Made by a program: the position numbers and the translations under genes
Assembly: GCA_902555055.1 (NCBI GenBank)
Contig: CACDQN010000005.1
Span: 1 to 62,226, forward strand
Direction of reading: 5' to 3'
DNA: 62,226 nt
Source: an uncultured Candidatus Actinomarina sp.
GTDB lineage: Bacteria; Actinomycetota; Acidimicrobiia; Actinomarinales; Actinomarinaceae
The notes under the pieces: generated by a model
The model's database searches: none
The model's input: the letters and a program-made list of their open reading frames with translations, nothing else
What the model was told of the DNA's origin: nothing
Shown here: positions 1 through 62,226 of the stretch, piece after piece
How the letters are laid out: each line of letters starts with the position of its first letter
How positions within the stretch are numbered: the first letter of the stretch is position 1

Positions 1-1719
1 AGATCTGAAATTATTCAATTAAGAATTTTCTTTTATTTATTTTCTTTTGGAATAAGAAAGTTCTTTATAAAAGACTCAAAAATTCCTGAGTTTATTAAAA
101 ATTTACAAAGCTCTAATTTATCTTTATTGAGAAAACTTGGTTCTGGAATTACTGCATTGTTTGGTTTAAGTACTGCACGATCACTTGATGGCGAGGGTTC
201 AGTATACAAATACCTTGACTACCCCGTACATAAAAATACAAAAATTGAAAAGAAAGCTGTCTCAATTCCAAAAAGTATAGAAGTTGCAGTAATTGGAAGT
301 GGATCTGGTGGAGGTGTTGCTGCAAATATACTTAATGAAAAATATGAAGTAGGAATATTTGAAAAAGGTAGTTATGGAAATGGAGAAATTAACAATGAAA
401 CATTTGGTTACCACAACTTTTATGACACTAATGGAATACAGCAAACCAGAGGATACAAAGTTCTACTTTTAGCTGGTAAAGGAATTGGCGGAGGTACAAG
501 TATTAACTGGACAACTTCTTTAAGAACCCCAGATAAGATATTGAGTGAATGGGATACGCTTACTGGTCAAGATAACTATTTCAATTCCAACGAATTCAAA
601 AGCAGCATGGATTATGTTTGTAGTGAATTAAATGTAGATATAGCAAATAATAAAATACCCCAAAAAGAAGTTAAATTAGCTGAAGGACTTGAACTTAATA
701 ATCTAAATTATAAAATCATTCCAAGAAATACGATTAATGATGAATGTACTGAATCTGGTTTTAGTACTTTTGGACGATACGATGAGAGCATTAACTCATC
801 AAATAAAGTTTGGTTCTCAGAGGATAAATTCAACCTAGAAAATATATTTAATGATACAAATATTAAAAGTTTGGTTATTTCAAACGGAAAAGCAACTCAC
901 ATAAACGTAGAAAATAGTGGTATATTGCATAAAGTCAAAGTAGATAAAGTAATACTCGCAGCTGGTGCTTTAAATACTCCTAAAATTTTGCTAGATAGTG
1001 GATATAAAAACAAACATCTTGGTCAAAATTTAAAACTTCATCCTGTGTCAGGTGTTGCTGGGAAATTCTCTGAGGAGCAAAAGCCCTGGGCAGGCTCAAT
1101 GCAAGGAATTTATTCTGATGATAATTTGTTTTTGAAAGATAATTATGGATACCTTTTAGAAGGATTACCAATGCATCCAAGTCTATTCTTTCCATTTTTC
1201 CCAAATAATCAAGATAAGTTTGATGATTTTATTGAAAGTTATAACTATTGGTCTGGTGGGATTGTTTTAACATCAGACACTAGCTCTGGTTCTATTATTA
1301 ATAAAAATCCTCAACACTTGTGGGACTACAATCTAAATGACACTGACCATAGCAATCTACTTCACGGTATAGAGAACCTTGTAAGAGCAAACTATCTAGC
1401 TGGAGCAGAAGAAATTATGGTCGCAGCTTCGCCAACTATGCATTGGAAAAAATCATCGACTGTAAATATTGAAGAATTCATAAATAATATAAAAGCAATA
1501 AAAAATGAGCCTTTTAGAATTCTTCTTGGTTCAGCACATCAAATGGGAACAGCAAGGATAAACCCAAACCCAGATCATGGAGTTGTTGATTTAGATGGGA
1601 AAGTGCATGGTTTAGAGAATGTATATATAGTTGATGCTTCTAACTTTCCAAGATGTTCAGGAGTCAACCCTATGATTAGTATTCAATCCATGAGCCACTT
1701 TTTGACTTCAAAAATTTAG
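1..1719 (+). CDS. GMC-family FAD oxidoreductase (long-chain alcohol oxidase-like), 5' partial
   Basis: The reading frame is open from the first base of the window, so the true start lies upstream and 572 residues are visible. A TTG at 127 is an internal codon, not a convincing start. After a hydrophobic, basic N-terminal stretch comes a Rossmann FAD-binding motif (IGSGSGGG, about residue 98). The C-terminus has the GMC_oxred_C signature: HQMGT, then VDASNFP and GVNPM, which supply the active-site His and Asn. The family oxidises alcohols with FAD. The N-terminal extension resembles long-chain alcohol oxidases, but the substrate is inferred only. It converges on the thioesterase gene with a one-base gap. 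Confidence 0.85.
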   Translation, partial: RSEIIQLRIFFYLFSFGIRKFFIKDSKIPEFIKNLQSSNLSLLRKLGSGITALFGLSTARSLDGEGSVYKYLDYPVHKNTKIEKKAVSIPKSIEVAVIGSGSGGGVAANILNEKYEVGIFEKGSYGNGEINNETFGYHNFYDTNGIQQTRGYKVLLLAGKGIGGGTSINWTTSLRTPDKILSEWDTLTGQDNYFNSNEFKSSMDYVCSELNVDIANNKIPQKEVKLAEGLELNNLNYKIIPRNTINDECTESGFSTFGRYDESINSSNKVWFSEDKFNLENIFNDTNIKSLVISNGKATHINVENSGILHKVKVDKVILAAGALNTPKILLDSGYKNKHLGQNLKLHPVSGVAGKFSEEQKPWAGSMQGIYSDDNLFLKDNYGYLLEGLPMHPSLFFPFFPNNQDKFDDFIESYNYWSGGIVLTSDTSSGSIINKNPQHLWDYNLNDTDHSNLLHGIENLVRANYLAGAEEIMVAASPTMHWKKSSTVNIEEFINNIKAIKNEPFRILLGSAHQMGTARINPNPDHGVVDLDGKVHGLENVYIVDASNFPRCSGVNPMISIQSMSHFLTSKI

Positions 1720-1720
1720 C

Positions 1721-2221
1721 TTAAGGATAATTTTTATCTGGAGCAAAGAACTCTGCCGCATCTAATCCTAAATCAATGAACATGCCATGTGCCTCAACAT
1801 GAATTTCTTCACCTAGTTGAATTATCGCTTCGGTATAAACTTTTTTATTATTAACTTCCTTAACCCAGGCGAAAAGTTCAAATTCTTTTTCAACTGGAGT
1901 TGGTTTAAGAAAGTTAACAGATAAATTTGCAGTTACAGAAAATATATTGTGAATAACTGTTGAATAACCCATCATGTCATCCAAAGCAGCTGAGAGTATG
2001 CCGCCATGAACCAATCCTGGCCCTCCTTCAAATCGCTTGGCGAATGAGTATTTCGCATAAACTTTACGATCTTTAATTTCTGGTTTCATTTGCATGCTAT
2101 CTGTATTGTTACCACTTACAAAAGAAGAGTCCGGATAAATGTCATTTAACAACGTTCCATCAGTCCAGCCAGAAGAGGGATCCATAGCTAATACTTCTCC
2201 AGATATATATTTATAATTCAT
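1721..2221 (-). CDS. PaaI-type hotdog-fold thioesterase
   Basis: A 166-residue single hotdog domain. The typical PaaI/4HBT motif is visible: GLVHGGILSAALDDMMG, with HGG at 72-74 and the acidic residue of the central helix at 81-82. Such proteins hydrolyse acyl-CoA thioesters in the cytoplasm; the acyl group cannot be told from the sequence. No signal peptide or membrane segment. The start overlaps the end of the translin-like gene by 11 bases, so the two are probably co-transcribed from the minus strand. Confidence 0.8.
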   Translation of the reverse strand: MNYKYISGEVLAMDPSSGWTDGTLLNDIYPDSSFVSGNNTDSMQMKPEIKDRKVYAKYSFAKRFEGGPGLVHGGILSAALDDMMGYSTVIHNIFSVTANLSVNFLKPTPVEKEFELFAWVKEVNNKKVYTEAIIQLGEEIHVEAHGMFIDLGLDAAEFFAPDKNYP

Positions 2222-2876
2222 CTTTATTTATATTAGATATATCTTTTCTTAATGATTCATTAATAAAAGCATTTGTTATATCAGATCTTGTTCTTTCTAT
2301 AATTGATCTTGCATTGTCCGCATATCTTCTTAATCCACCCGTTAATGCATCTGGGTAATCTAGTTCATTTAGAATTCCTATGGATTCTTCCATTATATTT
2401 AAGTATTTCTCAGCCTCTGCTATTTCTAAGTTTCTAAGATGTTCTAAAGCTTTCCTTCTCCACTCCCCTATAGTGTCTCCAATACCTTGGATATAACTAG
2501 AAGGATGGACATTAAAATTTGCAAATGGTTCGATAATTCCATTTACTTCAAATGAATAAAACATTACCGCTTCAACAAATTCTCTTTCAGCATCCAAAAC
2601 ATAGCCTGCATAGCTTATTTCTGATACTTCACTACACAATCTATTCAATTTATCAATTTTCTCTTTAGCACTATTTATATAGTCTTCAGAACCTTTTGCA
2701 TCGTTTCTGTGCATGAATCTGATGCTTTTTGAACAATCTCGAACAACTTCACGAGAAATAGATAAAGATTGTTCGCGGATTTCATTCAGAGTATTAAATG
2801 TATCTACTAAATGGTTTAGATTAGATTCTGAATTAGACAAATTAAACAGCTTGCTTGAGGTACTCGATACTTTCAT
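2211..2876 (-). CDS. Translin-family protein
   Basis: About 221 residues, almost wholly helical. The C-terminal half carries the translin signature: a YIQGIGDTIGEWRR segment, then LDYPDALTGGLRRYADNARS and IIERTRSDI. Eukaryotic translins bind and process RNA/DNA as multimeric shells; prokaryotic members (COG2178) are little studied, so the role here is unknown. ATG at 2876 is preferred to a TTG six bases upstream. The 5' end overlaps the upstream membrane-protein gene by about 35 bases, suggesting translational coupling. Confidence 0.75.
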   Translation of the reverse strand: MKVSSTSSKLFNLSNSESNLNHLVDTFNTLNEIREQSLSISREVVRDCSKSIRFMHRNDAKGSEDYINSAKEKIDKLNRLCSEVSEISYAGYVLDAEREFVEAVMFYSFEVNGIIEPFANFNVHPSSYIQGIGDTIGEWRRKALEHLRNLEIAEAEKYLNIMEESIGILNELDYPDALTGGLRRYADNARSIIERTRSDITNAFINESLRKDISNINKDEL

Positions 2877-3219
2877 CTTCAAAAGTTAGATCATTCATAA
2901 AGGCTATATTTCGCTGTTGAATGCTAGCAGCTCTAACTTGAAATGAAGCATAAGCATAAATACCAAACAGGGTATCAATAATTAGATGTAGCAAAAATAA
3001 GCCTACAGAAAGGGTTTGGAGGGAAACAAAAAATGTACCAACAGCTAATACACCCAAGATTAAAAATCCTCTTCTTTGTTTATCAACCATAAAATCATAT
3101 TCATCTGTGTGAACGTTGATACTAGATTTTGAATACTTAAGCTCAGGAAAAATTACAGCTATCGAAAGTGATACCATAAGTGATATTAATACAAGTGTTG
3201 ATCCCATGCCCTGTCCCAA
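2842..3219 (-). CDS. Small membrane protein, unknown function
   Basis: A 125-residue protein I do not recognise. Three hydrophobic segments are visible: the N-terminus (about 7-24), and residues 51-68 and 70-90, with a charged loop between the first two. The C-terminal 35 residues are soluble and acidic. Translation could start at TTG 3219 or at ATG 3207; the GGGA before the ATG favours the latter. Its end overlaps the translin-like gene, so it is probably expressed with it. Confidence 0.6.
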   Translation of the reverse strand: MGQGMGSTLVLISLMVSLSIAVIFPELKYSKSSINVHTDEYDFMVDKQRRGFLILGVLAVGTFFVSLQTLSVGLFLLHLIIDTLFGIYAYASFQVRAASIQQRNIAFMNDLTFEDESIEYLKQAV

Positions 3220-3265
3220 CTTTTACTAATTTAATATTAACCAAAAAAGAAAATTTTTTCAGTTT

Positions 3266-3868
3266 TTAGAACTTATTTTCATTCCCTTGAATTAACCTTT
3301 TTATATTTTCAGAATGTTTAAACACTATAAGAACAAAAATAATAGTTATCAATAATTTATCTGTAGTCTCATTTACTTCGTAAATAAGCAAAGCATTTGA
3401 AATAAGTACGGTACTTAAACTAGCAATAGCTGAAACTCTAGAAATTTTAAAAATTACAAAATAAAAAAGAGCAAGTGTAGGTATGTTTAAATACAAGAAA
3501 TATAGATTTTCAAACAACATGCTTCCAATTGGATTAACTATTGTAAATGCGATATATACCCCTAGATATGTTGCAACGCCCTTACCTCCCTTAAATTTAT
3601 AAAAAATTGGGTATATATGACCTACAACTGCTGCAACTCCATAAATAATTAAATTTTGGTCAAATAATAAAATTGGTATTATTCCTTTTAATACATCACC
3701 GAGCAATACAAAAGCAGCATATTTTTTACCTAATATTCTCATAACATTGGATGTTCCGGGATTTCCACTACCTGATGATGAAATATCAAGATTTTTCAAA
3801 CTTGCAACTATATACGCAAAATTGATTGAACCAATTAGGTAACTCAAAAATATGAACAAAAAACTCAC
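3266..3868 (-). CDS. plsY: Glycerol-3-phosphate acyltransferase PlsY
   Basis: A 200-residue polytopic membrane protein. It transfers the acyl group from acyl-phosphate to glycerol-3-phosphate, the first step of phospholipid synthesis. The PlsY motifs are all present: SYLIGSINFAYIV at the N-terminus, SGSGNPGTSNVMR (about 32-44), and GHIYPIFYKFKGGKGVAT (about 82-99). The start is GTG at 3868. It is preceded by TACAAT and a 7-base gap with no Shine-Dalgarno, which suggests a leaderless mRNA. Confidence 0.93.
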   Translation of the reverse strand: MSFLFIFLSYLIGSINFAYIVASLKNLDISSSGSGNPGTSNVMRILGKKYAAFVLLGDVLKGIIPILLFDQNLIIYGVAAVVGHIYPIFYKFKGGKGVATYLGVYIAFTIVNPIGSMLFENLYFLYLNIPTLALFYFVIFKISRVSAIASLSTVLISNALLIYEVNETTDKLLITIIFVLIVFKHSENIKRLIQGNENKF

Positions 3869-3875
3869 TACTTTG

Positions 3876-3881
3876 ATTGTA
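3876..3881 (-). promoter_or_regulatory. -10 element of a leaderless plsY promoter
   Basis: On the minus strand TACAAT stands 7 bases before the GTG of plsY. This matches the TANNNT-N6/7-start spacing seen at several other genes here. No Shine-Dalgarno is visible. Confidence 0.45.
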
Positions 3882-3946
3882 ATTCATTAAAAATTAATAA
3901 GTTATAACCCATTTATACATTTTTTAAATTTATTGTTAATTAAGTA

Positions 3947-4102
3947 ATGGATAATGAAAAAAGATGCGAAAATAAAAGATTATTTTCAACTGAAATAGAA
4001 GCAAGAAAAGAAAGGCTGTATGTTGAAAAAGAATACAATAAGAAATTTCGTATATATAATTGCAATGATTGCAATGGTTGGCATTTTTCAACAATAAATT
4101 AA
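3947..4102 (+). CDS. Tiny Zn-ribbon-like protein (51 aa)
   Basis: An ATG at 3947 opens a 51-residue basic frame ending one base before uppP. The first two thirds are charged and helical (RLFSTEIEARKERLYVEKEY). The C-terminus reads YNCNDCNGWHFSTIN. The CxxCxxWH ending resembles small actinobacterial and phage proteins that end in YxCxxCxxWHLT and probably bind zinc; it also contains an upstream Cys. No function can be given. The conserved-looking end and tight spacing to uppP argue that it is a real gene. Confidence 0.6.
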   Translation: MDNEKRCENKRLFSTEIEARKERLYVEKEYNKKFRIYNCNDCNGWHFSTIN

Positions 4103-4103
4103 T

Positions 4104-4868
4104 ATGATTGACATTTTTTTAGGAATTTTACAAGGTATAACAGAATTTTTACCGATTTCTTCAAGTGGACACCTTGTTGTTTTTTCATCATTATTTAAAG
4201 AAAATAATTTTAGTACTAATGAAATTGCTTTTTTACACTTGGGAACAGTTTTATCTATTTTATTCTTTTATTACAAAGATTTAATTAAATTAATAAAAAA
4301 TAAGTCTTCGCTTTTAAAAATTATTAAGTTACTAATAGTTGGGATGATACCTGCAGCATTTGTTGGACTAGTGCTTCCGATTAGTCAACTTATTGATGAA
4401 AGTAAATATATATTACTTATTACCGGATTTGCATACATTTCATTTGCAGTAATTATGTATTACTCAGAAAAAAGTGGTGACGGTGAAACGATTATTGAAA
4501 ATATATCAATTAAGGAAGCTTTCACTATTGGAGTAGCTCAAGGTTTTGCTTTGTTACCTGGTGTTTCTAGGTCTGGAATAACATTAATAACTGCAATGTT
4601 CTTAAAAATTAAAAAGACTGACGCAATTTTCTTCTCACTACTTTTGGGGATTCCAACAATTTTTGGCGCCTGGCTAATAACTCTATTACAAAGTTCTGAA
4701 GGCATAAATAGCAACTTAGTTATTCCAACACTATTTGCATTTGTAGCTGGAACGATTGCCATAAAAATACTTATTAACTTTACAGTAAATTCAAAACTTA
4801 AAATATTTTCTTATTATTGTTTTGCAATGGGAATTATAAGCTGTGGCGCCTTCTTAATTAATCTTTAA
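4104..4868 (+). CDS. uppP: Undecaprenyl-diphosphatase UppP (BacA)
   Basis: A 254-residue polytopic membrane enzyme. It dephosphorylates undecaprenyl pyrophosphate so that the lipid carrier for cell-wall synthesis can be reused. Both catalytic motifs are present: ITEFLPISSSGH (about 12-23, with the Glu and Ser/His residues) and LLPGVSRSGIT (about 150-160). The start lies one base after the 51-residue ORF, so the two are probably translated together. The 3' end overlaps the convergent mrp gene by 15 bases. Confidence 0.95.
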   Translation: MIDIFLGILQGITEFLPISSSGHLVVFSSLFKENNFSTNEIAFLHLGTVLSILFFYYKDLIKLIKNKSSLLKIIKLLIVGMIPAAFVGLVLPISQLIDESKYILLITGFAYISFAVIMYYSEKSGDGETIIENISIKEAFTIGVAQGFALLPGVSRSGITLITAMFLKIKKTDAIFFSLLLGIPTIFGAWLITLLQSSEGINSNLVIPTLFAFVAGTIAIKILINFTVNSKLKIFSYYCFAMGIISCGAFLINL

Positions 4869-5879
4869 GTCAATAGGCTTTTTCTTTGGCTGAAATTTTA
4901 ATATCTCATTAGCTATATTTAAAATTTTCTCAAATTCAGGCTTTTCTTTAAATGCAAATAAATTACTTCCCTCTGATGAAACCGTAATATCTTCAAGAAG
5001 AGGAAGTTCCCCTAAAAATGGTACATCTAGTTTCTTTGATAAGTCTTTTCCACCATCTTTTCCAAATGGATATATTTTATTGCCATCCACTTCCATATAA
5101 GACATATTTTCAATCACTCCTATAATGCTTGCATTTACTTTCTTAGACATAATTCCAGACCTCTCAGCAACTATAGTTGCATTTGTTTGAGGAGTTGTAA
5201 TTACTATATTTTCGAAATATTTCAAGAATTGAGATAGAGAAATAGACACATCACCTGTTCCAGGCGGCATGTCTATAAGTAAAACGTCAACATCATTCCA
5301 AAGGACCTCAAATAAGAATTGTTCAATTGCTTTATGAAGCATTGGACCTCTCCAAATAACTGCTTCATCTTGTTTGACAAAGTACTCCATAGAGATAACA
5401 TTTAAATTATTTATTCTTGATGGAAAAATTCTTTCATTAAAAGGGATCGGAGGAAACTTAGCACCAAGAATCTTAGGAACAGAGTAACCCCAAATATCAG
5501 AATCTAATATTCCAACTTTTTTTCCTAATGTATCAAAAGCTATTCCAAGCAAAGATGTTATTGTTGACTTACCTACTCCACCTTTACCTGAAGTTATACC
5601 AATAATTCTTTTATTTTTATGGAAGTTATTTTTTAGTTCTTCTAAATCAATATCGGCTCCAACTAAATTGGATACATGTTGTATTTCTTCATCTGTAGCT
5701 TTAGTAAATTTTATTTTAAAATCGCCTATTTCATCAATTCTGTGCTTAAGAACATCTCTAACCCATTCAATTTCAGTTAAATCGACTATCTCACAAGATT
5801 TCTTTTTAATTTTTGATATAGCTTTAAGTTCAGAAAGACTTTTATTAAAACCGGGGTATATAATATTTTCTAGTTCCAT
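4854..5879 (-). CDS. mrp: Mrp/ApbC-type P-loop ATPase, Fe-S cluster carrier
   Basis: A 341-residue protein. The N-terminal 75 residues look like a degenerate MIP18/DUF59 domain. The ATPase domain starts with a deviant Walker A, SGKGGVGKST (97-106), followed by DSDIWGYSVP and LIDMPPGTGD. These identify the Mrp/NBP35 family, which carries Fe-S clusters to apoproteins. The C-terminal CxxC used for cluster binding in many homologues is absent; the region reads ENMSYMEVDGNKIYPFG. The start ATG is preceded by TACAAT-N7 without a Shine-Dalgarno. Confidence 0.88.
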   Translation of the reverse strand: MELENIIYPGFNKSLSELKAISKIKKKSCEIVDLTEIEWVRDVLKHRIDEIGDFKIKFTKATDEEIQHVSNLVGADIDLEELKNNFHKNKRIIGITSGKGGVGKSTITSLLGIAFDTLGKKVGILDSDIWGYSVPKILGAKFPPIPFNERIFPSRINNLNVISMEYFVKQDEAVIWRGPMLHKAIEQFLFEVLWNDVDVLLIDMPPGTGDVSISLSQFLKYFENIVITTPQTNATIVAERSGIMSKKVNASIIGVIENMSYMEVDGNKIYPFGKDGGKDLSKKLDVPFLGELPLLEDITVSSEGSNLFAFKEKPEFEKILNIANEILKFQPKKKPIDLKIN

Positions 5880-5886
5880 GTTTAGT

Positions 5887-5892
5887 ATTGTA
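5887..5892 (-). promoter_or_regulatory. -10 element of a leaderless mrp promoter
   Basis: Minus-strand TACAAT lies 7 bases before the mrp ATG, with no ribosome-binding site between them. It fits the leaderless pattern found repeatedly in this window. Confidence 0.45.
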
Positions 5893-5918
5893 TGTGTATT
5901 AGGTTATTAAATTAAATT

Positions 5919-6407
5919 ATGTTAAAAAGAAATCTTATTCTTCTACTGTTGGCTTTAACCCTCGGTGTAGTCATTGTTAACTCACCTCTGAAAAGTAATT
6001 CAGAAAGTAGTATGTATTCGACAGTTAACGATGGTATTGTTTTAAATGAACTTCTAGAGATTGATAATTTCACTAAATCTAACAATATTACAATATTGAA
6101 TCTTTGGGCAAGTTGGTGCATTCCATGTCAAAATGAGGTAGAAGAATTAAAGAAAATAAGCCAAAATGAAAATTATCAAGTAATAGGAATATTAGTTGAT
6201 GACTCTGTTGAAAATGGTAAAGAGTTTATTCTAAAAAATAATATCAACTACATCAATGTACTGGATGAATTCAGTGCAGACCAATTATTAATTAAATTTA
6301 TGTGGAGTGGTATCCCAACAACTATAATACTTAATCAAAATCTTGAGATTCTTTACACAATTAATGGAGAAATAACTGCAAAAGAAATATTTAATCTTTC
6401 AGATTAA
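5919..6407 (+). CDS. TlpA/ResA-type thioredoxin, membrane-anchored
   Basis: A 162-residue protein with one N-terminal membrane segment (about 5-21, after MLKRN), so the domain faces outside. The thioredoxin motif is NLWASWCIPCQNE, with the redox cysteines at 67 and 70. The cis-proline loop is GIPTTIIL, near residue 131. TlpA-like proteins reduce extracytoplasmic disulfides, for example in cytochrome c maturation; the partner here is unknown. It is transcribed divergently from mrp across a 39-base gap. Confidence 0.88.
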   Translation: MLKRNLILLLLALTLGVVIVNSPLKSNSESSMYSTVNDGIVLNELLEIDNFTKSNNITILNLWASWCIPCQNEVEELKKISQNENYQVIGILVDDSVENGKEFILKNNINYINVLDEFSADQLLIKFMWSGIPTTIILNQNLEILYTINGEITAKEIFNLSD

Positions 6408-6439
6408 TTATTAATTAAGAAAAGTTTATAATTTAAGTA

Positions 6440-6577
6440 TGGATGCAATACTTTTCTGGAGAATTTTTTTTAGTACTAGGTAGTCTTTTATACCTTGGTG
6501 CATCTGGTTTATTTACACTTAAATTGCTGGCAGCTGCAACAGGCAGAAAAAGAATAATAGATTTATTTATTAGGTAG
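6440..6577 (+). CDS. Small single-pass membrane protein (45 aa)
   Basis: An ATG at 6440 opens a 45-residue frame ending at TAG 6577. Residues 4-33 are strongly hydrophobic (Leu/Gly/Ala-rich, including LVLGSLLYLGASGLF). The tail is basic (GRKRIIDLFIR), giving a positive-inside pattern. I do not recognise the family. It fills the gap between the tlpA-like gene and the tRNA, and its composition is that of a coding membrane segment rather than random AT-rich DNA. Confidence 0.45.
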   Translation, partial: WMQYFSGEFFLVLGSLLYLGASGLFTLKLLAAATGRKRIIDLFIR

Positions 6578-6581
6578 TTAG

Positions 6582-6655
6582 TAGCGGGGGTAGGATTTGA
6601 ACCTACGACCTCTGGGTTATGAGCCCAGCGAGCTACCAGACTGCTCCACCCCGCG
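6582..6655 (-). tRNA. Initiator tRNA-fMet (CAT anticodon)
   Basis: The minus strand folds as a full cloverleaf: acceptor CGCGGGG, anticodon stem CTGGG/CCCAG around CTCATAA, T-arm GTAGG-TTCAAAT-CCTAC, and a 3' strand CCCCGCT with discriminator A. The first pair (C1-T72) cannot form, and the anticodon stem holds three consecutive G-C pairs. Both are hallmarks of initiator tRNA. The CCA end is not encoded. Confidence 0.96.
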
Positions 6656-6708
6656 CTGATTTATTAATAGTAACTAGATTTAAATTAAACTCAAGAAAAT
6701 TCTAATTG

Positions 6709-9519
6709 TTATTTGTTTAGCAATTCAATAGCAAGGTCAACATACTGTTGAGCTTGGTCAATTAAAGTTTGGTACCTACCTAGATTTCCATTCTGTAACT
6801 CTTTTTGAGCACTCTCAAAAGCTTCTGTTGCTTTTGCCAGTATATCAAGTGGACTTTCACCTTGTGATTCCTCTATAGATTCACTTATAGCACCCTCTCC
6901 AAAAATACTGGCTATTGCATCTGAAAGAGTTTCTTCCATAATTATTTTGTCTTGGAAGACAACAACTACAAATTTAAATTCAGGTAATGGATTCTGTTCA
7001 CCTTGCAAGTAAATCGGCTGATAATATAAGACAGATTGATCAATCGGGACAACAAACAAATTACCTTTGATAACACTGGAGCCTTGTTGGTCAAGTAATG
7101 TAAATATCTGAGATATATCAGGATCTTGATTAATTCTTGTAGCAACCTGACTTGGTCCGTCAACAAATTCTCCTTTAGGGAGTCTAAAGTCAATCAATTG
7201 GCCGTAGTTTTCAGGATCTGCATCTGCTACTAGAAAAGACTGCATATTTGGTCTATTTTCGGGATTGAATGGTTGGAAAATCAAATAGCTGAGGTCTGTT
7301 TCACCAGGCAAGCTCATAAGCAAGTAATATGGCAACATTGGCTTAAATCCAATCTCTGTAAATTCTCCTCTTAAGGTAGCAACTCTTGGTGTTGTGGACG
7401 AGTCAGAAGGAATAACCCAAGGATCTTCATCTGCATAAAAAACTTTTGGATCGGTCATGTGATAATCACGATACATATCTGATTGAATAGTGAAAAGATC
7501 TTCAGGGTAACGGATATGGTCTAATAAGTCATCACTCATATCTGCTCCTAGTGAAAAAAGGTCAGGAAATATATCTTGATAGGATTGAATTATTGGGTCT
7601 TTATCATCTACAACATAAAAATTCATTGTTCCATCGTACGCATTAACAACAGCTTTGACAGAGTTTCTTAAGTAATTAAAATTCATCGGAAGTCCAGAGT
7701 TTTCATTTATTCTTCTTGTATCAGCAGGTTGAGCATATGGATATTTATCTGATACGGTATACAAATCGATAATCCAAAATAAATCACCATCAATTAAAGC
7801 AAGGTAGGGATCATTATCAGTGTAAAGAAAAGGAGCTGCTTTTTTAACACGACTTACAATATTTCTTTCCATAATTAATTTTGAATCATCAGAAAGTTGA
7901 TTTGAAATCATCAAGTTAAGCTCACTATATCTAAGAGCAAAACCTAGTCTCTTAAAAAATGAACCAATACTTACACCACCTTCTCCTGAGTAATTTGTAT
8001 ATGCAACAGATTGCCCTTCAGTTGATAGAGGGTAATCAACTTCTTCTTGCAATGAGTTAACAACAACATACTCAATTGAGTCAGCTGACTCTCCAAAATA
8101 AATTCTTGGTTGTTCTATTTCTAATTCTGAAACGGTAGTTGTAGCTGGTACTCCTTTAACATAAAAATCTGGTTGGCCTTGGCTTGCTACGTTATTAGCA
8201 GGACTAAAAACTACACCAAACCCATGAGTGTATTGCAATCTTTCATTAACCCAACCTACAGCAGGAAGGTTAGTTTGATCTAGCTCTCTAGCTGCGACCA
8301 TTACCTGTGTGAGCTCTCCATTTATTTCATACCTGTCTACATCTACTTCATCAAGGGCATAATAAGCTCTAATTTCTTGAAGCTGGCTGTATGTTTCAGC
8401 AAGAACTGTTGGATCCCAAAGCCTAATATTGTCCACTGTTTGTTGATTGTTGGCTATATTTTCTTGTGTGAGATTTGGTGATGCTTCAAAAGATTTTTCT
8501 TCAATTGCATCTAAGCCGTAAGCAAGTCTTGTGTAATCAATATGATTTTCAACATAAGTTAACTCTTTGTTTAGTTCATCAGGAATAACTCTAAATCTTT
8601 GAATGGCTGCAGGAACCAAACCACCTACTATTATTGAAACAGCTAGCCATAAACTAATTGCCGTTACAGGTAATAGCCATCCTCTTCTTTTTATATTTAC
8701 TAATAAAAGAACTGCACCAAATAGTGAAATTAAAATCAATAAATTTAGTGCAGGTAAATGAGCAACAACATCTGTGTAACTTGCACCAAATACTTTACCC
8801 CTTGGAGAGTAGAGAAGTTCCAGTGAATCTAGTCTGTAAGCAAAAGCTTTTAAAACAGCAATAAAAGCTAATAAAACAGATAGATGCGCTTTTGCACCGC
8901 TACTTACTTCGGGCAACTGGCCTTGTCTAAGTTGAAGTGCGCCTGTTGCAATAAAAAATAGAACAATAATCAAAGATGTAAAGACTACAAGTTGGAAACC
9001 CCATGAAACAAAAAGGCGGTATAAAGGCAGTCCAAAAACAAAGCTTGATACATCTGCATTAAAAATAGGATCTGTAATGCCGAATGATTTTTGATTTAAA
9101 AATAATAGAACCTGTTCCCATAATTGAGATGCTCCAGCACCTAAAAAGAGTGATAAACCAATTGAGCCCCATAATCTATATCTTAAGAATCTTTCATTTG
9201 TCCATGCTCTAAACCTTGAAAGTGGATCTTGAGATTCAAATGATTCAAAAATATCCATAACAGGAGTTGCTCTTACTGCTAATCGTAAATTTGTAAATAT
9301 GAATATAAAAGCTAGCAATGAAGTAGCACCAACTAAGGAGGCTTTGGTAAGTAGTATCTTTAGCCATACAGAGTTTAATTGAACAGAATCAAACCATAAG
9401 TAATTTGTGAAGAAGGTTGCAATTGCTCTAGCTATTGAAAATCCAATTATTACAATAAAAACAACAAAAGAAAATCCTCTTCTGTCGTTTCCTGTATTAG
9501 CTCCACCTATATTTACCAT
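6709..9519 (-). CDS. UPF0182-family large membrane protein
   Basis: A 936-residue protein matching the UPF0182/COG1615 family typical of Actinobacteria. The N-terminal third holds about seven membrane segments. A long outside domain follows, with the family's usual phrases (VGWVNERLQYTHGFGVVFSP, then SLPGETDLSYLIFQPFNP). The tail is coiled (about 895-935). The molecular function is unknown. It lies directly downstream of the YlbL-type protease, an association also found in Mycobacterium (Rv3193c-Rv3194c). The ATG is preceded by TACAAT-N6, suggesting a leaderless start. Confidence 0.93.
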   Translation of the reverse strand: MVNIGGANTGNDRRGFSFVVFIVIIGFSIARAIATFFTNYLWFDSVQLNSVWLKILLTKASLVGATSLLAFIFIFTNLRLAVRATPVMDIFESFESQDPLSRFRAWTNERFLRYRLWGSIGLSLFLGAGASQLWEQVLLFLNQKSFGITDPIFNADVSSFVFGLPLYRLFVSWGFQLVVFTSLIIVLFFIATGALQLRQGQLPEVSSGAKAHLSVLLAFIAVLKAFAYRLDSLELLYSPRGKVFGASYTDVVAHLPALNLLILISLFGAVLLLVNIKRRGWLLPVTAISLWLAVSIIVGGLVPAAIQRFRVIPDELNKELTYVENHIDYTRLAYGLDAIEEKSFEASPNLTQENIANNQQTVDNIRLWDPTVLAETYSQLQEIRAYYALDEVDVDRYEINGELTQVMVAARELDQTNLPAVGWVNERLQYTHGFGVVFSPANNVASQGQPDFYVKGVPATTTVSELEIEQPRIYFGESADSIEYVVVNSLQEEVDYPLSTEGQSVAYTNYSGEGGVSIGSFFKRLGFALRYSELNLMISNQLSDDSKLIMERNIVSRVKKAAPFLYTDNDPYLALIDGDLFWIIDLYTVSDKYPYAQPADTRRINENSGLPMNFNYLRNSVKAVVNAYDGTMNFYVVDDKDPIIQSYQDIFPDLFSLGADMSDDLLDHIRYPEDLFTIQSDMYRDYHMTDPKVFYADEDPWVIPSDSSTTPRVATLRGEFTEIGFKPMLPYYLLMSLPGETDLSYLIFQPFNPENRPNMQSFLVADADPENYGQLIDFRLPKGEFVDGPSQVATRINQDPDISQIFTLLDQQGSSVIKGNLFVVPIDQSVLYYQPIYLQGEQNPLPEFKFVVVVFQDKIIMEETLSDAIASIFGEGAISESIEESQGESPLDILAKATEAFESAQKELQNGNLGRYQTLIDQAQQYVDLAIELLNK

Positions 9520-9525
9520 ATTATT

Positions 9526-9531
9526 ATTGTA
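9526..9531 (-). promoter_or_regulatory. -10 element of a leaderless UPF0182 promoter
   Basis: Minus-strand TACAAT is 6 bases upstream of the ATG, with no Shine-Dalgarno. It lies in the 26-base gap after the YlbL-type gene. Confidence 0.4.
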
Positions 9532-9545
9532 TTTACGTCCCGTCT

Positions 9546-10568
9546 TTAACGTGAACTATACTCAGAAATTACTTTAAGCGCCTCTTCGAAACTGTCAACC
9601 GCGACAATAGCTGTTTCATCAGTTGACAAAGGAGATGCTTCTTCATAATTTGCAGTTGGTACCAAAATTAATTCTGAACCAGCTCTTTTTGCAGCAATAA
9701 CTTTTTGCCTAATTCCTCCAACAGGTCCTACTGACCCATCAATTTCTATTGTTCCAGTGCCCGCAATAATAAGTGAGTTTGTTATGTCGTTTGGAATCAA
9801 GTTATTATAGACATTAAGAGCCATCATAAGCCCAGCAGAAGGACCTCCTACATTACCTGTTTTGATATCTATTTCAAAAGGAAAATCGAACCTTTCATTA
9901 ACTGTAGTTGCCAAAAATCCTACCATAGGTTCATTATCGTATTCAATATGTTCAATTAATTGGGTGCTTATAGAGATTTCAGTATCTACACCATCAATGT
10001 CTCGGGTTAAACCAATTGTTACAGTTTCACCAATATCGTATTTTCTTAGTGTTGCAATAAATTCAGAAGCAGAAAAAATTTGTTCATTATTAATTGTTGT
10101 AAGTAGGTCACCTTTTAGCAATTTATCTTTTACAGGAGAGTCATCCAATATTCCAACAACAAGAACTCCGTCACCTTTAGAATCAATATCATAATTTAAG
10201 TTTTTTAAAGCAACTGCAATTGCAACATTCTCTGAAGTTTTCATGTTTTGAATACTGATTTCACTTAATTCTTGTGGAGTTACTCCTTTTGGTAAAATAA
10301 CTTCTCTTGGATATAAATCAAAAGAATTATCGATATAAGACCAAAGATAAATTAAAGCTGAAGCTTCATCTCTTCTCACGGTAAGCTGAAAAAGCTTGCC
10401 ATCAAAATCATAATATTCAGTGTCACCATAATCTATATCCCACTGGTATGGAGGTCCAGGTGACATAAAATAATACTCAGTTTTAATCAAAGACAATGAT
10501 GAAACTGAAATAAATATTACCAAAAATATTAATAATCTTTTTTTTGATTTAATGGATAAATTTTTCAC
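9546..10568 (-). CDS. YlbL-type PDZ/Lon-domain serine protease, membrane-anchored
   Basis: A 340-residue protein with an N-terminal membrane anchor (about 11-28), a PDZ domain (about 115-200) and a C-terminal Lon-type (S16) protease domain. The Ser/Lys dyad is visible: Ser244 in GGPSAGLM and Lys289 in VGGIRQKV. It should act outside the membrane; its substrate is unknown. The start is GTG, preceded by TAAAAT-N7 and no Shine-Dalgarno. In Mycobacterium the homologue (Rv3194c) also sits beside a UPF0182 gene. Confidence 0.9.
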   Translation of the reverse strand: MKNLSIKSKKRLLIFLVIFISVSSLSLIKTEYYFMSPGPPYQWDIDYGDTEYYDFDGKLFQLTVRRDEASALIYLWSYIDNSFDLYPREVILPKGVTPQELSEISIQNMKTSENVAIAVALKNLNYDIDSKGDGVLVVGILDDSPVKDKLLKGDLLTTINNEQIFSASEFIATLRKYDIGETVTIGLTRDIDGVDTEISISTQLIEHIEYDNEPMVGFLATTVNERFDFPFEIDIKTGNVGGPSAGLMMALNVYNNLIPNDITNSLIIAGTGTIEIDGSVGPVGGIRQKVIAAKRAGSELILVPTANYEEASPLSTDETAIVAVDSFEEALKVISEYSSR

Positions 10569-10596
10569 AATTTTGATTTTAGGATATCAAATAAAT

Positions 10597-10622
10597 AAAG
10601 AGCCGGCAAAAGCCGGCTCTTT
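10597..10622 (-). terminator. Rho-independent terminator after the LIV binding-protein gene
   Basis: A perfect hairpin with arms aaagagccggc and gccggctcttt (11 bp) around a four-base loop. On the minus strand it is followed by a T-rich stretch. It lies 20 bases beyond the stop of the substrate-binding protein gene and separates it from the YlbL gene. Confidence 0.88.
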
Positions 10623-10641
10623 AAAATAAGTTAATTAAAAC

Positions 10642-12021
10642 TTAACTACAAGGACCTGATTCCCAGTCATGTGCTCCTGCAGTAGGGCCAACATAGTTCC
10701 CTGCTAACAATTTCACACCACTACCAATAGTTCCGTCTGGTATAGCAATAAAGCTTTCAGCGTCTGCTCTGTTTTGTCCTAATTCTCTTGTTGGCATCAT
10801 GCCATCAGAATCAACATAAACGTTTGCAGCTGCTCTTCTAATACCAGCTCTTGTTAAGTCTCCACCTTTAGCTGCAGCTTCTAATACACCTTTTAAGTGG
10901 TGTTGTGAAGCCCAACCAGCTACTAAGAATGTATTCGCTGAATCAATTCCCATAGCTTGGAAAGTTCCTCTCATTGTTGCGTGTCCTGGTGTGTCCATTT
11001 CATAAGGACCAACGAAGGCCATTAAGTACATGGATCCAGAATTAAACAACGGAGCTAAAGCAAATCCTTCTCTAACAAATGCATCATTAAAAGATGGTGC
11101 AGCCATCATAGAAAGAGGTGTTAAACCTTGTTGGAATGCTCCACCAGCAACTTGCGCCATATGAGTAGGCCCAACAGCTGGGAAATAGGCATCAACTGGT
11201 TGCGTGACCATGAGTCCGACTGCTTGCGCAACGTCAAACTCTGGACTTGGAACTACATATTCCCAAGCAACAGTTAAGCCATTTGCTTCAGCAGCAGCTC
11301 TTACACCTTTGGCATAATCGCCACCATAGTCTCCAGCATATCCCATTATTCCAATTGTCTTTACATCAACTGGATAATTTGCCAAAGCCCAATCAACTGA
11401 GTTCATTCCGTCAGCACAGTATGCTGCACCGAACTCAATTACTAGACCTTTGTCAACAGATTTATATGACCAACCTGAGTACCAACTCATTGGAGCTGCT
11501 ATCAAGTTATCTTTATCCATTTCGTCAAGAATAAATAATGTTTGAGGCGTACCAAGTGACATAGCTAAAGCAGCAACGCTATCTTTTTGAGCGTTGTAGC
11601 CTTCTAAGTGTTTTTGAGGATTGTATCCTGTGTCATAACCTTCTACGATTGCAACACTGTAATCTCCAACACCGCCTGATTGGTTAGCCCATAGCCAAAA
11701 TGCTCTTTGGCCTGTTTCTAACGCAGGTCCTAATGGTCCATATGGTCCTGTATAATCATTGAGTAAACCAAGATATATACATCCTTTAGAAGGATCTGCA
11801 CCTGTTGGTACTCCACCTATTTCTGAAGGACAAGGATCTGACGTAACTCCAACACCTGTGTCAACTGTAGATGCAGTAGTAACAGCTGGGGAATCAAGAG
11901 TTTCCACAACTTCAGGAGTTGCTTCCTCTACTGTTTCCTCCGCGGTATCTCCACCACAAGCTACTAGGACAAGGGCTAGAACTGTAAAAAGAATGATTCC
12001 CTGCTTACGCAATGGTTTCAT
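10642..12021 (-). CDS. LIV-type ABC transporter substrate-binding lipoprotein
   Basis: A 459-residue lipoprotein with a lipobox (LVLVAC, Cys22) followed by an acidic Glu/Thr/Val linker. The rest is a Periplasmic_binding_6/Leu-Ile-Val-type domain (YLGLLNDYTGPYGPLGPALE; IMGYAGDYGGDYAKGVRAAAE). It captures the solute for the LivHMFG system encoded just upstream. The family takes amino acids, amides, urea or carboxylates; the acyl-CoA ligase in the operon makes a carboxylate plausible. The ribosome-binding site is purine-rich (GGGGGGAAAA). A strong terminator follows. Confidence 0.88.
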   Translation of the reverse strand: MKPLRKQGIILFTVLALVLVACGGDTAEETVEEATPEVVETLDSPAVTTASTVDTGVGVTSDPCPSEIGGVPTGADPSKGCIYLGLLNDYTGPYGPLGPALETGQRAFWLWANQSGGVGDYSVAIVEGYDTGYNPQKHLEGYNAQKDSVAALAMSLGTPQTLFILDEMDKDNLIAAPMSWYSGWSYKSVDKGLVIEFGAAYCADGMNSVDWALANYPVDVKTIGIMGYAGDYGGDYAKGVRAAAEANGLTVAWEYVVPSPEFDVAQAVGLMVTQPVDAYFPAVGPTHMAQVAGGAFQQGLTPLSMMAAPSFNDAFVREGFALAPLFNSGSMYLMAFVGPYEMDTPGHATMRGTFQAMGIDSANTFLVAGWASQHHLKGVLEAAAKGGDLTRAGIRRAAANVYVDSDGMMPTRELGQNRADAESFIAIPDGTIGSGVKLLAGNYVGPTAGAHDWESGPCS

Positions 12022-12080
12022 TTTTCCCCCCTATATTTAATTAGTACTAATAACTATTAGGTTACTAGATTTTTGGAATC

Positions 12081-13184
12081 CTAGTAGGAAAATGGCCAAG
12101 CTTTAAAATAATTGCGTAACCTAAACCAAATACCCCAAAGCCCTCTGGGTTCAAAAATTAGGAAAGATATGATAAATAAACCAAATAAAATTCTCTCAAT
12201 CTGGCCCAAGTTTAAGGGAAGAGATTGTTCACCTATTTCAAAAACATGCAATAATAACTGAATTATGGCTGGGAACATAGTGTAGAAAAAAGCACCAAAT
12301 AAAGGACCCAGAACAGTTCCAGCACCTCCAATAACAACAATTGCAACAAAAACAATAGAATAAAGTAGGTTGAAAGTTCCCGGTTCAACTCCTCCAGAAA
12401 CTGTAAAAAACATAGCGCCACTTATGCCACCAAAAAAGCTAGACAAAGCAAAAGCAGAAGCTTTGTATCTAAATATATTTATACCTATGGCTTCAGCAGC
12501 TATATCTCCATCTCTGATTGCAGAATAGGCTCTTCCTGCTCTAGATCTAACTAAGTTTTTAATTCCAAGTCCACACAAGATGCATAAAGTTAAGGAGAGC
12601 AGGTAAAGTATTTGATTTTTTTCAAGAAAATAATCGCCAATTTGATATCCATTTTCTAGATATATTCCAAATAATTTTAATCTTGCTACTTTTCTACCTA
12701 ATCCCGCTCCACCTGTCAAAGATTTAAAATTTGAAAATAAGTGTGATCCAATAAAAACTAAAGCCAAAGTTACCAATCCTAAATTTAAACCCTTTAATCT
12801 GACAGTAATTGGTGCAATAATTAATCCAACAATTGCTGCTGTAATGCCTGCAACTGGCAACCATATAAGCATATCCAACTCAAAACCAATTACATTTGCT
12901 CCTGCGATTCCTCCAAGAACGGCTGATGTATAAGTACCAATACCTACAAAAAACCCATGTGCAAGGTTAATTTGCCCAGCAAAACCAGAAACTATATTTA
13001 AACCCCATGCTGCGATAGACATTAAAAATGATGAAGTAAGTAGATAGATCCAATATTCTGATGCTGTAAAACATAGAGAAAAAGAAAAAGCGACCATAAT
13101 AAAGAACCAACTTTTTTGGGTATTATTAGAAAATATTGCAGATTCTTTATTGTAATCTGTATAAAGATTTGGCCTACCTCTCAT
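12081..13184 (-). CDS. livM: LIV-type ABC transporter permease LivM
   Basis: A 367-residue polytopic membrane protein. The LivM signature is visible in AAWGLNIVSGFAGQINLAHG (about 57-76) and in the cytoplasmic coupling region RSRAGRAYSAIRDGDIAAEAIGIN. It forms the membrane channel with LivH. The ATG overlaps the livH stop as ATGA. The N-terminus has about 30 extra hydrophilic residues before the first membrane segment. Confidence 0.9.
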   Translation of the reverse strand: MRGRPNLYTDYNKESAIFSNNTQKSWFFIMVAFSFSLCFTASEYWIYLLTSSFLMSIAAWGLNIVSGFAGQINLAHGFFVGIGTYTSAVLGGIAGANVIGFELDMLIWLPVAGITAAIVGLIIAPITVRLKGLNLGLVTLALVFIGSHLFSNFKSLTGGAGLGRKVARLKLFGIYLENGYQIGDYFLEKNQILYLLSLTLCILCGLGIKNLVRSRAGRAYSAIRDGDIAAEAIGINIFRYKASAFALSSFFGGISGAMFFTVSGGVEPGTFNLLYSIVFVAIVVIGGAGTVLGPLFGAFFYTMFPAIIQLLLHVFEIGEQSLPLNLGQIERILFGLFIISFLIFEPRGLWGIWFRLRNYFKAWPFSY

Positions 13185-14101
13185 ACCCTCTCAACCTCCT
13201 CAGTGCCGAACAGGCCATCAGGTCTGAAGATTAAAATTACAAACATTATTAAGTAAGGAGCTAAAAGAGAAAAACCACTTCCAAGAGAAAAACCAATTAG
13301 ATTTTCAAACGGTATTTGATAGTAAGCAACATAACCTTGAGTAAGACCGATAATAATAGAACCAACAACAGCTCCTGGTATTGAATCTAATCCACCAATT
13401 ACAACAGCTGGGAGGGCTCTTAGAGCTATAAGAAAACTAAATTGACCTAACGTATTGAATCCACCAGTGATAAAAAATCCAGCAAATGCAGCCAAAATTC
13501 CTGCAATAAACCAAGCAAGGCCAAAAATTCTACCAACATTTATACCTTGAGCTAATGCAGCCTCCTGATCAAATGATGTTGCCCTCATCGCAACACCGTA
13601 TTTAGATCTTTTAAAGAATACAGATAGTATTAAAATTATTAATATTGCAGTCACCAAAGCAGTTAATTCTAAAAATTTTAAATTTACCCCTCCAACATTT
13701 ATTGCACCGAAGTTTCCAAAAGTTGGGAATGGATCGCCAAGATATCTTGGATTTATACCAATCCAACTATCAAGTACAGTTCTTAGCAAAATATCAATAC
13801 CAATAGTTAATATAGCTACTGAAAAAACCGGTTCCCCAACCATTGGCCTCAGAAAAGTTCTTTCAATAATTAAACTCAGCACACCGGTAAGAAATATACC
13901 TAAGATCAAAGCAAGCCAAAAAGGTATGCCTCTATCAACTGCCAAAGAGCTAATAATTCCTGCACCAACAACTGCAAGTGCAGGTTGGGCGAAGCTTAGA
14001 ACATCCATTGACTTGTAAATCAAAACAAAGCCAATAGCAACTAAGGAATATATCGCTGCAAGCGAAAGACCTTCAACAGTTGCTTGTAAAAATATTGTCA
14101 A
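13181..14101 (-). CDS. livH: LIV-type ABC transporter permease LivH
   Basis: A 306-residue membrane protein with the LivH features: GLSLAAIYSLVAIGFVLIYKS at the start, the coupling loop KYGVAMRATSFDQEAALAQGINV (about 165-188), and FRPDGLFG near the end. It pairs with LivM. The start is TTG at 14101, overlapping the acyl-CoA ligase stop as TTGA, so translation is probably coupled. Confidence 0.9.
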   Translation of the reverse strand: MTIFLQATVEGLSLAAIYSLVAIGFVLIYKSMDVLSFAQPALAVVGAGIISSLAVDRGIPFWLALILGIFLTGVLSLIIERTFLRPMVGEPVFSVAILTIGIDILLRTVLDSWIGINPRYLGDPFPTFGNFGAINVGGVNLKFLELTALVTAILIILILSVFFKRSKYGVAMRATSFDQEAALAQGINVGRIFGLAWFIAGILAAFAGFFITGGFNTLGQFSFLIALRALPAVVIGGLDSIPGAVVGSIIIGLTQGYVAYYQIPFENLIGFSLGSGFSLLAPYLIMFVILIFRPDGLFGTEEVERV

Positions 14102-15948
14102 CTATACATTCCCTCAATTAGTTCACTAAATTGCTCCATTAACACATTTCTTTTAATTTTTTGAGTAGCAGTTAACTCTCCGTCTTCATGGTCAAGCTCT
14201 TTTGGTATCATTCTAAATTTTCTAATTTCTAAAGATGATGTCTGTTCATTTGCTTTAATAATCTCTCTCCAAACTAAGTCTTGGACCTCTTTTTTTTCAG
14301 ATAGATCCCTGTAAGTAGTGTGAGGAATATTTTTTCTTAATGCCCAATTTGAAACTGTATCAAACTCAATCGCTATCAATGCTGATAAAAATTTTCTTTT
14401 ATCTCCAATAACAATCGCATCTTTAATAAATGGTGATATTTTTATCTTATTTTCAATTTCTTGAGGTGAGACATTCTTTCCTCCACTAGTGATAATGATA
14501 TCTTTTTTTCTATCAACAATTTTGAGAAACTCTCCTTCAAAAACTCCGACATCTCCTGTGTGGAGCCATCCGTCTTCATCAATAGTTTCTTTTGTTGCCT
14601 CTTCATTTTTAAAATATCCTTTAAAAACTGCTCCCCCTCTTGTTAAAACTTCACCATCTTCCGCAAGCTTGATTTCCATTCCGTGATTTGGTACGCCTAC
14701 TGTTCCTAATTTCATTTTTTTATCATTATTTCCAGATGCATATCCACAATTCTCTGTCATGCCATATCCTTCAAAAATTGGAACTCCTAATGCTAAAAAG
14801 AACTTAAGAATTTCAGGTGCTATTGGTGCAGCGCCTGATATAGCTGTTTCTGCTTTGCTTAATCCTAATTTTTTCTTAAGAGCTCTAAATGAAAGAAGCC
14901 AACCTATTTTTAATAAAATATTTGCGATAGGGTCATTAAAATTACGGTTTAATTTGCGTTCAGCTGCAATATTCCCTAGATACATTGATACTTTAAATAG
15001 CTGTCTCTTAATAAAAGTAGCATCCTTCATTCTGACTATTGCTGCTGAATGCATTCTTTCTAAAATTCTTGGTACTGCCGGAAAAATTGTTGGCTGAATT
15101 TCGGCTAAGTCCATTTGTACAGTATCAATTGATTCGGCAAAGTTTATGGTAGCCATCGTGTGTGAAGCAATTAATAAATCAGTAAGCCTCCCAAAAATAT
15201 GACACAATGGTAAATACGAGAGAAACTGTGGTTCTTTTGATTTTACGCTCTCGACTAAAGAAAAATTTGGAATCTGTGATGCAACCCATGAAATGTTGCC
15301 ATGTGTAATCATAGAACCTTTTGGTCGACCTGTGGTACCTGAGGTGTAAACCAAAAATGCTACATCATCATCAACTAATGTTTCAAGCTGTTGATCAACA
15401 TATTCTGGAAAAGACTCAAACTCAGACTTTCCAATTTCAAGAAATTCATCAAAATGCATTAATTTAGGATGGTCGTAGTTATATAAACCCCTGTCTTCAA
15501 AATATACTATTTTTTCAAGCTCCGGAAGGTTATCAATAACCTCGAGTGCTTTATCAACTTGTTCTTGATCCTCGGCAAACAATATTTTTGTTTCTGAGTG
15601 CGAAAGTAGATACTCTACCTCTGATGCCGGGTTTGTTGGATAAAGACCTACACTAATCGCACCAATTGCTTGAATTCCTATATCAGCAATAAACCATTCA
15701 GGCCTATTCTCAGAATGGATTGCAACAGAATGTCCTTTTTCAATACCAAAAAATTTTAGGCCCATTGATAGATAGTTTGATTTCTTCCAAAACTCTTCAT
15801 AAGTAGTCTCCTGCCAAACTCCAAATTCTTTGTATCTCATTGCAATTTTATTAGGAAATCTAATAGAAGTATCTTTAATTTTTTTAGATGGAGTCATTCC
15901 ACCATCTCTTAAAATCTCTTCATAGATTTCTGTCATTGTCATTGTCAT
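14098..15948 (-). CDS. Long-chain acyl-CoA ligase (AMP-forming)
   Basis: A 616-residue ANL-superfamily enzyme that activates a carboxylic acid with ATP and CoA. The P-loop reads LVYTSGTTGRPKG (199-211). Further core motifs are EGYGMTENCG, LHTGDVGVFEGEFLKIVDRKKD, and the C-terminal SGGKNVSPQEIEN with the lysine-bearing ATATQKIKR-like end. It resembles FadD15-type long-chain ligases. Its place inside the LIV operon, between livG and livH, suggests that it activates the imported solute, but this is inference. The gene begins with three ATGs in frame. Confidence 0.9.
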   Translation of the reverse strand: MTMTMTEIYEEILRDGGMTPSKKIKDTSIRFPNKIAMRYKEFGVWQETTYEEFWKKSNYLSMGLKFFGIEKGHSVAIHSENRPEWFIADIGIQAIGAISVGLYPTNPASEVEYLLSHSETKILFAEDQEQVDKALEVIDNLPELEKIVYFEDRGLYNYDHPKLMHFDEFLEIGKSEFESFPEYVDQQLETLVDDDVAFLVYTSGTTGRPKGSMITHGNISWVASQIPNFSLVESVKSKEPQFLSYLPLCHIFGRLTDLLIASHTMATINFAESIDTVQMDLAEIQPTIFPAVPRILERMHSAAIVRMKDATFIKRQLFKVSMYLGNIAAERKLNRNFNDPIANILLKIGWLLSFRALKKKLGLSKAETAISGAAPIAPEILKFFLALGVPIFEGYGMTENCGYASGNNDKKMKLGTVGVPNHGMEIKLAEDGEVLTRGGAVFKGYFKNEEATKETIDEDGWLHTGDVGVFEGEFLKIVDRKKDIIITSGGKNVSPQEIENKIKISPFIKDAIVIGDKRKFLSALIAIEFDTVSNWALRKNIPHTTYRDLSEKKEVQDLVWREIIKANEQTSSLEIRKFRMIPKELDHEDGELTATQKIKRNVLMEQFSELIEGMYS

Positions 15949-15950
15949 AA

Positions 15951-16712
15951 TTAACTAACTCCTAAATATGCATCAATTACTTTTGAATCTTTAACAATTT
16001 CTTCTGGCCGACCCTCAGCTAATTTTTCACCAAAATTGAGTACCATAACTTCTTCAGCAATATCCATCACCATATTCATATCATGATCAACTAAAATAAT
16101 TGTTTTTCCCATCTCTTCATGAATATCAATTATAAATCTAGCAATATCTTCGGTTTCTTCATTGTTCATACCAGCAGCTGGTTCGTCTAATAAAAGCACT
16201 TCGGGGTTTAATGCTAAGGCCCTTCCAATTTCAACTCTTTTTTGTACTCCATATGGCAAAGATAAAATATAAGAATACCTAAATTGTTCTATTTCTAAAA
16301 AGTCGATTATTTCTTCAGCAATCTTACGTGCAGCTAACTCACTTTTTCTAGTTTTTTTTGTATAAAGTAAGCTAGAAATAGGCCCATAGTTAAGATGCCT
16401 GTGAGCACCAATTAAAATATTATCAAGTACAGTCATGTTTTCAAATAGTTCTATATTTTGAAAAGTTCTAGCTATACCTAAATCTGCTACTTGGTCAGGC
16501 CTCAAATCTTTAATATTGTTTTCTCCAAAGCTCACATCGCCCTCTGTAGGCCTGTATATCCCACTGATACAATTAAAAATTGATGTTTTGCCAGCGCCAT
16601 TTGGGCCAATAATAGCGTAGAGAGATTTTGGCTTAACTTCGAAACTTACATTATTTAGAGCCGTAATTCCTCCAAATTTAAGTGTCACGTTGTCAAATTT
16701 TAATGAACTCAT
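15951..16712 (-). CDS. livG: LIV-type ABC transporter ATPase LivG
   Basis: A 253-residue ABC ATPase. Walker A is GPNGAGKTS, the signature region is LPYGVQKRVEIGRAL, Walker B is LLLDEPAAGMN, and the H-loop is ILVDHDM. PAAGMN is typical of the LivG branch. I chose ATG 16712, which overlaps the livF stop as ATGA and has GAGGTGG upstream, over a GTG three codons earlier. Confidence 0.92.
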   Translation of the reverse strand: MSSLKFDNVTLKFGGITALNNVSFEVKPKSLYAIIGPNGAGKTSIFNCISGIYRPTEGDVSFGENNIKDLRPDQVADLGIARTFQNIELFENMTVLDNILIGAHRHLNYGPISSLLYTKKTRKSELAARKIAEEIIDFLEIEQFRYSYILSLPYGVQKRVEIGRALALNPEVLLLDEPAAGMNNEETEDIARFIIDIHEEMGKTIILVDHDMNMVMDIAEEVMVLNFGEKLAEGRPEEIVKDSKVIDAYLGVS

Positions 16713-17497
16713 GACAACCACCTCTTCTTCCTTTTATAATGCTTAACATCTTTAAATGATTTTCTTTTTGTTCCTTCCGGATTTAGTCCTAAGTAAAACT
16801 CGCGAACATCTTCATCTTTTAGTAAAACTTCACTTGGGTTATCCATAACAACATTTCCAGTCTCCATAATATATCCATGATCAGAAACGTTTAAAGCCAT
16901 ATTCGCATTTTGTTCAACTAGCAGGACCGTAACACCCTGTTCATTAATTTCTTTTATTAAATCTGCTATTTGATCAACTAATTTTGGTGCTAAACCTAAG
17001 CTTGGTTCATCTAATAAGAGATATGAAGGATCTGACATTAAAGCTCTTCCTATTGCTAACATTTGTTGTTCCCCTCCAGATAAATAACCAGCTTCACCTT
17101 TAGACCTCTGTTTTAATATTGGAAACATATCTAACACTTTTTCAATATTTGATTGAATGTCTTGGCTATTTGTATGACCTCCTAATCTTAAATTTTCAAC
17201 AACAGTTAATTCAGAAAAAATTCTTCTTCCTTCTAGCACTTGGGCTATACCTTTTTCAACAATCTTTGAAGGATTGAAATTTGTGATATCTTCACCATCA
17301 ACAGATATTGTGCCTTTAGTTATATCTCCATTTTGTATATCTAATAAACCAGTTATTGAGCGAATTACAGTTGTTTTACCAGAGCCATTACTTCCTAATA
17401 ACGAAACGATTTTACCCTTAGGTATTTCAAAAGATACTCCCCTTAACACTAGGATTACATCCTGGTACACAACTTCTAAATTTTGAACAGATAACAT
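16709..17497 (-). CDS. livF: LIV-type ABC transporter ATPase LivF
   Basis: A 262-residue ABC ATPase. Walker A is GSNGSGKTT (35-43), the LivF-type signature is YLSGGEQQMLAIGRAL, Walker B is LLLDEPSLGLAP, and the H-loop is LLVEQNANMAL. It is the first gene of the operon livF-livG-ligase-livH-livM-binding protein. The 30 C-terminal residues are very basic (KRKSFKDVKHYKRKKRWLS), an unusual tail. Confidence 0.92.
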   Translation of the reverse strand: MLSVQNLEVVYQDVILVLRGVSFEIPKGKIVSLLGSNGSGKTTVIRSITGLLDIQNGDITKGTISVDGEDITNFNPSKIVEKGIAQVLEGRRIFSELTVVENLRLGGHTNSQDIQSNIEKVLDMFPILKQRSKGEAGYLSGGEQQMLAIGRALMSDPSYLLLDEPSLGLAPKLVDQIADLIKEINEQGVTVLLVEQNANMALNVSDHGYIMETGNVVMDNPSEVLLKDEDVREFYLGLNPEGTKRKSFKDVKHYKRKKRWLS

Positions 17498-17617
17498 TTA
17501 CGTACTCACTTTAAGGAATCCGGAAATAATTTTCAACTTATAGGGAATTTTATGTAATAAAGTATGAAACCTTTCAAAAAATTTGATTTGAAATATTGGT
17601 TACAATTAACCTCTATT

Positions 17618-17632
17618 TAATATAGATACATG
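17618..17632 (+). promoter_or_regulatory. Leaderless promoter of htrA
   Basis: TAATAT (17618-17623) lies exactly 6 bases before the ATG at 17630. A TTGGTT 16 bases upstream could be the -35. No Shine-Dalgarno is present. The 132-base gap between livF and htrA otherwise shows nothing recognisable. Confidence 0.5.
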
Positions 17633-18838
17633 GAAAAAGATAACTACTCTCAACAAGAGCTCTTTGAACAGAAAAAATATATTTCTGATTTAATTGAAGA
17701 AAAGTCTGAAAAGAAAAAAAGTTCATTGAATTTAATTATTGGCTCTTCTCTCTTGTCTAGTGGCATAATTTTATCTTTCTTATTTTTATTTGGCATATTT
17801 GATGAAGAAGAAATTGTCCTTCCTGAACCGATAACAATTACAGAAACTGTTAAAGAAAAAGAACTTGTAATGCCAAGAGTTGATTCAACAGAAGTTGTTT
17901 CAATTGCAGAATTGGCAACAAAAACAATAGTACAAGTTCAAGTTGGAACTCTTTCTGAAGATGGCGAGTTCTTTTCTGCTGGAGGTGGCTCAGGTGTGGT
18001 TATATCTGACGAAGGTTTAATAATGACTAATCATCATGTTATTGATAATTCAACAGAAGTTCGAGTTATATTCGAAGATGGAAGGTTATATGAAGCAACA
18101 ATTATTGGATCTGATAAGTTAACTGATATTGGATTAATAAAAATTAATGCATCCAATCTTATTCCCATTGCAATTGGTAATAGTGACAAAATGCTAGTTG
18201 GAGATTTAGCAGTCGCAATTGGACATCCTTTGACTCTAGGTGCTGCTCCAACTGTAACTACAGGGGTGGTTTCTGCACTTGAGAGGCGTCTTGATGTTGG
18301 GGGTGACACAATGGGTTCAGCAGTTACATTATTTGGATTAATGCAAACTGATGCTCCAATAACAAGGGGTTCAAGTGGTGGAGCTTTAATAAATAAAAAC
18401 GGTGAACTTATAGGAATCACAACTGCAATTGCTACCGCAGATGTGGGAGCTGAAGGACTTGGGTTTGCTGTACCTATAAACTTAGCATTAGGTATTGCTG
18501 AAGATTTAATTAGTGATGGAAAAATTTTACATGCCTTCCTAGGGATATTAGGCGCACAACATTTTGAAACTGCTGCTGATGGTGCAAGAGTCTTCTCTGG
18601 TGTGTATATACAAGAATTGTATGGTCCCGGAGGAGAAATATTTGCTATAGGTAAAGCTGGAGCACTTCCTGGTGATGTAATTAAAACAATTAATGGCGAA
18701 AGTGTAAAAACACTAGACGGCCTCATAACTATATTACGTACTAAAAGAGCGGGTGATCAAGTTGAGATTCAAATAATGAGAGATGCTCAAGCAATTACTT
18801 TAGTTTTCCAGTTAGATTTACGACCCTCTGATGTTTAA
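17630..18838 (+). CDS. HtrA/DegP-like serine protease, membrane-anchored
   Basis: A 402-residue protein with a charged cytoplasmic N-terminus (1-32), a membrane anchor (about 36-56), a trypsin-like domain and a C-terminal PDZ domain (about 300-395). The catalytic triad is visible as His136 (MTNHHVID), Asp166 (LTDIGLIKI) and Ser249 (TRGSSGGAL). It should cleave or refold damaged proteins outside the membrane. The stop TAA overlaps the ATG of the next gene. Confidence 0.92.
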   Translation: MEKDNYSQQELFEQKKYISDLIEEKSEKKKSSLNLIIGSSLLSSGIILSFLFLFGIFDEEEIVLPEPITITETVKEKELVMPRVDSTEVVSIAELATKTIVQVQVGTLSEDGEFFSAGGGSGVVISDEGLIMTNHHVIDNSTEVRVIFEDGRLYEATIIGSDKLTDIGLIKINASNLIPIAIGNSDKMLVGDLAVAIGHPLTLGAAPTVTTGVVSALERRLDVGGDTMGSAVTLFGLMQTDAPITRGSSGGALINKNGELIGITTAIATADVGAEGLGFAVPINLALGIAEDLISDGKILHAFLGILGAQHFETAADGARVFSGVYIQELYGPGGEIFAIGKAGALPGDVIKTINGESVKTLDGLITILRTKRAGDQVEIQIMRDAQAITLVFQLDLRPSDV

Positions 18839-19878
18839 TGTCTGACGATATCTTCTCACAACTTTTTAATTTATTTAACAGTGACGATGAGAATGTAAAC
18901 TGGAAGCTTGCAGAACAAATCAACAATCATATTAATAAAGAAAGCCAAACTGACTATCTCTTATCAAATCAAGACTTAAACTATCAAGAAATTTTCAGAG
19001 TTATTCAACTAAGTGAGGAAAGTCAGGGAGATTTAAAGGATTCACCTAAAGAAATTTCAATGCTAGATTCAAAAGATTATGGTCTTTGGTTTTTGAACTC
19101 AATTAAACATTTTGACTTTAGCAATCTACAGATGATTGATACTAACACATTAGGATTAGCTGGAAATCAATCTTCATTAATAGGAATGCAATTAGGAAAT
19201 ATTGCAGGTTTTTTGAGCAAGAATACCTGGGGACTTAGTCACTTTGGAATTATTCTTCCAAAAAATGATAAGTTAGCAATAAACAAAAAAAACTTTGACT
19301 TACGTGTAGAGCAATTTGAAATCGATGATAAAGAAGCAACAATGGCTCTAATTCTATTAGAATTTGTTGCACTATCTCTAGGAAAGTACTCTGCTCCTTT
19401 CTCATATGTTGTTGAGCAAATGAGAAAAAGCAACGAGGAGCTTCTTAATCAAATAAAAGATATTGAACCAAATTTTGATGCTACAAATTTTTCAAATCCT
19501 GAAGAGCTTATGCAAAATATTCCGCAGCTTAACAACTTTGATATGGAATCTATCTTAGATGTAATATTTGCACCTTTAAGTTTTTATAGATCAGTAATAA
19601 AATTTTTAGCAAAAAATATTCTTAATATCATTGACGAAAGTGTAATTGATCTTGTAATGGATTTAGGTCTAGTTTCTAATCAAGGCCCTACCAGTGATTT
19701 TGAATTAAAAATTTCAAAATACGATGATGCTTCAGATGGATTCATTAAATTTTTAAATAATTCATCAAATCAATTATCACTGCTTGAAATTATTTCGGAT
19801 CAACATTTAATACCATCACTTGATGAGCTTAATGACCCAATATCATGGGCTGCAAGAACTTCTTTACCGCCTATTTAA
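18838..19878 (+). CDS. DUF2342-like protein lacking the zinc-protease motif
   Basis: A 346-residue soluble protein. The N-terminal VNWKLAEQIN and the segment SSLIGMQLGNIAGFLSKNTWG (113-133) resemble the actinobacterial DUF2342 family, often called zinc-dependent metalloprotease. Where that family has its HExxH helix this protein reads LLEFVALSLG (173-182), so the metal ligands are gone and it is probably not an active protease. It is translationally coupled to htrA. In Mycobacterium the DUF2342 gene (Rv3195) adjoins UPF0182 and YlbL genes, which lie nearby here and support the call. Confidence 0.55.
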   Translation: MSDDIFSQLFNLFNSDDENVNWKLAEQINNHINKESQTDYLLSNQDLNYQEIFRVIQLSEESQGDLKDSPKEISMLDSKDYGLWFLNSIKHFDFSNLQMIDTNTLGLAGNQSSLIGMQLGNIAGFLSKNTWGLSHFGIILPKNDKLAINKKNFDLRVEQFEIDDKEATMALILLEFVALSLGKYSAPFSYVVEQMRKSNEELLNQIKDIEPNFDATNFSNPEELMQNIPQLNNFDMESILDVIFAPLSFYRSVIKFLAKNILNIIDESVIDLVMDLGLVSNQGPTSDFELKISKYDDASDGFIKFLNNSSNQLSLLEIISDQHLIPSLDELNDPISWAARTSLPPI

Positions 19879-19921
19879 TTCAAACTTCGCTATTATATAT
19901 TTATTAAGAAAGGACTAAATT

Positions 19922-20377
19922 ATGTCATTGAATATTGGAGATAAAATACCAGAATTTGAGCTGTACAATCATGATAAAACGAAACATAGCAATGAAGATT
20001 ACCTCGGTCAAAAAACAATGTTTGTTTTTATGCCATTTCCCTTCAGCAGTGTTTGTGACAAAGAAATTTGCGAACTTAGAGATTATCAAGAATCATTTAC
20101 TAAAGAAGAAACCAACACTGTGTTAATTACTGTTGGTGCGAGTCCGACTAATAGAGCCTGGTCTGAACACTATAAAATTGAATTTCCAATTCTATCTGAC
20201 TTTTGGCCTCATGGTGAAGTTGCTAAGAAGTTCGGATGCTTTCATGATGTAGCTGGTATTTCTTTGAGGTATACATATATTACCAATGAAGAAAATGTTA
20301 TAACTGAAATTATTAAGAGTGACGAAATAGGTGTTGAAAGAGATTTCAGTGAATATTCAGAAAGTTTCGGTATTTAA
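19922..20377 (+). CDS. AhpE/Bcp-like peroxiredoxin
   Basis: A 151-residue thioredoxin-fold peroxidase. The peroxidatic motif is PFPFSSVCDKEICELRD, with Cys45 as the attacking cysteine and Cys50 five residues later as a possible partner. It reduces hydroperoxides in the cytoplasm. A clear ribosome-binding site (AAAGGA) precedes the ATG. The 3' end overlaps the convergent whiB gene by four bases. Confidence 0.88.
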   Translation: MSLNIGDKIPEFELYNHDKTKHSNEDYLGQKTMFVFMPFPFSSVCDKEICELRDYQESFTKEETNTVLITVGASPTNRAWSEHYKIEFPILSDFWPHGEVAKKFGCFHDVAGISLRYTYITNEENVITEIIKSDEIGVERDFSEYSESFGI

Positions 20378-20655
20378 CCTACATCCCTTATATCAAATTC
20401 AGCAGCTCTTTGTCTCTTGATTCGTCTTCTTTCTCTTTCAGAAAGTCCACCCCATATACCAAACTTTTCTGAATTTTCCACGGCATATTCAAGACATTGG
20501 TCTTGCACTGTACATGCTCTACATATTGCTTTAGCTTTACGAGTAGAAGCTCCTCTTTCAGGAAAAAATAAATCTGCATCTGCCCCTTTACAATTTGCCT
20601 CTTCTGTCCATGATGGCATTCCGCCGATTAGCTCTTCTACAATTGATTTTTCCAC
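20374..20655 (-). CDS. whiB: WhiB-family Fe-S transcription factor
   Basis: A 93-residue protein with the four conserved cysteines of Wbl proteins (22, 45, 48 and 54), which bind a [4Fe-4S] cluster. It has the GIWGG turn (66-70) and a basic C-terminus (RERRRIKRQR) for DNA binding. WhiB proteins occur in Actinobacteria and their phages, so this is the strongest taxonomic marker in the window. It most resembles WhiB1/WhiB2-type regulators. The start is GTG 20655 with GGAG upstream. Confidence 0.96.
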   Translation of the reverse strand: MEKSIVEELIGGMPSWTEEANCKGADADLFFPERGASTRKAKAICRACTVQDQCLEYAVENSEKFGIWGGLSERERRRIKRQRAAEFDIRDVG

Positions 20656-20670
20656 CCGTACTCCTTATTG

Positions 20671-20715
20671 TAAATTACATATGTGTAATTTATAACGACT
20701 CCTCTCAATTGTCAA
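20671..20715 (-). promoter_or_regulatory. whiB promoter with overlapping inverted repeat
   Basis: On the minus strand TTGACA (20715-20710) and TAAATT (20692-20687) are spaced by exactly 17 bases. The -10 is the outer half of a perfect inverted repeat, TAAATTACA-N4-TGTAATTTA (20671-20692), just upstream of the GGAG site. A protein bound to the repeat would block transcription start, so it is a good operator candidate, possibly for autoregulation. Confidence 0.6.
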
Positions 20716-20771
20716 GGGGTGAATTATCTAATTAATTTAGAGTTATTTTTTGAATGTAGGATAATTAAATA

Positions 20772-21230
20772 ATGCAAAATCAAAATATGGTTTCTACTGG
20801 TTCAGTTTATAAAGGTAGAACAGGTATGTGGCTTTATTTGTTTCATCGTATAACTGGTGTTGCGTTATTTGGATATTTACTACTCCACATAATTTCAACT
20901 GCATTAATCCTCGCAGGGCCCGAAATTTATGAAGGGGCAGAAGCAATTTATAAAAACTTTTATTTCAGACTAGGTGAGGTTGGTTTGATGGCAGCTGTGT
21001 TAGCTCATGCCATAAATGGTCTTCGTATTATTACTGTGGATCTATGGAGCAAAGGTTCTAATTACCAAAAAAGTTTAAACATTGCAGCACTTCTTATCTT
21101 TGTAGGTATTTTTGTTCCTACAACATATCAAATGATTACCTCTTATTTTGATATTTGCATTGAAAAAAGTTCAGCTGGAACCACCATTGTTGATTGCATG
21201 ATAAGACCTTTACCAGATTGGAAATCGTAA
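20772..21230 (+). CDS. sdhC: Succinate dehydrogenase cytochrome b subunit SdhC
   Basis: A 152-residue protein with three membrane helices. The WLYLFHRITGVALFGYLLLHI segment holds the conserved Ser/His-Arg quinone-site region and a candidate haem-ligating His. It anchors SdhAB to the membrane and passes electrons to quinone. It is the first gene of sdhCDAB. AGGA and a TAGGAT box lie upstream in the 116-base gap to whiB. Its TAA overlaps the next ATG. Confidence 0.9.
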   Translation: MQNQNMVSTGSVYKGRTGMWLYLFHRITGVALFGYLLLHIISTALILAGPEIYEGAEAIYKNFYFRLGEVGLMAAVLAHAINGLRIITVDLWSKGSNYQKSLNIAALLIFVGIFVPTTYQMITSYFDICIEKSSAGTTIVDCMIRPLPDWKS

Positions 21231-21628
21231 TGAAAAGTATATCAAGAACTGATTGGGGTAGACGACAACCTCCTATTGGTGGTAGTAATTTTGAATTATA
21301 TGCTTGGTTTTTTATGAGAGTGAGTGGTTTATTTTTGGTCCTTTTAGCTGCAGGTCATATGTTTATAATGCATGTGTTTAATGACACGCTTAATTTAGAT
21401 TATGAATTTGTTGCAGCAAGATGGGATACCCCATACTGGAGAACTTTCGATTGGCTTTTATTAGCACTAAGTATTCTTCATGGAACTAATGGTTTAAGAA
21501 TTGTAATGCATGACAATATTGCAAATAAGCTCTACAGACAAGTTGCTTTGTATAGTTTGTATTTTATCTCTTCTGCATTTTTCATATTAGGTACATACGT
21601 TCTGATAGCATTTGTGAGTGAAGCATGA
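21230..21628 (+). CDS. sdhD: Succinate dehydrogenase membrane anchor SdhD
   Basis: A 132-residue membrane protein with three hydrophobic helices (FFMRVSGLFLVLLAAGHMFI; WLLLALSILHGTNGLRIVMHD; SLYFISSAFFILGTYVLI). It pairs with SdhC. The start is ATG 21230, overlapping the sdhC stop (TAATG). A longer upstream frame inside sdhC was rejected. It ends in an ATGA overlap with sdhA. Confidence 0.88.
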   Translation: MKSISRTDWGRRQPPIGGSNFELYAWFFMRVSGLFLVLLAAGHMFIMHVFNDTLNLDYEFVAARWDTPYWRTFDWLLLALSILHGTNGLRIVMHDNIANKLYRQVALYSLYFISSAFFILGTYVLIAFVSEA

Positions 21629-23367
21629 AGATTATAAGACATTCTTTTGACGGAGTAATTGTCGGGGCAGGTGGAGCTGGGCTAAGAGCGGCTATTGAAG
21701 CTGCTCCCCATATGAAACTAGCTGTAATAACTAAACTATATCCAACACGATCTCATACAGGAGCTGCTCAAGGTGGTATGAGTGCAGCACTAGCAAATGT
21801 TGAAGAAGATAATTGGAATTGGCACGCCTTTGATACAGTAAAAGGCTCCGATTATCTCGCAGATCAGCCAGCAGTTGACATCCTGTGTAAGGAAGCTATT
21901 GACTCAGTAGTTGAGTTAGAACATTGGGGATTACCATTTAGCAGATTAGAGAATGGGAAAATAGCACAAAGAAGATTTGGTGGCCATACTGTAAAAGAAG
22001 GTGAAGCACCAGCATTTCGAGCCTGCTATGCAGCTGATAGAACTGGTCATATGATTCTCCAAACCCTTTATCAGAAATGTGTTTCTATGGGTGTAACTTT
22101 TTTTGATGAATTTCAAGTATTAGATATAAAAATTGATGATGGTGTCTGCAAAGGTGTTGTAGCATATGAGATTGCAACAGGAGATATTCATATATTTGAA
22201 GCAAGGGCTGTAACTTTTGCGACTGGTGGATTTGGTAAAATTTATAAAGTAAGTTCAAATGCACACTCTTTAACTGGAGATGGTCCAGGAATTTTATATC
22301 AAAAAGGTATACCTCTTGAAGATATGGAATTTTATCAGTTTCATCCTACAGGTATTTATAGGCTTGGTATTTTACTTTCTGAGGCTGCAAGAGGAGAAGG
22401 TGGAATTTTAAGAAACAAAGATGGAGAAAGGTTTATGGAAAGATATGCTCCATCGATTAAAGACTTAGCTCCAAGAGATATGGTTTCTAGAGCCATTGCA
22501 ACAGAAATCAGTGAAGGAAACGGAGCTGGTCCTAATAATGATTTTGTATATTTAGATTTAACTCATCTTGGGGCTGAAACAATAAAGCAAAAACTTCCTG
22601 ATATTACCGATTTTGTTAGAACTTATGTGAAAATCGAACCAATTGATGAACCAATTCCTGTTCAACCAACTGCACACTATGCAATGGGAGGAATTCCGAC
22701 TGATGTAGATGCAAGGGTGCTTAGCGACGCTCAAGGAAGTATATTGCCTGGAGTTTACTCTGCTGGTGAATCAGCATGCGTCAGCGTACATGGAGCTAAT
22801 AGACTTGGAACTAATTCACTATTAGACATAGTCGTATTTGGAAAAAGAGCCGGTCAAAGTATGGTTGATTATGTATCAAGTACTAAACCCTACTCGCTTT
22901 CAGATAATGCTGCAGAAGACCTTAAAAATAAAATTGTAAATTTTATGGAAAAAGAGCATGATCCTAATTTCTCAGTCCCAAAAATAAGAGAAGAACTGCA
23001 AGACTCTATGGAAGAAAATGCAAAAATATTTAGATCTGATGAAACACTAACAGAACAGACTAAAATCCTTTCTGATCTGAGAGATCGTTATGATAATATA
23101 ACAATTTCTGATAAAGGCAAAGTTTTTAATACTGAGTTATTAGAAGCGATTGAACTTGAATATTTACTTGATATGTCAGATACCACTGTTGCAAGTGCTC
23201 AAGCAAGAAAAGAAAGTAGAGGGGCACATTCTAGAGTCGACCATGTTGAAAGAGATGATCAAAATTGGCTTAAACATTCCTTTGCGTTCAAAAATGGAGA
23301 TTCAGTTAAACTAGATTATAAAGATGTTGAACTTGGTAATTATGAACCTAAAGAGAGAAAGTATTAA
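21625..23367 (+). CDS. sdhA: Succinate dehydrogenase flavoprotein SdhA
   Basis: A 580-residue FAD subunit that oxidises succinate to fumarate. It shows GAGGAGLRAA for FAD, RSHTGAAQGG with the His that links FAD covalently (about 44), the substrate loop QFHPTG, and HYAMGGI plus VHGANRLGTNSLLD near the active site. Start and stop overlap neighbouring genes (ATGA and TAATG), so the operon is translated in a coupled way. Confidence 0.97.
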   Translation: MKIIRHSFDGVIVGAGGAGLRAAIEAAPHMKLAVITKLYPTRSHTGAAQGGMSAALANVEEDNWNWHAFDTVKGSDYLADQPAVDILCKEAIDSVVELEHWGLPFSRLENGKIAQRRFGGHTVKEGEAPAFRACYAADRTGHMILQTLYQKCVSMGVTFFDEFQVLDIKIDDGVCKGVVAYEIATGDIHIFEARAVTFATGGFGKIYKVSSNAHSLTGDGPGILYQKGIPLEDMEFYQFHPTGIYRLGILLSEAARGEGGILRNKDGERFMERYAPSIKDLAPRDMVSRAIATEISEGNGAGPNNDFVYLDLTHLGAETIKQKLPDITDFVRTYVKIEPIDEPIPVQPTAHYAMGGIPTDVDARVLSDAQGSILPGVYSAGESACVSVHGANRLGTNSLLDIVVFGKRAGQSMVDYVSSTKPYSLSDNAAEDLKNKIVNFMEKEHDPNFSVPKIREELQDSMEENAKIFRSDETLTEQTKILSDLRDRYDNITISDKGKVFNTELLEAIELEYLLDMSDTTVASAQARKESRGAHSRVDHVERDDQNWLKHSFAFKNGDSVKLDYKDVELGNYEPKERKY

Positions 23368-24062
23368 TGGATATTAATCTCAAAATTCTAAGATATAACC
23401 CTGAGACTGACAGAAAAGGTCATTGGGAAGAGTATTCACTTGATGCTGATCCAGATGAAAGAATTTTAGATTTATTACATAAGGTAAAGTGGTTCGATGA
23501 TGGCAGCTTAGCATTTAGGAGATCATGTGCCCATGGTGTTTGTGGTTCTGATGCGATGGTTGTAAATGGAGAAAATATGCTAGCTTGCCAAGTTTTAGTT
23601 AAAGAAGTAAGCAATCCTATCAAAATAGAACCAATTAGAGGATTGCCTGTTATAAAAGATTTAGTTGTAAATATGGATTCGTTTTTTGATTCTTACAAAA
23701 AAGTTATGCCATATCTTATCAATGAAGAAGAACCGGGTGAACGAGAAAGGCTCCAGTCGCCTGAAGACCGTGACCGTTTTGAAGATACTACGAAGTGCAT
23801 CCTCTGTGCAGCATGTACCACTAGTTGCCCTGTGTTCTGGACAGCTGATACCTACGTTGGACCTGCAGCAATAGTAAATGCACACAGATTTGTATTTGAT
23901 TCACGAGATAATGCATCAAAACAGAGACTAGAAATATTGAAAGATGTTAATGGTGCATTTAGATGTCGAACTGCATTCAATTGTACAACTGCATGCCCTA
24001 GGGGAATACAGGTTACAAAAGCAATTGAAGATGTTAAACGAGAAACTTTAACAATTAATTGA
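23367..24062 (+). CDS. sdhB: Succinate dehydrogenase iron-sulfur subunit SdhB
   Basis: A 231-residue electron-transfer subunit. The [2Fe-2S] motif is RSCAHGVCGSD (54, 59) with Cys74, and Asp62 in the third ligand position, as in E. coli SdhB. The motifs CILCAACTTSCP and FRCRTAFNCTTACPRG supply the [4Fe-4S] and [3Fe-4S] ligands. Its stop overlaps a TTG start of the next small gene. Confidence 0.96.
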   Translation: MDINLKILRYNPETDRKGHWEEYSLDADPDERILDLLHKVKWFDDGSLAFRRSCAHGVCGSDAMVVNGENMLACQVLVKEVSNPIKIEPIRGLPVIKDLVVNMDSFFDSYKKVMPYLINEEEPGERERLQSPEDRDRFEDTTKCILCAACTTSCPVFWTADTYVGPAAIVNAHRFVFDSRDNASKQRLEILKDVNGAFRCRTAFNCTTACPRGIQVTKAIEDVKRETLTIN

Positions 24063-24331
24063 TAGAAAATCTACTTAAAAATTTTAAAGAAAAAATAACT
24101 GAAACAAATTTTAAAACAAAAGATGTGTATTTTTACTTTACAGATCTAGATGAAATGTATTCGTTAAACGAAATTGAAAAAAGTGAAAAAATAATAAAAA
24201 AAGATAGATATTTAATTTTTAAAATATCAAGTTTGGATTTATTAGAGATTGTAAATGGAAAAATTCATCCAGAAGACCTACTTTTTAATAAAAAAATTAA
24301 AATTTCAGGTGATATTAGTTTACTTTCATAA
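24059..24331 (+). CDS. SCP2-like small protein at the end of the sdh operon
   Basis: A 90-residue acidic and lysine-rich protein. The C-terminal half (DLLEIVNGKIHPEDLLFNKKIKISGDISLLS) looks like the core of an SCP-2 sterol/lipid-transfer domain, where D..E...G...P...L.....I.G is typical. The start is TTG overlapping the sdhB TGA (TTGA), the same coupling used elsewhere here. It could bind a lipid or acyl ligand. No link to succinate dehydrogenase is established. Confidence 0.5.
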   Translation: MIENLLKNFKEKITETNFKTKDVYFYFTDLDEMYSLNEIEKSEKIIKKDRYLIFKISSLDLLEIVNGKIHPEDLLFNKKIKISGDISLLS

Positions 24332-24344
24332 TTGATTTCAAAAG

Positions 24345-24368
24345 AAAAGACGGCAATTGCCGTCTTTT
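24345..24368. terminator. Bidirectional terminator between sdh operon and hup
   Basis: A perfect hairpin, AAAAGACGGC / GCCGTCTTTT, around AATT. It has A-runs on one flank and T-runs on the other, so it can stop transcription from both sides. It lies between the convergent sdh operon and the HU gene. Confidence 0.85.
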
Positions 24369-24387
24369 CAAATTAGTTAAAAGAACT

Positions 24388-24660
24388 TTAATTTAAAGCG
24401 TCTTTTAATCCTTTTGCAGCTTTAAAAGCTGGGGCATTTTTCGCAGCAATTTGGATTGTTTCACCTGTTGCTGGATTTCTACCTTGTCTTGCAGCCCTGT
24501 ATCTTGACTCAAAGTTACCAAAACCAGCGATACTTACTTTATCGCCATTTTTCATACCATTTGTTACGCCATTAAACACGGCTTCCACAGCTTTTTTAGC
24601 ATCAGTTTGTGACAACCCTACTTCTGCTGCAACAACGCTAGCTAATTGATCTTTATTCAT
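24388..24660 (-). CDS. hup: HU-type nucleoid DNA-binding protein
   Basis: A 90-residue histone-like protein with the HU signature GFGNFESRYRAARQGRNPATGETI (about 46-69), which forms the DNA-binding arm. It has no lysine/alanine-rich C-terminal tail, unlike mycobacterial HupB, so it is the short form. It compacts and bends DNA. The 119-base upstream gap is AT-rich and probably holds its promoter; no clear operator is visible. Confidence 0.95.
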   Translation of the reverse strand: MNKDQLASVVAAEVGLSQTDAKKAVEAVFNGVTNGMKNGDKVSIAGFGNFESRYRAARQGRNPATGETIQIAAKNAPAFKAAKGLKDALN

Positions 24661-24779
24661 AGCTGTTTAGCCTTTCTGTATTGAGTTTTTTTAAAAACTC
24701 CCTATAAGTATTATAGTTTTTTAATATGATTTGTCTTAATATACTAAATTTATTGATTTTTTTTTAAAAAAACCTGATT

Positions 24780-25718
24780 TTATTGGTTAATTATGCTATT
24801 TAGTTCTTTTACTTTGTCTTTAACAGCTTCAGATGCACTTTTTAAATCTGTAAGCTCATCATTATTCAATTCAAGTTCAACAACCTCTGTAACACCATTT
24901 TTACCCAATTTAGTTGGTACCCCTAGGTATACATCACTAATTCCATACTCGCCCTCTAGCCATGAGCAAGCCGGCATTACATCATTTGTATCAGAAATAA
25001 TTGATCTAACCATAGTTGCAGCTGCAGAAGATGGTGCAAAATAAGCACTGCCCGTTTTCAATAAACCTACAATTTCAGCCCCACCATTTGAAGTTTTTTG
25101 AACAATCTCATCAATTTCTTCTTTAGACAACATTTCAGTAAGTAGCTTTTCATTCACCCTACACTGTGACGGAACTGGTACCATTGTTTCTCCGTGGCTA
25201 CCCAATGTGAGAGCCTCAACATCACTCATGTTGACATTTAATTTCTCAGAGATGAAATAAGCAAACCTAGAAGTGTCCAAAACACCAGCTTGACCAATTA
25301 CTTTATTTTTTGGTAAACCTGAAATTTCAGATACTAAGGTAGTCATTTGATCTAAAGGATTTGTAACAACTACTATTGTTGGACTCTCTGAAAACTTCAT
25401 TATATTTTTAGTAACATCTGTAACAATTTTTGCGTTAACCTCTAGAAGGTCCATACGAGACATTCCTGGTTTTCTGGGAAGTCCAGCTGTAATTACTACT
25501 ACGTCGCTATCATGAGTATCTTCATATTTGTTAGTACCGGAAATTTTTGTAGAAAACTGTTCAACATATCTAGATTGGTTCATGTCAAGTGCTAAACCTT
25601 GGGGTAAGCCATCGACAATATCAGTCATAACTACAGAATCAACAATATCATACTCAGCAATTCTCAAAGCTGTCATTGAACCGTATTTACCTGAACCAAC
25701 AACCGTTACTCTTTTCAT
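24780..25718 (-). CDS. mdh: Malate dehydrogenase
   Basis: A 312-residue LDH/MDH-superfamily enzyme that interconverts malate and oxaloacetate. It has the N-terminal VTVVGSGKYGSMTALRIA Rossmann motif, PRKPGMSRMDLLEVN with the substrate arginines, VVTNPLDQMT, and the catalytic His in LGSHGETMVP. The Arg-rich loop fits malate rather than lactate. It is the last gene of the cluster sucC-sucD-icd-mdh, two bases after icd. Confidence 0.93.
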   Translation of the reverse strand: MKRVTVVGSGKYGSMTALRIAEYDIVDSVVMTDIVDGLPQGLALDMNQSRYVEQFSTKISGTNKYEDTHDSDVVVITAGLPRKPGMSRMDLLEVNAKIVTDVTKNIMKFSESPTIVVVTNPLDQMTTLVSEISGLPKNKVIGQAGVLDTSRFAYFISEKLNVNMSDVEALTLGSHGETMVPVPSQCRVNEKLLTEMLSKEEIDEIVQKTSNGGAEIVGLLKTGSAYFAPSSAAATMVRSIISDTNDVMPACSWLEGEYGISDVYLGVPTKLGKNGVTEVVELELNNDELTDLKSASEAVKDKVKELNSIINQ

Positions 25719-25720
25719 TT

Positions 25721-26956
25721 CTAAAAACCTTCTATGTTTTCAGTTAAAGATTTAGCAAAATCAGAGGAAGACAATGTTGTCGCATCTGTTCTGCCTCGGG
25801 CAAGATCGTACGTTACATTACCTTCACTTATTGATTTCTCCATTGATTTTACAATTAAATCAGCAGCTTCATTCCAACCCATATATCTGAACATCATCTC
25901 GCCAGATAATATCAATGACCCAGGATTAGCTTTGTCTTTTCCTGCATGTTTAGGTGCTGTACCGTGTGTAGCTTCAAAGACTGATTTACCATTTTCATAA
26001 TTAATATTTCCACCTGGGCTAATTCCTATACCTCCAATTTGTGCTGCTAATGCATCTGAAGCATAATCGCCATTTAAGTTAGTAGTGGCTATAACATCAA
26101 ACTCTTGTGGCTTTATTAGGATTTGCTGAAGGAACGCATCAGCAATAACATCCTGGACTAAAATCTTATCTCCAGGATCTCCATTGCAATCATCCCACGC
26201 GACCGCAACGTCTGAAAATTCTGACTTAACCAGTTCATACCCCCACGCTCTAAATGCACCTTCGGTGAACTTCATGATGTTCCCTTTGTGGACTATTGCT
26301 AAATTCTTCTTATTATTCTCAACAGCATAATTGAGCGCAGCTCTAATTAATCTTTCTGAGGCAGTTTTTGATATTGGCTTAATTCCAATTCCACTATCCT
26401 CTCGAATTTCCCAACCAAATTCTGAATTTAAAAATGCGTTAAGAGATCTTACTTCATCAGAATTCATTTCAAGTTCCTTACCAGAGTAAACATCTTCCGT
26501 ATTTTCTCTAAATAATGCAATATCAACATCACCAGGATTTTTTGTAGGTGATTCTATGCCAGAAAACCACCTTAAGGGTCTTAAACATGCATAGAGATCT
26601 AATTTCTGCCTAATAGCAACATTTATAGACCTTATTCCACCCCCAACAGGTGTAGTAAGTGGACCTTTAATTCCAATTCCATAATTATCAAAAAGTTCCA
26701 GAGTTTTATTCGGAAGCCACTCGTCAGTTGCATCAAATGCTTTCTGCCCTGCTAAAACTTCTGTCCATTCAATTTTTCTTTGGTCTGAATATGCTTTTTT
26801 TACTGCCGAGTCAAAAACTTTTTGTGAAGCTGGCCAAATATCAACCCCAATACCATCTCCTTCAATAAATGGAACTACTGGGTTATCTGTATCGAATGAA
26901 GTACGGGTCTCGTCAATAGCAGCTATTAAATCATCTCTTTTTAAATTTTCCTTCAA
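25721..26956 (-). CDS. icd: NADP-type isocitrate dehydrogenase
   Basis: A 411-residue homodimer-type enzyme that makes 2-oxoglutarate. Visible motifs are [16 protein letters not shown] at the N-terminus, [22 protein letters not shown] with the phosphorylatable-Ser region, and [25 protein letters not shown] with the metal-binding Asp residues. The start is TTG overlapping the sucD TGA (TTGA). Confidence 0.93.
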
Positions 26957-27822
26957 ATTACATCCCTAATTGCTTGTCCAATCTTAGTTGGATTTTTAAC
27001 TACATTTACTCCTGCTTTAGTAAGTGCTTCAATTTTAGCAGAGGCTGTTCCCTTATTGCCTGAAACTATAGCACCAGCATGACCCATCTTTTTTCCCGGA
27101 GGCGCTGTAACTCCGGCAATGTAAGAAACTACGGGTTTAGTAACATGATTTTTAATATACTCAGCTGCTTCCTCTTCTGCACTACCGCCTATTTCCCCAA
27201 TCATAACAATTGCTTCAGTTTGAGAATCTAATTGGAAACCTTCAAGTACGTCTATAAATGACATTCCAGGCACAGGGTCTCCACCTATGCCAATACATGT
27301 TGATTGTCCAATATTGATTCTTGTCAGCTCGTGTACAGCTTGGTAAGTCAAGGTCCCTGATCTTGATACAACTCCAACATTACCTTCCTGTGTAATTTCA
27401 TGAGGCATAATTCCTACATTAGATTTTCCTGGAGAAATTAAACCAGGACAGTTTGGACCAAGTAATTTAGCATTTGTATTTGTTTTTAATAAATCATACA
27501 TTTTAGCTTCATCTTTTGCAGGTATACCTTCAGTAATGCAGACAATAAGATCACAGCCAGCATCTCCAGCCTCTAAAACAGCATCCTTAGCAAAAGCAGG
27601 CGGTACAAAAGTGAGAGCTGTATTAGCACCTGTTGCTTCAATTGCATCTTTTACAGTATTAAAAATTGGAATTCCCTCTACTTTTTCTCCACCTTTCCCA
27701 GGTCTGGTTCCAGCAACAACTTGTGTGCCGTAATCTCTGTTCCGGAGTGCGTGAAACTTACCTTGCTCCCCTGTTAATCCTTGTACTACAACTTTTGTGT
27801 CTTCATTAATTAGAATTGACAT
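26953..27822 (-). CDS. sucD: Succinyl-CoA synthetase alpha subunit SucD
   Basis: A 289-residue subunit that binds CoA and carries the phosphohistidine. It has [13 protein letters not shown] at the start, [22 protein letters not shown], and [10 protein letters not shown], which includes the active-site His. It forms a complex with SucC. The ATG overlaps the sucC stop as TAATG. Confidence 0.96.
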
Positions 27823-28955
27823 TATTGACCAGCCTGTACTGCAATTTGAGCTGCTTCATCCATGGACTCTGAAATTGTTATTTTTTCGTTCTTATTATTT
27901 TCAAGTATTTCTAAGCCTTCTTTTGAATTTGTTCCATCAAGGCGAACTGTGATGGGCCATTTTAGTTCTTTACCTTTAGTTGCTTCGACGATACCTTCAG
28001 CGACTAAATCACATCTTGTTATTCCTCCAAATATATTGATAAGAACACTTTTAACATCATCTTCGGTTTCAAGAACTTCTAAAGCAGCTGTAACAGTTTC
28101 GGCTTTAGCTCCTCCACCTATATCAAGAAAATTTGCTGCTTTACCACCATGCTCAACAACAACATCAAGTGTTGACATAACTAGACCAGCACCATTTCCA
28201 ATAATTCCTACGCTCCCATCTAATTTTATAAAATTCAATCCTTTACTCTTTGCAAATTTTTCTGATTCAGGTATCGGAATGTCTTTTTCAAATTCTTTAA
28301 ATTCCTCATGTCTATATTCAGCATTCACATCGAGCGATACTTTTGAATCTAAAGCTGAAACACCTTTTGATGTTATAGCTAATGGGTTTACTTCTACAAG
28401 ATCACAATCATTGTCTGCAAACAAACTATAAAGTTTAGAAATTATCTCGATAAGTTGATCTTTATATGCAAAATCTAGCTTGGCGTTAGTAATTGCATGT
28501 TCTATATCAGAATCATCTAAGCCAACTGATGGTGAAATATAATGCTTTATCAAATCATCTGGAGAGTTTTCTGCAACTTCTTCAATATCCATACCACCTT
28601 TTGAACTGAGCATCATTAAATATTTTTTTTCAGACCTATCAAGGGTAAATGAAATATAATACTCGCTAATAATTTCGGAAGCTTCTTCAATAAGTAAACT
28701 CTCAACTAAATGACCTTTAATATCCATTCCTAAAATATCATCAATAAACTGATCTAATTCCGCATCATTATTAGCAACTTTAATTCCGCCAGCTTTGCCT
28801 CTACCTCCAACTTGTACTTGAGCTTTCACTACTAGTGGATAACTTAAACCATGATCCGATTGGAGTTCAGATTTAGATTTTATAAATGTTGATTTTGGTG
28901 TAGGTATAGAAAATTTTTTATAAAGTTCTTTACCTTGGTATTCAAATAAATTCAT
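27822..28955 (-). CDS. sucC: Succinyl-CoA synthetase beta subunit SucC
   Basis: A 377-residue ATP-grasp subunit that binds nucleotide and succinate. It begins [15 protein letters not shown], with [18 protein letters not shown] in the ATP-grasp fold. [16 protein letters not shown] in the C-terminal domain is the succinate-binding and interface region. It heads the TCA operon. A 52-base gap separates it from pcrA. Confidence 0.96.
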
Positions 28956-29007
28956 ATTGTTACAACAAGAATATAGGTTACAAAAAAATAAAAATTATGC
29001 TTGCTAT

Positions 29008-31149
29008 TTATTGAAATTTTATTGGAGCCCATTCGATATCCAAGTACTTTGTGCCTATGTCATCAGAAAACTTAACTGTTATCTCATTGCCTTGAATTTC
29101 CTTAACAACTCCTTCTCCATATTTTTCATGAATTACTATTTGACCAATTGCAATATTGCTTTCTGAAGTATCGTTATTTTCTGCATCTGTTGAAAAGTCA
29201 ATTGTTTGAAAATGCTCCAATCCTTCATCCAAAAAGCGGCTTGGAAGATTGTAAACTGTGCCTCCCCAAAGTGTCCTTGACCAAGCATGTGTTAAGTAAA
29301 GTTTTTTTTCAGCCCTAGTGATACCGACATAACATAGCCTCCTCTCTTCTTCAATTTCAGATGCGTCACCTTGTGAGCTTCGTTCATGGGGAAATAAGTT
29401 CTCTTCCATTCCAGTCATGAAAACATAAGGAAACTCTAATCCTTTTGCATTATGTAAAGTCATGAGTAGAACTCTGTCAGCATCTTCTAAATTGTCAGTT
29501 TCTGAAAATAAAGCTATTGACTCCAAATAGTCTCGAAGTTTTGTATAGGGTTCTTCAATTTCTTCTTCATAAGTATTTTCAAAGTTGTATGCAGAATTAA
29601 GCAATTCTTCTATATTTTCCATTCTCATTTGAGCCTCTAAAGTGCCCTCTTTAATCAAATTCATTTTATACCCAGTTAGCTCGATAACTTTTTGGATTGC
29701 TATAGAGGGCCCTTGTATGGAGTATGATTTGAGTTCAGTAATCAAATTTTTAAAATCTATAAGTTTACCTTTAATACGTGGTGAAATATTCTCTACATCA
29801 TCTAAAGAATCTAAAATTTCAGAAATTGATTTATTTGAAGTATTAATAAATTCTCTAAGCTTTTTAACGCTTGATTCACCTATACCTCTTCTTGGTACAT
29901 TAACAACTCGTTCAAATGAAACTAAATCACTATCATTAATGAGAAATTTTAAGTATGAAATTATATCTTTTATTTCTTTGCGATCATAGAAGCGAACACT
30001 TCCAATGAGCTTATAATTTATATTTAATTTTCGTAACTCTTCTTCAAAAAGACGTGACTGACTGTTAGTTCTATAAAATACAGCTACCTCAGCTTTCTTA
30101 TCTTCAAGTAAAATTCTCCTAGTTTCCTCTGCTACCCATCTTGCCTCATCTTTTTCTGATCTAAACCTAGTTGAAGAAATATCTGCCCCTTCTTCATTAT
30201 CTGTCCATAAATTTTTTTCAATTTTTCTTGGATTGTTTGAGATAACTGTATTTGCTAAATCCAAAATTTTTTTTGATGATCTATAGTTTTTATCAAGTTG
30301 AATAACTTTTGCATCTTTAAAATCTTTTTCAAATTCTATTATATTCCTTATATCTGCACCTCTAAATGCATATATGCTTTGGTCAGAGTCACCTACAACA
30401 CAAACATTTTGATTATTTGAGCCTAGGAGTTCAACAAGTTTATATTGAACATAGTTTGTATCTTGATACTCATCAACCATGATGAATTGAAATTTGTTTG
30501 ACCAAAACTTTAATATACCTTCATTGGTTTGTAGAAGTTCAACAGCTTTTATTAAAAGATCATCAAAATCCATTGCATTTGACATGATGAGTTTCTTTTC
30601 ATAACTTGAGTAAATTTCTGCAACCTTAACATCAAAGAAAGACTCCGCATTTTGTAAGGCTTCTCCAGGAGATATCATATTATTTTTCAAATTTGATATG
30701 TGTGCTTGAAATCTTTTTGGAGAATACTGTTTAAGATCTACATTATTCTCAGACATACAATTTCTAACAACTTTATTAGAATCAGATTGATCATATATTG
30801 TAAAGTTGTTTTTATATCCAATTTTATCACCATGTATTCTTAAGATTTTTACACATAAGCTGTGAAATGTAGATATCCATTTTGGTGAAATTTTCAAATT
30901 CAATAAATCACTTATACGTGTTTTCATTTCTTCAGCAGCTTTATTTGTAAAAGTTATTGCTAAAATTTGTTCAATATCAACCATATGATTCTGGACTAGA
31001 TGAGCATATCGATGTGTGAGTACTCTAGTTTTACCAGAACCCGCACCGGCCATAATCAATACAGGTCCATTTATAGTTTCTATTGCCTCTATTTGACTAG
31101 AGTTTAAAAATTCTTTCCATGAATTAGGAATTTTTGAAATTGAATCCAT
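29008..31149 (-). CDS. pcrA: UvrD/PcrA-type DNA helicase
   Basis: A 713-residue superfamily 1A helicase for DNA repair and clearing of protein-DNA complexes. It shows the Q-motif LNSSQIEAI, Walker A AGAGSGKTRV (34-43), motif II MVDEYQDTN, motif III GDSDQSIYAFRGA, and VLLMTLHNAKGLEFPYVF. The C-terminal 45 residues (VIHEKYGEGVVKEI onward) form the Tudor-like domain by which PcrA/UvrD contacts RNA polymerase. The length matches PcrA. Confidence 0.94.
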   Translation of the reverse strand: MDSISKIPNSWKEFLNSSQIEAIETINGPVLIMAGAGSGKTRVLTHRYAHLVQNHMVDIEQILAITFTNKAAEEMKTRISDLLNLKISPKWISTFHSLCVKILRIHGDKIGYKNNFTIYDQSDSNKVVRNCMSENNVDLKQYSPKRFQAHISNLKNNMISPGEALQNAESFFDVKVAEIYSSYEKKLIMSNAMDFDDLLIKAVELLQTNEGILKFWSNKFQFIMVDEYQDTNYVQYKLVELLGSNNQNVCVVGDSDQSIYAFRGADIRNIIEFEKDFKDAKVIQLDKNYRSSKKILDLANTVISNNPRKIEKNLWTDNEEGADISSTRFRSEKDEARWVAEETRRILLEDKKAEVAVFYRTNSQSRLFEEELRKLNINYKLIGSVRFYDRKEIKDIISYLKFLINDSDLVSFERVVNVPRRGIGESSVKKLREFINTSNKSISEILDSLDDVENISPRIKGKLIDFKNLITELKSYSIQGPSIAIQKVIELTGYKMNLIKEGTLEAQMRMENIEELLNSAYNFENTYEEEIEEPYTKLRDYLESIALFSETDNLEDADRVLLMTLHNAKGLEFPYVFMTGMEENLFPHERSSQGDASEIEEERRLCYVGITRAEKKLYLTHAWSRTLWGGTVYNLPSRFLDEGLEHFQTIDFSTDAENNDTSESNIAIGQIVIHEKYGEGVVKEIQGNEITVKFSDDIGTKYLDIEWAPIKFQ

Positions 31150-31155
31150 TAATGC

Positions 31156-32130
31156 TTAATCTATCCCTAAAGCTGTTTCAATTTCTGAAATTGTTAACTC
31201 GGCTGACTCTCTTGCCAATTTTAAATTATTTTCCAATGCGGAATCAACTTCGCTATCAGATATTTCTTCAAATCTTTCTGCAATTGGTTCTAAATAGTTA
31301 ATAACAGTTTCCGCAACAGCTAATTTAAAATCTCCATATCTAAAATCTTGAAATTGTTTTTCTGTTTCTTTTATTTCATTACCATTAATTGCAGAATAAA
31401 TTTCTATCAAATTACTAATACCTAGTTTTGATTCTAAGTCATATTTGATTTCATTTTGAGAGTCAGTAACAGACGACTTGAATTTTTTAATTATTGAATC
31501 TTTAGAATCATTAAAGTAGATTGTTCCATTAATATCATCTGAACTTTTAGACATCTTATTTTCTGGATGTCTCAAAGACATCAACCTTGCTCCGTGTTTA
31601 CCACTTGTTTTTTCAGGAATTGGAAAGATGTCACCATAATTGTTATTGAATCTCTCAGCAATATTTCTTGTAAGTTCTAAATGCTGTGTTTGGTCATCCC
31701 CTACAGGTACCTCATTTGCTTTATGAATTAATATATCTGCTGCCATCAAAATTGGATATGTTAATAGTCCGGAATGTGTGCCAAATGAATTAGATTTCTC
31801 CTTGAATTGGGTCATTCTTTGCAGCTCACCCACCTGACAAAAATTTGATAAGACCCAAGACAAATAAGCATGTTCTTTAAGATCACTCTGCACATAAATA
31901 ACAGAATTTTTCATATTAATTCCACTTGCCATTAAAACTTTTAATGTATCTCGTATACTTGTTTTCAAACTTGTTTTATCTGGTAATGCAGTTAGAGAAT
32001 GTAAATCTACGATACAGAAATAATTTTTTGATTCTTCATTTGAAAGCTTTACCCAATTATTTATTGCGCCTAATAGATTACCTAAATGAACTAAGCCACT
32101 GGGTTGAATTCCGGAAAAAACTGTTTTCAT
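31156..32130 (-). CDS. trpS: Tryptophanyl-tRNA synthetase
   Basis: A 324-residue class I synthetase that charges tRNA-Trp. The HIGH-like motif is in FSGIQPSGLVHLGNLLGAI (about 5-23) and the KMSKS motif is in PENKMSKSSDD (about 190-200). VPVGDDQTQHLELTRNIAERFN is family-typical. It starts six bases after pcrA's upstream end and reads the same way, so the two may share a transcript. Confidence 0.96.
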   Translation of the reverse strand: MKTVFSGIQPSGLVHLGNLLGAINNWVKLSNEESKNYFCIVDLHSLTALPDKTSLKTSIRDTLKVLMASGINMKNSVIYVQSDLKEHAYLSWVLSNFCQVGELQRMTQFKEKSNSFGTHSGLLTYPILMAADILIHKANEVPVGDDQTQHLELTRNIAERFNNNYGDIFPIPEKTSGKHGARLMSLRHPENKMSKSSDDINGTIYFNDSKDSIIKKFKSSVTDSQNEIKYDLESKLGISNLIEIYSAINGNEIKETEKQFQDFRYGDFKLAVAETVINYLEPIAERFEEISDSEVDSALENNLKLARESAELTISEIETALGID

Positions 32131-32172
32131 ATCTGCTATTCTAATAAACTAAATCAAATTGGAGAGTTTTTT

Positions 32173-33078
32173 ATCAAATCTGAAAGGCCAATATCTGCTT
32201 ATTCTGGATTGAGAAATATTATTTTAATCGGTACTCTATTTGGGTTTCATGGGTTATTAAATAGAAGTCTATTACTTGATGGCATAAGTGAAATATTTAT
32301 TGTAACTGCAAGGATTACCTTAGTTACTTTTTTAATAAGTTTATATTGTTTCAAAGAGTTCTATAGTGAGTTAAACTTGTCTTTTTTCATCAAAGGTTGT
32401 CTTACTGGATTTTTAGCAATATTTATTCCTGGATGGACTTTTATTTATGCATTAAAAAATATATCTTCAGGATTACAAAGTATATTTATATCAACTATTC
32501 CACTATTTACAGTTTTTTGGGTATTGCTATTTTTTAAAGAGGAAAAAATTACCAGAATTAAATTAGTTTCTGTATTAATTGGACTCCTAGGTTTAGTAAT
32601 TCTCTTTTTCTCAGGAGAAACAGGGCTTTCAAATGAAGGGGATCTAATTACTGGTGGCCTATTAGCTTTAGTTGGAGTTCAGGGATTAGCGCTTAGTAAT
32701 ATTACAAATAAAAAACACCTCAAATATATACCGGGAAAAACTTACCTTCTAACTCAATGGTTATTTGGTGCTGGTCTTTCCATAATTTTATTTTTTACCT
32801 TAGGAGGAAAAATTGAAATTCTTTCGTTATCAGAGTCATTGAAATTAACAGGCTTAGCTTTTATAGATATTTTTAATTATTCATTATTTTTGTACACAAT
32901 TAAAAGATTTTCTGCAACATTTACTACATTAGTTGATTACATTGTGCCTATTGTTGGAATATTAATGGGCTATATATTCTTGAATGAAGTTATAAGTAAT
33001 GTATTTTTTGTAACTTTATTATTAATTTTTATTTCTTTATATTTAGCAGTTAAAGACGAATCAAATAGTTTGTCTTAA
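32173..33078 (+). CDS. EamA/DMT-family transporter
   Basis: A membrane protein with about ten hydrophobic helices in two EamA repeats (first repeat ending FFKEEKITRIKLVSVLIGLLGLVILFFSG). It probably exports a metabolite; the substrate is unknown. The start is uncertain. The frame is open back into trpS, but no ATG or GTG precedes the first helix. ATC at 32173 has GGAGAG six bases upstream, an ideal spacing. TTG at 32209 lacks such a site. Confidence 0.75.
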   Translation: MKSERPISAYSGLRNIILIGTLFGFHGLLNRSLLLDGISEIFIVTARITLVTFLISLYCFKEFYSELNLSFFIKGCLTGFLAIFIPGWTFIYALKNISSGLQSIFISTIPLFTVFWVLLFFKEEKITRIKLVSVLIGLLGLVILFFSGETGLSNEGDLITGGLLALVGVQGLALSNITNKKHLKYIPGKTYLLTQWLFGAGLSIILFFTLGGKIEILSLSESLKLTGLAFIDIFNYSLFLYTIKRFSATFTTLVDYIVPIVGILMGYIFLNEVISNVFFVTLLLIFISLYLAVKDESNSLS

Positions 33079-33591
33079 ATCTAAATTTAATAACCTTCGT
33101 GTTATTTTTGCAGTTGCCCCCCACAAGATTTCATTTCCAATCATAAAGATCCAATCATCAGGATAGATGCCTCGGTAACTCCAATTATTTGGATTTGACA
33201 ACTTTTTGATTTCAACAAAAAATATTGCCTGAACTTCACTTATATTATAATTTTTAGGCTTTTCGAACAATTGGCAAACAACAGGATAAACATCAAATTT
33301 ATATTCAACAGTATCTATAGAATTTAGATAACCAAAAGGTCTAATAGCTGATACAGGCAATAAAAGTTCCTCCGTTGATTCTCTAACTGCAGTACTTACA
33401 ATATCTATATCTTCTTCTTCTCTTTTACCGCCAGGAAATGCAATTTGGCCTTTGTGTGTTGGCATTTCGTTAGATCTTTTTATGTATAGGATTTCTTTTT
33501 TATCAATAATCAAAATTGAAACTGCAGCGTAATTATTTGTAATTGCAACATGGGGAGTTTCTAACTCATGGTAATTCAGTTTTACGTTCAA
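33061..33591 (-). CDS. NUDIX hydrolase, CoA pyrophosphatase-like
   Basis: A 176-residue Nudix protein. The box reads FPGGKREEEDIDIVSTAVRESTEELLL, the form seen in NudL/YeaB CoA pyrophosphatases, including the conserved R-E and E-E pairs. It may clear CoA or related nucleotide diphosphates. The start is TTG, directly after the YceI-like gene's TAA. The 3' end overlaps the convergent transporter gene by 18 bases. Confidence 0.82.
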   Translation of the reverse strand: MNVKLNYHELETPHVAITNNYAAVSILIIDKKEILYIKRSNEMPTHKGQIAFPGGKREEEDIDIVSTAVRESTEELLLPVSAIRPFGYLNSIDTVEYKFDVYPVVCQLFEKPKNYNISEVQAIFFVEIKKLSNPNNWSYRGIYPDDWIFMIGNEILWGATAKITRRLLNLDLRQTI

Positions 33592-34311
33592 TTAATCTTT
33601 TAATCCAGCAACTAATTCCACTTTTATACCTATTGGATTTAAAACTTCCCAAGCATTAAATTTTGTGGGTGCATCAAATCCAAACCAAGTTGTGTCAACT
33701 TCAGTAAAACCTGATATAAATATCTTATCTCCATCCAAAAAGGCTGTAATAGAAAAAGGTGTATCTAATTCAATTTCTCTAATAGATAATTTTCCAACAA
33801 TAGTGTCTTCAACCTTTGAGTCAAAATCTTTATTAGGTAATACCAGTTCATCTATTCTGAATACAGCTTCAGGAAAGAGAGTAGACTGAAGCCATTGATT
33901 ATTTAAAGCTTGATCTCTAATTACACTATTACTCTTCAATGTTGAAATATCTGCTCTAATAATTAAGTTCGTGATTAAAAGACAAGAATCTGCTTGATCA
34001 CATTCAGATAAAGAAAGGGTGAACTCGCCAATTATTTCATTTGTGATTCCCTCTACAGTTTCTAATCCAGAATTCAAAAACTGTTTTGGAGCAAGATATC
34101 CAACTCTACTTTTTTCCTTAATAATTGAATAGGATATATTTTCAAATGAATCTAGTTGAAAAATTTCAATACTTGTTGTTGTTGCATCATCTTTAACTTC
34201 CATAGTCGAAGTAGGAGCTTCTGGCTCTATTACAATATTTTCTATTGCGTCATCTTGACTACAGAAACTCAGGAAAATAAATATTAAAATAGAAAATTTT
34301 TTCATTATCAA
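33592..34311 (-). CDS. YceI-like lipoprotein
   Basis: A 239-residue protein with a lipobox (IFLSFC, Cys about 17) and an acidic/threonine linker. A YceI beta-barrel domain follows (YSIIKEKSRVGYLAPK; STLFPEAVFRIDEL; VGKLSIREIELDTPFSIT). The family binds isoprenoid or other lipid-like ligands in the periplasm or cell surface. It is co-transcribed with the Nudix gene. Confidence 0.85.
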   Translation of the reverse strand: MIMKKFSILIFIFLSFCSQDDAIENIVIEPEAPTSTMEVKDDATTTSIEIFQLDSFENISYSIIKEKSRVGYLAPKQFLNSGLETVEGITNEIIGEFTLSLSECDQADSCLLITNLIIRADISTLKSNSVIRDQALNNQWLQSTLFPEAVFRIDELVLPNKDFDSKVEDTIVGKLSIREIELDTPFSITAFLDGDKIFISGFTEVDTTWFGFDAPTKFNAWEVLNPIGIKVELVAGLKD

Positions 34312-34344
34312 TATTCTACTTGGTTTATATTTTTTTTTAGCTTG

Positions 34345-34359
34345 TATCCTTTGTGAATG
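34345..34359 (+). promoter_or_regulatory. Leaderless promoter of the yczE-like gene
   Basis: TATCCT at 34345-34350 is 6 bases before the ATG at 34357, with no Shine-Dalgarno and a T-run upstream. It fits the recurring TANNNT-N6-ATG spacing. Confidence 0.4.
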
Positions 34360-34944
34360 TCAACAAAGTTTAGACAACTTCTACAAGTTTTATCAGGCAC
34401 ATCGTTAATTGGGATTGGGATTTCTTTAAATTATTTAGCTAATTTAGGTCTTGGTCCATGGGGAGTTTTCCATGATGGGCTTTCAAAAACCCTAAATATT
34501 ACCTACGGAAGAACAATTATAATAACAGGTATTGCGGTGATGCTTTTATGGATTCCATTAAAACAGAAACCAGGTGTAGGAACTATTATCGATATATTTC
34601 TAGTTGGAACTGTTGCTGATTTGATAATTCCTAATTTTCCATTATCTGAAAATATTTTTGTAAGTTTACTCCTTATTTTTTGTGGAATCATTCTTATAGG
34701 GGCAGGAACTGCCATTTATGTTGGGGGCAACTTAGGAGTAGGGCCTAGAGATGGAATAATGGTTGGGCTTGAAGATAAAGGTCTTAAAATTGGTACAGCA
34801 AGAAACATTATTGAATTACTCGCATTTTTAATAGGATGGCTTTTAGGTGGTCTTGTAGGCTATGTTACTATTCTTTTTGTGATTGGTATTGGTCCAGTGG
34901 TTCAAAAGGTTTTACCTTATGTAGACATGCGAAACAATGTTTAA
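34357..34944 (+). CDS. YczE/YitT-family membrane protein
   Basis: A 195-residue protein with about five membrane helices. LGLGPWGVFHDGLS (about 31-44) and GGNLGVGPRDGIMVGL (about 125-140) are the paired repeats of the YczE family. The function is unknown; some members sit beside antibiotic operons. It overlaps the next permease gene by 8 bases, so they are co-expressed. Confidence 0.82.
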   Translation: MSTKFRQLLQVLSGTSLIGIGISLNYLANLGLGPWGVFHDGLSKTLNITYGRTIIITGIAVMLLWIPLKQKPGVGTIIDIFLVGTVADLIIPNFPLSENIFVSLLLIFCGIILIGAGTAIYVGGNLGVGPRDGIMVGLEDKGLKIGTARNIIELLAFLIGWLLGGLVGYVTILFVIGIGPVVQKVLPYVDMRNNV

Positions 34945-36067
34945 ATTCATAGTTAAAGAAATAGTAACATCTATAATTTCAATTTTAATATTCCTGTTAA
35001 TAATGTTTTATGGCATCAATATCCTTATCCCAGGAGACTTTTTAACTCCACTAAGGCTAATGCTGAGCCAAGCAGAATTAGATGCGCTCAGAGAGACACT
35101 AGGTGTCAATGACCCACTTTACCAAAGATATTTTAGATGGATACTAGGTGTGTTTAACGGTGAAATTACTACTGGTGGATTTAGACAGAGGTCTGGTAAA
35201 GATATCATGTCTACAGTATTACCTACTATTCAAGTCCTAATACCATCTTTCACTTTAGCATTTTACTTATCAAGAATTCCGTCAATTAAAACTCCCATAT
35301 CAAAACTTCATAAAAATAAAATCTTTTCTGATACTTTAGCAACTCTTTTTATCAGCTTGTTTCCCCCAATTGTGTTGTTTCTTATAGATGAAAAAATTGA
35401 AAATTTTTATACTTTCATAGCTATTACTTTTGACCTTGAAAAAACTCCTGTAAGTATTCTGACAATTAGCGAAAATAAATTTGATATTATTTTACTTTTA
35501 TTTCTTTTCAGTGTGACTCTCTTCATTGTTCAATCCCTAGATGTTCTCTTAAACAATAAAATCAGAAAAAGTGGATTTGTATTTTCGATTATGATTCTTT
35601 TTTATATATTTTTATTCCAAAATGATATCTTGATTTCTGATATTATCCTAAATTCAAAAAATGCATTTAAAACAATTGGGATATTGTCAATATTTTTTGT
35701 TGGTGAATATATTCTCATTAATAATGTTATCACTCAGAATATAGCTCGAGAACCTCACATTTTAACTGCTCGAGCACTTGGCTACTCTAAACACAAAATT
35801 TATAACAAGCATATTCTAAGAAACTCTTTTGGTCCATTTGCGACAAGATTGACACTAGGTCTTCCGTATACGATTGCATCCCTGGTGATTGTTGAATCTA
35901 CTACTGGCTGGAAAGGAATGGGAAGTGTATTGTACCAATCAATCATGAACCAGGACTCCAATGCAGCTATGGGGTTATTTTTACTTTTAGCTCTCTTAAC
36001 AGCAATTTTAAGAATAACAATTTCTGTAGTTCAAGTAATAATTGACCCAAGAGTGAGGCTTAAATGA
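34937..36067 (+). CDS. OppB/DppB-type ABC transporter permease, unusually long
   Basis: A 376-residue membrane protein. The OppB pattern is visible in TLGVNDPLYQRYFRWILGVFNGE (about 54-76). The EAA coupling loop HILTARALGYSKHKIYNKHILRN lies near residue 277. The usual family length is about 310; the extra residues lie in the middle (about 115-265), which has several divergent helices. Substrate presumably peptide or similar. No ATPase or binding protein adjoins, so it must use ones encoded elsewhere. Confidence 0.82.
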   Translation: MFKFIVKEIVTSIISILIFLLIMFYGINILIPGDFLTPLRLMLSQAELDALRETLGVNDPLYQRYFRWILGVFNGEITTGGFRQRSGKDIMSTVLPTIQVLIPSFTLAFYLSRIPSIKTPISKLHKNKIFSDTLATLFISLFPPIVLFLIDEKIENFYTFIAITFDLEKTPVSILTISENKFDIILLLFLFSVTLFIVQSLDVLLNNKIRKSGFVFSIMILFYIFLFQNDILISDIILNSKNAFKTIGILSIFFVGEYILINNVITQNIAREPHILTARALGYSKHKIYNKHILRNSFGPFATRLTLGLPYTIASLVIVESTTGWKGMGSVLYQSIMNQDSNAAMGLFLLLALLTAILRITISVVQVIIDPRVRLK

Positions 36068-36939
36068 TCATTTATATACTAAAAAGCACATATAAAACAT
36101 ATCATGGAAAAATTGGTTATTTCTGTTTGGGTCTTTTAATTATTAGCAGCTTAGTTCATACTTGGCTGCTTGGAAATATCTGGCCTGAAAATATTTATGA
36201 CCCTATTGTGGGCTTCGATATAGAAATGTTTCCTCATCCCACAACACCTTCCTCTTCTCATTTTTTGGGTACAGATCCCCTTGGAAGAGACGTGTTGAGT
36301 ATGCTTATGGCAGGTTCTAGACCATTAATTCAGTTATCAATCTTTTCTTTTTTTATTGGTATTGCAACAAGTCTATTCTTTGGAACAACTATTCCATTTA
36401 TATTAAAAAGAACCGATAAAATTATAAAAGAAGTATCTTCAAGTTTGATATTGATATCTCCTCCAATAATTTTATTAATTCTTGGGACTGGAGATTTTAC
36501 AGATAAACTCTCACCCTCTCTTGTTGGGATTATTTACGGCTTTATGTCCGGACTAGGAATTTGTTATTTAGTAGTCAGGTCAAAAGTTATAGAAGTCTCA
36601 ACCCAGGAATTTATTACTGCTTCAAAACTACTGGGCGCAAGAAACTTCTATATAGCCACAAAACATATAATGCCGATTGTTGTTCCGTATTCTGTGAGTT
36701 ATATGCTTGCAAGTACTACTTATGGAATACTTGCATATGGGTTTGCTTCTTTCTATGGACAGGTAGGCTGGACTCCAAACTGGGGAATGATGATATATGA
36801 TGCGATTACCTATGGATCTTATCTTGGAGGAGTAAATTATTGGAATTTATTACCTCCAACAGTTGGATTTATATTATGTGCAAGTTCATTCTACTTTTTG
36901 AGTATTAGCGTCAAAAAACAATTTGGTATAAGTATTTGA
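36064..36939 (+). CDS. OppC/DppC-type ABC transporter permease
   Basis: A 291-residue partner of the preceding permease. The diagnostic HFLGTDPLGRDVLSMLMAGSR lies at about 67-87 and the EAA loop is FITASKLLGARNFYIATKHIMP. The start overlaps the upstream stop as ATGA. The two permeases form a heterodimer; substrate not evident. Confidence 0.87.
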   Translation: MIIYILKSTYKTYHGKIGYFCLGLLIISSLVHTWLLGNIWPENIYDPIVGFDIEMFPHPTTPSSSHFLGTDPLGRDVLSMLMAGSRPLIQLSIFSFFIGIATSLFFGTTIPFILKRTDKIIKEVSSSLILISPPIILLILGTGDFTDKLSPSLVGIIYGFMSGLGICYLVVRSKVIEVSTQEFITASKLLGARNFYIATKHIMPIVVPYSVSYMLASTTYGILAYGFASFYGQVGWTPNWGMMIYDAITYGSYLGGVNYWNLLPPTVGFILCASSFYFLSISVKKQFGISI

Positions 36940-36974
36940 AAACACATATGTTTGTTTCTTAGAATACAATTATG
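36936..36974 (+). promoter_or_regulatory. Leaderless promoter of plsC
   Basis: TTGAAA (36936-36941) and TAGAAT (36960-36965) are spaced by 18 bases. The -10 ends 6 bases before the ATG at 36972. No Shine-Dalgarno. Confidence 0.5.
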
Positions 36975-37700
36975 TCACAAAAAATAACAGTTAAAATATT
37001 TACAAAAACTTTTATTTTGTTTCCTATTTTTATGGTTTGTGTCTTTTCTCCACTGATGATCTCGATAGTCTTAACTTCGTTTTTGCCAAAAGGAAGGCAT
37101 CTTGCAACTAAGCTATATGAATTTTTTGGATGGATTGGTTTAAAATTTGTTGGAATTAATTTAATAGTAGAAGGTGTAGAAAAAATAGACACTAATAAAA
37201 GTTATGTAGTTGTATCCAATCATCCTTCAACACTAGATATTTTTACACATATAACCGCACTTCCGGTATCTATTCGATTTTTAACTAAATCTGAATTATT
37301 TAGAATACCTATTTTTGGAAGAGTGCTTAAAGTTTTAGGATTACCAAGAATTGATAGAGAAAATGCTAGTGCAAACTTTGATAAAATAAATTACTCTATC
37401 AAAAAAGTATTAGAACATAAAAACTCGATAATGATTTTTCCCGAAGGCAAGAGAAGTAATCAGAAAGATTTACTCCCTTTCAAAAAAGGAGCTGCATTCA
37501 TTTCTAAAGATTTTAATTTACCTATCATTCCTGTAGTTTCACATAATGCTCATAATTTAATGGTTAAAGGAAAAGTTTGGCTTAAAAGTGGAGATGTTCG
37601 TATAGAAATTATGGATCCAATTGACAACCCCAATGACTATACAGTAGACGAACTTACTTCTAAATTAGAATCGATAATTAAAAAAAAATTACTCGTTTAA
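36972..37700 (+). CDS. plsC: 1-acyl-sn-glycerol-3-phosphate acyltransferase PlsC
   Basis: A 242-residue membrane-associated enzyme that makes phosphatidic acid, the step after PlsY. An N-terminal hydrophobic segment (about 8-36) is followed by the HX4D catalytic motif in VSNHPSTLD (His84, Asp89), the LPRIDRENA motif and FPEGKRS. It overlaps the convergent flavin reductase gene by 12 bases. Confidence 0.92.
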   Translation: MSQKITVKIFTKTFILFPIFMVCVFSPLMISIVLTSFLPKGRHLATKLYEFFGWIGLKFVGINLIVEGVEKIDTNKSYVVVSNHPSTLDIFTHITALPVSIRFLTKSELFRIPIFGRVLKVLGLPRIDRENASANFDKINYSIKKVLEHKNSIMIFPEGKRSNQKDLLPFKKGAAFISKDFNLPIIPVVSHNAHNLMVKGKVWLKSGDVRIEIMDPIDNPNDYTVDELTSKLESIIKKKLLV

Positions 37701-38234
37701 AAATTTATCAATAAAAATATGTAACGATTCTAAAATTTCATTATTTTCAGTTATATCATCAAGATTTAAATGGTCAGACTTGGTAATAAGATGAAAGTTT
37801 TCAAAGACAAACAAGCCATAATTTGATAATTGCATACTCAAAATTTCGAAAGCTTTTTCTGCATTTCCACCCACTCCTTTTACAGTTGTTACAACTGCTA
37901 CGTGTTTATCTTTAAAGAGTGAGTTATATCTTCTGTCATCATAAGCTAATGAAAGCCAGTCTAAAGCATTCTTTAAATGCGCAAGGAAACCTCCGTTATA
38001 AACTGGACTAAAAATAATTAATTTATTTGATTTTTCTAAAGATTTTCTCATATTAACTATTTTTTCTGGAACATTGTCATTTGGATCAAGTAAAAATGGA
38101 ATACCCTCAAAAAGATTTTCATAAATATTATTATCAAGATTATTTTCACTCATGTGATCACTAAGATGCCTTGCTAGTTGGCTGTTGTGTGAATCTTTGC
38201 TTGTGCCAGCACTTAAAATTAATATTTTTGACAT
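37689..38234 (-). CDS. NADPH-dependent FMN reductase-like flavoprotein
   Basis: A 181-residue flavodoxin-fold protein. It starts KILILSAGTSKDSHNSQLARHL (phosphate-binding loop) and has FSPVYNGGFLAHLKNALDWLS, the FMN_red motif. It likely reduces flavin, quinones or a similar acceptor in the cytoplasm. It is divergent from csaA, whose promoter overlaps its start codon. Confidence 0.85.
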   Translation of the reverse strand: MSKILILSAGTSKDSHNSQLARHLSDHMSENNLDNNIYENLFEGIPFLLDPNDNVPEKIVNMRKSLEKSNKLIIFSPVYNGGFLAHLKNALDWLSLAYDDRRYNSLFKDKHVAVVTTVKGVGGNAEKAFEILSMQLSNYGLFVFENFHLITKSDHLNLDDITENNEILESLHIFIDKFLNE

Positions 38235-38265
38235 GATATAAGTATGTAATTAAATTTGTTATATG
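38228..38265 (+). promoter_or_regulatory. Consensus leaderless promoter of csaA
   Basis: TTGACA (38228-38233), a 17-base spacer, and TAAATT (38251-38256), then 6 bases to the ATG at 38263. This is the clearest leaderless promoter in the window. The -35 overlaps the start codon of the divergent flavin reductase gene. Confidence 0.65.
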
Positions 38266-38598
38266 GAAAACGAAAATATAAATTTATTTTCAAAACTGGA
38301 TATTCGAGTGGGAAAGATAGTCTCAGCTGAAAAATTCAAAGAAGCGATTAAACCAGCATATATATTAACCATAGATTTTGGTTTGGATATTGGCATTAAG
38401 AAAACCAGTGCTCAAGTTACAAATTACACATTAAAAGAGCTTGAAAATAAAAACTGTATTGCTGTTATTAATCTTGGTGATAAACAAATTGGACCAATCA
38501 TGAGTCAATGTTTAGTTTTAGGTTCTATATCTCCTAATGGGGATGTACTCCTATTAAGTCCAGATACAAATGCAAAATTAGGCGATAAGATTTCTTAG
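38263..38598 (+). CDS. csaA: CsaA-type tRNA-binding-domain protein
   Basis: A 111-residue single OB-fold protein with LDIRVGKIVSAEKF at the start and VTNYTLKELENKNCIAVINLGDKQIGPIMSQ in the middle. These are the marks of CsaA, a dimer related to the EMAPII/Trbp111 tRNA-binding domain and described as a secretion chaperone. Its stop overlaps the end of the convergent thioredoxin-like gene by four bases. Confidence 0.9.
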   Translation: MENENINLFSKLDIRVGKIVSAEKFKEAIKPAYILTIDFGLDIGIKKTSAQVTNYTLKELENKNCIAVINLGDKQIGPIMSQCLVLGSISPNGDVLLLSPDTNAKLGDKIS

Positions 38599-39068
38599 CT
38601 TGTTTTGTTTAAAAAATAATTGGGGTTAAATGTCCCAACTCTTCGACCCAGTTTTTCACCATGATTATCGATTAATACATACGTAGGAGTGTTATAAAGT
38701 TTGTAAGTTTCTATAAATGGGTGGTCTTTCTGCTTACTTGCATTTATAGAAACAAAATATATTTTGGGGTTATTCTTCTTAAATTCATCAACTATGAATT
38801 TTGATGCTGTACATCCCAGTCAGTAATCTGAATAGAATTCAATGATTGAGTATTCATGATCAGAAAAGTTATATGAATCATCTACCATTTTTCTATTTGA
38901 AGTATAAAAAAATAGAGCATAAAATATTCCAATAACTCCAAAACTTAAAAAATAAAGTGCTGATATAGGTTCAAAAGCTATAAAAAATATTGCAAGGCCT
39001 ACAACCCAAGCAACAGGTAAATATATCAAACTATATCTGTTTAATATTTTTAAAAATTTTTTTTTCAT
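38595..39068 (-). CDS. Candidate selenoprotein: membrane-anchored UxxC thioredoxin
   Basis: The frame begins at ATG 39068 and is interrupted only by TGA at 38820-38822; with TGA read as selenocysteine the protein is 157 residues. Two membrane helices (about 12-33 and 37-57) precede a thioredoxin domain. The text around the TGA is IIEFYSDY-U-LGCTASKF, so U83 and C86 form a UxxC redox motif exactly where thioredoxins have CxxC. The domain continues to a proper cis-proline loop (YNTPTYVLID, Pro128) and ends at TAA. A SECIS-like hairpin follows the TGA. No selenium genes are visible here. A degraded gene is the alternative, but frame and fold are intact. Confidence 0.75.
38781..38801 (-). promoter_or_regulatory. 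Candidate bacterial SECIS hairpin
   Basis: In the minus-strand RNA, AAAUUCAU and AUGAAUUU form a perfect 8-bp stem with the loop AGUUG. The loop starts 27 bases after the UGA. Bacterial SECIS elements lie inside the coding region, with the apical loop about 16-37 bases past the UGA and a G at the first or second loop position followed by U. All three conditions hold. The weaker stem CATCAA/TTGATG competes. Confidence 0.6.
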
Positions 39069-39102
39069 GACTTCGGTATCCTTCCTTATAATATACTTGA
39101 AT

Positions 39103-39513
39103 ATGGACTTCGCTAATCATTTGAAAAAAAGGGGTTACAGAATTACCAATGCTAGAGAAGTAATTTGTACAATCTTAGAAAATGCAGGACATAAACACTT
39201 TACTGTTGAGGAGCTGCACAATGAATCAATAAAGAGGGATAAAAATATTGACTTAGCAACAGTATATAGAACTTTGGAAGTGTTAGAAGATATTGATATT
39301 ATTGAGCACTCTCATCAAGTACATGGATCTGGTGTTTTTTATTTAAAGAATGAGTACTCAAACTTTCATATTATTTGTGAATTTTGTAAAAAAATTTTTG
39401 ATTTAGAAGAAAGCACTAGTAAAAAAATAAATGATTTAGTAAGAAAAGATTCTAATTTTAAGGTTATAAACAACGATTTTATATATTCAGGTCAATGTAA
39501 AAACTGTAATTGA
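39103..39513 (+). CDS. Fur-family regulator, probably nickel-responsive (Nur-like)
   Basis: A 136-residue Fur protein. The DNA-binding winged helix is RITNAREVICTILENAGHKHFTVEEL through DLATVYRTLEVLED. Metal and structural sites include HSHQVHGSG, the CEFC pair (about 95-98) and CKNCN at the end. Start ATG 39103 is chosen, since the upstream extension (12 residues) does not match the family. The adjacent TTGCAA-N5-TTGCAG site and ECF genes point to nickel rather than iron or zinc. Confidence 0.85.
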   Translation: MDFANHLKKRGYRITNAREVICTILENAGHKHFTVEELHNESIKRDKNIDLATVYRTLEVLEDIDIIEHSHQVHGSGVFYLKNEYSNFHIICEFCKKIFDLEESTSKKINDLVRKDSNFKVINNDFIYSGQCKNCN

Positions 39514-39517
39514 TTCT

Positions 39518-39542
39518 GTTATTGCAAACTATTTGCAGTAAC
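39518..39542 (+). promoter_or_regulatory. Nur-type operator upstream of the ECF transporter genes
   Basis: An inverted repeat with 11-base arms (GTTATTGCAAA and TTTGCAGTAAC, one mismatch) and a 3-base spacer. Its core is TTGCAA-N5-TTGCAG, matching the nickel-uptake-regulator box TTGCAA-N5-TTGCAA known from Streptomyces. It ends 10 bases before the ATG of the EcfT gene and overlaps a possible -10 (TAACAT, 39539-39544), so bound protein would repress. Confidence 0.7.
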
Positions 39543-39552
39543 ATAATAAATT

Positions 39553-40317
39553 ATGGACACAAGTCATTCGCATCATTTAGAAATACATGGAAATTCGATA
39601 TTAAGCGAATTAAAGCCAGAACTTAAAATATTTACAACATTTTGTATTGTTTTTTCAATAGCTTTTTTAAGCCTTGAAAATAATCTTTTTATATTTTTAC
39701 AATTTTTTATAGTTTTATATTTTCTTTTTATTTCAAAAATTAAAGTTAAAACATACTTTAAAAGACTCTCAATTGATATACCTTTCATACTTTTTGCATT
39801 ATTTTTACCATTTATTAGTAAGGGTGATAATAAAGTAATGTTTGAATTCTTCTCAGTTTCTGTATATGAAACTGGTTTTAATGAGATGATATCGATTTTA
39901 ATAAAAATTACCCTTTGTGTTTCTTTGGCCATAGTTTTAACCGCAACTACATCAAATATTGAAATAATATATGGACTTCAAAAATTAAAATTGTCACCAT
40001 TATTAATATCAATTCTTTCATTTGCAATTAGATATATTGATGTATTTATTGATGAGTTCAAGCGAGTAAGAGTTGCAATGAAATCTAGAGGATATGATGA
40101 GAAAGGCATCAAAGGACTTAAGCCTATTGCTTATGCTTCTGGCGCACTCCTCATAAGAGGCTATGAAAGAGGTGAGAGGGTTTATAACTCTATGCTTTCA
40201 CGAGGGTTTACTGGTTCCATAGAGCTTAAAGAAAGAGAGTATAAATCTTCTAAATCATTACTGCTATTTTCTACAATTTCCATATGTATAACAATTATTG
40301 ATAGGGTTCTAATATGA
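39553..40317 (+). CDS. cbiQ: ECF transporter T component (CbiQ-like)
   Basis: A 254-residue membrane protein with about six hydrophobic helices and a His-rich N-terminus (SHSHHLEIH). The cytoplasmic coupling motifs are RVAMKSRGY (about 175) and GYERGERVYNSMLSRGFTG (about 202-220), the CbiQ/NikQ form. It couples ATP hydrolysis to substrate uptake. It is followed by the ATPase with an ATGA overlap. The substrate-binding CbiM/NikM component is not in the window. Confidence 0.88.
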   Translation: MDTSHSHHLEIHGNSILSELKPELKIFTTFCIVFSIAFLSLENNLFIFLQFFIVLYFLFISKIKVKTYFKRLSIDIPFILFALFLPFISKGDNKVMFEFFSVSVYETGFNEMISILIKITLCVSLAIVLTATTSNIEIIYGLQKLKLSPLLISILSFAIRYIDVFIDEFKRVRVAMKSRGYDEKGIKGLKPIAYASGALLIRGYERGERVYNSMLSRGFTGSIELKEREYKSSKSLLLFSTISICITIIDRVLI

Positions 40318-41060
40318 AGAAACCATATTTAAGTGTAAAAGATTTGAGCTTCGAGTATCCTGATGGATTTAAAGCCCTAAAGAACATTACTTTCGAACTT
40401 TCAAAAAATGAACGAGTTGCAGTTCTCGGGCCAAATGGTGCCGGTAAAACAACATTTATTCTTCATCTAAATGGAATTCTTGGAAATTTAGATGAAGAAA
40501 TAGAAATAAATCATTTAAAATACTCACAAGAAAATATTAATAAAATTAGAAAAACTGTTGGTTTAGTATTTCAAGATCCAGATGACCAGTTGTTTATGCC
40601 GACAGTGTTAGAAGATGTCATGTTTGGGCCAAAAAATTTTGGATTTTCAATCGAAGAAGCAGAACAAAATGCAATAGAGGCACTTCAAAAAGTAAAAATG
40701 TTAGATTATGCAGAAAAACCTCCTCACCATTTAAGTTTTGGTCAAAAAAGAAAAGTGGCAATAGCATCTGTCTTGGCTTCAAAACCAGAACTCTTGGTAC
40801 TAGATGAACCAAGTTCCAACCTAGACCCTGCGTCCCGTAGGGAACTAGTCGAAATATTAAAAAATTTAGATATATCTTTAATTCTTGTAACGCATGATAT
40901 ACCAATGGCACTAGAAATTTGTAAACGAAGCATAATTTTAAATGGCGGGAAAATTACGACAGATGATGAGACGTATATGATCTTAAAAGACAGAAATACA
41001 ATGGAAGAAAATAGATTAGAACTTCCGTTTGGGTTTGCTCTACATCATTTGGATGAATGA
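40314..41060 (+). CDS. cbiO: ECF transporter ATPase (CbiO-like)
   Basis: A 248-residue ABC ATPase. Walker A is GPNGAGKTT (about 38-46), the Q-loop region is VFQDPDDQLFMPTVLEDV (typical of CbiO/EcfA), the signature is HLSFGQKRKVAIASVL, and Walker B is LLVLDEPSSNLDP. It drives the CbiQ-type transporter. The signature has FGQ instead of SGGQ, as in other cobalt/nickel CbiO proteins. The end overlaps the convergent esterase by 16 bases. Confidence 0.92.
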   Translation: MKKPYLSVKDLSFEYPDGFKALKNITFELSKNERVAVLGPNGAGKTTFILHLNGILGNLDEEIEINHLKYSQENINKIRKTVGLVFQDPDDQLFMPTVLEDVMFGPKNFGFSIEEAEQNAIEALQKVKMLDYAEKPPHHLSFGQKRKVAIASVLASKPELLVLDEPSSNLDPASRRELVEILKNLDISLILVTHDIPMALEICKRSIILNGGKITTDDETYMILKDRNTMEENRLELPFGFALHHLDE

Positions 41061-42058
41061 ACCTCTAAAGATTTAATATAACTAATAATATTGTCTATTG
41101 CCTCATAGGATTCTTTAATAGGGAAAAACTGCCAAGCATGCCAGACGCCACTCCAAGTTTGTAGTTCTACATTGACATTTTTATCTCTTAACTTTTTTGA
41201 AAATTCAATTGCATCGTTGTAAAGTAGCTCATCAGTTGAAACTTGAATCAAAACATCAGGAAAGCTTTTTACATCAGCGTAAATAGGTGAAAGAATTGGA
41301 TTACTGGTTCCATATTCTCCTGCATAATACTCTCCTACTTCATACATGCCTTCGATAATAATTGTCACATCTTTATTTTTTAAATACTTCTTGTCCTCTG
41401 CTGAATCTGATAAATCTAACCATGGCGAAAGAAGAATTAGATTATCAGGTTTGATGTTATAAGAATCATCAACAGTGACTCCAGTCGCAAGTCCTCCACC
41501 AGCTGATTCACCAATCCAAATACTTTGTTGGTTTTTGTGAAGTTCATCAATATAGCTCACAGCTAGTTTTGCATCATCGTGAGCAGCAGGAAAATTATGC
41601 TCTGGGCTCAACCTATACTCAAAAAAATATATTATTAAGTTAGAATTATTCGAAATTATTGAAATCAAATTTTTATGAGAATTTATACTACCAGCAAAAT
41701 AACCGCCACCATGAAAATAAACTCCATATTTTTCCTTGTTTGCGTTTGGAGGAGTGAACTTGAACGTTTTAACAGGGGCTCCATGAATTTCTTCAAGCAA
41801 AACTTCTTCATTATATTTATGTAGTTTTTGACCTGAAGTGTTAAGGTTATTCCTTGAGTCTAGTGCGTAATCCATGCGTTCCTGAAATGTTGGATTGTTA
41901 GATGTAACATCGAGTCTTAATCTATCTCTAACTTTCCTTAACCTTAAAATATTGACGTATAAAGGGGTTCTAGTAAAAAGTGGTAGTTTAGGAATAAATT
42001 CGATCGTAAATTTTTCAAGAATTGTTGCTAATAAAGATATCACAGTACAATTATACAC
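41045..42058 (-). CDS. Alpha/beta hydrolase of the HSL lipase/esterase family
   Basis: A 337-residue hydrolase. The oxyanion-hole motif is YFHGGGYFAGS (about 113-123) and the nucleophile elbow is WIGESAGGGLA. A downstream LSPIYADVKSFPDVLIQVSTDELLYNDA segment carries the Asp, and GVWHAWQFF the His. This marks the hormone-sensitive-lipase group, which cleaves short-chain esters. The start is GTG 42058, or a GTG five codons later. Confidence 0.88.
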   Translation of the reverse strand: MYNCTVISLLATILEKFTIEFIPKLPLFTRTPLYVNILRLRKVRDRLRLDVTSNNPTFQERMDYALDSRNNLNTSGQKLHKYNEEVLLEEIHGAPVKTFKFTPPNANKEKYGVYFHGGGYFAGSINSHKNLISIISNNSNLIIYFFEYRLSPEHNFPAAHDDAKLAVSYIDELHKNQQSIWIGESAGGGLATGVTVDDSYNIKPDNLILLSPWLDLSDSAEDKKYLKNKDVTIIIEGMYEVGEYYAGEYGTSNPILSPIYADVKSFPDVLIQVSTDELLYNDAIEFSKKLRDKNVNVELQTWSGVWHAWQFFPIKESYEAIDNIISYIKSLEVHSSK

Positions 42059-42082
42059 CTTTAGATGATTACAAAAAAAATA

Positions 42083-42097
42083 TATAATAGATAGATG
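42083..42097 (+). promoter_or_regulatory. Leaderless promoter of the S51-like gene
   Basis: TATAAT (42083-42088) is exactly 6 bases before the ATG at 42095. A weak TTTAGA lies 17 bases upstream. No Shine-Dalgarno. Confidence 0.5.
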
Positions 42098-43168
42098 AAA
42101 AGTGAACTTGGAAAAATAGCAATATTAGGCTCGGGTGAGACTAGTCCTAATTTAGTTAGTGTGCATCGGGAACTTTTAGATGATGATGCAGCATCATCTA
42201 ATTGCTATATGGTTGACTCACCATTTGGATTTCAAGAAAATGCTGATCAACTTGTTGAGAAAATCCAAGATTTTTATAAAACGAGTTTAAATATAAAGAT
42301 GAATTTAGCTTCATTTAGAAAAATTGAAGAGCTTAATAGTAAATCTTTTTTTAAAACAATTCAATTATTAGAAAGTGCATCATTCATTTTTGCTGGTCCT
42401 GGTAGCCCTAGCTATGCAAGCAAACTTTGGTCAGATAATCAAATTCAATCAATATTGTTGGACCATCTTTCAAAGGGGAAAAACGCTTTGTTTGCAAGCG
42501 CAGCAGCTACAACTTTAGGTGAGAATACACTTCCAGTCTATGAAATATACAAAGTTGGTAAAGACCCTTTTTGGGAAAAGGGATTAAATATTTTAAATGC
42601 TTATGACTTATCCTGTTCAGTTATTCCACACTTTAATAACAAAGAAGGAGGTAACCATGATACTAGTTATAGTTATGTTGGGAAGAATAGAATAGAAAAA
42701 CTCCTTAAACAGTCTTATTCAAACATTCTTGGAATAGATGAGCATACTGCGCTTATTATTTCTGGTAAAGAGGGGTTGTTTCAAGTAAAGGGTCTTGGAA
42801 AATTGACGGTAATCAATAAAAAAGGAGTTCATGAATTTGATAATGGTACTGCTGAAAACCTTTCAATTCTTCAAGATCTTCTAAAACCAGATAAAAAAAA
42901 TACAGAAAATCAAAAAGAAATTTTGAAAAATGAAAGTCAAGATACTCATTATTTAAAACAAATAGCAAGATTAGAAATTGAAGTTGAAAATAATAAATTG
43001 AACAATGAACGTTTTTCAAAAATAGTTGAAGAGCTTATTTCTCTTCGTGGAAAGCTAAGGGAAGAAAAAAATTATGAGCTTTCAGATACTATTAGAAATA
43101 TATTGGAATCTTGTAATCTACAAATTGAAGATAGTGGAGAAGATATAAAGTGGTCTATTCTTGATTAG
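42095..43168 (+). CDS. S51/glutamine-amidotransferase-like protein with CysS-type tail
   Basis: A 357-residue protein in two parts. Residues 1-270 look like a peptidase S51/cyanophycinase-like fold: ILGSGETSPN at the start, FIFAGPGSPSY, and LFASAAATTLGENT, whose Ser135 would match the nucleophile of the usual GTSAGA. A lysine/glutamate-rich coiled segment follows. The last 45 residues (LISLRGKLREEKNYELSDTIRNIL, then IEDSGEDIKW) closely resemble the C-terminal end of cysteinyl-tRNA synthetase. The function of the combination is unknown. It is transcribed from a consensus leaderless promoter. Confidence 0.6.
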   Translation: MKSELGKIAILGSGETSPNLVSVHRELLDDDAASSNCYMVDSPFGFQENADQLVEKIQDFYKTSLNIKMNLASFRKIEELNSKSFFKTIQLLESASFIFAGPGSPSYASKLWSDNQIQSILLDHLSKGKNALFASAAATTLGENTLPVYEIYKVGKDPFWEKGLNILNAYDLSCSVIPHFNNKEGGNHDTSYSYVGKNRIEKLLKQSYSNILGIDEHTALIISGKEGLFQVKGLGKLTVINKKGVHEFDNGTAENLSILQDLLKPDKKNTENQKEILKNESQDTHYLKQIARLEIEVENNKLNNERFSKIVEELISLRGKLREEKNYELSDTIRNILESCNLQIEDSGEDIKWSILD

Positions 43169-43967
43169 CTTTTGGATAGTGTCCTAATATTTTAAATTCT
43201 TTACTTACTAAGTCTATTCTTTCAATCAATTCATTTTGTAGATTTGAATCACTCAATTCATAATCAATATAAAATTTGTATTCCCAAGGCCTTCCTAGAA
43301 TTGGTCGAGATTCAAGTTTTGTTAGGTTAATATTTAAATCATTAAATATATTTAAAGATTTAAGTAATGACCCAGGCCTGTCATCAGAAATTAAAACTGA
43401 AGAAAATTTGTTGTTAATGAGTGAAATATTTGGAGGTTGTAAACCTATAAATAAAAATCTTGTAAAATTTTCTGAGTCATTGGAAATATTTTTTTCTAAG
43501 ATTTTAAATCTATCATCACTATCAAAATGTTCTCCAGCTATGGCAGCCGTTGTATTGTCGTTTGTTCTTAATACTTCATAAACACTTCCCGCGGTGTCAA
43601 AAACAGGTGTAATTTTAAAATTATTTTTTTGTAGGTATTTACTACATTGCTGAAGTGCTTGAGGGTGAGAAATTACGTTAGATATGAGTTCTAAACTAGA
43701 TTCTGGAAGTGCAATTAAACTATGTTTAATTTTTTTTATATACTCCCCAAATATACTTAAGTCGCTTTCAATAAGCTCTTCATAAGCTTCATTTACTGTA
43801 CCAGCAATTGAGTTCTCTACAGGAAGAAGCCCGAAATTCCCCGACTCGCTTGCAAAGTCAATTAATGATGAAAAGGTTTCACATGGCTGATAAAGCGAAT
43901 CCGGAAAAATAGTTTTTAGTAATTGCTCGGAATATGATCCGGGGGTTCCCTGATAGGCGATGTTCAT
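43155..43967 (-). CDS. pheA: Prephenate dehydratase
   Basis: A 270-residue enzyme that makes phenylpyruvate, the precursor of phenylalanine. The PDT domain starts MNIAYQGTPGSYSEQL and includes LLPVENSIAGTVNEAYE and the catalytic region NFTRFLFIG. A C-terminal ACT domain (GSLLKSLNIFNDLNINLTKLESRP, about 204-227) is the usual phenylalanine sensor. ATG 43967 is chosen because GGAG stands six bases upstream. It is the last gene of the aro operon. Confidence 0.93.
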   Translation of the reverse strand: MNIAYQGTPGSYSEQLLKTIFPDSLYQPCETFSSLIDFASESGNFGLLPVENSIAGTVNEAYEELIESDLSIFGEYIKKIKHSLIALPESSLELISNVISHPQALQQCSKYLQKNNFKITPVFDTAGSVYEVLRTNDNTTAAIAGEHFDSDDRFKILEKNISNDSENFTRFLFIGLQPPNISLINNKFSSVLISDDRPGSLLKSLNIFNDLNINLTKLESRPILGRPWEYKFYIDYELSDSNLQNELIERIDLVSKEFKILGHYPKANQE

Positions 43968-43968
43968 T

Positions 43969-44412
43969 TTATTCTCCATCAATATACTCCAATGCTTTCA
44001 AATATCCATCTACTCCTTGACCAATAATTGAGTGCTTGGAAAATTCTTTTATGAGGTTTATTTTTCTAAAATCTTCTCTTTTATTTATGTCTGAAATGTG
44101 TACTTCGACAATTTTGTTATTTTGAGAAAATATTGATATTGCATCTCTTATTGAGACACTTGTGTGTGTAAAAGCTCCTGGATTAAAGATAAGCCAAACA
44201 TCATTAAATTGACTAATCATTTGAATATAATCTACAACCTCTCCTTCATTATTAGATTGAAAAAATTCAACTTCTAAATTTAAACTTGATGCTTTACGTT
44301 CAATTGTTTGAATTAATTCGGAATAAGTTGTTGAGCCATACTTTTCTAATTCTCTTATTCCAAGGAAATTAAGATTAGGACCATTAACAATAAAAATTTT
44401 TTTAATAGTCAA
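43969..44412 (-). CDS. aroQ: 3-dehydroquinate dehydratase, type II
   Basis: A 147-residue enzyme that converts 3-dehydroquinate to 3-dehydroshikimate. The type II marks are IVNGPNLNFLGIRELEKYG with the active-site Tyr, FNPGAFTHTSVSIRDAI, and VEVHISDINKREDFR with the His. It overlaps aroB by 11 bases and its stop is one base before the pheA start. Confidence 0.95.
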   Translation of the reverse strand: MTIKKIFIVNGPNLNFLGIRELEKYGSTTYSELIQTIERKASSLNLEVEFFQSNNEGEVVDYIQMISQFNDVWLIFNPGAFTHTSVSIRDAISIFSQNNKIVEVHISDINKREDFRKINLIKEFSKHSIIGQGVDGYLKALEYIDGE

Positions 44413-45397
44413 TCACCTCAAATAATTCATCGAAGCTTAAATTGATTATATTTGGCATAGATATACCCGAAAGAAGCACTATATCAACATTGTCTATTAA
44501 ACTTTTTTTATCATTCTTTAAAGCTTCCATAATGGAATCCTTTCCTTTAGAAAATTTATAAGTATAGTTGTAGTTAATTTTTTCTATATATTTTAAATAT
44601 GAGTTGATTACTTCCTGTGGTAATCCCATATGTTTCTTTGAAAGCAATAATTCATAATAAATTCCAATTGCTACAGCCTCTCCATGGGAAACTTTAAATT
44701 CAGAATCTTTCTCAATGAGGTGTCCAATAGTATGACCAAAATTTAATAATTTTCTTTTATTTAATTCTGTAAAGTCTTCACTTACAATATCCAGCTTTAT
44801 TTTTATTCCTTTTTTGATTGTGTCAAGACTAACTTTATACTCTGAACCCAGAGATAATTTTTCATAAATCTCACTACTTCCTATTAGGCCATGTTTAATT
44901 AGCTCAATTAAGCCATCCTTGTAATCTTTTTCAGAAAGTGAATCTAGTAGCTCATGGCAGACAAAAATTGACTTAGGCTCGGTAAAGGTTCCTATTTGAT
45001 TTTTACCATAATTATTATTAAAACCATTTTTTCCACCATGTGCTGCATCAACCATTGCAAGAAGGGTTGTTGGCACTAAACAAAAAGAAATACCTCTTTT
45101 ATAGGTACTAGCTGCAAATGCACATACATCTAAAAGAACTCCTCCTCCTATTATTAATAAATTGCTCATCCTATTTAAATTATGCTCAAATAATGCATTC
45201 CAAACTATTTCAACAGATACTAAATTCTTTGTACTTTCAGAAATATCAATATATAAAACGTCTGTGTTTAGTAGTTTTTCAAAATTATAAAATTCTAAAT
45301 TAGAATCAACAATAACTAAATCGTAATTGTTATTAGTTTGGTTCAAATCATTTAAAAGCTCTTCAAAAGTTTCTGAATATTTATTACTATCTGTCAT
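44402..45397 (-). CDS. aroB: 3-dehydroquinate synthase
   Basis: A 331-residue NAD- and metal-dependent enzyme that forms 3-dehydroquinate from DAHP. It has GGGVLLDVCAFAASTYKRGISFCLVPTTLL, AAHGGKNGFN, and metal-binding residues in NFGHTIGHLIE and SHGEAVAIG. The GDLAGF seen in most AroB proteins is LDVCAF here, and it is about 20-30 residues shorter than usual. It overlaps aroK by four bases. Confidence 0.92.
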   Translation of the reverse strand: MTDSNKYSETFEELLNDLNQTNNNYDLVIVDSNLEFYNFEKLLNTDVLYIDISESTKNLVSVEIVWNALFEHNLNRMSNLLIIGGGVLLDVCAFAASTYKRGISFCLVPTTLLAMVDAAHGGKNGFNNNYGKNQIGTFTEPKSIFVCHELLDSLSEKDYKDGLIELIKHGLIGSSEIYEKLSLGSEYKVSLDTIKKGIKIKLDIVSEDFTELNKRKLLNFGHTIGHLIEKDSEFKVSHGEAVAIGIYYELLLSKKHMGLPQEVINSYLKYIEKINYNYTYKFSKGKDSIMEALKNDKKSLIDNVDIVLLSGISMPNIINLSFDELFEVIDY

Positions 45398-45891
45398 TTA
45401 TTTAATTCCAAAGCATTGAGTAAGGCCGTATAAGAATTTTCTTCACTTGAAATCGGTAATATATGTTGAAGAGATTGATATTTATCTATTCTTTTTTCGA
45501 ATAAGCCTCTTACTGATTCTTTTCCAAATTTCACTAAAGGCCTATTAGAGTTTTCAATTCTTTTCCAAAGGATGTCGAAATCAACCTCAAGATAAATTGC
45601 TTTACCACTTTTTAATATATGTTGATAGATTTCATTATTTTCAACTGCTCCCCCTCCTAGTGCTATTAAGTCAAATTTATCAACTTGTTTAAAAAATTCT
45701 TCTTGTTCTATTGATCGAAAATAATTTTCCCCTTTATCTTCAAAAATTTTATTTATTGGTCCATAAAGATTTTCAATATGAAGATCTAAATCCATACAAT
45801 CAATATTTTCTTTAGAGTTAATTTCTTTAATAAGGGTACTTTTGCCAGCACCCATGAACCCACACAAAAAATTACTTCTACTCGTTTTCAT
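45394..45891 (-). CDS. aroK: Shikimate kinase
   Basis: A 165-residue P-loop kinase. Walker A is GFMGAGKSTL (about 12-21), the shikimate-binding residues fall in CMDLDLHIE and FRSIEQEEF, and LIALGGGAVENNE is typical. NRPLV is the lid region. It phosphorylates shikimate at the 3-hydroxyl. It overlaps aroC by 14 bases. Confidence 0.94.
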   Translation of the reverse strand: MKTSRSNFLCGFMGAGKSTLIKEINSKENIDCMDLDLHIENLYGPINKIFEDKGENYFRSIEQEEFFKQVDKFDLIALGGGAVENNEIYQHILKSGKAIYLEVDFDILWKRIENSNRPLVKFGKESVRGLFEKRIDKYQSLQHILPISSEENSYTALLNALELNK

Positions 45892-47059
45892 ATCCCATTG
45901 TCCATTTTTTATTACTTAACTCAAAGTCCTCAATATTATAATTTTGAAGATTATCCACTCTTTTGGCTATCTCCTCTTTTGAATCACCACCAGTTTTTTC
46001 AATGAGAGAGTTCAGTAAATCTAATGAAAGTACTCCTTCAAATATTGGAACTGCTCTTGGCACTGCACATGTGTCAGATCTTTCATAAATTGTTTCAGTT
46101 TCTTTGCCAGAATGAAGATCTACACTTTTGATTGGAGTCAATGTTGTGCTAATTGGTTTTAGATATGATGTTACCATGATCGGTTCACCAGTTGACATTC
46201 CCCCCTCAAATCCTCCTAGATTGTTAGATATTCGTTTAATTTTATTATTGTCAAGTTTTATTTGGTCTTGTACTTCAGTGCCGTATTTCTTTGATGCTTC
46301 AAATCCATTACCAATCTCTACTGCTTTAACACTCTGAACTGAAATCATTGAGGATGAAATTTTTGCATCAAGTTTTCTATCAAATTGAACATAGCTTCCA
46401 CACCCTGGTGGATAATTAATTGCTACACACGTTATGGCGCCCCCAAGAGTGTCTTTTTTCTTTCTTGCATCTTTTATCTCTTTAATCATCAAATCTGCAG
46501 CATTTTTATCAGGACATGATACATCAGATTGCTCAATTAAATTTTTAAAAGAAGTGATATCAGTTATGTTTGTTGGATTGAAACTTTGACCACCTATAGA
46601 TGAAACAAATCCAACTAGTTGAATATTTAATTGAGAAAGTATCTGATGAGCAATTGCACCAACAGCACACCTTATAGCGGTTTCACGAGCACTAGCTCTT
46701 TCTAATGTAAGGCGAATATCATCATGGTTATATTTTAAGGTTCCTACTAAGTCTGCATGACCTGGCCTTGGAACAACATAAGGTTCTATTTCCTTATCTT
46801 TCCAGTTTTGCCAATCTTGATTTATTATCTTTAATGCAATTGGACCGCCAGTAGTAAGTTTGTTGACAACACCGGAAGTAATTAATACTTGGTCTTTTTC
46901 AATATTCATCCTTCCACCAGACCCTAGAGTTTTTTGTCTTCTTAAAAGAAATTTATCAATATATTCTTTAGTGACTTCAAAATTAGATGGGATGCCTTCA
47001 ACAATAGCCGTAAGTTCAGGACCGTGACTTTCTCCAGCTGTTAGGTATTTAATCTTCAT
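45878..47059 (-). CDS. aroC: Chorismate synthase
   Basis: A 393-residue FMN-dependent enzyme, the last common step to chorismate. It starts LTAGESHGPELTAIVEGIP and has GSGGRMNIEKDQV, RPGHADLVGTLKY, RASARETAIRCAVGA, NLGGFEGGMSTGEP and DTCAVPRA. All conserved stretches are intact. It overlaps the end of the aroE frame by 11 bases. Confidence 0.97.
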   Translation of the reverse strand: MKIKYLTAGESHGPELTAIVEGIPSNFEVTKEYIDKFLLRRQKTLGSGGRMNIEKDQVLITSGVVNKLTTGGPIALKIINQDWQNWKDKEIEPYVVPRPGHADLVGTLKYNHDDIRLTLERASARETAIRCAVGAIAHQILSQLNIQLVGFVSSIGGQSFNPTNITDITSFKNLIEQSDVSCPDKNAADLMIKEIKDARKKKDTLGGAITCVAINYPPGCGSYVQFDRKLDAKISSSMISVQSVKAVEIGNGFEASKKYGTEVQDQIKLDNNKIKRISNNLGGFEGGMSTGEPIMVTSYLKPISTTLTPIKSVDLHSGKETETIYERSDTCAVPRAVPIFEGVLSLDLLNSLIEKTGGDSKEEIAKRVDNLQNYNIEDFELSNKKWTMGYENE

Positions 47060-47844
47060 TATTTAGCCTTTCCAGTATTTCATGGTAAACATGATCAAAC
47101 TTGATTTCTTGCCCTGTCCATAAATTAAATGATGAAATAGCTTGTCCAATTAACATTGTTATTCCATCAATACTTTGAACATTTTGAGAAAATCCTTCTG
47201 TAAGTTTTGAATTAGTCTTATATCCAAAGTTAAAAAAAAGTTCGAGATTCTCAAATAATTCATAAGGCACTGGAAGCATTTCATCTTCAAAAGGAGGCAT
47301 TCCAATTGGTGTTGTGTTGATTAGGACTTGAATTTCAGGCACTAAATTTAATATTTCATTATATAGTTTTGTGTCTTCGTTTTTTTTGTCTTGAGACGAT
47401 TACGACTTCATTACTTGAATCACAAAAATAGTTAAATGTTTGTGTGCTTCCTCCATTGCCTAGGATTAATATTTTTTTATTTCTTAAATCATAGTTGATA
47501 GATTCAAAGGTTTTTTTTATTCCCTCAATATCAGTATTAGTAGCATGGATTATTGAATTTTTAAGGACAACTGTGTTCACCGCCTGAGTTCCCTGAGCGA
47601 GATCTGTTATATTAGAACAATCTTTACTTTTTATTAAATCATAAATTTTTCTTTTGTGTGGGATTGTCACATTGTATCCATCATATTTAGTATGAATATC
47701 ATCTAACTTTTCTGCACTCAAATTTTCTACTGGTAATTTTTCATACACTAAATCTACACTTGAAAACTCCGCAAGCATGTTATGTATAGAAGGTGAAAGA
47801 GTTTTAGTAAGTGGCCAACCTAAAATGCCAATTTTAAGAGACAT
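47049..47844 (-). pseudogene. aroE: Shikimate dehydrogenase with one-base frameshift in an A8 tract
   Basis: The N-terminal frame (47844 to about 47359) reads ILGWPLTKTLSPSIHNML, YDGYNVTIPHKRKI and ILGNGGSTQTFNYF, the substrate domain and NADP loop. It runs out as SRQKKRRHKTI. The missing half continues in another frame as KKNEDTKLYNEILNLVPEIQVLINTTPIGMPP to the stop at 47049. The break lies in a run of eight A (forward T 47380-47387); seven would restore one 264-residue AroE. Both halves are otherwise well preserved and keep the operon overlaps, so transcriptional slippage or a sequencing error is more likely than a dead gene. Confidence 0.88.
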
Positions 47845-49105
47845 ATTCTGCTCCTATATTTTCAAGATCAGAAAAAAAACTCGGATAAGAATCAGAAATA
47901 CATTCAGTGTTATCAATTTTTATTTCTGAATTAATACATAAGTTAGCAACTACTCCCGTCATAGCAATTCTATGATCTTCTTCTGTTTTAATAAGTCCAC
48001 CTTGAAGTTTTTGAATTCCTGAAATCTTATACCCATTACTACTGGTATTTATTTGACCGCCCAGATTTAGTATGAAGTTTTCCATTGCCATTATTCTGTC
48101 CGATTCTTTAAGCCTCAACTCTTCTGCTCCTTCAACTACTGTATTTCCCTCTGCTTGTGATGCTAAAAGTGTAAAAACTGGAAACTCATCAACCATATCA
48201 GCAACATCTTTGCCCTCTACCATTACTCCTTTTAATTTAGATTTTTTAACAACTATGGTTCCAACATTTTCATTATTTTGAACTTCAACATCTTTAATGG
48301 TTATATCTGCATTCATTTTTCGTAAAATTTTTAAAAATCCGATTCTACGTTCATTTAATAATACATTTTGAATATTAAGTTCTTTGCTTCTTAGAACTCC
48401 AATAGCTATTAAGAATGCTGCGGATGAGGGATCTCCGGGTACATTGTAATCAATATTTTGTAATTTTGATTTAGGTTCCACTGTAACACTGTTGCCCAAC
48501 CTAACTAAATTAACACCCATAAGACTTAACATTCTTTCTGTGTGATCCCGAGTAGGGGTTTCCTCAGTTATAGTGGTTTGAAAACTTTCATGATAAAGAG
48601 ATGCTAGGAGTAAACCACTTTTAACTTGCGCACTAGGTTTACTTGAATTTATATGTTCAAATGTATATTCCGAAGGTGTAAAAAATAATGGTAATTTACC
48701 ATTATTATCATTTATTTTTGCACCATTTTCACATAAAGGTTTAATGATTCTCTCCATAGGTCTCTTGGTTAATTGAGCGCTACCTTCTAACGTAGATTCA
48801 AATTTCTGTTTGGAAAGTAATCCCGTAAGCAACCTTGCAGTAGTCCCCGAGTTCACAGCATTTAAGGGTTCTATAGGTTTTTGTAACCCATTTAAACCCA
48901 CTCCTTCAATTTCAATATAATTTTCTGAAGGGTTATTAATCTTTACACCCATTTGTTTAAAAATTTTTATAGTTGAAAGTGTGTCTCCTGATAATAAAAT
49001 ATTCTTAATTTTTGAAACACCAGTAGCTAGAGAACCAAGAATTACTGTTCTGTGAGAAATTGACTTATCACCAATAATTTTTATTGAGCCCCCTATAGTG
49101 TTCAT
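47834..49105 (-). CDS. aroA: EPSP synthase (3-phosphoshikimate 1-carboxyvinyltransferase)
   Basis: A 423-residue enzyme that joins PEP to shikimate-3-phosphate. It has the family signatures GDKSISHRTVILGSLA (about 12-27), LNAVNSGTTARLLTGLL (the NxGT-type motif) and AEELRLKESDRIMAM, with EEDHRIAMT near the end. The ends overlap tyrA and aroE by one and 11 bases. Confidence 0.96.
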   Translation of the reverse strand: MNTIGGSIKIIGDKSISHRTVILGSLATGVSKIKNILLSGDTLSTIKIFKQMGVKINNPSENYIEIEGVGLNGLQKPIEPLNAVNSGTTARLLTGLLSKQKFESTLEGSAQLTKRPMERIIKPLCENGAKINDNNGKLPLFFTPSEYTFEHINSSKPSAQVKSGLLLASLYHESFQTTITEETPTRDHTERMLSLMGVNLVRLGNSVTVEPKSKLQNIDYNVPGDPSSAAFLIAIGVLRSKELNIQNVLLNERRIGFLKILRKMNADITIKDVEVQNNENVGTIVVKKSKLKGVMVEGKDVADMVDEFPVFTLLASQAEGNTVVEGAEELRLKESDRIMAMENFILNLGGQINTSSNGYKISGIQKLQGGLIKTEEDHRIAMTGVVANLCINSEIKIDNTECISDSYPSFFSDLENIGAEYVS

Positions 49106-49944
49106 TATGACAAGTCTCTTTCTCCAAATTTAGTTGCTAAAGCTCTTCTCCATTCAACAGTCTCAAATAAGTACTTATGCATCACACCTTCATCTTCAAT
49201 AGCTAAGATTTCTTGAAGTTCATCAATTAATTTGGTAATTAAATTCTTTACATTTTCCATATTTGTTAAATACATGTCTGAAATCATATTTGGTGAAGTC
49301 CTAGATAGTCGTGTAGCACCATCAAACCCCCCTGATGCTAAATTAAGCAATTCAGTAAGATTTTGTTCTTTCATTGCAACTGATACTAAAGCTGAACTTA
49401 ACATATGAGGCAAATGGCTTGTAAGTGAAATCAGTTCATCATGCTTTTCTGAGTCAATCCAAATCTCTTTTGAGTCAATTAATGAGACAAAGTATGAAGC
49501 AATTTTTATAACTTCATCATTTGATGAATTTGTCTGACAAAGTAGAAAAGGGGCATTGTTATAAATCTCTGGGTTTGGTTCCCATGTTTCATTATCAGCA
49601 ACTCCACAAAGTGGATGTCCTCCTACACAAGGTATTGCTGAATCATCCATTTTCAGCCTTATCAAATGTTTTGTTCCTCCTAGGTCTATAATCAATTTTG
49701 TTTTTGTTAAGGAAAAATCATTATCAAAAAAACTAATAATCTCATTTATTGGCATAGACAAAATTGTCAGATCATAATTATCTTCAGATTCAAATTCACT
49801 ATTTAAAGCGCCATATTCTTTTGCTCTTGCAATATTTTTGTCAAGAATATCAGTACCACTTACAAGGATCCCCTTTTCAACTAATTTTATACCTAAATTT
49901 GTACCCATTAAACCTAGGCCTATTATGTGAACTTTCTTTATCAT
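49105..49944 (-). CDS. tyrA: Prephenate dehydrogenase
   Basis: A 279-residue NAD-dependent enzyme that makes 4-hydroxyphenylpyruvate, the precursor of tyrosine. The Rossmann loop is IIGLGLMGTNLGIKL (about 7-21), with VGGHPLCGV and the catalytic-His region LISLTSHLPHMLSSAL. There is no ACT domain, so feedback control by that means is absent. It starts one base from the DAHP synthase stop. Confidence 0.93.
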   Translation of the reverse strand: MIKKVHIIGLGLMGTNLGIKLVEKGILVSGTDILDKNIARAKEYGALNSEFESEDNYDLTILSMPINEIISFFDNDFSLTKTKLIIDLGGTKHLIRLKMDDSAIPCVGGHPLCGVADNETWEPNPEIYNNAPFLLCQTNSSNDEVIKIASYFVSLIDSKEIWIDSEKHDELISLTSHLPHMLSSALVSVAMKEQNLTELLNLASGGFDGATRLSRTSPNMISDMYLTNMENVKNLITKLIDELQEILAIEDEGVMHKYLFETVEWRRALATKFGERDLS

Positions 49945-50958
49945 CTATACAGACCTTCCAACCGCCTTTGCAACAATTGAAGTTTTATCAATTAAAGTTT
50001 TTAATTCTGTTGGTAGTAATGCTTGTGGACCATCACATAAAGCCTCATCTGGTCTTGGGTGAATCTCAATTAAAAGGCCGTCTGCTCCAGCAGCTATAGC
50101 AGCCAATGCTACCGGTTCGACTAATTGATTATCGCCAGTTGCATGACTTGGATCAGCAATGACTGGTAAGTGACTATTTTGTTTTAGAAACGGAATTGCA
50201 TTGATATCAAAAGTGTTTCTAGTTGCTGTTTCATATGTTCTAATGCCTCTCTCACACAACATAACATTTTCATTACCTCTGGACAAAATATACTCACTAG
50301 CAAGAAGTAACTCGTCTAATGTTGCGGACATTCCTCTTTTCAATAAAACAGGAAGTTCAGATTCCCCTACTGCTTCAAGGAGCTTAAAATTTTGCATATT
50401 TCTTGCCCCAATTTGTAAAACGTCTACATATTTTTCCATCATAGATAAATGCTGTGCATCCATAATCTCGCTAAATAGAGGTAAAGAAGTTATTTCTGAG
50501 GCTTCTTTTAACATTTTCAGACCGTCCTCGCCTAACCCTTGAAAGCTGTAAGGAGAGGTTCTTGGCTTAAACGCACCACCTCTTAATCCATTTGAACCAG
50601 CTTCTTTTGCAGCTAACGCAGTTTCAATAGTCTGTTCTTGAGTTTCGGCACTATCTGGCCCTGCAATTATTGCTAACTTATCTCCTCCAATAGACAAATC
50701 TTTTATTTTTACAATTGAATTATCTTTTTTATAATTTTTACTTGCTAACTTATATGGTTTGCCCACAGGTATTACTCGACTTACATTTGGTAATAATTTC
50801 ATCACAGCTCGGTGATCATCATTAACTTTTCCACTAACAGCTACAACATTTCTTTCTACACCATAAATAACCAAAGGTTCGTGTCCCTGCTGAATTGCTT
50901 TCTCCTTAACCTTTTCTACATCCTCTTCACTTGAAGACTGTTTCATTACTACTATCAA
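49945..50958 (-). CDS. aroF: DAHP synthase, type I-beta (AroF/AroG-like)
   Basis: A 337-residue enzyme that condenses PEP and erythrose-4-phosphate, the entry of the shikimate pathway. A ferredoxin-like N-terminal domain (about 1-75) precedes the barrel, as in the Thermotoga type. Motifs are GGAFKPRTSPYSFQGLG, QIGARNMQNF and DPSHATGDNQLVEP. The start TTG 50958 lies four bases after a perfect AGGAGG; the next ATG is too far. It is the first structural gene behind the attenuator. Confidence 0.95.
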   Translation of the reverse strand: MIVVMKQSSSEEDVEKVKEKAIQQGHEPLVIYGVERNVVAVSGKVNDDHRAVMKLLPNVSRVIPVGKPYKLASKNYKKDNSIVKIKDLSIGGDKLAIIAGPDSAETQEQTIETALAAKEAGSNGLRGGAFKPRTSPYSFQGLGEDGLKMLKEASEITSLPLFSEIMDAQHLSMMEKYVDVLQIGARNMQNFKLLEAVGESELPVLLKRGMSATLDELLLASEYILSRGNENVMLCERGIRTYETATRNTFDINAIPFLKQNSHLPVIADPSHATGDNQLVEPVALAAIAAGADGLLIEIHPRPDEALCDGPQALLPTELKTLIDKTSIVAKAVGRSV

Positions 50959-50970
50959 TTTTCCTCCTAT

Positions 50971-50997
50971 AAAAAAAAATCGGGCTTTTGCCCGATT
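50971..50997 (-). terminator. Attenuator terminator before aroF
   Basis: In the minus-strand RNA, AAUCGGGC-AAAA-GCCCGAUU forms an 8-bp stem, followed by a run of U (forward A 50971-50977). It stands between the leader peptide and the AGGAGG of aroF. Its first arm contains GGGCAA (50993-50988), which can instead pair with UUGCCC upstream, so the hairpin is conditional. Confidence 0.8.
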
Positions 50998-51007
50998 CTA
51001 CAATACA

Positions 51008-51042
51008 TACTTTAGGGCAACTTATATGTGCTCACTAAAGTA
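51008..51042 (-). promoter_or_regulatory. Attenuator pairing segments of the aro leader RNA
   Basis: UACUUUAG (51042-51035, inside the Tyr-Phe codons) can pair with CUAAAGUA (51015-51008). UUGCCC (51020-51015), just after the leader stop, can pair with GGGCAA of the terminator arm to form a 6-bp antiterminator. A ribosome stalled on the Tyr/Phe codons leaves UUGCCC free; one at the stop codon covers it. Confidence 0.65.
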
Positions 51043-51066
51043 AAAGTATGTGTTGTTTAAATTCAT
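51022..51066 (-). CDS. Tyr/Phe leader peptide of the aro operon
   Basis: A 14-residue frame, MNLNNTYFYFSEHI, ending in TAA at 51022. It contains the run Tyr-Phe-Tyr-Phe and is followed within 25-55 bases by alternative hairpins and a terminator. The operon behind it makes tyrosine and phenylalanine, so this looks like a sensor peptide for ribosome-mediated attenuation. It has no Shine-Dalgarno and is probably translated from a leaderless transcript. Confidence 0.75.
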   Translation of the reverse strand: MNLNNTYFYFSEHI

Positions 51067-51079
51067 TAGAAATATACTA
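51064..51079 (-). promoter_or_regulatory. Promoter of the aro attenuator and operon
   Basis: On the minus strand TAGTAT stands 7 bases before the leader ATG, so transcription would start at or next to the A of ATG. A weak ATTTGT lies 17 bases upstream. This separates aroH from the operon promoter. Confidence 0.5.
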
Positions 51080-51108
51080 GCAGGATATTTATTAATACAA
51101 ATAAATTT

Positions 51109-51453
51109 TTATCTATCTGGTCTTAAGGTTTTAGCATCATTCAAATATACGTGCTTAACATCATTTGAGCTGTTGTTAATTGTTAAAAGTACCCTTATGC
51201 AACCAGCTAAGTCATCTTTAATATTTGGAGCAACAGTATCAATTGCAGCAACAGAATTCATACCTAATTCTCTGAAAGCCTTTGCAGGAAAAGCTTGATC
51301 TAAGTCCTGCGTTACAGTAAATAACGCAAATACAACATCTTCTTCTGTGATGTTGTTTTCCTTCATAACTGAGAGAATTAAAGATTTGGCCGAAGAAATA
51401 ATGCTCAACTCATTATTATCAACTACAGCTATTGCACCGCGAATACTTTTCAT
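51109..51453 (-). CDS. aroH: Chorismate mutase, AroH type
   Basis: A 114-residue enzyme of the Bacillus AroH class, which converts chorismate to prephenate. It starts MKSIRGAIAVVDN and has LFTVTQDLDQAFPAKAFRE, HVYLNDAKTLRPDR and a conserved Cys/Arg-containing AGCIRVLL segment. It lies upstream of the aro leader and feeds pheA and tyrA. It is probably read from its own promoter past the groL terminator. Confidence 0.95.
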   Translation of the reverse strand: MKSIRGAIAVVDNNELSIISSAKSLILSVMKENNITEEDVVFALFTVTQDLDQAFPAKAFRELGMNSVAAIDTVAPNIKDDLAGCIRVLLTINNSSNDVKHVYLNDAKTLRPDR

Positions 51454-51471
51454 AATATTTGTTTACTATAT

Positions 51472-51501
51472 AAAAAGAGTGGAACAATGTCCACTCTTTT
51501 T
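51472..51501 (-). terminator. Rho-independent terminator after groL
   Basis: Arms AAAAAGAGTGGA and TCCACTCTTTTT form a perfect 12-bp hairpin with loop ACAATG, followed by A/T-rich sequence. It lies 22 bases beyond the groL stop, between groL and aroH. Confidence 0.88.
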
Positions 51502-51523
51502 TAAAAACTAAGATGCAACTCAG

Positions 51524-53164
<1,641 letters not shown>

Positions 53165-53458
53165 TTACTTACTAACTTTGGCAAGAATATCTCTACTAGA
53201 CAATATAAGATATTCAGTACCTTCAACTTTAATTTCGGTCCCACCATATTTTGAATAAACTACTTTGTCGCCTTTATCAACATCTGGTTTTACCATTTTG
53301 CCTGATTCATTTGGCTCCCCGGGGCCAACTGCTACTACTTCACCTTCTTGAGGTTTTTCTTTAGCAGTGTCAGGAATATATATCCCTGATGGGGTTTTAT
53401 TATCTTCTTCTGACAATGGTTTTACAATTACCCTGTCTCCTAACGGTTGAAGATTCAT
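53165..53458 (-). CDS. groS: Co-chaperonin GroES
   Basis: A 97-residue lid of the GroEL chamber. It starts [15 protein letters not shown] and ends [16 protein letters not shown], with the mobile loop around [15 protein letters not shown] strong AGGAGG precedes the ATG. Only 12 bases separate it from groL. Confidence 0.97.
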
Positions 53459-53507
53459 ATATATTTACCTCCTAAATAAATATCCACATTGTGAATTTAA
53501 TACTGTC

Positions 53508-53527
53508 TTGTTTATATATGTAAACAA
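53508..53527. promoter_or_regulatory. Inverted repeat upstream of groES
   Basis: TTGTTTA-TATATG-TAAACAA forms a perfect 7-base inverted repeat in the 81-base gap between tsaD and groES. It could be an operator of a heat-shock repressor. The usual CIRCE element (TTAGCACTC-N9-GAGTGCTAA) is absent. Confidence 0.4.
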
Positions 53528-53539
53528 TTTATCTAAAAA

Positions 53540-54541
53540 TTAAGTGATTATTGAGCTTAAACGTACATCTTCAATGTTCATATCGTTAGTTATTAAGTTA
53601 TTTTGTGCAGCTACGCATATCATTGCAGCATTATCTGTAGACAATTTTGGTGTTGGTAAATAAATATTGAGTTCTTTTTCTTCTGCAAAAATATTCATTT
53701 TTTCTCTGAGTCTAGAATTGGCCATTACTCCTCCTCCACCAGAGATACTTTTAACGCCAGTATCGTTAACAGCTTTAACAAAGTTTGATAATAGAGAATC
53801 AACTATAGCTTCTTGGTATGAAGCAGCAAAATCAGCTCTAGTGACTTTATCCTCAATATCTAAATTATTTAGAAAGTTTGTTGCAGCTGTCTTTAAGCCT
53901 GAAAATGAATAATTATATTCATGTTTTGTTTTTGGTCTTGGGAGCTCTATTTTTGCTGGATCTCCTCCTTCACTAATTTTTTGAATTGCAGGACCACCTG
54001 GAAATCCAAAACCACAAAATCTTGATAATTTATCAAAAGCTTCACCAGCTGCGTCATCAATTGTTGTCCCAAGTAATTGGTAACTACCCCACTCTTCTAC
54101 TAAAACAATTTGTGTATGACCACCAGACACTAAAAGTGTTATAAAAGGAGGCTTCATTGTTTTATTTTCAATTAAAGGAGCAGCTAAATGACCAACCATA
54201 TGATCAACAGTAAAAAATGGTTTATCTATTGACCACGCTATTGATTTTGCAAAATTATAACCAACAACGAGGCTTCCTACGAGGCCAGGTCCATCAGTAG
54301 TGGAAACTATATCAATATCGGAAATTTGCAGATTTGCATTATTTAAAGACGAATGAAATATATTTCGTATCATCTCGGCATGCGCTCTTGATGCAACTTC
54401 TGGAACTACTCCTCCAAATTTTTCGTGTATGTCTATTTGTGATGAAATAGTATTTACTAATAGCTCATCACCCTTCATTATTGCAATAGCGGTTTCATCA
54501 CAAGATGTTTCAAACCCAAGAATTATTTTGTCATCAAGCAT
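53540..54541 (-). CDS. tsaD: tRNA threonylcarbamoyladenosine (t6A) transferase TsaD
   Basis: A 333-residue Fe-dependent ASKHA-fold protein that, with TsaB and TsaE, makes t6A37 in tRNA. It starts ILGFETSCDETAIAI and has the metal-binding HAEMI and LLVSGGHTQIVLV, then LGTTIDDAAGEAFDKLSR and ISGGGGVMANSRLRE. It overlaps rimI by eight bases. Confidence 0.96.
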   Translation of the reverse strand: MLDDKIILGFETSCDETAIAIMKGDELLVNTISSQIDIHEKFGGVVPEVASRAHAEMIRNIFHSSLNNANLQISDIDIVSTTDGPGLVGSLVVGYNFAKSIAWSIDKPFFTVDHMVGHLAAPLIENKTMKPPFITLLVSGGHTQIVLVEEWGSYQLLGTTIDDAAGEAFDKLSRFCGFGFPGGPAIQKISEGGDPAKIELPRPKTKHEYNYSFSGLKTAATNFLNNLDIEDKVTRADFAASYQEAIVDSLLSNFVKAVNDTGVKSISGGGGVMANSRLREKMNIFAEEKELNIYLPTPKLSTDNAAMICVAAQNNLITNDMNIEDVRLSSIIT

Positions 54542-54977
54542 AAATTTTCTCTCTTTGAAATAGCTTTGCGTCTTCGTTTACATAATAATTTTTTCTGACA
54601 CCATATTGTTTGAAGCCAAATGATTGGTAAAGGTTCACAGCAGCTTCATTTGATTCCCTTACTTCTAAAAGAATTTTATCGAATTGAGAAATTTCAAAAT
54701 ATGATATTAATTCCTGTGTAAGTTTTTTTGCAATTGATTGATTCCTGTAATCCTTAAGAACTCCAATGCCTAATATATGCAAATCATTTAAAGTTTTTTG
54801 AATTGCTAAATATCCAATAATTTGATCATCTTGCTCGTAGACCCAATATAGGAATTCACCTCGATTAATTTTTTCGTTGATTGTGACCCTATCCCATGAA
54901 GTAGTAAATAAAGTCTCCTCAAGTTTTGCTAGGTTTTCAGCGTATTCTAAAGTAGATTTTTCAATCATCTTAATCAT
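54534..54977 (-). CDS. rimI: Ribosomal protein N-acetyltransferase RimI-like
   Basis: A 147-residue GNAT-fold acetyltransferase. The acetyl-CoA loop is GIGVLKDYRNQSIAKKL (about 72-88), and the typical LEVRESNEAAVNLYQSFGF follows. RimI acetylates the N-terminus of ribosomal protein S18, and lies between tsaB and tsaD in many bacteria, as here. It overlaps both neighbours by eight bases. Confidence 0.92.
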   Translation of the reverse strand: MIKMIEKSTLEYAENLAKLEETLFTTSWDRVTINEKINRGEFLYWVYEQDDQIIGYLAIQKTLNDLHILGIGVLKDYRNQSIAKKLTQELISYFEISQFDKILLEVRESNEAAVNLYQSFGFKQYGVRKNYYVNEDAKLFQREKIYA

Positions 54978-55674
54978 AAAAATTTATCTCACCTTCTAAG
55001 CTCTTTGTAGAAAAAGAAACATCAGGCTCTCTCATATATTCAAGCCTGACTTCATTGAAATTTGGATAATCGTCATTCTTAAATATTTCTTTGCCAATAC
55101 TATAAATATGCTCTGATGATACGTGTTCTGGAGACCCTAGTTTAATATATGAATTTTCACCAAAGAGATTTTCCTCTAAACTACGCCAATCACCTACAAC
55201 AAGCTTCTTATCATTATCTTCATTCAATTTGATTTTCAGCTTCGCTGCATCTAAAACTTCCGGCTCTGTATCTTTTACCACTCCGCCGGGAACGGGTTTA
55301 TACAAACAAAAAGCAAACTCTTCTCTTTTAATGTCGATAATAGTACAAATTTTTCTATGCCCAGTATGTGCGGCAAATGCTAAAGCATCAAGCCCATTTA
55401 CAGGTACCAGTGGAATACCGAGACTTCCACATATGCCTTGTGCTACTGCTAATCCAATCCTTAAACTGGTATAGTACCCTGGGCCAATATCAAGATATAC
55501 AACACTTATTTCAGATCTATTAATTTTTGATTTATTAGTTATCTCTTCAATTGACTTCATTAGAAGATTGGTGGTACCATTTTCTGACAAAACAGAGCTG
55601 CTAGATATTAATTTCTCATCATGTATGGCAACTGAAATATATTTACCAGAAGTTGAAATAGATAAGCTATACAT
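54970..55674 (-). CDS. tsaB: t6A synthesis protein TsaB
   Basis: A 234-residue ASKHA-fold partner of TsaD. It starts YSLSISTSGKYISVAI and has YLDIGPGYYTSLRIGLAVAQGIC, the most conserved stretch. It lacks the metal-binding residues of TsaD and acts as its activator. It overlaps tsaE by eight bases. Confidence 0.93.
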   Translation of the reverse strand: MYSLSISTSGKYISVAIHDEKLISSSSVLSENGTTNLLMKSIEEITNKSKINRSEISVVYLDIGPGYYTSLRIGLAVAQGICGSLGIPLVPVNGLDALAFAAHTGHRKICTIIDIKREEFAFCLYKPVPGGVVKDTEPEVLDAAKLKIKLNEDNDKKLVVGDWRSLEENLFGENSYIKLGSPEHVSSEHIYSIGKEIFKNDDYPNFNEVRLEYMREPDVSFSTKSLEGEINFYD

Positions 55675-56080
55675 TTATAAAAATTTCTCTTTTTTCATGG
55701 TCAACTATTTCAATTTTAATCAAATCCATATTAGGAATGTTTGCTTCCATCATTAGACTAGCCCATTCTATTAATACCAATGTATTGTCTTCTGATAATG
55801 GTAAATCTAAATCGATAAATTCAGACCAACTATTTAACCTATACAAATCTACATGAAAAATCTTTATTTCACCTACTTCGTAGCTTTTTACAATATTAAA
55901 AGTAGGTGAAGTAACAACTTCATTACAACCAAAGAATTTGATAATCTTTTTTGCAACCGTAGTTTTACCAGCTCCAAGAGGGCCAGATAGTCCAATAATT
56001 TTAGGGAGAATAATTCCCTTTAAATAATCATCTAAAAAACTATCTAGATCTTCTTCTTTTACAAATCTACTCAATTTCAA
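55667..56080 (-). CDS. tsaE: t6A synthesis ATPase TsaE
   Basis: About 137 residues; a P-loop protein needed for t6A formation. It has GLSGPLGAGKTTVAKKI (Walker A), TSPTFNIVKSYE and FHVDLYRL, with LIEWASLM near the end. The frame is open to 56146 inside alr, but that extension does not match the family. TTG 56080 or 56074 is more likely, with AGGG just upstream. The start stays uncertain. Confidence 0.87.
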   Translation of the reverse strand: MKLSRFVKEEDLDSFLDDYLKGIILPKIIGLSGPLGAGKTTVAKKIIKFFGCNEVVTSPTFNIVKSYEVGEIKIFHVDLYRLNSWSEFIDLDLPLSEDNTLVLIEWASLMMEANIPNMDLIKIEIVDHEKREIFINV

Positions 56081-57146
56081 CCCTATCAAGTCTTTTTGAC
56101 ATATTTGTGAGAATTTCCCATTCAATTGTTTTGTTCCAGTTCGCAATATCAGATACTGAAATATTTAATTTACCATCATCTGAGTTCCCTAATACAGTAA
56201 CTTCATCATCTATTTGAACGTCTAGCCCTGTTACATCAAATAATATTTGGTCCATAGTTACTCTGCCAATTAATTTACAAAATTGATTTTTTACAATAAC
56301 TTTTCCGTCAGGAAAAGTATTCCAAGGATACCCATCCCCGTAGCCAATTGGTGACGTTGCTATTACAGAATCTCGGTCTAGGATTTTTGCTTTTCCATAT
56401 GAAACCGCTTCGCCTTTTTTCCTATGTTGTAAATTAGAAATTCTCGTTTTTATTTCCATAGTTGGTTTTAGTTTATTTAGACTTTCAACTGGTGAGATTT
56501 CAACACCATATGCCGCAATACCAACCCTTACCATGTTAAAAGAGTCATCCAAGTTATAAAAAGTTGAAGCCGAGTTATCTACATGCAAAAGCAAATTATC
56601 TGTATCAATAGTTGAAATCGTTTTCTTAAATAAATCAATTGCCTTTTGAGTATCTTCTTTGTTGGTATCTGCTTCTGGAAAATGTGTGCAAATACCTGCA
56701 AGGTTTAATTTTGAATCTTTTATTTTTTTAAGGAAATAATCAAATTTCTCTGGAGAACATCCTATTCTGTGCATTCCAGTATCGATTTTAAGATGTACGT
56801 TGTATTTATAGCCTGTTCCAATAAGTGCATCTATAAAACTATCGCTATATACAGTTAGATCTAAATCATTTTTTAAAATATTATCAATCTGACTTACAGA
56901 AGGCTCGGCGAGAAGAAGTACTCTTGAATCTTTGAACGCTTGTTTTACTTTTATCCCTTCATCAATTGATGCAACTGCAAACCATTCCACACCAATCTCT
57001 TTTGCATTTCGTACACTCCATTCAATCCCATGACCATAAGCATTAGCTTTTACAACAAGACAGGTCTTTTTTTTTGAAACTTGAGATAAATATTTTAGAT
57101 TGTTAACAAAGCTCTTTTTATTAACGTATATGTACCCTCTATCCAT
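56067..57146 (-). CDS. alr: Alanine racemase
   Basis: A 359-residue PLP enzyme that makes D-alanine for peptidoglycan. The PLP lysine is in CLVVKANAYGHG (about 33). HLKIDTGMHRIG and MVRVGIAAYG are family-typical, and the second catalytic Tyr lies in the SPIGYGDGYPWNTFP segment. It overlaps the tsaE start region. Confidence 0.95.
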   Translation of the reverse strand: MDRGYIYVNKKSFVNNLKYLSQVSKKKTCLVVKANAYGHGIEWSVRNAKEIGVEWFAVASIDEGIKVKQAFKDSRVLLLAEPSVSQIDNILKNDLDLTVYSDSFIDALIGTGYKYNVHLKIDTGMHRIGCSPEKFDYFLKKIKDSKLNLAGICTHFPEADTNKEDTQKAIDLFKKTISTIDTDNLLLHVDNSASTFYNLDDSFNMVRVGIAAYGVEISPVESLNKLKPTMEIKTRISNLQHRKKGEAVSYGKAKILDRDSVIATSPIGYGDGYPWNTFPDGKVIVKNQFCKLIGRVTMDQILFDVTGLDVQIDDEVTVLGNSDDGKLNISVSDIANWNKTIEWEILTNMSKRLDRVEIE

Positions 57147-57188
57147 ATCTAATTATTACCTTACAGGAACAAAGTATTCATAGAGGTA

Positions 57189-57359
57189 TTAATCTTCATT
57201 TTGAATTTTTGGTTTTCGCGAACTAAGCGCTGCACCAATAGCAACACCTACTGCTATCCAGGTTGGTTCATTTGTGACAGCAAAAACTGCTACACCTATC
57301 GCTGAGCCAGCACCAACCCACTGTGTACCATTACTTGAGTTCTTAAATTTATTTAACAT
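57189..57359 (-). CDS. Small Gly/Ala-rich membrane protein (56 aa)
   Basis: ATG 57359 opens a 56-residue frame with AAGGA seven bases upstream. Two hydrophobic helices rich in Gly, Ala and Val (GAGSAIGVAVFAV and WIAVGVAIGAALSS) are joined by a short TNEPT turn, and the ends are polar or basic. It resembles glycine-zipper proteins but I cannot name a family. It lies between glmS and alr in the same direction, so it may be co-transcribed. Confidence 0.55.
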   Translation of the reverse strand: MLNKFKNSSNGTQWVGAGSAIGVAVFAVTNEPTWIAVGVAIGAALSSRKPKIQNED

Positions 57360-57372
57360 TTTATTTCCTTTT

Positions 57373-59169
57373 CTACTCCACCGTAACTGACTTGGCTAGG
57401 TTTCTTGGCTGGTCAATAGATTCACCATTTAAATTTGCCACATGATAAGCAATAAACTGAAGTGGGATTATTGATATAACAGTAGAAAGCATTTCACTTG
57501 CCTCTGGAAGTGTAATGTAATCATTTGAAATATCCTGCAACTTTTTTGATGAACTATCTCCGACCGCAATAACGTAAGCTCCTCTTGCTTTAACTTCCTG
57601 AACATTACTTGTGGTCTTATCTAATAAATGGTGCTGACTAGCAGTAACTATTATGGGCGTACCCTCTTCTATTAGAGCTAACGTACCATGCTTGAGTTCT
57701 CCTGCAGCTAATGCCTCTGCATGCAGATAAGAGATTTCTTTCAGTTTTAAAGCACCTTCTGCTGCTAATGCGTAATCAAGTCCTCTTCCTATAAAATAAA
57801 TATCATTCTTTTCATTTATAGATTTTGAAATCTTTTTTACCTGGTCTTCACATTCAAAAGTTTTTTCAATTAATGCAGGTAGCTGTTTTATTTCATCAAA
57901 TGAGGTATCAAGTTTTCCTTCAGAGTCCCAATGTTTGGCTAAAAGTAATTGCCCTACAAGCATTCCTAAATATGCTTTAGTAGAAGCTACTCCAATTTCT
58001 GGCCCAACATGTAAGTAAAATACACTATCAGCCATTCTTGCTAGTGAGCTTCCTACAACATTAACAAGTGCTAATACATGAGAACCGTTTTCTTTTAATA
58101 ACTCCGTTGCTGCAATCGTGTCCATTGTTTCACCTGACTGGGAAATAACAATTCCTAAATCATTTTTTCCAACAATTGGTTCTCGATATCTAAATTCTGA
58201 AGCAAGCTCTACACTTACAGGCACACCTAAAACTTTTTCGAACAGGTCTTTTCCAAAAAGTCCTGCATGATAAGCAGTACCACAAGCAACTATCCAAATT
58301 TTTTCAAATCCTTTCGCTTTGTTTAAATCAATTGGAATTTCTTCTGATCCAACCTCGAGTCGTCCAGAGATTGTTCGTTCAATGACTTCAGCTTGCTCAA
58401 GTATCTCTTTATACATAAAGTGGTCATACCCAGACTTTTCTGCTTCAGATACTTTCCAATCAATTTCTTGTATTTCTCTTGAAATTTCATTCATATTTAT
58501 GTCAAATAATTTAAATTTTCCATTTGTGATTTCTACAAAATCACCATTCTCAAGAAATATCATTTTATTTGTATGTTCTAAAATTGCTGCAGAATCCGAT
58601 GCTAAAAAAGTTTCTCCTTCACCAACACCTAAAACCAGTGGACTCATCATTCTTCCTGCAACAATAGTTCCAGGTTCTTTTGTAGATGTCACAACAAGAG
58701 CATATGTTCCATCTAGTTTTTTAGCTACATTTGTAACTGTTTCCAGAAGTCGTCCAGTCCACTGATTACCTAGCTCTACAGCTACTACCTCTGTATCAGT
58801 GTCTGATTCAAATATAAAATCTTCCTTAAGAAGATCATCTTTCATTTCAGCATAGTTTTCAATTATCCCATTATGAATAATTGCAAATTCTTTTTGATTA
58901 TCTGAATGGGGGTGGGCATTTACATCATTTGGAACTCCATGTGTTGCCCATCTTGTATGGCCAATTCCAATATTGCCATTAATTTTACTATTTTCAAGAT
59001 GGTCTTTTAAAATCTGTAACTTGCCTTCTTTTTTTTCTATGGTTAACTTTTCACCATCTAAAATTGCTACTCCAGCTGAGTCATAACCCCTGTATTCCAA
59101 TCTAGATAAACCACCAATCAGAATTGGCAAAGGTTCTTTTGGGCCCGAATACCCGATAATTCCGCACAT
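57373..59169 (-). CDS. glmS: Glucosamine-6-phosphate synthase (isomerizing)
   Basis: A 598-residue enzyme that makes glucosamine-6-phosphate from fructose-6-phosphate and glutamine. The N-terminal glutaminase begins with the catalytic Cys2 (MCGIIGYSG), with GIGHTRWATHG. Two SIS sugar-isomerase domains follow (ASEFRYREPIV, VISQSGETMDT, ALKLKEISYLHAEALAAGELKHGT). It ends NLAKSVTVE. A glmS ribozyme lies upstream, and GGAG precedes the ATG. Confidence 0.97.
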   Translation of the reverse strand: MCGIIGYSGPKEPLPILIGGLSRLEYRGYDSAGVAILDGEKLTIEKKEGKLQILKDHLENSKINGNIGIGHTRWATHGVPNDVNAHPHSDNQKEFAIIHNGIIENYAEMKDDLLKEDFIFESDTDTEVVAVELGNQWTGRLLETVTNVAKKLDGTYALVVTSTKEPGTIVAGRMMSPLVLGVGEGETFLASDSAAILEHTNKMIFLENGDFVEITNGKFKLFDINMNEISREIQEIDWKVSEAEKSGYDHFMYKEILEQAEVIERTISGRLEVGSEEIPIDLNKAKGFEKIWIVACGTAYHAGLFGKDLFEKVLGVPVSVELASEFRYREPIVGKNDLGIVISQSGETMDTIAATELLKENGSHVLALVNVVGSSLARMADSVFYLHVGPEIGVASTKAYLGMLVGQLLLAKHWDSEGKLDTSFDEIKQLPALIEKTFECEDQVKKISKSINEKNDIYFIGRGLDYALAAEGALKLKEISYLHAEALAAGELKHGTLALIEEGTPIIVTASQHHLLDKTTSNVQEVKARGAYVIAVGDSSSKKLQDISNDYITLPEASEMLSTVISIIPLQFIAYHVANLNGESIDQPRNLAKSVTVE

Positions 59170-59203
59170 ATATGCTCCATTCCAACGAGCTTGTTGAAAT
59201 TTT

Positions 59204-59336
59204 ACTGCTTTAACCTACCTCTGTTCAACAATTTCTTGCTGTTTTTAATAGCTTATAACGACTGCAGTGCCGAGTATGCATCCGCCGAATTTTTCGATAA
59301 CATACTACCTCGTCACCTTTTTCAAGGCCTGGCGCT
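59204..59336 (-). ncRNA. glmS ribozyme (self-cleaving riboswitch)
   Basis: The minus-strand leader contains the glmS ribozyme core in the right order: AAGCGCC at the cleavage site, then GGTGACGAGGT, TTATCGA, and TTCGGCGGATGC with CTCGGC. A downstream AACAGAGGTAGGTTAAAGCAG matches the P4 region. Cleavage should fall between 59336 and 59335. The RNA cuts itself when glucosamine-6-phosphate binds and so lowers glmS expression. The 3' border is approximate. Confidence 0.93.
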
Positions 59337-59354
59337 TATTAGCTCGTTAGTATC

Positions 59355-59360
59355 ATTATA
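59355..59360 (-). promoter_or_regulatory. -10 element of the glmS promoter
   Basis: A perfect TATAAT on the minus strand, at the end of glmM, places the transcript start about 12 bases before the ribozyme cleavage site. The -35 region is not convincing. It allows glmS to be read separately from glmM. Confidence 0.5.
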
Positions 59361-59369
59361 AATTATATT

Positions 59370-60677
59370 TCAGGTAAATAAATGATTTTTAATATTGATT
59401 ATTAATTCTTCACTAAAATTAGATAACTCTTCTTCGCTTTGTGCCTCAACTAGAACTCTTAAAATAGGTTCGGTACCAGACTTTCGTATTAAATATCTGC
59501 CATCTAAACCAACCTCATTATACAAATTGTCGGCAATGACATTCAATTCTTTAATTTTCTCATCACTAGGTAAAGTATCTAGTTCTAAATTAATTAATTT
59601 TTGTGGATATTCAGTAATGTTAGAGTCTTTAAATTCTGACAATGAAGTGTTAAAAAAAGCTAGAGCTTTTAGCGAGTAAATCAAAGACACTAATCCATCG
59701 CCAACAGGTAGTTCGTCAGATATAATAATATGGCCTGACTGCTCTCCTCCCAAAGAAGCGTTGTGCTCACTCATTGCTGCAGCTACGTATTTGTCACCAA
59801 CTGATGTTTCTATATTGTGATAATTGTTCTTTTCTGCAGCTTTTTTAAAACCAAAGTTAGACATAACTGTTGAAACAACAATATTATTATTTAATTTATT
59901 TATCGCTTCTAGATATTTTGCTATTAATAAAATAATCACATCTCCGTTACAAGAAGATCTGTTCTCATCAACAAGAATCAATCTATCTGCATCACCATCA
60001 AAAGCTGCTCCTATTTGATTTTTGCCTAAATTAGATACTAGGTTATCTAAATGTGTTGCTCCACAATTCGAATTAATATTTTGACCGTCAGGAGCATTTG
60101 CAATAATTTTAAATTTTGACTTCGTTGACTGAAATAAATCTTCAATAATTTTATATGAAGACCCATTTGCCGTATCAAAAAGAATATTAAATGATGACAA
60201 ATCAAAATCAATCAGGCTTTCAAGATATTCTAAATATGCATCATAACCTTCTGTTGAAGATTTTGAAATTGATGTTTTTTCAGGCAGTGAAATCGTTTGA
60301 AGGTTATTTTCAATATTTATTTCTACCTCATCTGTGAGCTTTGACCCAACATCATTTATTAGCTTAATACCGTTATACTCACTTGGATTATGTGAAGCCG
60401 AGATTATCACACCTAGGTCATGTTCAAATTTTTTAAGCAATATTGGCATTGAGCCTGAAGGTAAAACTCCATAGTTGACAACTTGAACATTTTCCGATAA
60501 CCCGTTACAAATCCACCCTAGAAGTTCTAATGAAGAACTTCTAGTATCTAAAATAACCGCAACAGATACTGGTGATAATTCTTTTTCAACAGAAGAAAAG
60601 ATTTTTGAAACTAAATCTTTATTTAGAGTTTTATTTGGAATACCTCGGATTCCATCAGTACCGAAATATTGTTTCAA
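59370..60677 (-). CDS. glmM: Phosphoglucosamine mutase
   Basis: A 435-residue enzyme that converts glucosamine-6-phosphate to glucosamine-1-phosphate, the next step after GlmS. It starts YFGTDGIRGIPN and has the phosphoserine loop VIISASHNPSEYNGIK, the Mg-binding FDGDADRL and GGEQSGHI, and the phosphate-binding RKSGTEPILRVLVE near the end. Placed between rpsI and glmS. Confidence 0.95.
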   Translation of the reverse strand: MKQYFGTDGIRGIPNKTLNKDLVSKIFSSVEKELSPVSVAVILDTRSSSLELLGWICNGLSENVQVVNYGVLPSGSMPILLKKFEHDLGVIISASHNPSEYNGIKLINDVGSKLTDEVEINIENNLQTISLPEKTSISKSSTEGYDAYLEYLESLIDFDLSSFNILFDTANGSSYKIIEDLFQSTKSKFKIIANAPDGQNINSNCGATHLDNLVSNLGKNQIGAAFDGDADRLILVDENRSSCNGDVIILLIAKYLEAINKLNNNIVVSTVMSNFGFKKAAEKNNYHNIETSVGDKYVAAAMSEHNASLGGEQSGHIIISDELPVGDGLVSLIYSLKALAFFNTSLSEFKDSNITEYPQKLINLELDTLPSDEKIKELNVIADNLYNEVGLDGRYLIRKSGTEPILRVLVEAQSEEELSNFSEELIINIKNHLFT

Positions 60678-60685
60678 TTTTGATT

Positions 60686-61075
60686 CTATCTCTTAGTGAA
60701 TTGTTCAGCTCTTCTTGCTTTTTTAAGACCATATTTTTTTCTTTCAACTTTTCTAGAATCTCTTGTTAAAAGTCCTGCTTTTTTAAGTTTTGGACGTAAA
60801 TTTTGGTCTACTTCCAATAAAGCCCTTGATATTCCGAGTGATACTGCATCTGACTGTGCTGATAGTCCACTTCCTGAGACATTTACAATAACATCAAAGT
60901 TGTCTTCCATATTTACAACTTTAAAAGGTTTCTCAATTGTCATCTTCATGCTTGGGCTTGGAAAGTACTGGGAGATATCTTTTCCATTAAATGTATACTT
61001 GCCAGATCCCTCAACTAAAGTTACTCTCGCAACAGAAGTCTTTCTTCTTCCAGTACCATAAAATTTGTTAGCCAT
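60686..61075 (-). CDS. rpsI: 30S ribosomal protein S9
   Basis: A 129-residue ribosomal protein. It starts FYGTGRRKTSVARVTLVEG and ends KYGLKKARRAEQFTKR, the tail that reaches the P-site tRNA. It overlaps rplM by eight bases, the normal pairing. Confidence 0.97.
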   Translation of the reverse strand: MANKFYGTGRRKTSVARVTLVEGSGKYTFNGKDISQYFPSPSMKMTIEKPFKVVNMEDNFDVIVNVSGSGLSAQSDAVSLGISRALLEVDQNLRPKLKKAGLLTRDSRKVERKKYGLKKARRAEQFTKR

Positions 61076-61529
61076 TACCTTCTACTTTCTTTATATTAAA
61101 AATTAATTCCTGAGGATTTTGGCTTTCATGAGGATGTTCAGCATTTGCATAGATATGTAATTTCTTTAAAATTGATCTTCCTAATCTATTTTTTGGCAAC
61201 ATTCCCCAAACAGCACGTTCTATTATTCTTTCTGGTTTTCTTTGACGTAGAGAATTAAAACTTTCTGACTTTATACCACCAGGAAAGCCTGAATGAGAAT
61301 GATACATTTTTTGCTCGGGCTTTTTAGATGTAATAGCAATTTCTGATGCATTTATTACTACAACATGATCTCCTACATCTAAATGAGGTGCATACTGTGG
61401 TTTATGCTTTCCTCTTAATATTTGAGCAATTTCACTTGCAAGCCTACCAATAGGCAAACCGCTAGCATCAACTAAGTGCCAATTACGCTCGGAAGCATCT
61501 ATTCCTTCAAATGTAGTTTTAATGTTCAT
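61068..61529 (-). CDS. rplM: 50S ribosomal protein L13
   Basis: A 153-residue ribosomal protein with WHLVDASGLPIGRLASEIAQ, YAPHLDVGDHVVVINA and PERIIERAVWGMLPKNRLG. It is the first gene of the rplM-rpsI unit; a 60-base gap separates it from truA. Confidence 0.97.
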   Translation of the reverse strand: MNIKTTFEGIDASERNWHLVDASGLPIGRLASEIAQILRGKHKPQYAPHLDVGDHVVVINASEIAITSKKPEQKMYHSHSGFPGGIKSESFNSLRQRKPERIIERAVWGMLPKNRLGRSILKKLHIYANAEHPHESQNPQELIFNIKKVEGNG

Positions 61530-61589
61530 TTATCAATCTTTTGAATTGTAACGAACTACTAGTATAAAGTGCATTAATATTTATGAAAA

Positions 61590-62226
61590 CTAGTATTTAA
61601 CTTTCCAAAGTATCAAACCGTGTGATGGTGCAATAAAGTTTAATCTTCCACCCGATGGCTTTTTAAGTTCATTTAAAATTTCTTTAAGAGATAATTTTTG
61701 GTCAGCATAAGCTAGTTGTACTCCAACGATATTTCTGACCATATTTCTAAGAAAAGAATTAGCAATTATTGTATATTCATAAATTTCATTTTTCTTTGTC
61801 CATTTACTAGATAAAATGCTCCTTCTAGGATTATTAAACTTTTCAATTTTAGCGAAAGAAGAAAAGTCATATTCACCAACAAATAATTTTGCAACTTTAT
61901 TTAGATCATCCAAATTTAATAGTGAATGAAACTGATAAGTGTTTTTATTTAAATGTGGGTAATTTGACTTTGAATCTCTTACTAAATACTTGTAAGTTCT
62001 TTCAGTAGCTCCATATCGTGCATGAAAATTATCAGAAACAACCTTGAAGGAGTTTATTGAAATCGAATCTCCCAGAATCTTATTTAAAGAATTAATCTTT
62101 TTACTATCAAGAACGAAAGCTGTTTTAATATTTACAATTTGCGATTTAGCATGTACACCGGCATCAGTTCTACCAGAATAATTTAATTCATACGAATCTA
62201 AAAGAACATTTAAAGCTTCTTCTAAT
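61590..62226 (-). CDS. truA: tRNA pseudouridine synthase A, 5' partial
   Basis: The frame is open to the window edge, so the N-terminal part is missing; about 211 residues remain. It makes pseudouridine at tRNA positions 38-40. The catalytic Asp is in NYSGRTDAGVHAKSQ near the truncated end. The further motif FHARYGATERTYKYLVR and the C-terminal YDFSSFAK and FLRNMVRNIVG segments confirm the family. Confidence 0.95.
   Translation of the reverse strand, partial: LEEALNVLLDSYELNYSGRTDAGVHAKSQIVNIKTAFVLDSKKINSLNKILGDSISINSFKVVSDNFHARYGATERTYKYLVRDSKSNYPHLNKNTYQFHSLLNLDDLNKVAKLFVGEYDFSSFAKIEKFNNPRRSILSSKWTKKNEIYEYTIIANSFLRNMVRNIVGVQLAYADQKLSLKEILNELKKPSGGRLNFIAPSHGLILWKVKY

Follow-up and report, generated by a model that had tools for sequence, protein, structure and literature searches.

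A UGA at the catalytic cysteine position of a thioredoxin frame

Is the UGA that falls inside a thioredoxin-like frame of Candidatus Actinomarina the end of a short gene, or a codon for selenocysteine (Sec)? The frame lies in the window (the whole 62,226-nt stretch of DNA that we analysed, which is contig C5 of a 1.01-Mb genome, 82% complete) and was pointed out in an initial annotation as 157 codons at 38595–39068 with a TGA as the sole interruption. These coordinates are exact; the strand, which had been left unstated, is minus, with the ATG at 39068–39066 and the TAA at 38597–38595, and the lengths of the orthologues and synteny agree with this gene model. Translation of 39068–38595 with TGA as U (M...YSDYULGCTASKF...NTPTY...KTS-stop) contains exactly one internal TGA, codon 83 (38822–38820, minus strand), and, as had been proposed, this TGA occupies the first catalytic Cys position of the thioredoxin motif, within a Y-U-L-G-C active site (residues 82–86; 38811–38825, minus strand). 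The frame then runs on through N-T-P-T, with the cis-proline codon (P128) at 38685–38687 on the minus strand, to the terminal TAA, again in line with the earlier reading. Residues 79–86 are invariant in a 22-sequence alignment, and so are T127, P128 and T129.

Read with the standard code, the frame closes after 82 aa, and an annotation made with that code would label the gene an 82-aa fragment. At the local base composition, the chance of 74 open codons beyond a TGA is about 0.003. Judging from the comparisons set out below, we consider it very probable (about 0.93) that the product of this gene is a selenoprotein of the thioredoxin fold tethered to the membrane, a selenothioredoxin, with the UGA at codon 83 decoded as Sec.

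Predicted fold and membrane topology

An AlphaFold2 model based on the 22-sequence alignment (pLDDT 87, pTM 0.80) shows a membrane hairpin of two helices followed by a thioredoxin domain, and a Foldseek search with this model returns thioredoxins. The predicted membrane helices, residues 13–31 and 36–57 (38898–39032, minus strand), are hydrophobic in all orthologues and agree with the two N-terminal membrane helices suspected earlier. Both hallmarks of the thioredoxin fold, a CxxC-type motif starting helix 1 and a cis-Pro loop, are present, and in the modelled product the two N-terminal helices would be followed by the thioredoxin domain, whose active site is U-L-G-C and which carries the cis-proline loop.

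The charges (Lys/Arg at the N-terminus, a short inter-helix loop, and Arg/Lys past helix 2) suggest, by the positive-inside rule, that both termini are inside, and hence that the thioredoxin domain probably faces the cytoplasm. The most likely role there, to which we give about even odds, would be that of a membrane-bound reductant acting through its selenol and thiol on proteins of the cytoplasm or the membrane, and the selenothioredoxin might in turn be recycled by the cell’s thioredoxin system. The same selenoprotein with its thioredoxin domain on the outer side of the membrane, where it would reduce extracytoplasmic disulfides in the manner of DsbD-gamma or TlpA/ResA, is unlikely in our judgement, though it carries some weight: the sequence has weak matches to DsbD, DsbE and ResA profiles, and a separate TlpA/ResA-like protein with the motif WASWCIPC is encoded in the window (5919–6407, plus strand). 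At the same time, the charge pattern points the other way, and the genome (82% complete) yielded no DsbD/CcdA electron carrier or membrane partner.

Conservation and selection on both sides of the UGA

The selenothioredoxin gene was found in 33 of the 42 genomes of the genus, each time with a single TGA, at codon 83. We read this codon directly in 30 loci (TGA in 30/30) and the U-LGC motif in 29 named loci; the 30 loci yield 27 distinct proteins, every one of them 157 aa long with U at position 83, and across the carrying genomes identity to the window protein ranges from 47 to 94%. Many of the carriers are separate single-cell assemblies, and the close relatives identified in the named genome collection are single-cell genomes and MAGs of Candidatus Actinomarina. 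Synonymous differences among the orthologues average about 0.6 per site, and mean pN/pS is 0.36 upstream and 0.38 downstream of the UGA; selection is equally strong on both sides.

These figures bear on the reading in which the gene is truncated, with the UGA a true stop, so that only a membrane hairpin peptide of 82 aa would be made and the frame beyond the stop would be a remnant. It has in its favour that the standard-code ORF ends at this UGA and that UGA often serves as a stop in the window, but purifying selection on the 74 downstream codons equals that on the upstream part, and all orthologues keep the 157-aa length, the cis-Pro and the active-site Cys. Moreover, the downstream frame runs exactly to the stop of its neighbour, a convergent CsaA-like tRNA-binding protein (38263–38598, plus strand; Pfam tRNA_bind, E 3.3e-12; conserved in synteny) whose stop overlaps the selenothioredoxin TAA by 4 nt, in a genome where the median gap between large ORFs, measured in the window, is 0 nt. 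A decayed downstream region among relatives, which had been named as an outcome that would speak against a selenoprotein, is excluded by their intact downstream frames, and we regard truncation as very improbable.

The gene order cbiQ-fur-(selenothioredoxin)-csaA-FMN reductase-plsC is identical in all 29 named loci. The fur gene of this order is a divergent Fur-family regulator (39103–39513, plus strand; Pfam FUR, E 1.2e-25), adjacent in 29/29 named loci, and given this neighbour redox or metal regulation is plausible. In the nine genomes of the genus without a selenothioredoxin gene the Fur orthologue next to it is absent as well (two of them hold only a 29–32% paralogue), which suggests that the gene’s absence is probably due to missing sequence. 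One contig labelled Saprospiraceae (L064, ALOHA_ZT_63) carries the complete Actinomarina neighbourhood of the gene; as the entire neighbourhood is Actinomarina-like, we did not take it for a case of horizontal transfer, and the contig is probably misbinned.

Sec/Cys exchange among homologues is the usual proof of a selenoprotein, although it is not a strict requirement. The initial annotation had raised the replacement of TGA by TGT or TGC in relatives; this did not turn up, and UGA is kept in every relative found to carry the gene. No Cys orthologue was found in 395 genomes of the class, in the named genome collection (a search biased by its patterns towards close relatives) or in viral contigs, and the viral contigs held no copy of the gene at all; Cys occupies that position only in distant thioredoxins. 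From these sequences the family looks Sec-only.

Selenocysteine machinery and the reading of UGA

If codon 83 is read as Sec, the genome should be able to make and insert it, and it had been suggested that the rest of the genome be searched for selA, selB, selC and selD. All four are there, which excludes the absence of selB, selC and selD that had been named as a second outcome against a selenoprotein. SelA matches with E 2.9e-92 and SelD with E 9.8e-113, and the tRNA-Sec has the anticodon TCA (UCA). SelB scores 223 bits, below the NCBIfam cut-off of 242; we nevertheless accept its identity because the match is full-length (profile positions 2–570 of 581), selB directly adjoins selA, and a SelB winged-helix domain is found. 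Within the genus, SelA is present in 34 of the 42 genomes, including 8/8 of those at least 90% complete, and SelD in 40 of the 42, the best SelD match of each having one internal TGA. In the window’s own genome selD (L017; C1:109,467–110,393) is itself a UGA-containing selenoprotein gene, with the motif HGAG-U-ACK, whose U is at the usual Sec position of the SelD family. According to earlier work, SelD is Sec-containing in Sec-decoding organisms without FdhA (PMC1794560); the Actinomarina SelD is of this Sec-containing kind.

We see no better prospects than for truncation in a different reading of UGA, whether by a variant code in which UGA is Trp or by leaky readthrough that inserts Trp or Cys. 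Readthrough of UGA is known elsewhere, but in the window TGA terminates 16 of the 64 large ORFs, and it even terminates one of the orthologues (L045), which has UGA at codon 83 and again as its terminal stop. Trp21 of the same protein is encoded by TGG, the tRNA with the UCA anticodon is a Sec tRNA, and the UGA sits at the catalytic Cys site. The initial annotation had judged a changed code unlikely, and these observations agree with it; the two UGAs of L045, together with the use of TGA as an ordinary stop elsewhere, indicate that context decides how UGA is read. Finally, single-cell and metagenome assemblies can contain errors, but a sequencing or assembly error that made TGA out of TGT, TGC or TGG can practically be dismissed, given the recurrence of this TGA in 33 genomes, many of which were assembled separately from single cells, at about 0.6 synonymous differences per site.

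A putative SECIS hairpin downstream of the UGA

Decoding of codon 83 as Sec would be carried out by SelB and tRNA-Sec(UCA), guided by a hairpin just downstream of the UGA. A candidate for this bacterial SECIS element, AAUUCAU-AGUUG-AUGAAUU, lies at 38782–38800 on the minus strand, with its loop 26 nt past the UGA. The consensus helix returned by RNAalifold is exactly AAUUCAU-AGUUR-AUGAAUU, and all 161 cells (23 distinct sequences) are paired. One stem pair varies between U-A, U-G and C-G, the C-G being a double change in one orthologue (L047), where it goes with Phe91 to Leu. When the partner strand was slid by 1–3 columns as a control, pairing fell to 14–57%, while a shuffle control was not significant (71/500), since most stem pairs are invariant. 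The hairpin coincides with codons 89–95, which have the lowest synonymous variation in the gene (ATA in 30/30, GTT in 30/30, TTC in 29/29), with a permutation p of 0.0003, or about 0.02 after allowing for some 60 windows, the stretch having been picked post hoc.

The published model of bacterial SECIS elements calls for a loop of 3–9 nt, a stem of 4–16 bp, a G in loop positions 1–2, a distance of 16–37 nt from the UGA and an MFE of at most -7.5 kcal/mol (PMC13188914). The geometry of the Actinomarina hairpin fits this model, with its 5-nt loop AGUUR (G in position 2), its 7-bp stem and its distance of 26 nt. Folding of the 48 nt from the window UGA gives -8.3 kcal/mol (the hairpin alone, -3.1), and in other orthologues values over 57 nt range from -4.7 to -9.3 kcal/mol. 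In this AT-rich window a comparable hairpin follows 2–6% of random TGAs, so that the evidence lies in the conservation of the hairpin and not in its presence. In the selenothioredoxin loci the apical loop is AGUUA in 13/30 and AGUUG in 17/30.

Elsewhere in the window, a glmS ribozyme/riboswitch upstream of glmS (59201–59347, minus strand) scores far above the Rfam cut-off.

Other selenoproteins in Actinomarina

A scan for in-frame UGAs conserved between two relatives, covering 400 kb of the first and 340 kb of the second and with overlapping ORFs filtered out, left three credible genes: SelD, the selenothioredoxin and a SelW-like CxxU protein. The remaining matches, judged by eye, were tRNA-derived, antisense or non-coding shadows, or gene-junction sequence. 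As about 340–400 kb were compared in genomes near 1.1 Mb, this count is a lower bound. No internal stops were found in the other thioredoxin- or peroxiredoxin-family matches of the window’s own genome.

The SelW-like gene of that genome (L172:13215–13451, plus strand; about C1:79,215–79,451) encodes MDIKLEFCVVUNYTPRAVST..., with the Sec UGA at codon 11 (about C1:79,245) and a second UGA as the apparent stop. The protein matches Rdx with E 1.6e-16, and the gene is also found in two relatives (L139 and L158). Its hairpin has the loop AGUUA, 17 nt past the UGA. The SelD gene likewise has a conserved hairpin, with a loop of GUA/GUU 33 nt past the UGA; its closing pair alternates between A-U and G-C, and the covariation score of this helix, which was picked by eye, exceeds all 500 shuffles.

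Sec decoding of codon 83 of the selenothioredoxin gene, which we consider close to certain on computational grounds, is thus supported from several sides: the complete sel machinery, UGA at the CxxC Cys position in 33/33 carrying genomes, equal pN/pS on its two sides, the conserved hairpin, the AGUUA loop shared with the SelW-like gene and the Sec-containing SelD.

Comparison with known families

With Cys replacing U, the best Pfam match is Thioredoxin_2 (PF13098; E 5e-5, 24 bits against a cut-off of 27), followed by Thioredoxin (PF00085; E 8e-5, 23.0 bits against 23.5), and among PDB sequences a thioredoxin matches best (E 4e-5). TIGR01068 is the closest NCBIfam profile for 22/22 members searched (best E 7.5e-8), while no NCBIfam equivalog fits. 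This profile describes ordinary TrxA, which also provides the closest PDB folds; the Actinomarina protein differs from it in reaching 27.9 bits against a cut-off of 96.8, in its membrane helices and in its Sec. The genome has a separate ordinary TrxA with WCGPC, followed by a small glutaredoxin-like ORF with WCGDC (C2, L126:1498–2319).

Both UxxC thioredoxins and a large number of Trx-like selenoproteins have been described before, several of them from marine metagenomes (PMC1088965, PMC2398784, PMC9312934, PMC13188914). The PF00085 UxxC selenoproteins (PMC9312934, PMC13188914) share with the Actinomarina protein the thioredoxin fold, Sec as the first residue of CxxC and a SECIS right past the UGA; unlike them, it has an N-terminal membrane hairpin, a ULGC motif, a sub-cut-off Pfam score and no Cys orthologue that we could find. 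The PF13098 thiol:disulfide interchange selenoproteins (PMC9312934, PMC13188914) are alike in UxxC and in Thioredoxin_2 being the best Pfam match, but again the score is below the cut-off, and the domain arrangement differs as far as can be told. The GOS_C hypothetical protein (NF045500; PMC2398784) is also a marine Trx-fold UxxC selenoprotein, but for all 22 members NF045500 was absent from the matches at E up to 10.

In the full-text library searched, no paper pairs Actinomarina with selenocysteine or a selenoprotein, and the main text of the Actinomarinales genome paper (PMC7771536) makes no mention of selenium. Reads of the gene may be present in older marine metagenome sets under a general Trx label. 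A membrane-hairpin, Sec-only UxxC thioredoxin subfamily appears to be undescribed. The initial annotation, which recognised UxxC selenoproteins as an established class, was right on that point and in taking the membrane hairpin and the host lineage as new; to these is now to be added the absence of Cys forms, for which it had proposed to check the relatives.

Implications

Tentatively, and at somewhat less than even odds, we propose that the selenothioredoxins are a thioredoxin family, restricted to Candidatus Actinomarina, for which Sec is obligate and Cys never occurs, and whose AGUU-type SECIS loop is common to the unrelated SelW-like gene. The shared apical loop offers a concrete, testable SelB recognition signal. 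Streamlined ocean bacteria discard nearly everything dispensable, and yet Actinomarina, with a genome of about 1 Mb, keeps selA, selB, selC and selD and at least three selenoproteins. The selenothioredoxin links a surface-ocean lineage to selenium and, having kept its synteny throughout the genus and having turned up in no Cys form, provides a direct test case for the retention of selenocysteine. If the proposal is true, a core membrane selenothioredoxin would be among the reasons for the retention of the complete Sec system, in the oxygen-rich surface ocean, by so small a genome.
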